Assembly (NCBI GenBank): GCA_016873935.1
Contig: VGVT01000024.1
Span: 1 to 34,204 of the forward strand
From: Betaproteobacteria bacterium
GTDB lineage: Bacteria; Pseudomonadota; Gammaproteobacteria; Burkholderiales; Thiobacillaceae
DNA length: 34,204 bases
Reading direction: 5' to 3'
In this document: positions 1 to 34,204 of the stretch, in pieces
Position numbering within the stretch: the stretch's first letter is position 1
Layout of the letters: each line of letters opens with the position of its first letter
Translations under genes and position numbers: made by a program
Notes under the pieces: generated by a model
Database searches by the model: none
What the model saw: only the letters and a program-made list of their open reading frames with translations
Told to the model about the DNA's origin: nothing

Positions 1-154
1 TGGCCATCTCGGCTTCCAGCGCCCTCTCGACTACCAGCTTGGTGAGTTGCTTGAGCAACCCGTTCTCGCCAATCAGGTCTTCCGGCTTTCGGTAATTCGC
101 TAACAGGCTATCTATCAGCTCGGGGGGTACATCGTGCTTCAGTACGGTCATCAT
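1..154 (-). CDS. IS256-family transposase, N-terminal fragment (cut by window edge)
   Basis: Reading leftwards from 154 (ATGATG; either Met possible) gives about 50 residues beginning MTVLKHDVPPELIDSLLANY and continuing with RKPEDLIGENGLLKQLTK and VVERALEAEM. This is the characteristic N-terminus of IS256-family (mutator-like, DDE) transposases. GGAG lies just upstream of the start. The reading frame is open to base 1, so the protein continues outside the window, and whether the element is intact cannot be judged. The family catalyses cut-and-paste or copy-out transposition. Confidence 0.88.
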   Translation of the reverse strand, partial: MMTVLKHDVPPELIDSLLANYRKPEDLIGENGLLKQLTKLVVERALEAEMA

Positions 155-218
155 CGCTCCTGGCAATGCGGCAGTTTCCTGCCGGGGGACCGTTTACACA
201 AAAATTCTTACACCCTCC
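1..218. mobile_element. Left part of an IS256-family insertion sequence with terminal repeat region
   Basis: The transposase start is followed by a short non-coding leader and then an IS256-type terminal sequence around 191-218, containing TTTACACAAAAATTCTTACA. Such ends normally carry imperfect inverted repeats of 20-30 bp. The element boundary is placed near 218 by analogy only, because the other end and any 8-9 bp target duplication are outside the window. Confidence 0.65.
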
Positions 219-363
219 CGTCCAGAATCTGTCACCATGCACAAGCCGGACGCCGCGAAATGCCTTGGTCCGGCTTCGATTCCACGCTCTCCCGATCCGG
301 CGCCATGCTTCCCTCTCCTCCGGCGCCGTCCTTCCCGCCCGTAGTATTCCGAAAGGAAACCCC

Positions 364-1059
364 ATGAAATCCCTGATCCCCCTGCTGTGCCTTGCTGCCC
401 TTCCGGCTTTTGCCGCCGACCCCGCGCCCGCGGCAGCGCCCGCTTCCGCCGAGGCGTGGGCCAAACAGATGCTGGACCCGACCCGGAACACGGCCGCGTT
501 CAAGGATCCCCAGGCCTTCATGGCCTGGGCCAATGCGATGGCGAACCCCAATACCAGCGCGGCGCTCGCCCAGATGGGCATGGATCCGGCGACCTATGTG
601 CGCATGATGGGCGGCTTGATGAACCCGGCGAGCATGCAGAACTACATGCAGTTCAGCGACCCCTCCATCGCCATGAAGTGGCTGGCCGCGGGCATGGACC
701 CCAGGATGCTTGGCGCGATGGCCGGCATGGCCGCCAACCCGGCCATGTATGGCAACTGGCTGCAGGCGCCGCTGAGCCCGCAGATGTGGTCGCCGGCCAT
801 GCAGATGATGAATCCCGGCATGTACACCAACTGGATGCAGGCGCCCATGAGCCCCGGCGCGGTGAACACGATGATGGCGCCGATGAACCCCAACCTGTAC
901 ATGAACTGGATGGGCGCCGGCGTCGATCCGCGCACCTATGGGACCTGGGGGCAGATGATGAACCTGCCGCAGATGCAGCCGGCCATCGACCCGGCGATGC
1001 TGTTGAAGCTGATGCAGGCGATGCCCGCCATGCCGGCGGCGCCGGCGCCCGCGAAGTAA
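364..1059 (+). CDS. Secreted methionine-rich repeat protein, unknown function
   Basis: A 231-residue protein. The start at 364 is chosen because AAAGGA lies 6-8 bases upstream and it opens directly into a clean signal peptide (MKSLIPLLCLAALPAFA, cleavage near residue 17). The mature chain has about 35 Met in some 214 residues, no Cys and no His, and a Pro/Ala-rich start and end. Its core, residues 87-199, is built of alternating 13- and 12-residue units, each opening with NP, DP or SP; three successive 25-residue pairs begin NPAMYGNW, NPGMYTNW and NPNLYMNW. I do not recognise a named family. Thioether-rich periplasmic proteins can bind Cu(I)/Ag(I) or act as oxidant sinks, but nothing here proves either role. 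It stands alone between an IS end and convergent lipB. Confidence 0.85.
   Translation: MKSLIPLLCLAALPAFAADPAPAAAPASAEAWAKQMLDPTRNTAAFKDPQAFMAWANAMANPNTSAALAQMGMDPATYVRMMGGLMNPASMQNYMQFSDPSIAMKWLAAGMDPRMLGAMAGMAANPAMYGNWLQAPLSPQMWSPAMQMMNPGMYTNWMQAPMSPGAVNTMMAPMNPNLYMNWMGAGVDPRTYGTWGQMMNLPQMQPAIDPAMLLKLMQAMPAMPAAPAPAK
622..960 (+). repeat. In-frame 25-residue (13+12) degenerate protein repeat
   Basis: Within the methionine-rich gene, 113 codons split into consecutive units of 25, 13, 25, 25 and 25 residues, each starting at an NP or DP dipeptide, with a half-unit start (SP, PS or DP) 13 residues later. The units share a [ND]P-x-x-Y/M-x-N-W/Y-M/L pattern. The DNA itself is diverged, so this is an old repeat kept at protein level rather than a recent tandem duplication. 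Confidence 0.75.
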
Positions 1060-1066
1060 GCGGGTT

Positions 1067-1089
1067 CTCCGCGCCGTTTCGGCGCGGAG
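1067..1089. terminator. Hairpin between convergent Met-rich gene and lipB
   Basis: A perfect 10-bp stem CTCCGCGCCG / CGGCGCGGAG closes a TTT loop, 7 bases after the stop of the methionine-rich gene and about 70 bases past the lipB stop on the other strand. There is no T-run on either side, so it may act as a bidirectional structural or assisted terminator. Confidence 0.55.
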
Positions 1090-1157
1090 TCGCGGTTCCA
1101 CCGCACCCTGGGCGTGAAGCGGGATGCGCGAGCCCGTCTCGCATGCCCCGCTCGCTA

Positions 1158-1775
1158 TCAGCCGCCGTAAATCCTCTCGAGCAACCTCCGCGCCAGGGCC
1201 GCCTCGACCTCCTGCATGTTCACTTCCGGCACGAGATCCCCGAGCTGGGTCACCGCCATGCCGGCGTAGCCGCAGGGATTGATGGCGCGGTAGGGGGCGA
1301 GGTCCATGTCTACGTTCAACGCCAGGCCATGGTAGGTGCAGCCCTGCTTCACGCGCAGGCCGAGGGCGGCGATCTTGGCGCCGCCGACGTAGACGCCGGG
1401 CGCGCCGGCCAGGCGCTCGCCTTGCACGCCATGGTCCGCCAGCAGGTCGATCACCGCCTGCTCGATGCGCCGCACCAGTTCGCGCACACCGTAGCCCAGG
1501 CGGCGCAGGTCGAGCAGCAGGTAGGCGACGATCTGGCCGGGGCCGTGGTAGGTCACCTGGCCGCCGCGGTCGATGGGAACGATAGGAATGCCGAGGTCGG
1601 CGAGCAGGTGCTCGCGCTTGCCGGCCATGCCCAGGGTAAACACCGGCGGATGTTCCAGCAGCCAGATTTCGTCCTCGCTGTCGGCCGCGCGCTGGGCGGT
1701 GAATGCGCGCATCGCCTCCCAGGTGGGCAGGTATTCGACGCGGCCGAGGTGGCGTGGGATGGGCGGAGGTGGCAT
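1158..1775 (-). CDS. lipB: Lipoyl(octanoyl) transferase LipB
   Basis: A 205-residue protein of normal length for the family. It transfers octanoyl from acyl carrier protein to lipoyl domains in the cytoplasm. Family marks are RGGQVTYHGPGQ, VGGAKIAALGLRV (with the catalytic-site Lys), TYHGLALNV and NPCGYAGM (with the acyl-thioester Cys). The ATG at 1775 gives the usual N-terminus (MPPPPIPRHLGRVEYLPTWE); the frame stays open far upstream but that stretch does not look like LipB. It is last in the envelope gene block, after a rhomboid gene whose frame overlaps its first 223 bases. The usual partner lipA does not follow; an unrelated gene and an IS do. Confidence 0.95.
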   Translation of the reverse strand: MPPPPIPRHLGRVEYLPTWEAMRAFTAQRAADSEDEIWLLEHPPVFTLGMAGKREHLLADLGIPIVPIDRGGQVTYHGPGQIVAYLLLDLRRLGYGVRELVRRIEQAVIDLLADHGVQGERLAGAPGVYVGGAKIAALGLRVKQGCTYHGLALNVDMDLAPYRAINPCGYAGMAVTQLGDLVPEVNMQEVEAALARRLLERIYGG

Positions 1776-2914
1776 GGCCGCATTCTGGCATGCCCCGGCC
1801 AGGCCGGGCCGGCTCGCTCGCCGCGCGACGCGGGCTCCTGGGTGGCCGCGCCGCTGGCCCGGTCGAGCGCCTCGCGCACGCGTTCCGGGTCGTGCGCGCG
1901 CAGCGCGTCGACCAGGTCTCGGGCGGCGTCGCGACGGGTTTCGGCGTATTCGCGCAGGGCCGCGAGGGCGGGGGCAGAGGGAGCGTCGGGATCGAGGCGC
2001 AGGCGGGCCAGGTGCTCGAAGCTGGCCTCGTAGGGGGCGCTGACTTCCGCTTCGAGGTGGCCGGCCAGTTCGTCGAAGCTCATGCCTTCCCGGCTGGCCC
2101 GGCCGATGAGTCTTCCCCAGCGCGCACCGAGGCGCGCGTCGGCGCCGAGGAACTGGCCGATCTCGCCGCGCGCGCGCAATTCCTCGCTCCAGCGGTAGCG
2201 CGGTTCCGGGATATGGGTGGCGAGTCCCGCCGCCGCCACAAGCAGGATCGCCGCCGGCAGCGGCCGCCAGGCGCGCCGGTGTGGCGCCTCGGCGTCGACG
2301 GGGCGGGCCAGGGCGGCGCCCGCCAGCATGCCGGCGAGCAGGCCGCCGATGTGGGCGGCGTTGTCGATGCCGGTAATCTGAAAACCGAGGACGATGTTGA
2401 TGCCGGTGAAGAGGATGGCGCCCAGGAACAGGGGGCGGAACTCGCCGGCGCGCGGATGCCGCCGCTCCAGCCAGAGGATGGCGAGGAGGGCGCCGTAGAC
2501 GCCGAATACCGCGCCGGAAGCGCCGCCGGACACCGCCCGGTCGCCCTGGGCGATGAGGGAGAGCAGGTTGCCGGACAGTCCGGCGGCGGCGAACACCGCC
2601 AGAAAGCGGGCGGGGCCGAGCACGCGCTCCACCAGGCGGCCGCTGTCCCAGAGGGCGAGCATGTTCAGGGCCAGATGCAGAAAGCCAAAGTGCAGGAACA
2701 TGGCGCTGCCCAGACGCCACCATTCGCCGTCCTTGGTGGCGGGGCCGAAGTTGGCGCCCCAGGCCAGTTGCACGCTGTTGTCGGTGTGCCAGAGACCGGC
2801 ACCGAAGCCCAGCATGGCGGCGAATACCAGCAGGTTGACGGCGATCAGCAGCCAGGTGACCGGGATGCCGCGGCCGGCCAGGCGGTCGAAGGGGAATGGC
2901 CGGGCTGCGCTCAC
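1553..2914 (-). CDS. Rhomboid-family intramembrane serine protease with long C-terminal extension
   Basis: A GTG start at 2914 gives a 453-residue frame. Residues 1-200 form a rhomboid fold: a first hydrophobic helix (VTWLLIAVNLLVFAAML), LHFGFLHLALNMLALW, the catalytic-Ser motif SGGASGAVFG and the His helix NAAHIGGLLAGMLAG. Such enzymes cleave membrane proteins within the bilayer. A soluble helical, Arg/Glu-rich tail follows to about residue 380. The last ~74 codons run through lipB in another frame and read as low-quality shadow (PCHLRPS...). The natural end may therefore lie nearer 1780, with a stop lost by mutation or sequence error. YbeD stops 19 bases upstream. Confidence 0.85.
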   Translation of the reverse strand: MSAARPFPFDRLAGRGIPVTWLLIAVNLLVFAAMLGFGAGLWHTDNSVQLAWGANFGPATKDGEWWRLGSAMFLHFGFLHLALNMLALWDSGRLVERVLGPARFLAVFAAAGLSGNLLSLIAQGDRAVSGGASGAVFGVYGALLAILWLERRHPRAGEFRPLFLGAILFTGINIVLGFQITGIDNAAHIGGLLAGMLAGAALARPVDAEAPHRRAWRPLPAAILLVAAAGLATHIPEPRYRWSEELRARGEIGQFLGADARLGARWGRLIGRASREGMSFDELAGHLEAEVSAPYEASFEHLARLRLDPDAPSAPALAALREYAETRRDAARDLVDALRAHDPERVREALDRASGAATQEPASRGERAGPAWPGHARMRPCHLRPSHATSAASNTCPPGRRCAHSPPSARPTARTKSGCWNIRRCLPWAWPASASTCSPTSAFLSFPSTAAAR

Positions 2915-2933
2915 TGGCCTCGGCGATCGCCGC

Positions 2934-3200
2934 TCACAGCACCACCTTGACGCGCGGGTCGCCGCTCAACTCGAGGTAGAGCGCGTCCAGTTGGGCGCGC
3001 GAGACGGCGCGGATGGTGCAGGTGAGCGAGAGGTAGCGGCCCGTCGAGGAAGCGCGCAGTTCCGCGCTCTCGGCGGCGAAGTCGGGGGCGTGACGCAGGA
3101 CCAGGGCGAGGATGTCGCGCGCGAAGTCGTCATGGCGCTCGCCCATGATCTTGATGGGAAAGTCGCAGGGAAATACGAGCAGGCTGTCCGTATCGCTCAC
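2934..3200 (-). CDS. ybeD: DUF493 / YbeD family protein
   Basis: An 88-residue protein matching the small YbeD family: FPCDFPIKIMG near the start, a central beta-alpha-beta domain and a C-terminal DPRVKVVL. The fold is ACT-like and regulatory binding has been suggested for the family, but the biochemical role is unsettled. The start is GTG at 3200, and its first four bases (GTGA) contain the stop of the upstream aminotransferase, so translation is probably coupled. In enterobacteria ybeD sits between dacA and lipB; here a rhomboid gene has come between it and lipB. Confidence 0.9.
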   Translation of the reverse strand: MSDTDSLLVFPCDFPIKIMGERHDDFARDILALVLRHAPDFAAESAELRASSTGRYLSLTCTIRAVSRAQLDALYLELSGDPRVKVVL

Positions 3201-4060
3201 GGCGCCGCCTTTCCACGCATGACGGTGTGCTTGTAGGTCTGGTAGAGGGCGATCATGCGGCGGTAGATGGGGCCGGGTTCGCCATTGCCAACCGGCTTGC
3301 CGTCCAGGCGGGTGACGGCGAGGATCTCCTTGGTGGAGGAGGTGATCCAGACCTCGTCGGCGTCGCGCAGCTCGGCCGCGGACAGGGCGCGGATCGCGGT
3401 CGGCATGTGTGCCGCCGCCGCGAGTTCCAGAACCACGTCGTAGGTGATGCCGGGCAGGATGAGAGGCGTCTTCGGCGGGGCCAGGAGGACACCGTCCCGC
3501 ACCAGAAAGACGCTGCTGGCGGAGCCTTCCATGAGCTGGCCGTCACGGATCAGCAGGGTTTCGGCGCAGCCGGCGTCCACCGAAAGCTGGCGCAGCAGCA
3601 CGTTGGCCAGCAGGGAGGTGGCCTTGATGTCGCAGCGGCTCCAGCGCGTGTCCTCGGCGGTGATGGCGGCGACGCCGTGCTCGATCAGGGCCGGCGGCGG
3701 CGCCGGCAGTTCCAGGGGCATGAGGAAGACGGTGGGGCGGATGTCGCGGGGAAAGGCGTGGTCGCGGGGGCCGGGGCCGCGGGTGACCTGGAGATACACG
3801 CCGAGATCGTCCCAGGGCGCGTCGGCGACGATGCGCTCGATCAGCGCGGTCCACTCGGCGGCGGAATGCGGATCGCCCAGGCGGATGCCGTCCAGGCTGG
3901 CGCGCAGGCGCGCCAGATGGTCCTCCTGGCGGAAGGGGCGGCGGTCGTAGACGGGAATGACCTCGTAGACCCCGTCGCCGAACAGGAACCCCCGGTCCAT
4001 GACCGGGACGCGGGCTGCCTCCAAGGGCAGGAACTGGCCGTTGAGATAGACGGTCGGCAT
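3197..4060 (-). CDS. dat: D-amino acid aminotransferase (class IV, PLP)
   Basis: A 287-residue class IV aminotransferase. MDRGFLFGDGVYEV near the N-terminus, the PLP Lys in DIKATSLLANV and LILPGITYDVVLEL are family motifs. RGPGPRDHAFP supplies the Arg and His that bind the substrate carboxylate in D-amino acid transaminases rather than branched-chain enzymes, and YLNGQFLPL is a typical start. It would interconvert D-Ala, D-Glu and their keto acids, fitting its place between dacC and ybeD in a peptidoglycan block. Aminodeoxychorismate lyase is the alternative within the fold, but the RxxxRxHxFP pattern argues against it. Confidence 0.9.
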   Translation of the reverse strand: MPTVYLNGQFLPLEAARVPVMDRGFLFGDGVYEVIPVYDRRPFRQEDHLARLRASLDGIRLGDPHSAAEWTALIERIVADAPWDDLGVYLQVTRGPGPRDHAFPRDIRPTVFLMPLELPAPPPALIEHGVAAITAEDTRWSRCDIKATSLLANVLLRQLSVDAGCAETLLIRDGQLMEGSASSVFLVRDGVLLAPPKTPLILPGITYDVVLELAAAAHMPTAIRALSAAELRDADEVWITSSTKEILAVTRLDGKPVGNGEPGPIYRRMIALYQTYKHTVMRGKAAP

Positions 4061-4141
4061 GCTGTGTGCTGAGGAGAGAAGAGTGGGGGAAATCCTACTC
4101 GCTACTCTCCACTCCCGACTCGCTAATTCGCTCTCACCGCC

Positions 4142-5284
4142 TTACCTCAACATCAGCAGGATGTTGTCCCAGCCCCGCCCCAGGATGCCGGACACGGCGA
4201 TGTCCTCCAGGGCCAGTAGCGGGTACTCGCCCACCGGCTGTCCATCCACCGACACGCGCAGGGTGCCCAGGCGCTGGCCGCGCCGGACCGGTGCCAGCAG
4301 AGGTTGCTGGGTGACAGTCTGGGCCTGGATGTTCTTCGCCGAACCGCGCGGCACGGTGACGTGGAAATCGCCCAGGAAGCCGGCCTTTACCTGGCTGCCC
4401 TTGCCCTTGTAGATGCGCAGGCTGGCGACTGCCTGGTTGGCGGGATAGAGCTTCACGGTCTCGAAGAACTGGAAGCCGTAGTTCAGCAGTTTCTGGCTTT
4501 CCATGGCACGCCCGCTGTCCGACCCGGCGCCCAGCACCACGCTGAGCAGGCGACGTTGTTCACGCTGGGCCGAGGCGATCAGGCAGTGGCCGGCGCTCTG
4601 GGTATGGCCGGTCTTCACCCCGTCGACGCTGGGATCCATGAACAGCAGGCGGTTGCGGTTGGGCTGGGTGATGCCGTTGAAGGCGAACTCGCGCATCGAA
4701 TAGAGCTTGTAATGCTCCGGGAAATCGCGGATCAGGGCGCCAGCCAGTCTGGCCAGATCGCGCGCCGTGGTCATGTGTTGGGGATGCGGCAGGCCGGTGG
4801 AATTGAGGAAATGCGTGCCGGTCATGCCCAGCCGCTTGGCGGTCTGGTTCATCATCGAGGCGAAGCCTTCCTCGGAGCCGGCGATGGCTTCCGCAAGCAC
4901 GATGCAGGCGTCGTTGCCGGACTGGACGATGACGCCCTTCAACAGGTCGTCCACCCGCGCCGGCTTGCGCGGGTCGAGGAACATGCGCGAGCCCTCGGCC
5001 TTCCAGGCCTTCTCGGAGACCGGCAGGGTCTGCTCCGGCTTCAGGCGGCCCTCCTTGAGGGCGGCGAAGGCGAGGTAGGCGGTCATCAGCTTGGTCAGCG
5101 AGGCCGGCTCCACCTTCGCATCGGCGTTCTTTTCCGCCAGCGGCAGGCCGCTGGCGGCATCGATCAGCAGCCAGGCGCGCGCCTCGATCTGGGGTGGCGG
5201 CGGCACCGGCAGGGCGGCGCGGGCGGGCAGGACAAGACTCAGAAAGGACAGGGCAAGGCAGGGAATCAGGCGCAACGGCTTCAT
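4142..5284 (-). CDS. dacC: D-alanyl-D-alanine carboxypeptidase (PBP5/6 type)
   Basis: A 380-residue low-molecular-weight PBP. It removes the terminal D-Ala from peptidoglycan stem peptides in the periplasm. The signal peptide ends near PARA. The three active-site motifs are visible: SLTK (SxxK), SGN (SxN) and KTGHTQSAG (KTG). The final residues ILGRGWDNILLMLR form the amphipathic tail that attaches such enzymes to the inner membrane. The start at 5284 is chosen because it opens at the signal peptide; the frame extends upstream without PBP character. It is 81 bases ahead of dat in transcription terms. The choice of dacC over dacA is arbitrary. Confidence 0.93.
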   Translation of the reverse strand: MKPLRLIPCLALSFLSLVLPARAALPVPPPPQIEARAWLLIDAASGLPLAEKNADAKVEPASLTKLMTAYLAFAALKEGRLKPEQTLPVSEKAWKAEGSRMFLDPRKPARVDDLLKGVIVQSGNDACIVLAEAIAGSEEGFASMMNQTAKRLGMTGTHFLNSTGLPHPQHMTTARDLARLAGALIRDFPEHYKLYSMREFAFNGITQPNRNRLLFMDPSVDGVKTGHTQSAGHCLIASAQREQRRLLSVVLGAGSDSGRAMESQKLLNYGFQFFETVKLYPANQAVASLRIYKGKGSQVKAGFLGDFHVTVPRGSAKNIQAQTVTQQPLLAPVRRGQRLGTLRVSVDGQPVGEYPLLALEDIAVSGILGRGWDNILLMLR

Positions 5285-5405
5285 GGGTGGTGGAGGGTCG
5301 GACAAGTGGAATCGGGAATGGGCACGGCGCGCCGGGCTGGTGGACGGACCCGCCGCGGCGCGCCGGGTTCCCCGCCGGATGCAGGCGGGCGCGCGCCGGG
5401 TCGAT

Positions 5406-6728
5406 TCAGCGCACGACCCGGTAAGGCCGCACGCCGAAGTCCTGCTGATAGGCGAGGGCCACACGCTGGGCTTCCTCCGGCGTGGCAAAGGGGCCGGCCT
5501 GGACCTTGAACAGGCTGTCGATGTTGATGCGGGTGACGCCCGGCAGCGTGTCGCCGTAACGACTCCGCACCCGCTCCGCGTAAGCGTTGGCTGCGGCCGG
5601 CGTGGACAACGCGGCCAGTTGCAGATACAGGCCCGGCGTGACCGGGAGAACAGCGGGGGCGGCCGCGAGCGGGAGCGCCGTTGGCTTGGCGACGGCTTCT
5701 GTGGACGCGTCGACGGTTGTTGGCGTCGATGCGGGCGCGGCATGCGCGGCCTGGGCGCCGTCACTGACGCGGAACGCCCGGATGCCGAGTTCCTCGCGGA
5801 CCAGCGCGGCGGCGCGCTCGGCCTGCGCGCCGGGCGTGAACGGCCCGGCCTGAACCTTGTGCAGACCGTTGGATTGCAGCCGCAGTACACCGGGAAATTC
5901 CCGCGAGAGGATGGCGCTGGCGCGCGCCATCAGGCCATCCGCCGTATCCAGACGGGAGAAGGCACCCAGTTGCAGATAGACGGGCCCGGCGCCGGCAACC
6001 GGCACCTCCGCCGGCGTGGTCGGCGCCGCCGCGACCTGCACGCGTTCAGGCACCACCTCCGGCGCGCTCGTCTCCAACTTGGCCGATGCCACCGTCGCCT
6101 GGGCGGGAGGCGCGAAGGGCGCGTCCGCAAGGGCGGTGAAGCTGCTGGGCGCGTCCTCCGGCAACACTGTCTCCACTTCCACCGGCGTCACGCCCTTGAG
6201 CACATCCAGCTTGTAGGCGGCGGTATACGAGAGATCGATGATGCGGCCCTTGTGGAAGGGGCCGCGATCGTTGACCCGCACCACCACCGACTTGCCGTTC
6301 TCCAGGTTGGTGACACGGGCGTAGCTGGGCAGCGGCAGGGTCGGGTGGGCGGCGGTCATCGCGTACATGTCGTACGGCTCGCCCGTGGAAGTCGACTTGC
6401 CATGGAACTTGCGGCCATACCAGGAAGCCAGTCCCTGAGCCTTGTAGGGCTGATTCCCGGAAACCGGCACGTAGTCCCGGCCCAGCACCCGGTAAGGCGC
6501 GTTGGCGAAACGGTGCAAGGGCTCCCAGCGCGGCGTGGCGTCGGGGATGTCGGCCAGGTTGGCGGGCGGATTCGCGCCGGGACCGTCATCCTTGTAATAG
6601 CCGCCGCCCTTGAAGGGGGGGAGAACCGGCGTCGCCTCTTGTTCCGCGGTTTTGCTGGGGGCGGTACTGCAACCGGCGAGGGCGAGGCCGAGGGCCAGAA
6701 TCAGCAAGGTCGGGCGGGTCATGGGCAT
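5406..6728 (-). CDS. rlpA: RlpA lipoprotein, septal lytic transglycosylase with two SPOR domains
   Basis: A 440-residue lipoprotein with lipobox LAGC near residue 20. The double-psi barrel core (about residues 90-190) contains GLASWYGRKFHGK, GEPYDMYAMTAAHPTLP and VVVRVNDRGPF, including the Glu, Asp and His positions used for glycan-strand cleavage in Pseudomonas RlpA. Pro/Ala-rich linkers then lead to two SPOR repeats, YLQLGAFSRLDTA...HKVQAGPF near 260-330 and YLQLAALSTPAAA...FKVQAGPF near 370-440. SPOR domains bind denuded glycan at the septum, and one copy is usual. The start may be 6728 or 6722. It lies between rodA and dacC as in many proteobacteria. Confidence 0.93.
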   Translation of the reverse strand: MPMTRPTLLILALGLALAGCSTAPSKTAEQEATPVLPPFKGGGYYKDDGPGANPPANLADIPDATPRWEPLHRFANAPYRVLGRDYVPVSGNQPYKAQGLASWYGRKFHGKSTSTGEPYDMYAMTAAHPTLPLPSYARVTNLENGKSVVVRVNDRGPFHKGRIIDLSYTAAYKLDVLKGVTPVEVETVLPEDAPSSFTALADAPFAPPAQATVASAKLETSAPEVVPERVQVAAAPTTPAEVPVAGAGPVYLQLGAFSRLDTADGLMARASAILSREFPGVLRLQSNGLHKVQAGPFTPGAQAERAAALVREELGIRAFRVSDGAQAAHAAPASTPTTVDASTEAVAKPTALPLAAAPAVLPVTPGLYLQLAALSTPAAANAYAERVRSRYGDTLPGVTRINIDSLFKVQAGPFATPEEAQRVALAYQQDFGVRPYRVVR

Positions 6729-6775
6729 CAGGCTTGCAGCACGTAAGAAAGCGCTCCAAGTGTAGCGCGTATCCG

Positions 6776-7873
6776 CTATGTTTTTACAAGCTTTTTGTGT
6801 GTCGCCGCGCTCATCACGATGCCGAAGCCGAGGAGCACCGTCAGCATGGAGGTGCCGCCGTAGCTGACCAGCGGCAGGGGCACGCCCACCACCGGCAGGA
6901 TGCCGGAGACCATGCCCATGTTGACGAAGGCATAGGTGAAGAAGGTGAACATGATGGCGCCCGACAACAGGCGGCCGAACAGAGAGGGCGCGCTGGCCGC
7001 CAACCAGAGGCCGCGCCAGATGATGGCGGCGTAGAGCAGCAGCAGGAACAGGTTGCCGATGAGGCCGAACTCCTCGGAAAACACCGCGAAGATGAAGTCG
7101 GTGGTGCGTTCCGGCAGGAAGTCGAGATGGGTCTGCGTCCCCGCCATCCAGCCCTTGCCGACCACGCCCCCCGATCCCACGGCGATGGTCGACTGGATGA
7201 TGTGGTAGCCCGCGCCCAGCGGATCGGAGGTCGGATCGATGAGGGTAAGCACACGCTGGCGCTGGTAGTCGTGCAACAGGGTGTTCCAGGCCAGCGGCAG
7301 GGCCGCCCCGGCGACGACGGCGAAGCCGCCGATCACCTTCCAGGACAGGCCGCCCAGGAACAACACGAGGAAACCCGAGGTACCGATGAGCAGGGTGGTA
7401 CCCAGATCGGGCTGCTTGGCGATGAAAGCCAGTGGTGCGGCGAGAAGGCCGAAGGCCACCGCGAAATGCCGCCAGTTCAGGATTTCCTGTTTGTACTGCA
7501 GATACCAGGCCAGCATCATCGGCACTGCCAGGCGCATCAGCTCGGACGGCTGGATGCGGGTGATGCCCAGATCCAGCCAGCGCCGCGAACCGTTGACGAC
7601 AATGCCGAACATCGCCACCCCCAGCAGCAGGAGTAGGCCGAGGACATAGGCCGGTGGCGCGAACTGCATGAGGCGCTGGGGCGGTACGTGGGAAATCAGC
7701 AGCATGGCGGTGAGGGCGACACCCATGTTGACGAGATGGTCGAACACCCGTGCCGTGTTCTCCCCCGAGGCGCTGAACACCGTGGCCGTGCTGATCAGCA
7801 GCAACAGGCCGAGCATGGCCATGAGCGGCCCGTCGAGATGGGCAACCACGCGCAGCAGCAGGCGCCGGATCAT
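6776..7873 (-). CDS. rodA: RodA, SEDS peptidoglycan glycosyltransferase of the elongasome
   Basis: A 365-residue polytopic membrane protein with about 10 hydrophobic helices. It polymerises lipid II into glycan strands during elongation together with PBP2. Family motifs are NGSRRWLDLG, IQPSELMRLAVPM, KQPDLGTTLLI, the extracytoplasmic DPLGAGYHIIQS (with the essential Asp), FLPERTTDFIFAVFSEEFG and LPLVSYGGTSML. Its ATG overlaps the last bases of mrdA (4 bp), so the PBP2-RodA pair is translationally coupled. Confidence 0.96.
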   Translation of the reverse strand: MIRRLLLRVVAHLDGPLMAMLGLLLLISTATVFSASGENTARVFDHLVNMGVALTAMLLISHVPPQRLMQFAPPAYVLGLLLLLGVAMFGIVVNGSRRWLDLGITRIQPSELMRLAVPMMLAWYLQYKQEILNWRHFAVAFGLLAAPLAFIAKQPDLGTTLLIGTSGFLVLFLGGLSWKVIGGFAVVAGAALPLAWNTLLHDYQRQRVLTLIDPTSDPLGAGYHIIQSTIAVGSGGVVGKGWMAGTQTHLDFLPERTTDFIFAVFSEEFGLIGNLFLLLLYAAIIWRGLWLAASAPSLFGRLLSGAIMFTFFTYAFVNMGMVSGILPVVGVPLPLVSYGGTSMLTVLLGFGIVMSAATHKKLVKT

Positions 7874-9840
7874 CGCGTCAGATCCTCTTCCGGTATCGCC
7901 ACCAGCCCACCCCCTTGCACCGGTCCGCTGTCTTCGGCTTCCTCGGGGATGGGAGCGTCGACGGGTTCCTCCGGCTCATAGACGGTCGGCAGCTTGCCCA
8001 ACAGCCAGTAGTCGAGCACCTTGCGCGCGATGGGGGCGGCGGTGCCGCTGCCGCTGCCGCCGTTCTCCACCATCACGGCAACGACGATGGTGGGCGCCTC
8101 CGCCGGCGCGAAGGCGACGAACAGGGCGTGGTCGCGATGCCGCGCGGCGATGCGCTTCTCGTCGTAGCGGGCACCCTGCTTGATGCCGATGACCTGGGAA
8201 GTCCCGGTCTTGCCGCCGATGCCGTAGGGCGCTCCCGCGCCGGAGCGGGCGGCGGTGCCGCCGGGCAGCATGACCTCGATCATGGCCTGGCGGATCACCG
8301 CCAGATGTTCCGGTTTCAGCGCAATCTCGCCGACCCGCCGCGGCGCGGCGTAGGCCACGCGGCCACTGATCGGCTCGCGCCAGGCGCGGATCAACTGCGG
8401 CTGGTAGAGGACGCCACCATTGGCCAAAGCCATGGTGGCCATGGCCAGCTGCATGGGGGTGGCCAGCATGTAGCCCTGGCCGATGCCGGCGATCACCGTC
8501 TCGCCCGGCCACCAGGGTTGTTTGAAGCGTCTCTGCTTCCAGGCCGGCGTTGGCATCAGGCCGGCCAGCTCGCCGTCGAGATCGACGCCGGTCCGCGCGC
8601 CGAAGCCGAACTTGCCGAGGAAGTCGGCCATGCGCTCGATCCCCATCTGGTGTGCCAGCTGGTAATAGTAGGTATCACAGGACTGGGCGATGGATTTTTT
8701 CAGATCCACCATGCCGTGCCCTTCCTTCTTCCAGTCCCGGTAGCGGTGGCTGCTGCCCGGCAGGCTGAAGTAGCCGGGATCGGCGATGCTGTCGCCTGGC
8801 CTTCGCAGGCCCAGCTCCAGGCCGGCCAGACCCATGAACGGCTTGATGGTGGAGCCCGGCGGGTAGATGGCGCGCAAGGCGCGGTTGATGAGGGGGCGGT
8901 CGGGAGAGTCGTTGAGTTCGCGCCAGGTCTGCGTGTCGATGCCGTCGACGAACAGGTTGGGGTCGAAACCCGGCTTCGACATCAGCGCCAGCACGGCGCC
9001 GTTGCGTGGATCGAGGGCCACCAAGGCACCGCGATAGTCGCCGAAGACCCGCTCCGCGACCTGCTGCAGGCGGGCGTCGAGATGCAGGTAGATGTTGTGG
9101 CCGGCCACCGGCTCGGTCCGTGACAGCAGGCGCACGGCGTGGCCGCCGGAATCGGTCTCCACCTTCTCGATGCCGGTGCGGCCGTGCAGCCAGCGCTCGT
9201 AGCGCGCCTCGATGCCGAGCTTGCCGATGTGGTCGCTGCCCTTGTAATTGGCGTAGAGACCCTCCTCCTCCAGGCGCGCCTTGTCTTTCTCGCCGATGCG
9301 GCCGATGTAGCCCACCACGTGGGCGAAGCCGGGGCCCATGGGGTACTGCCGGAACTGGCGCGCGCTCACCTCGACGCCGGGGAAGCGGTAGCGGTTGACG
9401 GCGAAGCGTGCCGCCTCCTCCTCGGTGAGCAGGTTGCGGATGGGGATGCTCTCGAAGTTCTTGCTCTCCGCCAGCATCTTCCGGAAACGCTTGCGGTCGC
9501 CCGGCTCGATTTCGACGATCTCGGCGAGCCGGTCGATCACCGCGTCCAGCTTGTCGCCGGTCTCGGAGGGTGTGATTTCCAGGGTGTGGGCGGAGAAATT
9601 CTGCGCCAGCACCATGTTCTGGCGGTCGTAGATGACTCCACGCGTAGGCGGCGCGGGCAGCAGGGAGATGCGGTTGTTTTCCGCCAGGGACTGGTAGTGG
9701 TCGTACTGCACCAGTTGCAGCCAGACGAAGCGTCCGAACAGCAGCAGGAAGAGCAGTGCCGCGCCCACCCCGGCGATCTCCATGCGGCGCCGGTAGCGCA
9801 GGAACTCCAGTTCCGGGTTGATGAGGCGCAGGCTGCTCAC
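7870..9840 (-). CDS. mrdA: Penicillin-binding protein 2, peptidoglycan transpeptidase
   Basis: A 656-residue class B PBP with GTG start at 9840. One N-terminal membrane helix (IAGVGAALLFLLLFGRFVWL) is followed by the pedestal (PAPPTRGVIYDRQNMVLAQN) and a transpeptidase domain with PPGSTIKPF (SxxK), SCDTYYYQLA (SxD) and GGKTGTSQ (KTG). It cross-links the glycan strands made by RodA in cell elongation and is the mecillinam target. mreD ends 19 bases upstream and rodA overlaps downstream. The Pro/Glu-rich tail after residue 620 is variable in the family. Confidence 0.96.
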   Translation of the reverse strand: MSSLRLINPELEFLRYRRRMEIAGVGAALLFLLLFGRFVWLQLVQYDHYQSLAENNRISLLPAPPTRGVIYDRQNMVLAQNFSAHTLEITPSETGDKLDAVIDRLAEIVEIEPGDRKRFRKMLAESKNFESIPIRNLLTEEEAARFAVNRYRFPGVEVSARQFRQYPMGPGFAHVVGYIGRIGEKDKARLEEEGLYANYKGSDHIGKLGIEARYERWLHGRTGIEKVETDSGGHAVRLLSRTEPVAGHNIYLHLDARLQQVAERVFGDYRGALVALDPRNGAVLALMSKPGFDPNLFVDGIDTQTWRELNDSPDRPLINRALRAIYPPGSTIKPFMGLAGLELGLRRPGDSIADPGYFSLPGSSHRYRDWKKEGHGMVDLKKSIAQSCDTYYYQLAHQMGIERMADFLGKFGFGARTGVDLDGELAGLMPTPAWKQRRFKQPWWPGETVIAGIGQGYMLATPMQLAMATMALANGGVLYQPQLIRAWREPISGRVAYAAPRRVGEIALKPEHLAVIRQAMIEVMLPGGTAARSGAGAPYGIGGKTGTSQVIGIKQGARYDEKRIAARHRDHALFVAFAPAEAPTIVVAVMVENGGSGSGTAAPIARKVLDYWLLGKLPTVYEPEEPVDAPIPEEAEDSGPVQGGGLVAIPEEDLTR

Positions 9841-9859
9841 GGGCGCGCTGTGGGCGAAT

Positions 9860-10429
9860 TCAAACGCGGACGCGCGGGCCCGCTTCGCCCTGGCCCGCCA
9901 CGCGGGTGTAGCCGGTGAGGCGGTCCATCAGCCAGGCCAGGGGCAACCACAGCACCGCCGCCACAAGGCCGGCGGCGAGCCAGCGCCAATCGGCCTGCGG
10001 CAAGCCCAGCATGAGGCCGGCCAGCAACACCAATGCCTCCTTGCCCAGCAACAGCGGAGCCAGCTGCAGGGCCTGGCGGGGCACGTCGAAGCCCTCCAGG
10101 CGGCGGCGCAGCATGAGGATGACGAAGGTGGCGGCGCAATAGGCCAGCGCATTCAGGCCCATGAGCACGCCGCCGGCGACATCGGTAACGAGGCCGAGCA
10201 AGAAGGCGACACCCAACCCGGCCAGGCGGGGCGCGCGGATGCTCCAGTAAAGCAAGGCCATGAGGGTGAAGTCCGGCACCAGCCAGAGCATGCCGTCCGC
10301 CCACGGCAGCAGCGTGGCCGCCAGGGCCACGGCGAGGCTGGCATAGACGCGCGCCGGCGTCGGTGGCGCGACGAGTTCCGCACCCTGGGGCAGCAGGGGC
10401 TTGCTTGTGCCGGGTTCAGCGCGGGGCAT
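9860..10429 (-). CDS. mreD: Rod shape-determining membrane protein MreD
   Basis: 189 residues from ATG 10429 (MPRAEPGTSKPLLPQ), which overlaps the mreC stop by 14 bases; the frame runs further upstream within mreC but without MreD character. Five to six hydrophobic helices (ASLAVALAATLLPW, TLMALLYWSIRAP, LAGLGVAFLLGLVTDV, FVILMLRRRL and a C-terminal pair) match MreD, with the conserved GLVTDVAGGVLMGLNAL segment. It bridges MreC, the SEDS-PBP2 synthase and other elongasome parts in the inner membrane. Position between mreC and mrdA is the canonical order. Confidence 0.9.
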   Translation of the reverse strand: MPRAEPGTSKPLLPQGAELVAPPTPARVYASLAVALAATLLPWADGMLWLVPDFTLMALLYWSIRAPRLAGLGVAFLLGLVTDVAGGVLMGLNALAYCAATFVILMLRRRLEGFDVPRQALQLAPLLLGKEALVLLAGLMLGLPQADWRWLAAGLVAAVLWLPLAWLMDRLTGYTRVAGQGEAGPRVRV

Positions 10430-11321
10430 GGCGGGACTCCGGCGACTTGCGCGGTGATGGCTGCGGCGGTGGCACCGTAGCGGCCACAGGCTCCGGCTTG
10501 AGCACCAGCACATGCCGATACTGGCCCACTCCACCCAGGGGTCGGCAGAGGGCGCGCGCGAAGGGTGAGTGGCGCGGCTGTTCGGTGTGCACCACCTCGG
10601 CCACCGGAATGCCGGCGGGATAGACCCCGTCGATGCCGGAGGTATACAACAGGTCGCCGACCTTCAGATCCGCGTGCGCATCGAGAAAACGCACCTCCAG
10701 GAGGCTGTCGGAACCCTGTCCGGAGACGATGATGCGCAGGCCGTTGCGCTGGTTCTGCACCGGCGCGGCCTGGCCGCGGTCGGTCAGCAGGGTGACCTCG
10801 GCGGTCCAGGGGAACACGCGGGTGACCTGGCCTACCAGACCGGTGGCGTCCACCACCGGCCAGCCGGCGGCAAGGCCATGGGCTTCGCCGCGGTTGATGA
10901 CGACCTTGCGGGCGAACGGGTCGGGCAGCGCGGCCTGGATTTCCCCCACCACGGCAATCACTCCGGGCCGCGGCGGCAGGGCGAGCAGGGCGCGCAGTTG
11001 CGCGTTCTCGTCGGCCAGCGCTCGTCGATCGAGCAGATCGGCGCGCAAGCGTTCCTCCCGCTGGCGCAGCTCGACGTTCTCGGCGCTCACTTCGGCGTGC
11101 GTGACGAAGAAGCCGCCGGCCCCGCGCAGCCAATGCCAGGGCTGGGCCAAGGCCGTCTGAACGGGGTGGAGGACGGCATTAAGCCCGGCGCGCAGGCCGG
11201 ACAGGGCGGCGTAGCGGGCGTCCAGGGCGAGCAGGAACAGGCAGAGCAGAACGTACAGGGAGAAGCGCAGCGGCAGCCCCATCTCCCGGACGAACATCGG
11301 CGCATGGGAGGCGGGAGACAT
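10416..11321 (-). CDS. mreC: Rod shape-determining protein MreC
   Basis: A 301-residue bitopic protein. One N-terminal helix (LPLRFSLYVLLCLFLLALDARY) is followed by a coiled coil (about 75-110: ENVELRQREERLRADLLDRRALADENAQLRALL, split here as one continuous heptad region) and the beta domain with INRGEAHGLAAGWPVVDATGLVGQV, LLTDRG and VGDLLYTSGIDGVYPAGIPV. It activates PBP2/RodA from the periplasm. A Pro/Lys/Arg tail follows residue 275. The start at 11321 lacks a good ribosome site; Met9 (11297) is an alternative. It is separated from mreB by a 70-base hairpin. Confidence 0.94.
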   Translation of the reverse strand: MSPASHAPMFVREMGLPLRFSLYVLLCLFLLALDARYAALSGLRAGLNAVLHPVQTALAQPWHWLRGAGGFFVTHAEVSAENVELRQREERLRADLLDRRALADENAQLRALLALPPRPGVIAVVGEIQAALPDPFARKVVINRGEAHGLAAGWPVVDATGLVGQVTRVFPWTAEVTLLTDRGQAAPVQNQRNGLRIIVSGQGSDSLLEVRFLDAHADLKVGDLLYTSGIDGVYPAGIPVAEVVHTEQPRHSPFARALCRPLGGVGQYRHVLVLKPEPVAATVPPPQPSPRKSPESRHAPR

Positions 11322-11340
11322 GGGAGACGTGAAGGGGTCA

Positions 11341-11410
11341 GGGTGAAGGGGGAAGGGTGAAAGCTGTCAGGGCCATGGACCCTTTACCCTTCTCCCTTCC
11401 CCCTTCACCC
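11341..11410. repeat. Strong inverted repeat between mreB and mreC
   Basis: A perfect 17-bp pair, GGGTGAAGGGGGAAGGG at 11341-11357 and its complement at 11394-11410, encloses a second imperfect pair (GGGTGAAAG / CTTTACCC). It fills nearly the whole gap between the mreB stop (11414) and the mreC start (11321). In RNA it would form a long GC-rich hairpin, able to attenuate or process the transcript so that mreB is made in excess of mreC. Confidence 0.75.
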
Positions 11411-11413
11411 CGT

Positions 11414-12820
<1,407 letters not shown>

Positions 12821-12827
12821 CAGCCGG

Positions 12828-12915
12828 TAGCCAGTAGCTCGTAGCCTGTAGCATTTTCAGCGCGCCTCCGGCGCGGAAGCTACAGCTACCCGCTACCAAC
12901 TACCCGCTACGAGCT
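12828..12915. repeat. Complex inverted repeat with reiterated GTAGC units between gatC and gatA
   Basis: Arms pair as AGCTCGTAG (12836-12844) with CTACGAGCT (12907-12915), TGTAGC (12848-12853) with GCTACA (12879-12884), and an inner CGCGCC-TCC-GGCGCG stem (12861-12875). The pentamer GTAGC or its complement recurs many times across the arms. It could attenuate or process the gatCAB transcript, or be a mobile palindromic unit. Confidence 0.7.
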
Positions 12916-12922
12916 GACTTCT

Positions 12923-14374
12923 ATGACCCACACCCTCCGCTCCCTCTCCACCCTTCTCGCCGACGGCAAGGCTTCCAGCGTCGAACTGTGCCGGGACTAC
13001 CTGGCCCGCATCCAGGCGCTGAACCCCACCCTCAACGCCTTCATCACCGTGGACGCGGACAGGACCCTGGCCGAAGCCGCCGCCGCCGACGCGCGCCGCG
13101 CCGCAGGCCAGGCCGGCCCGCTCACCGGCGTTCCCGTCGCGCACAAGGACATCTTCTGCGCCGAGGGCTGGCTCACCACCTGCGGCTCGAAGATTCTGGC
13201 CAACTTCGTCTCGCCCTACGACGCCCACGTCATCGAGCAGTTCAAGGCGGCGGGCATGCCCACTCTCGGCAAGACCAACATGGACGAGTTCGCCATGGGC
13301 TCCTCCAACGAGACCAGCTTCTTCGGTCCGGTGAAGAACCCCTGGGATACCGCCCGCGTGCCCGGCGGCTCCTCCGGCGGCAGCGCGGCCTGCGTCGCCG
13401 CGGGCCTGGCGCCGGCGGCCACCGGCACCGATACCGGCGGCTCCATCCGCCAGCCGGCGGCCCTGTGCGGCATCACCGGCCTCAAGCCCACCTACGGCGT
13501 GGTCTCGCGCTACGGCATGATCGCCTTCGCCTCCAGCCTGGACCAGGGCGGGCCGATGGGGCGCACCGCGGAGGACTGCGCCTGGCTGCTCAACGTCATG
13601 GCCGGCTTCGACGTGCGCGATTCCACCAGCCTGGAACGGGTGAAGGAGGATTACACCCGCGACCTGACCAAGCCTCTGGCCGGCCTGAGGATCGGCCTGC
13701 CCCGCGAGTTTTTCGGCGAGGGGCTGAGCGGCGACACCGCCAGGGCCGTCGAGGCAGCCATCGACCAGTACCGCAAGCTGGGGGCCGAGACCGTGGAAGT
13801 GGGCCTGCCCAACTCGCGTCTGTCGGTGGCCGCCTATTACGTGCTGGCGCCGGCGGAGGCCTCCAGCAACCTGTCCCGATTCGACGGCGTGCGCTACGGC
13901 TACCGCACGCCCGAATACAGGGACCTCACCGACATGTACGAGAAGACCCGCGCCGAAGGCTTCGGCGCCGAGGTCAAGCGCCGCATCATGATCGGCACCT
14001 ACGTGCTCTCCCACGGCTACTACGATGCCTATTACATCCAGGCCCAGCGCCTGCGCCGGCTGATCGCCAACGATTTTGCCGAGGCGTTCAGGCAGTGCGA
14101 CGTGATCCTGGGCCCCACCGCCCCCACCACCGCCTTCCGGCTGGGGGAAAAGGCCGACGATCCGGTGCAGATGTATCTGTCCGACATCTACACCATCGCC
14201 GTGAACCTGGCCGGCCTGCCCGGCATGTCGCTGCCCTGCGGTTTCGATGGCCAGGGCCTGCCCATTGGCCTGCAACTCATCGGCAATTATTTCGCCGAGG
14301 CGAAGATGCTGAACGTGGCGCACCAGTTCCAGTTGGCGACCGACTGGCACGCGCGCGCACCGCAAGGAATTTGA
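12923..14374 (+). CDS. gatA: Asp-tRNA(Asn)/Glu-tRNA(Gln) amidotransferase subunit A
   Basis: A 483-residue amidase-signature enzyme. It releases ammonia from Gln for use by GatB. The Ser-cisSer-Lys triad is seen as the Lys in [13 protein letters not shown], the first Ser in [14 protein letters not shown] and the nucleophile in [32 protein letters not shown] and [16 protein letters not shown] are GatA hallmarks. gatB starts 2 bases after its stop. Confidence 0.97.
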
Positions 14375-14376
14375 CC

Positions 14377-15816
14377 ATGCAGTGGGAAACCGTCATCGGG
14401 CTGGAGGTGCACACCCAGCTCACCACCCAGTCCAAGATCTTCTCCGGCGCCAGCATCGCCTTCGGCGCCGCGCCCAACACCCAGGCCTGCCAGGTCGACA
14501 TCGCCCTGCCCGGGGTGCTGCCGGTGCTGAACAAGGGGGCGGTGGAGCGGGCCATCCGCTTCGGCCTGGCCATCGGCGCCAAGCTCAACCGGACCAACGT
14601 CTTCGCCCGCAAGAATTACTTCTATCCGGATTTGCCCAAGGGCTACCAGATCAGCCAGTACGAGCTGCCCATCGTCGAGGGCGGCCATCTGAGCATCCAG
14701 GTCGGCGATGCGGAAAAGACCATCCGCATCACCCGCGCCCATCTGGAGGAGGACGCGGGCAAGAGCCTGCACGAGGACTTCCATGGCATGACGGGCATCG
14801 ACCTGAACCGGGCCGGCACGCCCTTGCTGGAAATCGTCTCCGAGCCGGACATGCGCTCCGCCAAGGAGGCCGTGGCCTACGCCCGCGCCCTGCACACCCT
14901 GGTGACCTGGATCGGCATCTGCGACGGCAACATGCAGGAGGGCAGCTTCCGGGTGGACGCCAACGTGTCCGTGCGCCCGGTGGGCCAGAAGGAATTCGGC
15001 ACCCGGCGGGAGATCAAGAACCTGAACTCCTTCCGCTTCCTGGAGCAGGCCATCGACTACGAGGTGCGCTGGCAAATCGAGCGGATCGAGGACGGCCACA
15101 AGATCCAGCAGGCCACCGTGCTGTTCAATCCGGACACCGGCGAGACCCGCGCCATGCGCAGCAAGGAGGACGCCCACGACTACCGCTACTTCCCCGATCC
15201 CGACCTGTTGCCGGTGAAGCTGGACGAGGCCTGGATCGAGCAGGTGAAGGCGGGGCTGCCGGAACTGCCGGAACAGAAGCAGGCCCGCTACCGCGAGCGG
15301 TTCGGCCTGTCGGCCTATGACGCCGGCACCCTGACCGCCTCCCGCGCCATGGCCGAGTACTTCGAGGCGGTGCTGGCCGCCCTGCCCGCGCGCGGCGAGA
15401 ACGCCAAGCTGGCCGCGAACTGGATCATGGGCGACCTCTCCGCCGCGTTGAACAAGGCCGAACTGGACATCGCCGCCAACCGCATCCCCGCCAAGCAGTT
15501 GGCCGGCCTGCTGGCGCGCATCCAGGACGGCACCCTGTCCGGCAAGCTGGCCAAGCAGGTCTTCGAGGCCATGTGGAACGAAGGCGGGGAGGCCGACGCC
15601 ATCATCGAAGCCAAAGGCCTCAAACAGGTCTCCGACGCCGGCGCCATCGAGCCGCTCATCGACGAAGTCCTGGCCGCCAACCCGAAGTCGGTGGAGGAAT
15701 TCCGTTCCGGCAAGGAGAAGGCCTTCAACGCCCTGGTGGGTCAGGTCATGAAGGCCAGCAAGGGCAAGGCCAACCCGGCCCAGGTCAACGAGCTGCTGCG
15801 CAAAAAGCTGGGCTGA
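14377..15816 (+). CDS. gatB: Asp-tRNA(Asn)/Glu-tRNA(Gln) amidotransferase subunit B
   Basis: 479 residues from ATG 14377 ([15 protein letters not shown]); the open frame extends far upstream in antiphase with gatA and is not used. The cradle domain carries [15 protein letters not shown] and [18 protein letters not shown], then [13 protein letters not shown] and [13 protein letters not shown], and the helical and YqeY-like tail (after about 330) ends [20 protein letters not shown]. GatB binds the tRNA, phosphorylates the Glu or Asp carboxylate and accepts ammonia channelled from GatA. Confidence 0.97.
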
Positions 15817-15827
15817 GCCGCCTCAGC
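15812..15827. terminator. Small hairpin containing both stop codons of convergent gatB and the DUF4124 gene
   Basis: GCTGAG-CCGC-CTCAGC forms a 6-bp stem with a 4-base loop. The gatB TGA (15814-15816) lies in one arm and the opposing gene's stop (15823-15825) in the other. It is short for a terminator and has no T-run, so function is tentative, but it is the only structure separating two convergent units. Confidence 0.35.
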
Positions 15828-16518
15828 GCGGCGTCCGGGCGCGCAGTTCGCGATAGCGCAGCTTGTCCGCCTCGTAACGCTGGCGGATGTCTTCCTTGGC
15901 CTTTTCGCGCTGGGCGATGAGGCTGTCCAGCTTGGCCAGTTCGGCGCGGGCTTCGTCGCGCATCTGCACGGCCGCGCGCGGCGCCGCCTGGCTGCCGGCG
16001 TGCGGCGCGAGCTGGGCGTTGGCGGCGGCCAGCTTGTCGGTGGCCGCCTTGTGGCGGATGCGTAGGCCCTTGAGGTTGGCTTCCTCCTGGTCCAGGGCGC
16101 GGTCGCGGGCGAGATCGATTTCCGCCTCGTTCACGTAGGTGGTGACCAGGGCGCGGTCGCGCCGCTGCCGCGCCTCCTCAAGCCGCCGCGCCTCCTCGCG
16201 CCGGCGCTCTTCCGCCTCCAGGCGGGCGCGCTCCTCGGGGCTCAGGCGGGTGCGCGGGGTTTCCTTCTTCACGCGGCCCTGCCGGTCCAGTTCCACGTTG
16301 CCCAGACCGGCATCCTTGCTGGGAATGTGATCGCCGTAATGCACCCGGCCCTGCTCGTCCACCCAGCGGTAGGTCGCTTGCGCGAGGGTCGCGCCGGGCA
16401 GCGCCAGACTGGCCAGGATGAGGAGAGCGGGAAGGACGGGGTATATTGCATCGGTCAGGCCGCCGCGACGCCGTAGGCGGCGCGGTAGTCGTGGATACGG
16501 GAAAGGGTGGCCCGCCAT
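15823..16518 (-). CDS. DUF4124-domain periplasmic protein with long coiled coil
   Basis: A 231-residue frame. After an Arg-rich n-region, a hydrophobic signal (PVLPALLILASLALPGATLAQA) leads to TYRWVDEQGRVHYGDHIP, the DUF4124 module. The rest (about 80-231) is a charged coiled coil rich in Glu, Arg and Ala (ERARLEAEERRREEARRLEE). DUF4124 proteins are common in proteobacteria, and their function is not established. The only ATG in frame is 16518, which overlaps the pyrE 3' end by 64 bases and gives an unusually long n-region; no ATG, GTG or TTG was found closer to the signal. Confidence 0.8.
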   Translation of the reverse strand: MAGHPFPYPRLPRRLRRRGGLTDAIYPVLPALLILASLALPGATLAQATYRWVDEQGRVHYGDHIPSKDAGLGNVELDRQGRVKKETPRTRLSPEERARLEAEERRREEARRLEEARQRRDRALVTTYVNEAEIDLARDRALDQEEANLKGLRIRHKAATDKLAAANAQLAPHAGSQAAPRAAVQMRDEARAELAKLDSLIAQREKAKEDIRQRYEADKLRYRELRARTPR

Positions 16519-17117
16519 TCCGTCTTGCCGGCGAAATGCTCGGCGAGATCGTCCAGATCGACGATGCTGATGACCGGCAGGCCGAAATCGCGGCTCACCT
16601 CCTGCACCGCCGACAGCTCGCCCTGGCCCCGCTCCATGCGGTCGAGGGCGATGGCCACGGCGCAGGGGGTGGCACCGGCGGCGCGGATGAGTTGCACCGA
16701 CTCGCGCACCGAGGTGCCGGCGGAAATCACGTCGTCGACGATGAGGATGCGGCCGCGCAGCGGCGCGCCGACGATGTTGCCGCCTTCACCGTGGTCCTTG
16801 GCTTCCTTGCGGTTGTAGCTGTAAGGCACATTGCGCCCGGCGGAGGCCAGGGCGATGGCCACCGAGGCCGCCAGGGGAATGCCCTTGTAGGCGGGGCCGA
16901 ACAGGCCGTCGTAGGCCAGGCCGGAGGCGTCGATGGCCTTGGCGTAGAATTCCCCGAGCCGCTTCAGCGACAGGCCGTCGTTGAACAGGCCGGCATTGAA
17001 GAAGTACGGACTCATGCGTCCGGCCTTGGTCTTGTATTCGCCGAACAGCAATACCTGCTGGCGAATCGCGAAATCGAGAAACTCGGTCTTGAAACTCTGC
17101 ACCCTGCCTATCCTCAT
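16455..17117 (-). CDS. pyrE: Orotate phosphoribosyltransferase
   Basis: A 220-residue PyrE. It makes orotidine 5'-phosphate from orotate and PRPP in pyrimidine synthesis. GEYKTKAGRMSPYFFNAGLF is the orotate-binding N-terminal region, and RILIVDDVISAGTS is the PRPP motif; FGPAYKGIPLAASVA and PYSYNRKEAKDHGEGG complete the site. ATG 17117 is chosen because MRIGRVQSFKTEFLDFAI aligns with the usual start; the open frame further upstream is antisense to xth. Its start lies only 3 bases from the xth start on the other strand. Confidence 0.95.
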   Translation of the reverse strand: MRIGRVQSFKTEFLDFAIRQQVLLFGEYKTKAGRMSPYFFNAGLFNDGLSLKRLGEFYAKAIDASGLAYDGLFGPAYKGIPLAASVAIALASAGRNVPYSYNRKEAKDHGEGGNIVGAPLRGRILIVDDVISAGTSVRESVQLIRAAGATPCAVAIALDRMERGQGELSAVQEVSRDFGLPVISIVDLDDLAEHFAGKTEWRATLSRIHDYRAAYGVAAA

Positions 17118-17120
17118 TCC

Positions 17121-17900
17121 ATGCGCGTCATCAGCCTGAATCTTAACGGAATCCGTTCCGCCGCCGGGAAAGGCCTCTATCCCTGGCTCGCCGCCCAGCA
17201 CGCCGACCTGGTCTGCCTCCAGGAACTCAAGGCCCAGCCCGCCGACCTGACGGCGGAGATGCGCGACCCGCCCGGCCTGGCCGGCTTCTTCCATTGCGCC
17301 GAGAAGAAGGGCTACAGCGGCGTCGGCCTGTACACCCGCTCCCCTCCGCGACGCGTCATCGAAGGGCTCGGCATCGAGGATATCGACCGGGAAGGCCGAT
17401 ATCTTGAGCTCCACTTCAAGGATTTCGCCGCCATCTCGATCTACCTGCCCTCGGGTTCCAGCTCGCCGGAGCGCCAGGCGGCCAAGTTCAGCTTCATGGA
17501 ACGCTTCCTGCCGCACCTGGAAAACCTGGTCGCCGGCGGCCGCGAACTGCTGCTGTGCGGCGACTGGAACATCGCCCATACCGAGAAGGATCTGAGGAAC
17601 TGGAAGTCGAACCAGAAAAATTCCGGCTTCCTGCCCGAGGAACGCGCCTGGCTCACCGAGGTGTTCGAGCGCCTCGGTCTGGTCGACGTCTATCGCCGCC
17701 TGTACCCCGACCACACTGGCGAGGCCTACACCTGGTGGAGCAACCGCGGCCAGGCCCGAGCGAAGAACGTGGGCTGGCGCATCGACTACCAGATCGCCAC
17801 GCCGGGCCTGGCGGCGAAAGCCCAACGCGCTTTCGTCTACAAGGAACAGCGCTTCTCGGACCACGCGCCGCTGGTGGTGGATTACGACCATGCCCTCTAG
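17121..17900 (+). CDS. xth: Exodeoxyribonuclease III (AP endonuclease family)
   Basis: A 259-residue exonuclease III-type enzyme, which repairs abasic sites and 3' blocks. Metal and catalytic motifs are in order: LNLNGIRSAA, LQELKA (Glu), YLPSGS, GDWNIAHTEKDLRNWKSN (Asp and Asn), WRIDYQIATP and SDHAPLVVDYD (Asp-His). The start MRVISLNLNG is canonical, so there is no freedom to move it away from pyrE. No clear Shine-Dalgarno precedes it. ampG begins 11 bases before its stop. Confidence 0.95.
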   Translation: MRVISLNLNGIRSAAGKGLYPWLAAQHADLVCLQELKAQPADLTAEMRDPPGLAGFFHCAEKKGYSGVGLYTRSPPRRVIEGLGIEDIDREGRYLELHFKDFAAISIYLPSGSSSPERQAAKFSFMERFLPHLENLVAGGRELLLCGDWNIAHTEKDLRNWKSNQKNSGFLPEERAWLTEVFERLGLVDVYRRLYPDHTGEAYTWWSNRGQARAKNVGWRIDYQIATPGLAAKAQRAFVYKEQRFSDHAPLVVDYDHAL

Positions 17901-19388
17901 CTTTGCCTCCTTCCACCGCCTCGCCGCCGTCCTCTTCCTAGGCTTCGCCTCCGGCCTGCCGCTGGCGCTGACCGGCCAGGCCATGCAGGCCTGGCTGACG
18001 GTGGACGGGGTGGACATCGCCACCATCGGTTTTCTCGGCCTGGTGGGGGTGCCCTATACCTTCAAGTTCCTCTGGGCGCCGCTCATGGACCGCTTCGAGC
18101 CGCCCTTCCTGGGGCGACGGCGGGGCTGGCTGGTGCTTACGCAACTGGCCCTGGCCGGCATGCTGTGGTGGATGTCCGGCCTGACGCCGGCGGCGCAGCC
18201 GCTGCTGTTCGCGGCGGCGGCGGTGGGGGTGGCCTTCCTCTCGGCCTCGCAGGACGTGGTCATCGACGCCTACCGCACCGATGTGCTGGAGGCGCGCGAG
18301 CGCGGGCTGGGCGCGTCCATGTCGGTGTTCGGCTACCGCCTTGCCATGATCCTTTCGGGTGGCATCGCCCTGATCTGGGCGGAACAGTGGGGCAGTTGGG
18401 GCGCGGTGTACCGGGTCATGGCGGGCATCCTGCTGGCGGCGGCGGTGGTGTCGCTGCTCACCCTGCCGCGCGTGGCCGGCGCCTCGAAACCCCTGGCCAG
18501 CGATCCGGTGCGCGAACTGCTGGGCTTCCTCGCCATGCTGGCGGGCGTGCTGGCGGGCGCTTTCCTGTCGCGCTGGCTGCTCATCGGCCTGGGTCTCGAT
18601 CCGCACGACGCCAACAAGTGGGTGCAACTCCTGTTCGTGCTGGCCGGCATCGCCATGGCCCTGCCCCTGGGCGCCTGGGCCGCACGCCGGGCCGGCTTCG
18701 AGACCCTGAACCGCTCCCTGGAAAGCTTTTTCAACCAGCCCGGCGCTTGGGCCTTCTTGCTGCTCATCGTGCTGTACAAGCTGGGCGACGCCTTCGCCGG
18801 CACCCTTACCACGCCCTTCCTGATCAAGGGCATGGCCTTCACCCAGGCGGAGGTGGGCATCGTCAACAAGATCATCGGCATCTGGCTCACCATCTTCGGC
18901 GCGGTCCTCGCCGGTGCCCTGATGCTGCGCCTCTCCCTGTTCCAGTCCCTGCTCGCCTTCGGCGTGCTGCAACTGTTGTCCAATTTCGGCTTTTATGCGC
19001 TGGCGGTGCTGGGCAAAGGCGCCTGGGGCAGCTTCGCGCTGCCGCCCTTCGATCTGGGCTTCGTCGCCCTCGACCACGAAAGCCACATCGATACCCTGCT
19101 GATGGCGGCCATCGCCTTCGAGAACGTCACCAGCGGCATGGGCACGGCGGCCTTTGTCGCCCTGCTTATGGGCTTGTGCAACCATCGCTACACCGCCACC
19201 CACTATGCCCTGCTCTCGGCCCTGGCGGCGGTGGGCCGCATCTACGTCAGCCCCGTCTCCGGCGTGCTGGCCGAATCCACGGGCTGGCCGGCCTTCTTCC
19301 TGTTCTCGGTGGCAGCGGCCGTGCCCGGTCTCTACATGGTCTGGCGCATGCGCGCCAGCATCCACGCCCTCACCGCCAAGGAGGCGAC

Positions 19389-19392
<4 letters not shown>
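17890..19392 (+). CDS. ampG: AmpG-like muropeptide permease (MFS)
   Basis: A 500-residue polytopic protein, about 12-14 helices. AmpG imports GlcNAc-anhydroMurNAc peptides released by lytic transglycosylases for wall recycling. LFLGFASGLPLALTGQAMQAWL, GLVGVPYTFKFLWAPLMDRF and SASQDVVIDAYRTDVL are AmpG/PAT family marks, and an internal loop near 260 separates two halves. It overlaps xth by 11 bases and the next gene by 4 (ATGA), pointing to one transcript. Its role complements RlpA and the other wall enzymes upstream in the window. Confidence 0.92.
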
Positions 19393-20372
<980 letters not shown>

Positions 20373-20396
20373 GCGCCCGCGCGGTCTCTCCCCGTC

Positions 20397-21077
20397 ATGC
20401 TTTACCTTCTCGCCCTGGTCGTCTTTCTCGTCCTGATGGTGCTGCCCGGCTGGTGGGCCAACGCCGTGCTGCGCCGGCATGCGGGAGAACGCGCCGAGTT
20501 CACCCACACCGGCGCCAGTCTGGCGCGGCGACTGCTGGGCGAACAGGGTTTGACCGAAGTCCGCGTGGAAATCACCGAGCAGGGCGATCATTACGATCCG
20601 TCCAGCCGCACCGTGCGCCTGTCCGCGGCCAACTACCAGGGCCGCTCGCTCACCGCCCTGACCGTCGCCGCGCACGAGGTGGGCCACGCCCTGCAGCATC
20701 AGGCCGGCTACCAGCCGCTGACCTGGCGCACGCGCCTGGTGCGGGTGGCGCAGGGCGCGGAAAAACTGGGGGCGGTCTTGATGCTGATCACGCCGGTGTT
20801 CATGCTGCTCGCGCGCCGGCCTGGCGGCGGCCTGGTCACCGCACTCATCGGTGCCGCCGGTTTCCTGTCCGCCGCGCTGGTGCACCTGGTCACCCTGCCG
20901 GTGGAGTTCGACGCCAGTTTCCGCCGTGCCCTGCCACTGCTGAAGCTGGACGTGCTGGAACCCCGCGACCTGCCCGCAGCGCGCCGCATCCTCACCGCCT
21001 GCGCCCTGACCTACGTGGCCGCGTCGCTGTCGGCCATGCTCAACCTGTGGCGCTGGCTGGCGATCCTGCGGCGTTGA
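20397..21077 (+). CDS. Membrane zinc metallopeptidase, YugP/Zn_peptidase_2 family
   Basis: A 226-residue protein. An N-terminal helix (LYLLALVVFLVLMVLPGWWANAV begins it) is followed by a soluble segment with DHYDPSSRTVRLSAANYQGRSL, typical of the YugP family, and the zinc motif AAHEVGHALQHQ. Two further hydrophobic helices (AVLMLITPVFMLLARR and LIGAAGFLSAALVHLVTL) and LPVEFDASFRRALPLL follow. The substrate is unknown. It starts 24 bases after the reductase gene and ends the plus-strand run begun by xth. Confidence 0.9.
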   Translation: MLYLLALVVFLVLMVLPGWWANAVLRRHAGERAEFTHTGASLARRLLGEQGLTEVRVEITEQGDHYDPSSRTVRLSAANYQGRSLTALTVAAHEVGHALQHQAGYQPLTWRTRLVRVAQGAEKLGAVLMLITPVFMLLARRPGGGLVTALIGAAGFLSAALVHLVTLPVEFDASFRRALPLLKLDVLEPRDLPAARRILTACALTYVAASLSAMLNLWRWLAILRR

Positions 21078-21087
21078 GCACGGCCCC

Positions 21088-21160
21088 CGATTCGAAGCAA
21101 TGCTCCGAATCGCCCCCCACGGGGGCCAAGAAACACTTGGGGCGGCCCTTCGTGTTTCTT
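21088..21160. terminator. Two tandem hairpins between convergent Zn-peptidase and thioredoxin-like genes
   Basis: The first is CGATTCG (21088-21094) with CGAATCG (21106-21112). The second is a perfect 9-bp stem, AAGAAACAC (21128-21136) with GTGTTTCTT (21152-21160). Between them lies CCCCCCACGGGGG. The second stem ends in TTCTT and begins with AAGAA, giving weak T-tracts in both directions. The position fits a bidirectional terminator. Confidence 0.6.
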
Positions 21161-21182
21161 GAGAGGCGAATGACCCGCCGCT

Positions 21183-21797
21183 TCAGCGGCCGCCGGCTTT
21201 TTTCGTGTTTTTCCGCGTCCAGTCGTCGATGAACACCCGCAGCTTCGATTCCCGTACCTGGCCCGGCACGAACATGACGATGTCGCCGGTGGGGTCGTAG
21301 AGGTAGGAGGTCGGGAAGAAATCCACCGGCCCCACCTGCCGGTAGGGGCTGGTGGTGTCGCGGCGCGAACCGCCGGCGACGATGATGAAATCAAGGCCAT
21401 GCTTTTTCGCGGTGGCGCGCACCATGTCGGCGTCCGGCCCATAGTCCAGGCCTACACCAATCACCACGAAATCGTCGCGCTTGTGCATCTTGTTGAGCGT
21501 GGGCACCTCCGCCCAGCAGAGGGGACACCAGGGCGCCCAGAAATTCACCAGCACCCACTTTCCGCGCATGTCCTCCAGTCGAACCTGCTTGCCGTCGATG
21601 TCGTTGAACTCGAACTGGATCGCCTTGCTCGCCCATACCGGTGCGGCGGCGCACACAAGCAGCATCAACAAGCCCGCGCGCAGCCACGCGAAGAAGTCTC
21701 CGCGAAGTCGGACATGTCTTGATGTTTCTACACACTCCCGGTAATGGCTTGTGAAGGGATGCCGGGAAACACCCGGATTCGCGGGGTCATTGAACAT
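21183..21797 (-). CDS. TlpA/ResA-like periplasmic thioredoxin
   Basis: A 204-residue protein from ATG 21797 (MFNDPANPG). A hydrophobic signal or anchor (LRAGLLMLLVCAAAPVWA) lies 35-55 residues in, later than usual; no ATG, GTG or TTG was seen between it and 21797, so the N-terminus is uncertain. The thioredoxin fold has VLVNFWAPWCPLCWAEVPTL with the active site CPLC and the cis-Pro region VDFFPTSYLYDPTG. Such proteins reduce apocytochrome c or other periplasmic thiols. It is last in the block with the hydrogenase-cytochrome fusion and the CcdA-like transporter, a natural electron donor. Confidence 0.85.
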   Translation of the reverse strand: MFNDPANPGVSRHPFTSHYRECVETSRHVRLRGDFFAWLRAGLLMLLVCAAAPVWASKAIQFEFNDIDGKQVRLEDMRGKWVLVNFWAPWCPLCWAEVPTLNKMHKRDDFVVIGVGLDYGPDADMVRATAKKHGLDFIIVAGGSRRDTTSPYRQVGPVDFFPTSYLYDPTGDIVMFVPGQVRESKLRVFIDDWTRKNTKKAGGR

Positions 21798-22007
21798 GCG
21801 CGCAACTCTTTTGGAATGTCGTGGCCAGACCAACAAGGACTCACCCGACATCCTCTTGGTTTCCTGTAAGACCTTGCAACCTGCTTCAAGTCTAGCCCAA
21901 ACCGGGGTTGCCGCCCGCATGGATCGCGTTACCTTCGGCAGAGCGATATGCCGCATCCGGCTCCTCCAGGCTCCGTCCGGCGTGCATTCGGCCCAGGCGG
22001 TGGCGCT

Positions 22008-22289
22008 TTACCAACCCCGCCCGCCGCGATGGCGGTGGCCCAGGGCGTCCAGCAATTCAGCCTCATCGATGCGGCCGTCCTGGTCGGCATCCAGTGTGGC
22101 GAAAGGCAGCAGCGCCGCCTTGCAGCGTTCTCCCCGGCGCTCGGCGCAATGCGCGCGCAGGGCCTCGTACTCGGCGCGGCTCAGCGTGCCGTCGCGATCC
22201 AGATCGTGCACCGAGAATACGTTTGGGGAGGCGGCACCGGCCAGGCCGGTGACGGCGACCAGACCGACCCACGCAAGCAAAGGCTTCAT
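22008..22289 (-). CDS. Secreted EF-hand calcium-binding protein
   Basis: A 93-residue protein. The signal peptide MKPLLAWVGLVAVTGLAGA is followed by two EF-hand loops, DLDRDGTLSRAE near 32-43 and DADQDGRIDEAE near 69-80, with the Asp-x-Asp-x-Asp-Gly spacing and terminal Glu needed for Ca2+. A Cys pair (AHCAERRGERCKA) lies between them. The C-terminus is His/Arg/Gly-rich. The ATG overlaps the hydrogenase-cytochrome stop (ATGA), so the two are translationally coupled and may work together in the periplasm. Confidence 0.87.
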   Translation of the reverse strand: MKPLLAWVGLVAVTGLAGAASPNVFSVHDLDRDGTLSRAEYEALRAHCAERRGERCKAALLPFATLDADQDGRIDEAELLDALGHRHRGGRGW

Positions 22290-23437
22290 CGCTTCTCCTT
22301 CAGATAATCCACCAGGGCGCGCAGGTCGTCCTCCTCCAGGGGGAAGCGGTGCGCGCGGATGCGGTCGGAACGCAGCAGTTCCGGCACCTGCTCGGGGAGG
22401 GCGCGCAGTTGTGCGGGATCGGCGTCGTGGCAATAGACGCACTGGCTGTCGTAGACCCGTGCGCCACGCTCGACGGTGGTGGCCTTCTTGTCGGCGACAG
22501 GCAAGGCCGCGGGCGCCAGGGCCTGGTAGAAGCCGCCCCGGTCCCAGAACCCCGGCTCGGCGCAGCCCAGGCAGGGGTGGCCGGATTCGACCGGATTGCC
22601 GACACCGTTCCAGCGCACGCTGGAACAGGCGTTGCGCGTCAGCGGCCCCTTGCAGCCCAGTTCCAGCAGACACCAGCCGGTGCGCGCGCCGTCATCGTCA
22701 AAGGTTTTCGCGAAACGTCCCGCCTCGAAATGGCCCCGGCGCGAACACCGCTCGTGCACGGTCTCTCCGTAGAAGGCCAGCGGCCGGCCGTTGTCGTCCA
22801 GGGGTGGGAAGCCGCCAAAGACGACACGATGCGCCAGGGCCGCGCTCATCACTTCCGGAATGGGCGGACAGCCGGGCAGGTTCACCAGCGGCCGGCGCGG
22901 TACCAGGCCCCGCTCCATCATTTCGCCCACACCCAGTGCGCCGGTGGGGTTCGGCGCGGCGGCGGGCAGGCCGCCGAATGCGGCGCAGGTGCCCACCGCC
23001 AGTACCGCTTGCGCGGCTTCCACGCAGCGCCGCAGCAAGCTCAGGTTGTCCTCGCCGGCAATGGTGGAACAGGCGCCCGCCAGGGCGGTGGGCACGGAAC
23101 CGTCCACCACCAGCAGCAATTCGCCGGCATGCGCCCGCAGCGTCGCCTCCCGCGCCGCCTCCGCCGCCTCGCCGGAGGCGGCTTGCAGGGTGTGGTGATA
23201 GTCCAGCGACAGCCACTCGAACAACAGGCTTTCCATGGAGGGCGCCGCCGAACGGGTGAGGGATTCGGTGCAGCCGGTGCATGCCTGGAAGGACAGCCAG
23301 ATCACCGGCAGGCGCCGTCCCGCGCGCAGCCCCTCCGCCAGCAGGCGGGCCGCGCCCGGCGGCAGCGCCAGCAGCGAGGCGGTGACGGCGCAGAACTTGA
23401 GGAATCTCCGCCGACCGAGGCGGCTTGCGATGTCCAT
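22286..23437 (-). CDS. [NiFe]-hydrogenase small subunit fused to a C-terminal cytochrome c domain; no large subunit nearby
   Basis: A 383-residue protein; ATG 23437 is preceded by GGAG at 5 bases. A Tat signal (GRRRFLKF, residues 8-15) indicates export folded with cofactors. All cluster ligands of uptake-hydrogenase small subunits are present: proximal Cys53, Cys56 (ACTGCTES), Cys151 and Cys190 (NLPGCPP); distal His228, Cys231, Cys256 and Cys262; medial [3Fe-4S] Cys271, Cys289 and Cys292 with Pro282. Gly55 and Gly156 stand where O2-tolerant enzymes have extra cysteines, so the proximal cluster should be the standard 4Fe-4S type. In place of the usual membrane helix there is a c-haem motif CVYCH at 333-337 and a cytochrome c tail (FPLEEDDLRALVDYLKEK). 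No Met sits at the usual sixth-ligand site; a nearby His could serve. No large-subunit or maturation gene is in the window. Confidence 0.88.
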   Translation of the reverse strand: MDIASRLGRRRFLKFCAVTASLLALPPGAARLLAEGLRAGRRLPVIWLSFQACTGCTESLTRSAAPSMESLLFEWLSLDYHHTLQAASGEAAEAAREATLRAHAGELLLVVDGSVPTALAGACSTIAGEDNLSLLRRCVEAAQAVLAVGTCAAFGGLPAAAPNPTGALGVGEMMERGLVPRRPLVNLPGCPPIPEVMSAALAHRVVFGGFPPLDDNGRPLAFYGETVHERCSRRGHFEAGRFAKTFDDDGARTGWCLLELGCKGPLTRNACSSVRWNGVGNPVESGHPCLGCAEPGFWDRGGFYQALAPAALPVADKKATTVERGARVYDSQCVYCHDADPAQLRALPEQVPELLRSDRIRAHRFPLEEDDLRALVDYLKEKR

Positions 23438-23453
23438 CTTCACTCCGGCAAAC

Positions 23454-23473
23454 GGCCGGCCTGTCGGCCGGCC
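23454..23473. repeat. Perfect intercistronic hairpin before the hydrogenase-cytochrome gene
   Basis: GGCCGGCC, a TGTC loop and GGCCGGCC form an 8-bp all-GC stem between the stop of the small secreted protein and the hydrogenase-cytochrome start. It is far enough upstream not to cover the ribosome site. It could reduce read-through or stabilise the upstream mRNA. No T-run follows. Confidence 0.55.
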
Positions 23474-23480
23474 ATGCGGC

Positions 23481-23801
23481 TCACTTCACGAAGCCGCGCG
23501 CCCGCATCTGCTCGCAGGCATCGCGGCGTGGTTCGTTGAGGACGACACCCTGTTCCTTGGCGCGGGCCTGCAGGGTGGCACGATGTTCGGCGCGCAAGGC
23601 CTTGCATTCATCATAGGTCTTCGCGGCCCACATCCGGTTCTGGAATTCGCTGCGTTCGGCGGGGGTCATCAGGGTCCAGCCGGGGGTGTTGTCCTGCTGG
23701 AAGCGATAACGGCCGGGCGCGGCCTCGGCGGCGATCGCTCCGCCCAGCGCCGTCGCCACGGCGACGCTGGCGAGGAGGAATCTGTATGGCAGCTTGCTCA
23801 T
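23481..23801 (-). CDS. Small secreted two-cysteine protein, unknown function
   Basis: 106 residues from ATG 23801, chosen because AAGGAG lies 6 bases upstream. A signal peptide (LPYRFLLASVAVATALGGAI, cleavage near AEA) precedes an acidic/basic helical domain with MTPAERSEFQNRMWAAKTYDECKAL, RAEHRATLQARAKEQGVVL and RRDACEQMRARGF (each a separate segment). The pattern TxxECxxxRxEH...RAxExG...Cxxm is one I associate with small periplasmic proteins of betaproteobacteria, but I know of no assigned function. The two Cys may form a disulfide and so be a substrate of the adjacent thiol-redox proteins. Confidence 0.75.
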   Translation of the reverse strand: MSKLPYRFLLASVAVATALGGAIAAEAAPGRYRFQQDNTPGWTLMTPAERSEFQNRMWAAKTYDECKALRAEHRATLQARAKEQGVVLNEPRRDACEQMRARGFVK

Positions 23802-23945
23802 GCTCATCTCCTTGAAGGTTGGTGAAGGGGAGAAAGCGTCTCGCGGACTCTTGTCTCCTGATTCCATTCAAGGCCATGCGGGGAGTACGAACGTATCAAT
23901 GTGTGAGCAATTGTTACCGGGGCGTTGCGCGGCGAGGCGGCGGCC

Positions 23946-25199
23946 TCAGGCCTGAGGTTCGCGCGTCAGCCGCGCCGCCAGCCAGGTCAGGCCGACCGCC
24001 ACCGCCATCAGGGCGAAGGCGATGCCCACGCGGCTGACGAGTTGGGGGGCGAACAGCAACAGGCCGCCCAGGCCCAGCATCATCAGGCCCGACATCAGCT
24101 TCAGCAGTCGCCCTTCCCGCTCGCTCAGCTTGCGCGCCCCCAGGGTGCGGACGAACAGCACGACGATCAGCGCCAGCGGCACCACGTAGATCAGGTTGTA
24201 GGCGGCGAGATAGCCGTAGCGCGCGGCGACCGGCAGATCCGCCAGGGTCAGCAGCCGCGTGTAGACCATGGGGAAGCCGGCGGTGCACAGCAGTTCGTAG
24301 AAATTCGCGGCGATGGCCAGGAACAGGGTGGCGCCCAACATGGCCGGCAGGTTCTCGGCGTTGAGGATGGCGCGGGCGCGGCGGAACAGATCCGGCTTGC
24401 GCGAGGCGGGGATCGACAGGGTGAGGCCCCGCTCGAACAGGAAGAAGTCCTTCACGTTCACCACGCCGACGAACACCGCCAGGGCGCCGGCGGCCAGGGT
24501 CACCCAGGCGAGGTGGCCGAAGAGCTGGAAGACGTTGAGCCAGGCCGCCATGAAGGCGAAGTACATGAGCCCGGAAACCAGCACGAAGACGCCGCCGATG
24601 ATCAGCATGCGGGCGCGGCTTTTCTGGTGGGCCATCATCGACAGCAGGAAAAGCAGGACGAAGAAGGCGCAGGGATTGAAGGCGTCCAGCCCGGCCAGGA
24701 TCAGGGTGAGGGCCGGCAGCGACAGGCGGTTCGGGTCGAGTTCGCCCAGCAGGGGCAGGCGCAGGCTCTGTGGCGCCCGCGCCGGCGGCGTCACCGCCGC
24801 GCCGGCGGCCACCCGCGCGTGGCAGGCATCGAGCCGCTGGCGCAGGTAGGCGCCGGTGCTGGCGTCACTGTCCCAGCCCACCACCATCTCGCCGCAGAAC
24901 AGGAAGGCCGGCACCGATGCCGCCTCACCCCCAACCTGCGCGGCGAGAGCCCGATACAGGCGGACGTGGTCCGCGTGCCGCGTCAGTTCGAGGTCGTGCA
25001 GGCGCAGCCAGGGCCGCCCGCGCGGCAGGGCCTCGACGTGGGGATGCGCCTCGGTGCAGTGCGGGCAGGTCAGCGCCCAGAAGAAATAGAGTTGCACCTC
25101 CGCCCCGCCGCTCGGCCCGGCACGCACCCACACGTCCTCGGCGCGGCCGGCCAGGGCACACAGGGCCAGTACCAGGAAAAGCAGAACGCGCGGGAACAT
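23946..25199 (-). CDS. CcdA/DsbD-like membrane thiol transporter with N-terminal thioredoxin domain
   Basis: A 417-residue protein. After a signal peptide (PRVLLFLVLALCALAGRA), a thioredoxin-fold domain with FFWALTCPHCTEAHPHVEAL (Cys45, Cys48) runs to about 150. Six to eight membrane helices of the CcdA/DsbD type follow, with the intramembrane Cys pair in LDAFNPCAFFVLLF and FYELLCTAGFP. This class carries reducing equivalents from cytoplasmic thioredoxin to periplasmic thiols. Domain order is unusual: DsbD has its thioredoxin domain after the membrane part. It is the first gene of the leftward block with the hydrogenase-cytochrome fusion and may serve cytochrome c maturation. Confidence 0.85.
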   Translation of the reverse strand: MFPRVLLFLVLALCALAGRAEDVWVRAGPSGGAEVQLYFFWALTCPHCTEAHPHVEALPRGRPWLRLHDLELTRHADHVRLYRALAAQVGGEAASVPAFLFCGEMVVGWDSDASTGAYLRQRLDACHARVAAGAAVTPPARAPQSLRLPLLGELDPNRLSLPALTLILAGLDAFNPCAFFVLLFLLSMMAHQKSRARMLIIGGVFVLVSGLMYFAFMAAWLNVFQLFGHLAWVTLAAGALAVFVGVVNVKDFFLFERGLTLSIPASRKPDLFRRARAILNAENLPAMLGATLFLAIAANFYELLCTAGFPMVYTRLLTLADLPVAARYGYLAAYNLIYVVPLALIVVLFVRTLGARKLSEREGRLLKLMSGLMMLGLGGLLLFAPQLVSRVGIAFALMAVAVGLTWLAARLTREPQA

Positions 25200-25396
25200 G
25201 GAAGATGGACGCTGCGGAAAGAGTCTTGGATTGCCTCACACCCTTCCAAGATATATCGGCCTGGCGCGCGCGCCACCTTCGACATCGTGCGCGTTCGCCG
25301 GCAGGCCGGACTGCCGGATAATCCGGGCATGTGCCCGCGCCGCGCCATGCCCCCCGCTTTCCCCCGCTTGCGGCCCTCCGGCCGGCGGGAGCGCGC

Positions 25397-26272
25397 GTGA
25401 ACGCGCCCCTCTGGCACCACTTCGCCGTCTCCGGCGTGGAGACCTGGCTCTGGCTGCCGCCCCTGGCGGGTCTGGTCATCACCTTCTGCACCAGCATGGT
25501 GGGCATTTCCGGCGCCTTCCTGTTGCTGCCCTTCCAGCTCGCCGTGCTCGGCTTCGCCAGCCCGGCCGCCTCCGCCACCAATCTGGTCTTCAATCTGGTG
25601 GCGATTCCCGGCGGGCTCTGGCGCTACGCCCGCGAGGGCCGGCTGTTCTGGCCGCTGGCCCTGGTGGTCAGCGCCGGCGGCGCGCCCGGCACCTTCGCCG
25701 GCGCCTGGCTGCGCACGCACTGGCTGGCCGACCGGGCCAGCTTCGAGCCCTTCGTCGCCGCCGTCCTCGCCTATCTCGCCTGGCGCCTGCTCGCCGACCG
25801 CCACCGCGGCGGCGCGGCGCCGGTGGCCGGGGTGCGCCTGCTGGCATGGAACAGGAGCGAAATCCACTTCGCTTATGGCGATCACCAGCATCGATTCGGA
25901 CTGCCGTCCATGCTGGCCTTCTCCTTCCTGGTCGGCGTGGTCGGCACCGCCTATGGCATCGGCGGCGGCTCCTTCATCGTGCCGCTCTGCCTGGCGTGGT
26001 ATCGCCTGCCCGTGCACGCCATCGCCGGCGCGACCCTGGCCGCCACCTTCCTCACCTCCGTCTTCGCGCTGGCGGCCTACACCTGGATGCCGGCGCCGGC
26101 GGATGTGGCGACGCGGCCGGACTGGGCGCTCGGCATCGCCTTCGGCATGGGCGGCATGGCCGGCGCCTATCTCGGCGCGCGCGCGCAGAAACACGTGCCG
26201 CAGGGTGTGCTACGGCTGTTCCTGGTCCTGCTGCTGTGCGGACTGGCGATTTACCTGGGTTGGCCGGGCTGA
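25397..26272 (+). CDS. TauE/SafE-family permease (DUF81)
   Basis: 291 residues from GTG 25397, chosen for the GGGAG six bases upstream; an ATG at 25331 is in frame but adds a Pro/Arg-rich unlikely start. About eight hydrophobic helices occur in two halves, with LAGLVITFCTSMVGISGAFLL and FLVGVVGTAYGIGGGSFIVP as the two family repeats (G-x-GGG-x-x-x-x-P). Members export sulfite, sulfoacetate or other organosulfur anions; the substrate here is unknown. It is a single plus-strand gene, divergent from the CcdA-like gene and convergent with the mini-thioredoxin. Confidence 0.88.
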   Translation: MNAPLWHHFAVSGVETWLWLPPLAGLVITFCTSMVGISGAFLLLPFQLAVLGFASPAASATNLVFNLVAIPGGLWRYAREGRLFWPLALVVSAGGAPGTFAGAWLRTHWLADRASFEPFVAAVLAYLAWRLLADRHRGGAAPVAGVRLLAWNRSEIHFAYGDHQHRFGLPSMLAFSFLVGVVGTAYGIGGGSFIVPLCLAWYRLPVHAIAGATLAATFLTSVFALAAYTWMPAPADVATRPDWALGIAFGMGGMAGAYLGARAQKHVPQGVLRLFLVLLLCGLAIYLGWPG

Positions 26273-26301
26273 ATCAATCCAGGGGGCACTGCGAGAAGGA
26301 A

Positions 26302-26532
26302 TCAGATCCAGCTCTCGATCTTCTTGCGGTCCGGCACGCCGCCGCTGTGCACCACCTTGCCGTCGACGACCACGCCGGGCGTGCTCATGACACCGTAACC
26401 GAGGATGGCGGCCAGGTCGGTGATCTTTTCAAGTTGGATGGCGACGCCCTTCGCGGCGGCGATTTCCGCGATGAGTTGGGCGGTCGTTTCGCAGTTGCGG
26501 CAGCCGGTGCCGAGCACCTGGATGGTTTTCAT
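26302..26532 (-). CDS. Mini-thioredoxin (redox-active disulfide protein family)
   Basis: A 76-residue single-domain protein. The start is MKTIQVLGTGCRNCETTAQL, with a CxxC active site at residues 11-14, and the cis-Pro strand YGVMSTPGVVVDGKVVHSGG is typical of the thioredoxin_3 type. Such proteins often accompany ArsP/DUF318 permeases, as here. It lies 10 bases after a small Cys-tailed gene and the permease, presumably in the same operon, and could reduce the metalloid or the partner proteins. Confidence 0.88.
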   Translation of the reverse strand: MKTIQVLGTGCRNCETTAQLIAEIAAAKGVAIQLEKITDLAAILGYGVMSTPGVVVDGKVVHSGGVPDRKKIESWI

Positions 26533-26542
26533 GCGCGTGTCC

Positions 26543-26881
26543 TCAGCAGCAGGATTGGCCGGATTTCGTCGGTGTGCAGCAGGCCCCGCCCTCCACCACG
26601 GCGATATTGGCGAAGGGATCGGCCTTGATCCTGGGCCTGGCCGGCTGGGAACCTTGCGCGTAGGCCTCGTCGAAAGTCGCGTCCAGGGCCTGGGCCGCCT
26701 CGTCGCGGATGTGGCGTGCGATCTCGATGACGGTGTCGATCTGTTCCTTCGCCACGCCGTATTCCTTCAGCTTGTCGACCTGGCACAGGCCCTGTTTGGG
26801 ATGGTTGGCGGCGATGTTGGCGGCCAGGGAAACCAGGGCGACGATGGACGGGTGCAGGGGGGTTGGGTTCGACTCGCTCAC
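26543..26881 (-). CDS. Small AhpD/carboxymuconolactone-like helical protein with Cys-Cys tail
   Basis: 112 residues from GTG 26881, overlapping the permease stop as GTGA. The core (about residues 8-65) reads IVALVSLAANIAANHPKQGL, then CQVDKLKEYGVAKEQIDTVI and EIARHIRDEAAQ, resembling the AhpD/CMD helical fold but with only one Cys where AhpD has CxxC, and no catalytic His in the usual place. A flexible linker leads to a C-terminal GGACCTPTKSGQSCC with four Cys in two vicinal pairs, suggestive of As(III) or another soft metal. Function is unassigned. Context with the permease and mini-thioredoxin suggests metalloid handling. Confidence 0.7.
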   Translation of the reverse strand: MSESNPTPLHPSIVALVSLAANIAANHPKQGLCQVDKLKEYGVAKEQIDTVIEIARHIRDEAAQALDATFDEAYAQGSQPARPRIKADPFANIAVVEGGACCTPTKSGQSCC

Positions 26882-27840
26882 AGGACACTCCTCAAGGCGT
26901 TGAAGGTGATGCCGACCAGCACGAAAGAGACGGCGAGGTAGCCGGCGAAGATGCCCAGCAGGGGCCATTGGACCACCTTGCGCAGGATCAGCATCTCCGG
27001 CAGGGACAGGGCGATGACGGCCATCATGAAGGCGAGCACGGTGCCCACCGGCACGCCCTTGCCCAGCAGCGCCTCGGCCACCGGGATGATGCCCACCGCG
27101 TCGGAATACATGGGGATGCCGGCCAGCACGGCAACGATGACCGACAGCACGGAGCCGTCGCCGGCGATCCTGGCGACGAAATCCTCGGGCACGTAGCCAT
27201 GGATGAGGGCGCCGATGCCGACGCCGATGAGCACGTATTTCCAGATGCGGCCGACGATCTGCCGCACCTCGTTCCAGGCGTAGTCGTGGCGTGCGCGCAG
27301 GCTGGTGTCGGGGGCCTCGGCCTGGGCTTCGCCCATGCGGATCTGCCAGACGTAGGCCTCGACCCAGCGTTCCAGCCTGAAGGCCTGCAGGACGTAGCCG
27401 CCGACGAAGGCGATGGTGAGGCCGGTGAGCACGTAGATCACCGCCATCTGCCAGCCGATGACGCCGGCCAGCACCACTACCGCGACCTGGTTGACCATGG
27501 GACTGGCGATGAGGAAGGACAGGGTCACGCCGAGGGGAATGCCGGCTTCGACGAAGCCGATGAACAGGGGGATGGAGGAACAGGAGCAGAACGGCGTCAC
27601 CGCCCCCAGGCCGACGGCCATCAGGCGCGCGCCGGGGCCGGAGCGGCCCTTCATCATGGCCCGCACCCGTTCCGGCGTGAGCAGGGCGCGCAGCCAGCCC
27701 ATGAGGTAGATCACCGTGGTGAGCAGCACCAGGATCTTCACCACGTCCATGACGAAGAAGTGCAACGCCGCTCCGGCCGCGCTGTCCGGCGACAGGCCGG
27801 CGAGGTCGAAGACCAGGAGGGTGGCGAGGGCGTCGAACAT
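26878..27840 (-). CDS. arsP: ArsP/DUF318-type permease
   Basis: A 320-residue membrane protein with about eight helices. The paired motif GAVTPFCSCSSIPLFIGFVE and LSFLIASPMVNQVAVVVL in the first half, and GIPMYSDAVGIIPVAEALL in the second, identify the DUF318 permease family. ArsP members export trivalent methylarsenicals; others in the family have unknown substrates, so the symbol is provisional. The CSC pair is a plausible thiol-metalloid site. It starts a three-gene unit with the Cys-tailed protein and the mini-thioredoxin, downstream of the arsR-arsC-aquaporin genes. Confidence 0.82.
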   Translation of the reverse strand: MFDALATLLVFDLAGLSPDSAAGAALHFFVMDVVKILVLLTTVIYLMGWLRALLTPERVRAMMKGRSGPGARLMAVGLGAVTPFCSCSSIPLFIGFVEAGIPLGVTLSFLIASPMVNQVAVVVLAGVIGWQMAVIYVLTGLTIAFVGGYVLQAFRLERWVEAYVWQIRMGEAQAEAPDTSLRARHDYAWNEVRQIVGRIWKYVLIGVGIGALIHGYVPEDFVARIAGDGSVLSVIVAVLAGIPMYSDAVGIIPVAEALLGKGVPVGTVLAFMMAVIALSLPEMLILRKVVQWPLLGIFAGYLAVSFVLVGITFNALRSVL

Positions 27841-27860
27841 CAGGAGTGGCGGCGTATAGG

Positions 27861-27929
27861 CCCGTCATGCCCGCGCAGGTGGGCATCCAGATGCTTTGTC
27901 TGGGTTCCCGCCTGCGCGGGAACGACGGG
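27861..27929. repeat. REP/MITE-like palindromic element
   Basis: Two 30-base arms, CCCGTCATGCCCGCGCAGGT... (27861-27890) and ...CCTGCGCGGGAACGACGGG (27900-27929), are about 83% complementary around a 9-base spacer; each arm is itself a small hairpin. It looks like the dispersed CGTCATTCCCGCG-type repeats of beta- and gammaproteobacteria. It fills the gap between the MBL-fold gene stop (27938) and the permease start (27840), so it separates two minus-strand units. Confidence 0.8.
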
Positions 27930-27937
27930 CCTTCGCA

Positions 27938-28852
27938 TCATTGCGACTCGAACCGCACGAAGGCGCGGCTCATGTTGCCGCGATGCAGTTCGTCGTAGTT
28001 TTGCAGATGGCGGAAGGCCGGCAGGTCGGCGTATTTCGCCAGCGTCTCGTCGAGCGGTTCCATGTCGCGCGCGGCCGGGGCGATGTGCTCGATCAGGAAG
28101 TCGTAATAGTCGCCGGATTCGCGACGCGCTTGCGCCAGATCGGTGACGCGGCCGTGGCCGGGCACCACGCGTTTCGGCGCCAGCGCTTCCAGCGCCTGGA
28201 AGGCGCGCTGGCCGGCGCGCACATCCGACTCCGGCAGCACGCCGAGCAGACGGTCGACGTAGACCAGGTCGCCGGTGAAGACGACCCCGTGGTCAGGCAG
28301 CCAGACCATGGCGTCGCCGGGGTAGTGCGTATCCGTATAACGCAGTTCCACACGCGCGCCACCCAGGGTCAGGGCGGCCGCGTCACCGGCCAACGCGCGC
28401 GCCGCCGGCAGCGCTTGCGTGCCGGCCAGCCGCTCGCCGAGGAAACGTTTCAACCCTTCGAGCTGCTGCGCGCCATTGCGCGCCTGGCCCTCGGCGGTGC
28501 GCGCCAGGGCGATGATCTGCGCGCCCTGTTCGGCGAACCAGCCGTTGCCCAGCCAGCGGTGGTCCTGGCCGCCGGTGTTGATCACCCAGCGCACCGGCCG
28601 CTCGGTGACGGCGCGGATGGCCGCCGCCAGCTTTTGCGCGCCCAGCGCGCTGGCGCCGGAATCGATGAGGATCACCCCCTCGGCGGTGACGACGAAGCCG
28701 TAATTGGCGTTGAGGCCATCGTTATCGGCGCTGCGCTGGCCGAGCGGACCGACGATGGCGTAGACGTTGTCCGCCACCGGCTCGGCCTTGGGCGTGTAGG
28801 CGTGGGCGGGCAGCAGGAACATGGCAAGTACCAGGGCGAACAGGGCTCTCAT
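27938..28852 (-). CDS. Periplasmic metallo-beta-lactamase-fold protein with altered metal motif
   Basis: 304 residues from ATG 28852 with GAGG 6 bases upstream. The signal peptide is MRALFALVLAMFLLPAHA. The MBL fold is seen in LNANYGFVVTAEGVILIDSG, THYPGDAMVWLPDHGVVFTG, GDLVYVDRLLG and VVPGHGRVTDL. Where the family has HxHxDH, this protein has INTGGQDHRWLGN: Asp-His remain but the first two metal His are missing. It resembles the quinoprotein relay zinc metallohydrolase/SoxH-like group, found with periplasmic quinoproteins and cytochromes. The activity is unknown. It lies 8 bases after a cytochrome c'-like gene. Confidence 0.82.
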   Translation of the reverse strand: MRALFALVLAMFLLPAHAYTPKAEPVADNVYAIVGPLGQRSADNDGLNANYGFVVTAEGVILIDSGASALGAQKLAAAIRAVTERPVRWVINTGGQDHRWLGNGWFAEQGAQIIALARTAEGQARNGAQQLEGLKRFLGERLAGTQALPAARALAGDAAALTLGGARVELRYTDTHYPGDAMVWLPDHGVVFTGDLVYVDRLLGVLPESDVRAGQRAFQALEALAPKRVVPGHGRVTDLAQARRESGDYYDFLIEHIAPAARDMEPLDETLAKYADLPAFRHLQNYDELHRGNMSRAFVRFESQ

Positions 28853-28860
28853 GGCGGACC

Positions 28861-29298
28861 TCACTGGATGCGGTAGGCGGCGTGGCAGGCCACGCATTGG
28901 GCGGTGACTTCGGCGAGCGCGGCGACGGCGCGGGCCAGGTCGCGGTCGACGCCGGCCTCCTGGGCGCTGACCGCGAAACGGCTGGCGGCGCGGTGCATGG
29001 CGGTGCCGGTCGCGCGCATGCCCGGCGGCATCACCCCCGCCATGTGGCTGGCGCCATGCGATTCCAGCGAGGACATGCCCAGGCGCTGCTCGGCGACGCG
29101 CGCCGCGGTTTCGTAGTCACCGCGCGCCATGGCCGCCTGGATTTCATGCACGGCGAGCAGGTGGTCGCGCATGTTGGCGCGCATGTGGGCCTGCATCCTG
29201 GGGGGCATCTTCACCAGCTCGCGCTCGTCCGCGAGGGCTGGCGGTGTCGTCGCCAGCAGGAGGGCGGCGATGGGGAGGAAGAGGACGGGGTGGCGCAT
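28861..29298 (-). CDS. Cytochrome c'-like (class II) periplasmic protein
   Basis: 145 residues from ATG 29298 with AGGAG 6 bases upstream; the frame continues further up but without a signal peptide. The signal MRHPVLFLPIAALLLATTPPALA precedes a helical, Met- and His-rich chain with the haem motif CVACH only ten residues from the C-terminus, the place it takes in four-helix cytochromes c' and b562-like c cytochromes. It may bind NO or carry electrons. Its neighbour is the MBL-fold protein, probably co-transcribed. A 129-base gap separates it from the upstream aquaporin. Confidence 0.78.
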   Translation of the reverse strand: MRHPVLFLPIAALLLATTPPALADERELVKMPPRMQAHMRANMRDHLLAVHEIQAAMARGDYETAARVAEQRLGMSSLESHGASHMAGVMPPGMRATGTAMHRAASRFAVSAQEAGVDRDLARAVAALAEVTAQCVACHAAYRIQ

Positions 29299-29427
29299 GG
29301 AAACTCCTGATCGGGTCGGGTACGAACCAAAAAGCCTGTCACGGTGGAGTTCGGCGGTCCAGACTCCGTTCGTACCATGGCTGTGCGTGGCACAAGCCGC
29401 AATGACTCTACGCACGTGCGCCGTGCC

Positions 29428-30129
29428 TCACTCTGTCTCGGAGTGCGGCAGCATCACGTTCTCGCTGGCCTGCGGCAGGGTTGGAATCAACCAGCGGAAC
29501 AGGGCCGTGGCCGCGAAGGCGCCGAGCAGCTGGGCGACGATGAAGCCGGGCGCGTCGACCGGCCGGATCCCGGCGAAGGTGTCCGAGGCCGCGCGCGCCA
29601 GGGTGACGGCCGGATTGGCGAAGGAGGTGGAGGCGGTGAACCAGTAGGCCGCAGTGATGTACGCGCCCACCACGAATGGCGTCACCGCCGGCCGGCTTCT
29701 CACCGTGCCCCAGATCACTGCCAGCAGGCCGAAGGTGGCGACGAACTCGCTCCACCACTGTGACGGTCCGGCCCGCTCGTTCTGCGAAGCGAAGAACAGC
29801 GGCAGGTCGAACATGCCGTGGGCGGCGGCGACCCCGGCGAAGGCGCCCGCCACCTGGGCGATGACGTAGGCCGGCACCTCGCGCCAGGGCAGGCCGCCGG
29901 CCCAGGCGTCGGCGATGGTCACCGCCGGGTTGAAATGGGCTCCGGAGATGGGGCCGAAGGTCAGGATCAGCGCCGTGAGCCCGGCTCCGGTGGCCAGGGT
30001 GTTGGCGAGCAGGGCAATGGCGACGTTGCCGCCTGCCAGGCGCTCGGCCATGATCCCGGAGCCCACCACCACCGCCAGCAGGAATGCGGTGCCGAGGGCT
30101 TCGGCGGAGAGTTTGCGGGGCAGGCTCAC
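29428..30129 (-). CDS. MIP-family aquaporin of an ars operon
   Basis: 233 residues from GTG 30129, overlapping the arsC stop (GTGA). Six helices and two NPA boxes are seen: GPISGAHFNPAVTIADAW and STSFANPAVTLARAASDTF. EALGTAFLLAVVVGSGIMAE is the typical first helix. In Sinorhizobium an ars-linked aquaglyceroporin, AqpS, lets As(OH)3 made by ArsC leave the cell; the position here directly after arsC fits that role, and no ArsB or Acr3 pump is in the window. Water or another solute remains possible. Confidence 0.9.
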   Translation of the reverse strand: MSLPRKLSAEALGTAFLLAVVVGSGIMAERLAGGNVAIALLANTLATGAGLTALILTFGPISGAHFNPAVTIADAWAGGLPWREVPAYVIAQVAGAFAGVAAAHGMFDLPLFFASQNERAGPSQWWSEFVATFGLLAVIWGTVRSRPAVTPFVVGAYITAAYWFTASTSFANPAVTLARAASDTFAGIRPVDAPGFIVAQLLGAFAATALFRWLIPTLPQASENVMLPHSETE

Positions 30130-30536
30130 TCCGCTTGCGCCAGGGCCTCGCGCACCGCCGGCAGCAGCCGCGCGCGGATGTCGTCGCGTACCTTCAGGAA
30201 GCTTTCCAGCGGCTCGCCGTGGGGATCGTGGAAGGGCAGGTGGATGGCCTTTACCGGTCGCGGGAACACCGGGCAGGTTTCCTTGGCGTTGTCGCAGACG
30301 GTGACCACCAGATCGATGGCCTCGTGCATGACCGCGTCCACGTCCTTGGGATGCAGGCCGGCGGTGTTCAGGCCGGCATCCTTGAGCGCGGCGATGGCGC
30401 CGTCGGCCACCTTGGGTTGCGGCCGGGTGCCGGCGGAGAGGGCGCGGACCTGGCCGGCCAGGTCGTGGTTGACCAGGACTTCGGCCATCTGGGAACGGCA
30501 GGAGTTGCCGGTGCACAGGATCAATACGGTTTTCAT
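30126..30536 (-). CDS. arsC: Arsenate reductase, thioredoxin-coupled (LMW-PTP fold)
   Basis: A 136-residue protein. The phosphatase-like loop LCTGNSCRSQMAE holds Cys8 and Cys13, and VTVCDNAKETCPVFP holds Cys81 and Cys88, the Cys trio plus one of the Trx-type ArsC family (S. aureus pI258 type). It reduces As(V) to As(III) in the cytoplasm and is recycled by thioredoxin. It is 33 bases downstream of arsR and coupled to the aquaporin gene. Confidence 0.95.
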   Translation of the reverse strand: MKTVLILCTGNSCRSQMAEVLVNHDLAGQVRALSAGTRPQPKVADGAIAALKDAGLNTAGLHPKDVDAVMHEAIDLVVTVCDNAKETCPVFPRPVKAIHLPFHDPHGEPLESFLKVRDDIRARLLPAVREALAQAE

Positions 30537-30569
30537 GGGGCGGGTTTCCTTGGGGTGAAGGCTCGGGGA

Positions 30570-30890
30570 TCAGGCTACGCAGGTCTGGCAGCCCTGGTCG
30601 GGCACCGCCGCTTCCGCCGGCATGCCCTCCTTCATGTGCCAGAGCACGCGCAGAGCCCAGGCGGGCAGTTCCGCGTGCAGGCGGTAGTGCATCCAAACGC
30701 CTTCGCGCCGGGTGGAGACCAGGCCGGCCTCGCGCAGCACGGCAAGGTGGCGGGAGACTTTGGGTTGCGGCGCTTCCAGCACCGCGTTGAGATCGCAGAC
30801 GCAGCGCTCGTCGTGGATCAGCAGCAGGGCCAGGATGCGGCGGCGGATGGGGTCGCTGAGCGCCTCGAAGAAGGCTTGGGGGTCACACAT
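30570..30890 (-). CDS. arsR: ArsR-family As(III)-responsive repressor
   Basis: A 106-residue winged-helix repressor. ALSDPIRRRILALLL leads into DERCVCDLNAVL, carrying the CVC sensor of classical ArsR, then the recognition helix QPKVSRHLAVLREAGLV and the wing REGVWMHYRL. A further Cys pair closes the C-terminus (DQGCQTCVA) and could add to metal sensing. It is first in the arsR-arsC-aquaporin operon and probably binds the palindrome just upstream of its own start. Confidence 0.94.
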   Translation of the reverse strand: MCDPQAFFEALSDPIRRRILALLLIHDERCVCDLNAVLEAPQPKVSRHLAVLREAGLVSTRREGVWMHYRLHAELPAWALRVLWHMKEGMPAEAAVPDQGCQTCVA

Positions 30891-30892
30891 GT

Positions 30893-30908
30893 ATTCGTCA
30901 TGACAAAT
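30893..30908 (-). promoter_or_regulatory. Candidate ArsR operator next to the arsR start
   Basis: ATTCGTCATGACAAAT is a 16-base near-perfect palindrome (one mismatched pair) 2 bases upstream of the arsR ATG. Dyad symmetry and position fit autorepression. The surrounding 70 bases are markedly AT-rich. It would sit downstream of the promoter below and block elongation or initiation. Confidence 0.55.
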
Positions 30909-30926
30909 TCAATATAAACGGTATGC

Positions 30927-30956
30927 AGCCTATTACGGCTTGTATATATCTGTCAA
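30927..30956 (-). promoter_or_regulatory. Candidate arsR promoter
   Basis: A consensus TTGACA (minus strand, 30956-30951) is followed 15-18 bases later by weak -10 candidates TAATAG or TAGGCT. The leader to arsR would be about 35 bases and contain the palindrome at 30893-30908. The -35 is convincing; the -10 is not resolved. Confidence 0.4.
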
Positions 30957-30974
30957 AACGAATTTATTGATGAG

Positions 30975-31012
30975 GCCACCGTCGCCGGCGCGAGACCTGC
31001 CGGCGACGTGGC
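30975..31012 (-). terminator. Terminator-like hairpin after the AhpD-Rieske gene
   Basis: GCCACGTCGCCGGC pairs with GCCGGCGACGGTGGC (one bulge) around a 9-base loop, starting 5 bases beyond the stop of the AhpD-Rieske gene. It is followed in the minus direction by AT-rich DNA that includes the arsR promoter. The stem insulates the ars operon from its upstream neighbour. Confidence 0.65.
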
Positions 31013-31016
31013 GGGC

Positions 31017-31643
31017 TCACCAGAGGGCCAGCAGCCGGCCGGCCTCGACCTTGGTCTCGAAAGATTTCAGCGGATGCTTGCCCACCGCGATGCAGGCGCC
31101 GGTGGCGATGTCGAACTTCCAGTGATGCTTCGGGCAGGTGAGGGTCTTTCCCTCCAGCGCCAGGTGGGGGATGTTGGTCACCTGGTGCGGACAGTGCGAG
31201 TCGTACACCTTGTAGCGGTCGCCCTCGCGGTACACGAACACCGTGCGCGCGCCGCAATCGACCCGCTTCACTTCGCCGTCGGCGATGTCCGCCACGGCCA
31301 TCACATCACGCCACTGCGGCAGGCTGTTGATCAGCTCCGGCTTGAACTCCGGCATGTCCATTTCCAGCAGGATTTCCGTCGCCCAGACGATCTTCGCCAG
31401 GCCCAGGGCGGGGAAGGCCATGAGCAGGGCGTCGATGATCTCCATCGGCGTGCAACCGTCGCGCAGGGCGCGCATCAGGTATTGCTTGAAGCCGCTCTCG
31501 GTCTGCGAATGGACCTTGGTGATCACCGAGATCAGGTCCCGCGTCTTCGGGTCCAGGTGCTTGCCGGTGTCCTTGAGGAACTTGAAATAGTGGCCGAGGG
31601 CGTCGCCGCGTACGGCGACCAGATAGTTGAGTGCGTCGCTCAT
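31017..31643 (-). CDS. AhpD-like domain fused to a Rieske [2Fe-2S] domain
   Basis: 208 residues from ATG 31643 with GGAG upstream; the frame extends 18 codons further without support. Residues 1-95 form an AhpD/carboxymuconolactone decarboxylase-like helical domain (TRDLISVITKVHSQTESGFK, CTPMEIIDALLMAFPALGL), but the CxxC and proton-relay His of AhpD are absent. Residues 105-208 form a Rieske ferredoxin domain with cluster motif DSHCPHQ...TCPKHHW (Cys-x-His, then Cys-x2-His) as in dioxygenase-type ferredoxins. No signal peptide is present, so it is cytoplasmic. It probably couples a redox ferredoxin to a helical binding domain; the substrate is unknown. Confidence 0.85.
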   Translation of the reverse strand: MSDALNYLVAVRGDALGHYFKFLKDTGKHLDPKTRDLISVITKVHSQTESGFKQYLMRALRDGCTPMEIIDALLMAFPALGLAKIVWATEILLEMDMPEFKPELINSLPQWRDVMAVADIADGEVKRVDCGARTVFVYREGDRYKVYDSHCPHQVTNIPHLALEGKTLTCPKHHWKFDIATGACIAVGKHPLKSFETKVEAGRLLALW

Positions 31644-31834
31644 GAATTGCTCCAGGGGGTGAAGATCGATGCCTGTCCGCAGCATAGACGGTTTCATGCG
31701 GAATATCCGCCCGCCGGAAGCGACGGATGGCTGGCTGGGAAGCCCTTGGGACGGGACTTAAGCTCGCTTTAAGGACCCGCGAATAGGCTGCTTCGCATTG
31801 CCCGGCAGGACCGGAGCTCAAGAGGCGAACAAAG

Positions 31835-32524
31835 ATGACCGGCATGACCACCATCGAACTGGAATTTTCACGTAAATACGACCACGCACACTCGGCACGG
31901 TATTACCGCAAGCATCGGGACGGGCTGGCCAGGCGCCTGTCCCACGCGTGGGACACACGGCTGGCGCGCAAGGCCCTGGTACTGGCCGGCAATCCCGGGC
32001 GGGTGCTCGACCTGCCCTGCGGCGCCGGGAGATTCTGGCCGCTGCTGGCGGAGCGGGAGGATCGCGAAATCCTCGCGGCGGACAATTCCAGCGACATGAT
32101 CGGGATCGCGCTGGCCCAACAGCCGGCGCACATCGTTTCGCGCGTGCGAACCTTTCGCACTTCCGCCTTCGCCATCGAATTGCCTGACCGGTCGGTCGAC
32201 AGCATCTTTTGCATGCGTCTGCTGCATCACGTCCGCGACAGCGCACACCGCCTGGCGATGCTGCGTGAATTCCATCGGGTCACCGAGGACAGCGTCATCG
32301 TCTCGCTGTGGGTCGACGGCAACTACAAGGCCTGGAAGCGCGCCCGCCTGGAACGGCGCCGGGCCGGGTCGGGCAAGGTGGGCACCAACGCCAACCGCTT
32401 CGTGGTGCCCCGCGCGGTGATCGAACAGGAATTCGCCCAGGCCGGTTTCACAGTCCAGAGCCACCTGGACTTCCTGCCGGGGTACGCGATGTGGCGGGTC
32501 TACGTCCTGCGCAAGGCCGCCTAA
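31835..32524 (+). CDS. Class I SAM-dependent methyltransferase
   Basis: 229 residues. SAM-binding motif I appears as RVLDLPCGAGRFWPLLA, the acidic motif as ILAADNSSDMI, and motif IV/V as SVDSIFCMRLLHHVRD. A basic segment (WKRARLERRRAGSG) follows and a C-terminal beta strand closes the fold (SHLDFLPGYAMWRVYVLRK). The substrate is unknown. Two bases after its stop begins a frame-disrupted InaA/WaaP-like kinase, suggesting an envelope polysaccharide or lipid context, which is an inference from the neighbour. Confidence 0.85.
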   Translation: MTGMTTIELEFSRKYDHAHSARYYRKHRDGLARRLSHAWDTRLARKALVLAGNPGRVLDLPCGAGRFWPLLAEREDREILAADNSSDMIGIALAQQPAHIVSRVRTFRTSAFAIELPDRSVDSIFCMRLLHHVRDSAHRLAMLREFHRVTEDSVIVSLWVDGNYKAWKRARLERRRAGSGKVGTNANRFVVPRAVIEQEFAQAGFTVQSHLDFLPGYAMWRVYVLRKAA

Positions 32525-32526
32525 TC

Positions 32527-33194
32527 ATGTCGTCCGCAGCCGGGATGGACCCGCAATTCGAAATGTGGTGGTCCGCCCGCGGACAATGGGTGGAAGCGCC
32601 CAACCTGCGGCGGGGCGGCGAGAGTGGCGTGCAATGCCTGTGCGACCCGTCCGGACACATCGTTTACATCAAGCGCCAGGCCGGGCACATCCACCGCTCC
32701 CTGCGGCACCCCCTGGGCAGACCAACCGCCCTGCGCGAGGCGGAAGCCCTGCTCGCGCTCGCCGCCCTGCGCATCCCGGTTCCCGGCCTTGCCTACTCCG
32801 GGGCGCGCAAGGATCGCGCTGGCTGGCTGCGCTGTTGGTGACACGCGCCCTGGACGGATACCTGAACCTGGACGCCTGGTACGCCGCCGCTCCGACCGCA
32901 GCAGCGCGACGGAACATGTTGCGGGAACTCGCCGGCCTGCTCGCCCGCATGCACCGGGCCCGCTGGCAGCACGGCTGCCTCTATGCCAAACACATTTTCG
33001 TGCGCAAGACCTTCGATCCAGCCGGAGCGAACGTCGCGTTGCTCGACCTGGAAAAGGCGCGACGCAGACTCTGCGCATCTCTCGCCTCCCGGCGGGATAT
33101 GGCCCAACTTGGCCGGCATCGCGGCTTGATGCCGGACGCGGATTGGCGGGAGCTGCGCGAGTTGTACGCGCTTGCCCCGGGCCGGGGGCATTGA
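32527..33194 (+). pseudogene. InaA/WaaP-like kinase gene broken by a frameshift
   Basis: From ATG 32527 the first frame encodes about 100 residues with SGHIVYIKRQAGHIHRSLRH, PTALREAEALLALAALRIP and VPGLAYSGARKDRAGW, then stops at 32841. The continuation lies in the -1 frame from about 32810: WLAALLVTRALDGYLNLDAW, RELAGLLARMHRARWQHGCL, YAKHIFVRKTFD, VALLDLEKARRRL and SRRDMAQLGRHRGLMPDADW, ending at 33194. Together they make a normal-sized InaA/WaaP (lipopolysaccharide-kinase-like) protein with the catalytic H-G-x-x-x-x-H and D-L-E-K motifs. One missing base near 32810-32820 explains it; a sequencing error or real decay cannot be separated here. No slippery heptamer was seen. Confidence 0.75.
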
Positions 33195-33249
33195 GGGGGA
33201 TACGCCATGGAGACTGGCGGGGCTACGCAGCAACCCCAATAGCATGTCC

Positions 33250-33273
33250 GCTCCCTCCGGGTTCCGGAGGAGC
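33250..33273 (+). terminator. Hairpin downstream of the kinase remnant
   Basis: GCTCCCTCCGG and CCGGAGGAGC pair (one bulge) around a GTT loop, about 55 bases after the kinase stop. No T-run follows. It is the only structure seen in the 33195-33430 gap, which otherwise shows no gene; this gap marks a change from GC-rich to more AT-rich DNA. Confidence 0.45.
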
Positions 33274-33430
33274 GCGAAGAACGGATGGACGGGGAAATTG
33301 GTGGTGCAGAGGCGACTGGTTTCGAACTACCGCTCATAGAGAGTTAGGTACAGTTGAAGGCCGTTGATGGTGATTGCAGACTTTTAGAATCAAATTATCG
33401 ATCGGGCACTGGCTTCGCGTCCGCAACCTA

Positions 33431-33751
33431 TCAGGCAAACACGACACTGGTACGTCCAGTGGCGCGAGAACGGGATGGCTTGCGCACCACTATTTGAACA
33501 TCCCGTCCCAGCCGGTTCATACACTCCAGCATCTTCGCTTCGCTGATGCCCCGAAATTGGCCACGCAGCATGCCTGAAAGTTTGGGCTGGGGCATGCCCA
33601 GAATCTCAGCAGCCTCAGTTTGGGTCAGGTGGCGGTGTTTGATGATTTCGCCAATCTTGGCGGCCAAGGTCGCCTTGACCTGCATCTCAGCAGCATCGGG
33701 CAAACCGAAGTCTTCGTAGATGTTGGCAGACCCTTTTTCAATATCGATCAT
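33431..33751 (-). CDS. higA: HigA-type XRE antitoxin
   Basis: 106 residues from ATG 33751, chosen because AAAGGAG lies about 7 bases upstream; an in-frame ATG at 33769 would overlap the toxin gene. The helix-turn-helix is LAAKIGEIIKHRHLTQTEAAE then ILGMPQPKLSGMLRGQF, of the short XRE type that pairs with Gp49/HigB-like toxins. The C-terminal Arg/Ser tail (RKPSRSRATGRT) is basic. It starts 1 base after the toxin stop. As antitoxin it should neutralise the toxin and repress the shared promoter. Confidence 0.88.
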   Translation of the reverse strand: MIDIEKGSANIYEDFGLPDAAEMQVKATLAAKIGEIIKHRHLTQTEAAEILGMPQPKLSGMLRGQFRGISEAKMLECMNRLGRDVQIVVRKPSRSRATGRTSVVFA

Positions 33752-33752
33752 T

Positions 33753-34109
33753 TCAGGCTCCTTTGGCATGCGCTTGCGCTGCCTTCAAACGTTCGCGAAT
33801 CAAGTCTATGTCTTGCTTTGGGGTTTCAATGCCTTTGGTGGATTTCTTCTGGAAGCAGTGCAAAACATAGACCCTCTCGGCGATCTTGACCGTGTAGACG
33901 GCTCGATACGTATCGCCCATGTGGTCTTCAACCACTTCCAAAACACTGGCACCACCAAAACCCTTTAGCGGCTTGGCCTGGTCATGCTTTTTACCTGACT
34001 GCGCCAAATGCAAGGCAAAGCCAAAGACGTCGACGACATCGCTGGGCATGGCCAGGAGATCCTTCTTCGAGGACCCCACCCAGTGCAGTGGCTTCAGATG
34101 ATCAGACAT
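33753..34109 (-). CDS. higB: HigB/Gp49-like RelE-superfamily toxin
   Basis: A 118-residue protein. KPLHWVGSSKKDLLAMPSDV, VFGFALHLAQSGKKHDQAKP, LKGFGGASVLEVVEDHMGDT and YRAVYTVKIAERVYVLHCFQ followed by KKSTKGIETPKQDIDLI are the Gp49/HigB pattern of ribosome-dependent mRNA interferases. Toxin-before-antitoxin order is the HigBA arrangement. The base composition of the pair is visibly less GC-rich than the rest of the window, suggesting acquisition. The start follows directly after a TATAAT box. Confidence 0.88.
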   Translation of the reverse strand: MSDHLKPLHWVGSSKKDLLAMPSDVVDVFGFALHLAQSGKKHDQAKPLKGFGGASVLEVVEDHMGDTYRAVYTVKIAERVYVLHCFQKKSTKGIETPKQDIDLIRERLKAAQAHAKGA

Positions 34110-34115
34110 CGGAGA

Positions 34116-34143
34116 ATTATACCCATATGGATATAAAACACAA
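34116..34143 (-). promoter_or_regulatory. higBA promoter with overlapping palindromic operator
   Basis: On the minus strand TTGTGT (34143-34138), a 16-base spacer and a perfect TATAAT (34121-34116) are followed after 6 bases by the toxin ATG, so transcription should begin at or within a base or two of the start codon and the mRNA would be leaderless. The spacer and -10 hold TATACCCATATGGATATA (34118-34135), symmetric about CCATATGG with one mismatched pair, a good binding site for the HigA dimer. Confidence 0.7.
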
Positions 34144-34204
34144 GGACAACTCTAGCCTGCCACCCTTGCCCCTGCCCCGCGCACGCGGACTTGGCTTCTT
34201 CCCC

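Follow-up and report, generated by a model that had tools for sequence, protein, structure and literature searches.

A haem-fused [NiFe]-hydrogenase small subunit with an EF-hand partner, a candidate alternative small subunit for HynL

A gene for a [NiFe]-hydrogenase small subunit that ends in a mono-haem cytochrome c domain (the fusion), together with the EF-hand gene behind it, forms a conserved gene pair and is not an accident. We analysed this pair in the window, that is, the whole stretch of 34,204 nucleotides of DNA under study, and in the other genomes in which it was found. By its domains, its Fe-S ligands and its twin-arginine motif, the predicted protein is a Tat-type group 1 [NiFe]-hydrogenase small subunit. 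On balance, we lean towards the view that it is a second, alternative small subunit for the large subunit HynL, with which it would form a soluble, cytochrome c-linked hydrogenase.

The fusion protein and its haem domain

The reading frame of the fusion starts with an ATG at position 23437 (alternative GTG at 23443), stops at 22286-22288 and contains no internal stop codon. Its features are collected in Table 1. Both hydrogenase domains scored above their Pfam cut-offs, and the NCBIfam model TIGR00391 (hydA) matched the protein with 360 bits against a cut-off of 179.5. The best match of known structure was the small subunit HydA of 3myr, presumably from Allochromatium vinosum, which aligned over residues 41-307. 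An earlier note on this DNA, made from the letters alone, had claimed that every Fe-S ligand of a Tat-exported uptake small subunit is kept. Indeed, all 11 ligands are present (C53, C56, C151 and C190; H228, C231, C256 and C262; C271, C289 and C292) and invariant in 16 aligned fusions. We assume this allotment of the ligands to individual clusters, and we take the PF01058 domain with the proximal cluster to be the side that faces the large subunit. The arginine pair of the twin-arginine motif was invariant across 29 aligned small subunits, and the motif marks the protein for putative export.

Table 1. Coordinates of the fusion gene, its parts and its direct neighbours in the window
Feature	Position	Strand	Evidence
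Fusion gene: Tat signal, group 1 [NiFe]-hydrogenase small subunit and mono-haem c domain	22286..23437	-	383 aa; Pfam and NCBIfam profiles; 16 further homologues with the same domain order
Twin-arginine motif RRRFLK, residues 9-14	23396..23413	-	Read from the translation
PF01058 domain, proximal cluster, residues 53-203	22829..23281	-	Pfam, 87.9 bits; ligands C53, C56, C151 and C190 invariant
PF14720 domain, distal and medial clusters, residues 223-302	22532..22771	-	Pfam, 101.8 bits; Ser232 follows distal Cys231, Tyr in HynS
Mono-haem c domain, residues 320-383, replacing the C-terminal hydrophobic stretch of HynS	22289..22480	-	Pfam below cut-off, alignment and model
Haem attachment motif CVYCH, residues 333-337	22427..22441	-	Translation; CxxCH invariant in 16 fusions
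His363, candidate sixth haem ligand in place of Met	22349..22351	-	Invariant in 16/16 fusions, also in the 17th (L139)
EF-hand protein, 93 aa, hydrophobic N-terminal segment, two loops	22008..22289	-	Pfam PF00036, 36.6 against a cut-off of 25.4
Small secreted-looking protein directly upstream of the fusion	23481..23867	-	No Pfam match

The same note had described a mono-haem c domain in place of the usual membrane helix, and both parts of this description held. The highest Kyte-Doolittle hydropathy of the tail (19-residue maximum) was at most 0.45 in 16/16 fusions, compared to 1.21-2.14 in 13/13 HynS. Two Pfam cytochrome models matched the haem domain below their cut-offs, namely, PF13442 at residues 322-356 (20.6 versus 27) and PF00034 (17.8 versus 21.3), and a profile of the domain matched CcoP and QcrC-type chains, chiefly in the region of the haem motif. 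A structure model of the fusion (mean pLDDT 65, pTM 0.60) placed helices at residues 321-333, 348-356 and 369-382. The CxxCH motif with its preceding helix and the C-terminal helix would thus be consistent, in the model, with a class I cytochrome c.

In class I cytochromes c, the Met ligand normally lies in the loop before the last helix. No Met is conserved in the haem domains of the 16 aligned fusions, in agreement with the remark in the earlier note that the usual sixth ligand is missing and a His is nearby. This His, His363, is placed by the model in the loop ahead of the C-terminal helix, a region of low confidence (pLDDT below 50 at residues 359-364). Given the low quality of the model, His/His haem ligation through His363 is put forward as a proposal.

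Conservation, surroundings and ancestry of the gene pair

After removal of overlaps, 17 fusion genes were found in 16 genomes, one of which is a single-contig genome (G229). This argues against a frameshift or an assembly join at about positions 22500-22550, which the earlier note had considered as a source of the fusion, and answers its suggestion to look for the same domain order elsewhere with 16 further homologues. In the genome-contig scan, 4 of 19 loci matched through the haem domain, with identities of 91% (L013), 82% (L014), 57% (L015) and 56% (L021). Genome G004 holds two fusion-EF-hand loci (L050 and L021). Profile searches found carriers of the fusion among 6/101 relatives, 8/369 genomes of the class and 3/54 genomes of the order of G241; among 398 genomes of the phylum, with the best four candidates per genome scored, the window's own genome was the single carrier. 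The fusion is patchy even within the genus, where 4/23 genomes of the relatives sample carry it. Duplicate genomes were merged by identical coordinates (G001 = G019 and G002 = G057), and G437, with a match of 519 bits that stops at residue 329, was counted as HynS and left out of the fusions. Plasmid records gave 104 matches, the best 10 of which stop short of the haem motif, at query residues 307-311; on this ground, we rejected carriage of the fusion on plasmids.

The start of the EF-hand gene overlaps the stop of the fusion by 4 bp (ATGA) at position 22289, so that the EF-hand protein is indeed the immediate neighbour, as the earlier note had it. An EF-hand gene lies downstream of 17/17 fusion genes, intact in 16 and decayed in 1 (G449). 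Fourteen of these neighbours were located by script, that of G057 by reading frames and that of L139 separately, besides the decayed one. The Pfam EF-hand cut-off was passed by 14/16 intact partners, and those of G312 and G188 were judged by the loop motif only. At the G449 locus (L079), the EF-hand frames are broken directly downstream of an intact fusion gene, suggesting that the partner may be dispensable there. In G025, a broken second small-subunit fragment (L075:3261-3494) that matches query residues 44-121 lies behind the EF-hand gene. Decay of the EF-hand gene in the one genome and of the second copy in the other indicates that the fusion locus can decay.

Neither the window nor any of the other 16 stretches around fusions gave a homologue of HynL, Isp1 or Isp2, while three positive-control loci were detected. 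The stretches range from 4.1 to 34.2 kb (4.1 to 21.2 kb for those other than the window), with short flanks in L139 (4.1 kb) and L075 (6.7 kb). The statement of the earlier note that its 34 kb hold no large subunit was therefore borne out, and the ordinary arrangement with an adjacent large subunit, which it had envisaged for close relatives, was found in none of the 17 stretches.

Other neighbours vary. Homologues of the small secreted-looking protein lie upstream of the fusion in G019, G025 and G022, which belong to the same genus, and are absent from the other 13 stretches. NnrS genes lie near three fusion loci (L078, L080 and, by sight, L079), with a Crp/Fnr-type regulator in L078, and MoaA-type genes lie near two (L077 and, by sight, L076); such neighbours possibly point to a setting of nitrogen-oxide respiration. 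When the FNR-type palindrome consensus was used for the upstream regions, one exact palindrome was found in 16 of them (G258) and no close match in the window, and an FNR-type anaerobic promoter is not claimed. The window also encodes, on the minus strand, a 417-aa protein with a CPHC motif and hydrophobic segments that gave no Pfam or NCBIfam match (23946-25199), and a metallohydrolase that resembles, below the curated cut-off, the SoxH-related quinoprotein relay type (27938-28897).

The tree and the alignments were made without L139, which was found later, and include 16 fusions; 4 of the 16 extra loci for the tree (L018, L019, L022 and L029) were removed by a motif filter. The fusions form one clade (support 96/91) beside HynS. 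In a tree conflict test over 13 genomes, with clades named after viewing the trees, the HynS data rejected the fusion clade (p 0.006) and the reverse test was borderline (p 0.046); the histories of the fusion and of HynS are not identical. The clade nearest to the fusions consists of L017 (Thiohalocapsa) and L020 (Ca. Ferrigenium), long-branched small subunits in two-gene operons with the large subunit directly downstream, and its place is unsure because both are long branches that join. These two share a 5-residue insertion with the fusions but, unlike them, lack the haem motif. In L020 (Ca. Ferrigenium straubiae), the adjacent small-large pair is followed by an 861-aa reading frame with one CxxCH (L020:9956-12798).

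Sites invariant in HynS were kept in at least 13/16 fusions at 61/71 positions in residues 41-203, compared to 45/63 in residues 204-305. This contrast is not significant (Fisher p 0.055), which we count against a pairing with HynL. A marked change concerns residue 232, directly after the distal Cys231, which is Ser in 15 fusions and Pro in 1, compared to Tyr in 13/13 HynS. In an unsystematic sample of known structures, this site is Tyr in membrane-linked HoxK (5mdj, CYRR) and in 3myr and Pro in Desulfovibrio vulgaris (1h2a, CPRL). Also near the distal cluster, Pro235 of HynS is replaced by Gly, His or Arg and Asp238 by Glu, Gln or Lys. Pro288 (GHPC) does not separate the groups, as it is found in 15/16 fusions and 3/13 HynS. 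Taken together, the retained proximal domain and the changed tail and distal surface suggest that the side towards the large subunit was kept while the anchor and the electron exit were rebuilt. Over six genome pairs, dN/dS ranged from 0.06 to 0.21 for the Fe-S domains and from 0.09 to 0.35 for the haem domain, and the fusion gene is under purifying selection in all six. In five pairs, dN/dS of the fusion was higher than that of HynS in 8/10 domain comparisons, some of them with saturated synonymous change, and this excess also counts against a pairing with HynL.

Hydrogenases of the fusion genomes and known relatives

The genome of the window (2.70 Mb, 121 contigs, 98% complete) carries a complete hynS-isp1-isp2-hynL operon on contig C47. 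Four more pairs were found in it, namely, another group 1 pair with a HoxK-like small subunit and one pair each on C1, C15 and C78, of which the C1 pair lies next to a PAS histidine kinase. On C19, a small-subunit-type match, which we take to be NuoB-like, adjoins a large-subunit match below the cut-off. Of the seven small-subunit-type matches in this genome, the fusion alone has no large-subunit-type match beside it. Another large-subunit match on C1 (60079-60321) lies in a 494-aa protein (L042:10865-12349), spans no more than the final 85 positions of the profile and lacks a neighbouring small subunit; we assume that the protein is an accessory one of the HupK/HoxV type. Contig C1 also carries hypB, hypC and hypF, and the cytochrome c assembly family PF01578 is represented by three matches on C29 and C2.

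The earlier note had proposed a genome-wide search for a group 1 large subunit and hyp genes, and had left a choice between a large subunit encoded elsewhere, with which the fusion would form a soluble cytochrome-linked hydrogenase, and a stand-alone electron wire. A large subunit of the kind that its former option requires exists, in the form of HynL on C47. What it did not foresee is that the full-size large subunits already have small subunits of their own, so the fusion would be an alternative small subunit and not a missing half. Its former option is the one we favour, because the hyn operon lies on another contig, hypB, hypC, hypF and PF01578 matches are present, and fusions occur, with one exception, only where HynS is seen; the wire appears less likely.

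Indeed, a separate HynS-type small subunit was found in 15/16 fusion genomes. In the exception, G057, an 84% complete bin, we found neither HynS nor HynL, which counts against pairing with HynL. HynL is present in 12/15 fusion genomes searched (all except G874). It is split over two contigs in G003, was not seen in G022, whose contig breaks off some 550 bases past Isp2, and was not recognised in G312. In the single-contig genome G229 and in G241, G463 and G036, HynL is the sole match over the whole PF00374 profile. By the coordinates of the record, HynL of G229 lies about 1.9 Mb from the fusion, with its own HynS, Isp1 and Isp2.

In the class sample, 8/8 fusion genomes, which represent six families, carry a separate HynS-type match, compared to at least 42/369 genomes overall (Fisher p 1.5e-8, kinship ignored). 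These counts are lower bounds, as scoring was limited to the five best candidates per genome; HynS-type was assigned by score, with a cut-off set after the search of the 101 relatives. In the order of G241, HynS was found in 3/3 fusion genomes and in 21/54 overall, and two of these three are also among the eight of the class sample.

The hynS-isp1-isp2-hynL system is known from Acidithiobacillus and Thiocapsa (PMC7735108, PMC10892978). The fusion is like the group 1e HynS/HydS in its two domains, its 11 ligands and its Tat motif, and it is 50-54% identical to the 13 HynS of fusion genomes over the full alignment. It differs from HynS in its c-type haem tail, in the loss of the Tyr after the distal Cys, and in having an EF-hand gene instead of isp genes and hynL as neighbours. 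The gene order that marks the Isp-type members of group 1e is accordingly absent at its own locus and present at that of its C47 paralogue. In the other direction, the fusion resembles the periplasmic [NiFe]-hydrogenase of Desulfovibrio (1h2a), whose chain ends soon after the Fe-S domain and which also has a residue other than Tyr after the distal Cys. The periplasmic hydrogenases of Desulfovibrio are soluble and donate electrons to c-type cytochromes, which are separate proteins, whereas in the fusion the cytochrome is joined to the small subunit.

A comparable design is man-made. A small subunit of Alteromonas macleodii with a shortened tail is reported to have tolerated a C-terminal ferredoxin, with improved electron transfer (PMC4307346). 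As in the fusion, a redox carrier is tethered to the truncated C-terminus, near the region of electron transfer; unlike in the fusion, the carrier is a ferredoxin, not a haem c, and the small subunit is paired with its own HynL (PMC4307346). That the engineered tether worked suggests that the C-terminus of a small subunit is near enough to the electron exit (PMC4307346). Neither a haem-fused small subunit nor a large subunit with two small ones turned up in a literature search that was mostly confined to open-access papers.

Possible roles of the fusion

A retained large-subunit side, a lost anchor, a changed electron exit, an operon of its own and a dependence on genomes with Hyn are most simply accounted for by an alternative small subunit for HynL. 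The fusion would fold around its Fe-S clusters in the cytoplasm and pair there, in place of HynS, with matured HynL from the separate hynS-isp1-isp2-hynL operon. The pair would then leave by the Tat route, and the c-type haem would be added in the periplasm. Since the haem domain stands in place of the hydrophobic stretch, the proposed enzyme would be soluble. Electrons from H2 would pass from the NiFe site over the proximal, medial and distal clusters to the tethered, probably His/His-ligated, haem c and on to periplasmic carriers, while the alternative route through HynS would lead over Isp1/Isp2 to quinone. The EF-hand protein, whose gene may be co-transcribed with the fusion as one operon, could be a calcium-binding periplasmic partner with a part in stability or docking. 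Several points count against pairing with HynL. The fusions have the 5-residue insertion before the proximal ligand C190 relative to HynS, even if L020, a small subunit with an adjacent large subunit, has it as well. The Glu that precedes the first cluster Cys, and that we take to be part of a proposed proton path, is replaced by Ala in the window and its closest relative. Furthermore, attachment of haem to a folded Tat substrate is, to our knowledge, unusual.

The fusion could also be a former small subunit, permanently parted from its large subunit, that serves as a stand-alone periplasmic wire of four centres, three Fe-S clusters and the haem, with the EF-hand protein as a docking factor. 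Such a wire would explain why the fusion has a conserved operon of its own and no large subunit in any of its 17 stretches, why the full-size large subunits of the genome are already paired, and why dN/dS mostly exceeds that of HynS. It would have no need of HynS, yet nearly all fusion genomes have one, and the proximal-cluster ligands are invariant in a domain whose HynS-invariant sites are no less well kept than those elsewhere in the protein; we consider this reading unlikely. Slightly less likely still is an assembly or regulatory factor of Hyn that would contact HynL or HynS for a short time, or would read the redox state by way of Isp1/Isp2, and would form no catalytic H2:cytochrome c enzyme. 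Its co-occurrence with HynS and its separate, patchy locus would fit such an accessory role. So would the resemblance of Isp1 and Isp2 to TmcC/HmcE and DsrK/TmcB/HmcF, respectively (below curated cut-offs); Tmc/Hmc/Dsr-type complexes work with periplasmic c-type cytochromes. However, a complete set of electron-path ligands with an invariant haem motif is more than a chaperone or sensor needs, and 34 of the at least 42 class-sample genomes with a HynS-type match do without the fusion. The signs of decay in G449 and G025 could be read as those of a decaying duplicate or a mis-assembly, but 17 uninterrupted genes, the single clade formed by the 16 tested and the purifying selection make a relic or artefact highly improbable.

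The alternative small subunit would extend to a broader picture, which we advance tentatively, at somewhat less than even chances. One NiFe catalytic subunit would have two interchangeable small subunits, HynS, which connects it to the quinone pool via Isp1/Isp2, and the haem-carrying one, which makes it a soluble H2:cytochrome c oxidoreductase, and the cell would pick the destination of the electrons by the small subunit that it makes. The textbook picture of [NiFe]-hydrogenases is one of fixed pairs whose genes lie near each other. The fusion makes it possible to test whether one large subunit is common to two small subunits. It would also offer a model from nature for soluble hydrogenases wired to a cytochrome, a type that engineers have tried to obtain by fusion (PMC4307346). 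Overall, a conserved, free-standing, haem-fused small subunit would, if true, mean that the electron outlet of these enzymes is modular and exchangeable in nature.
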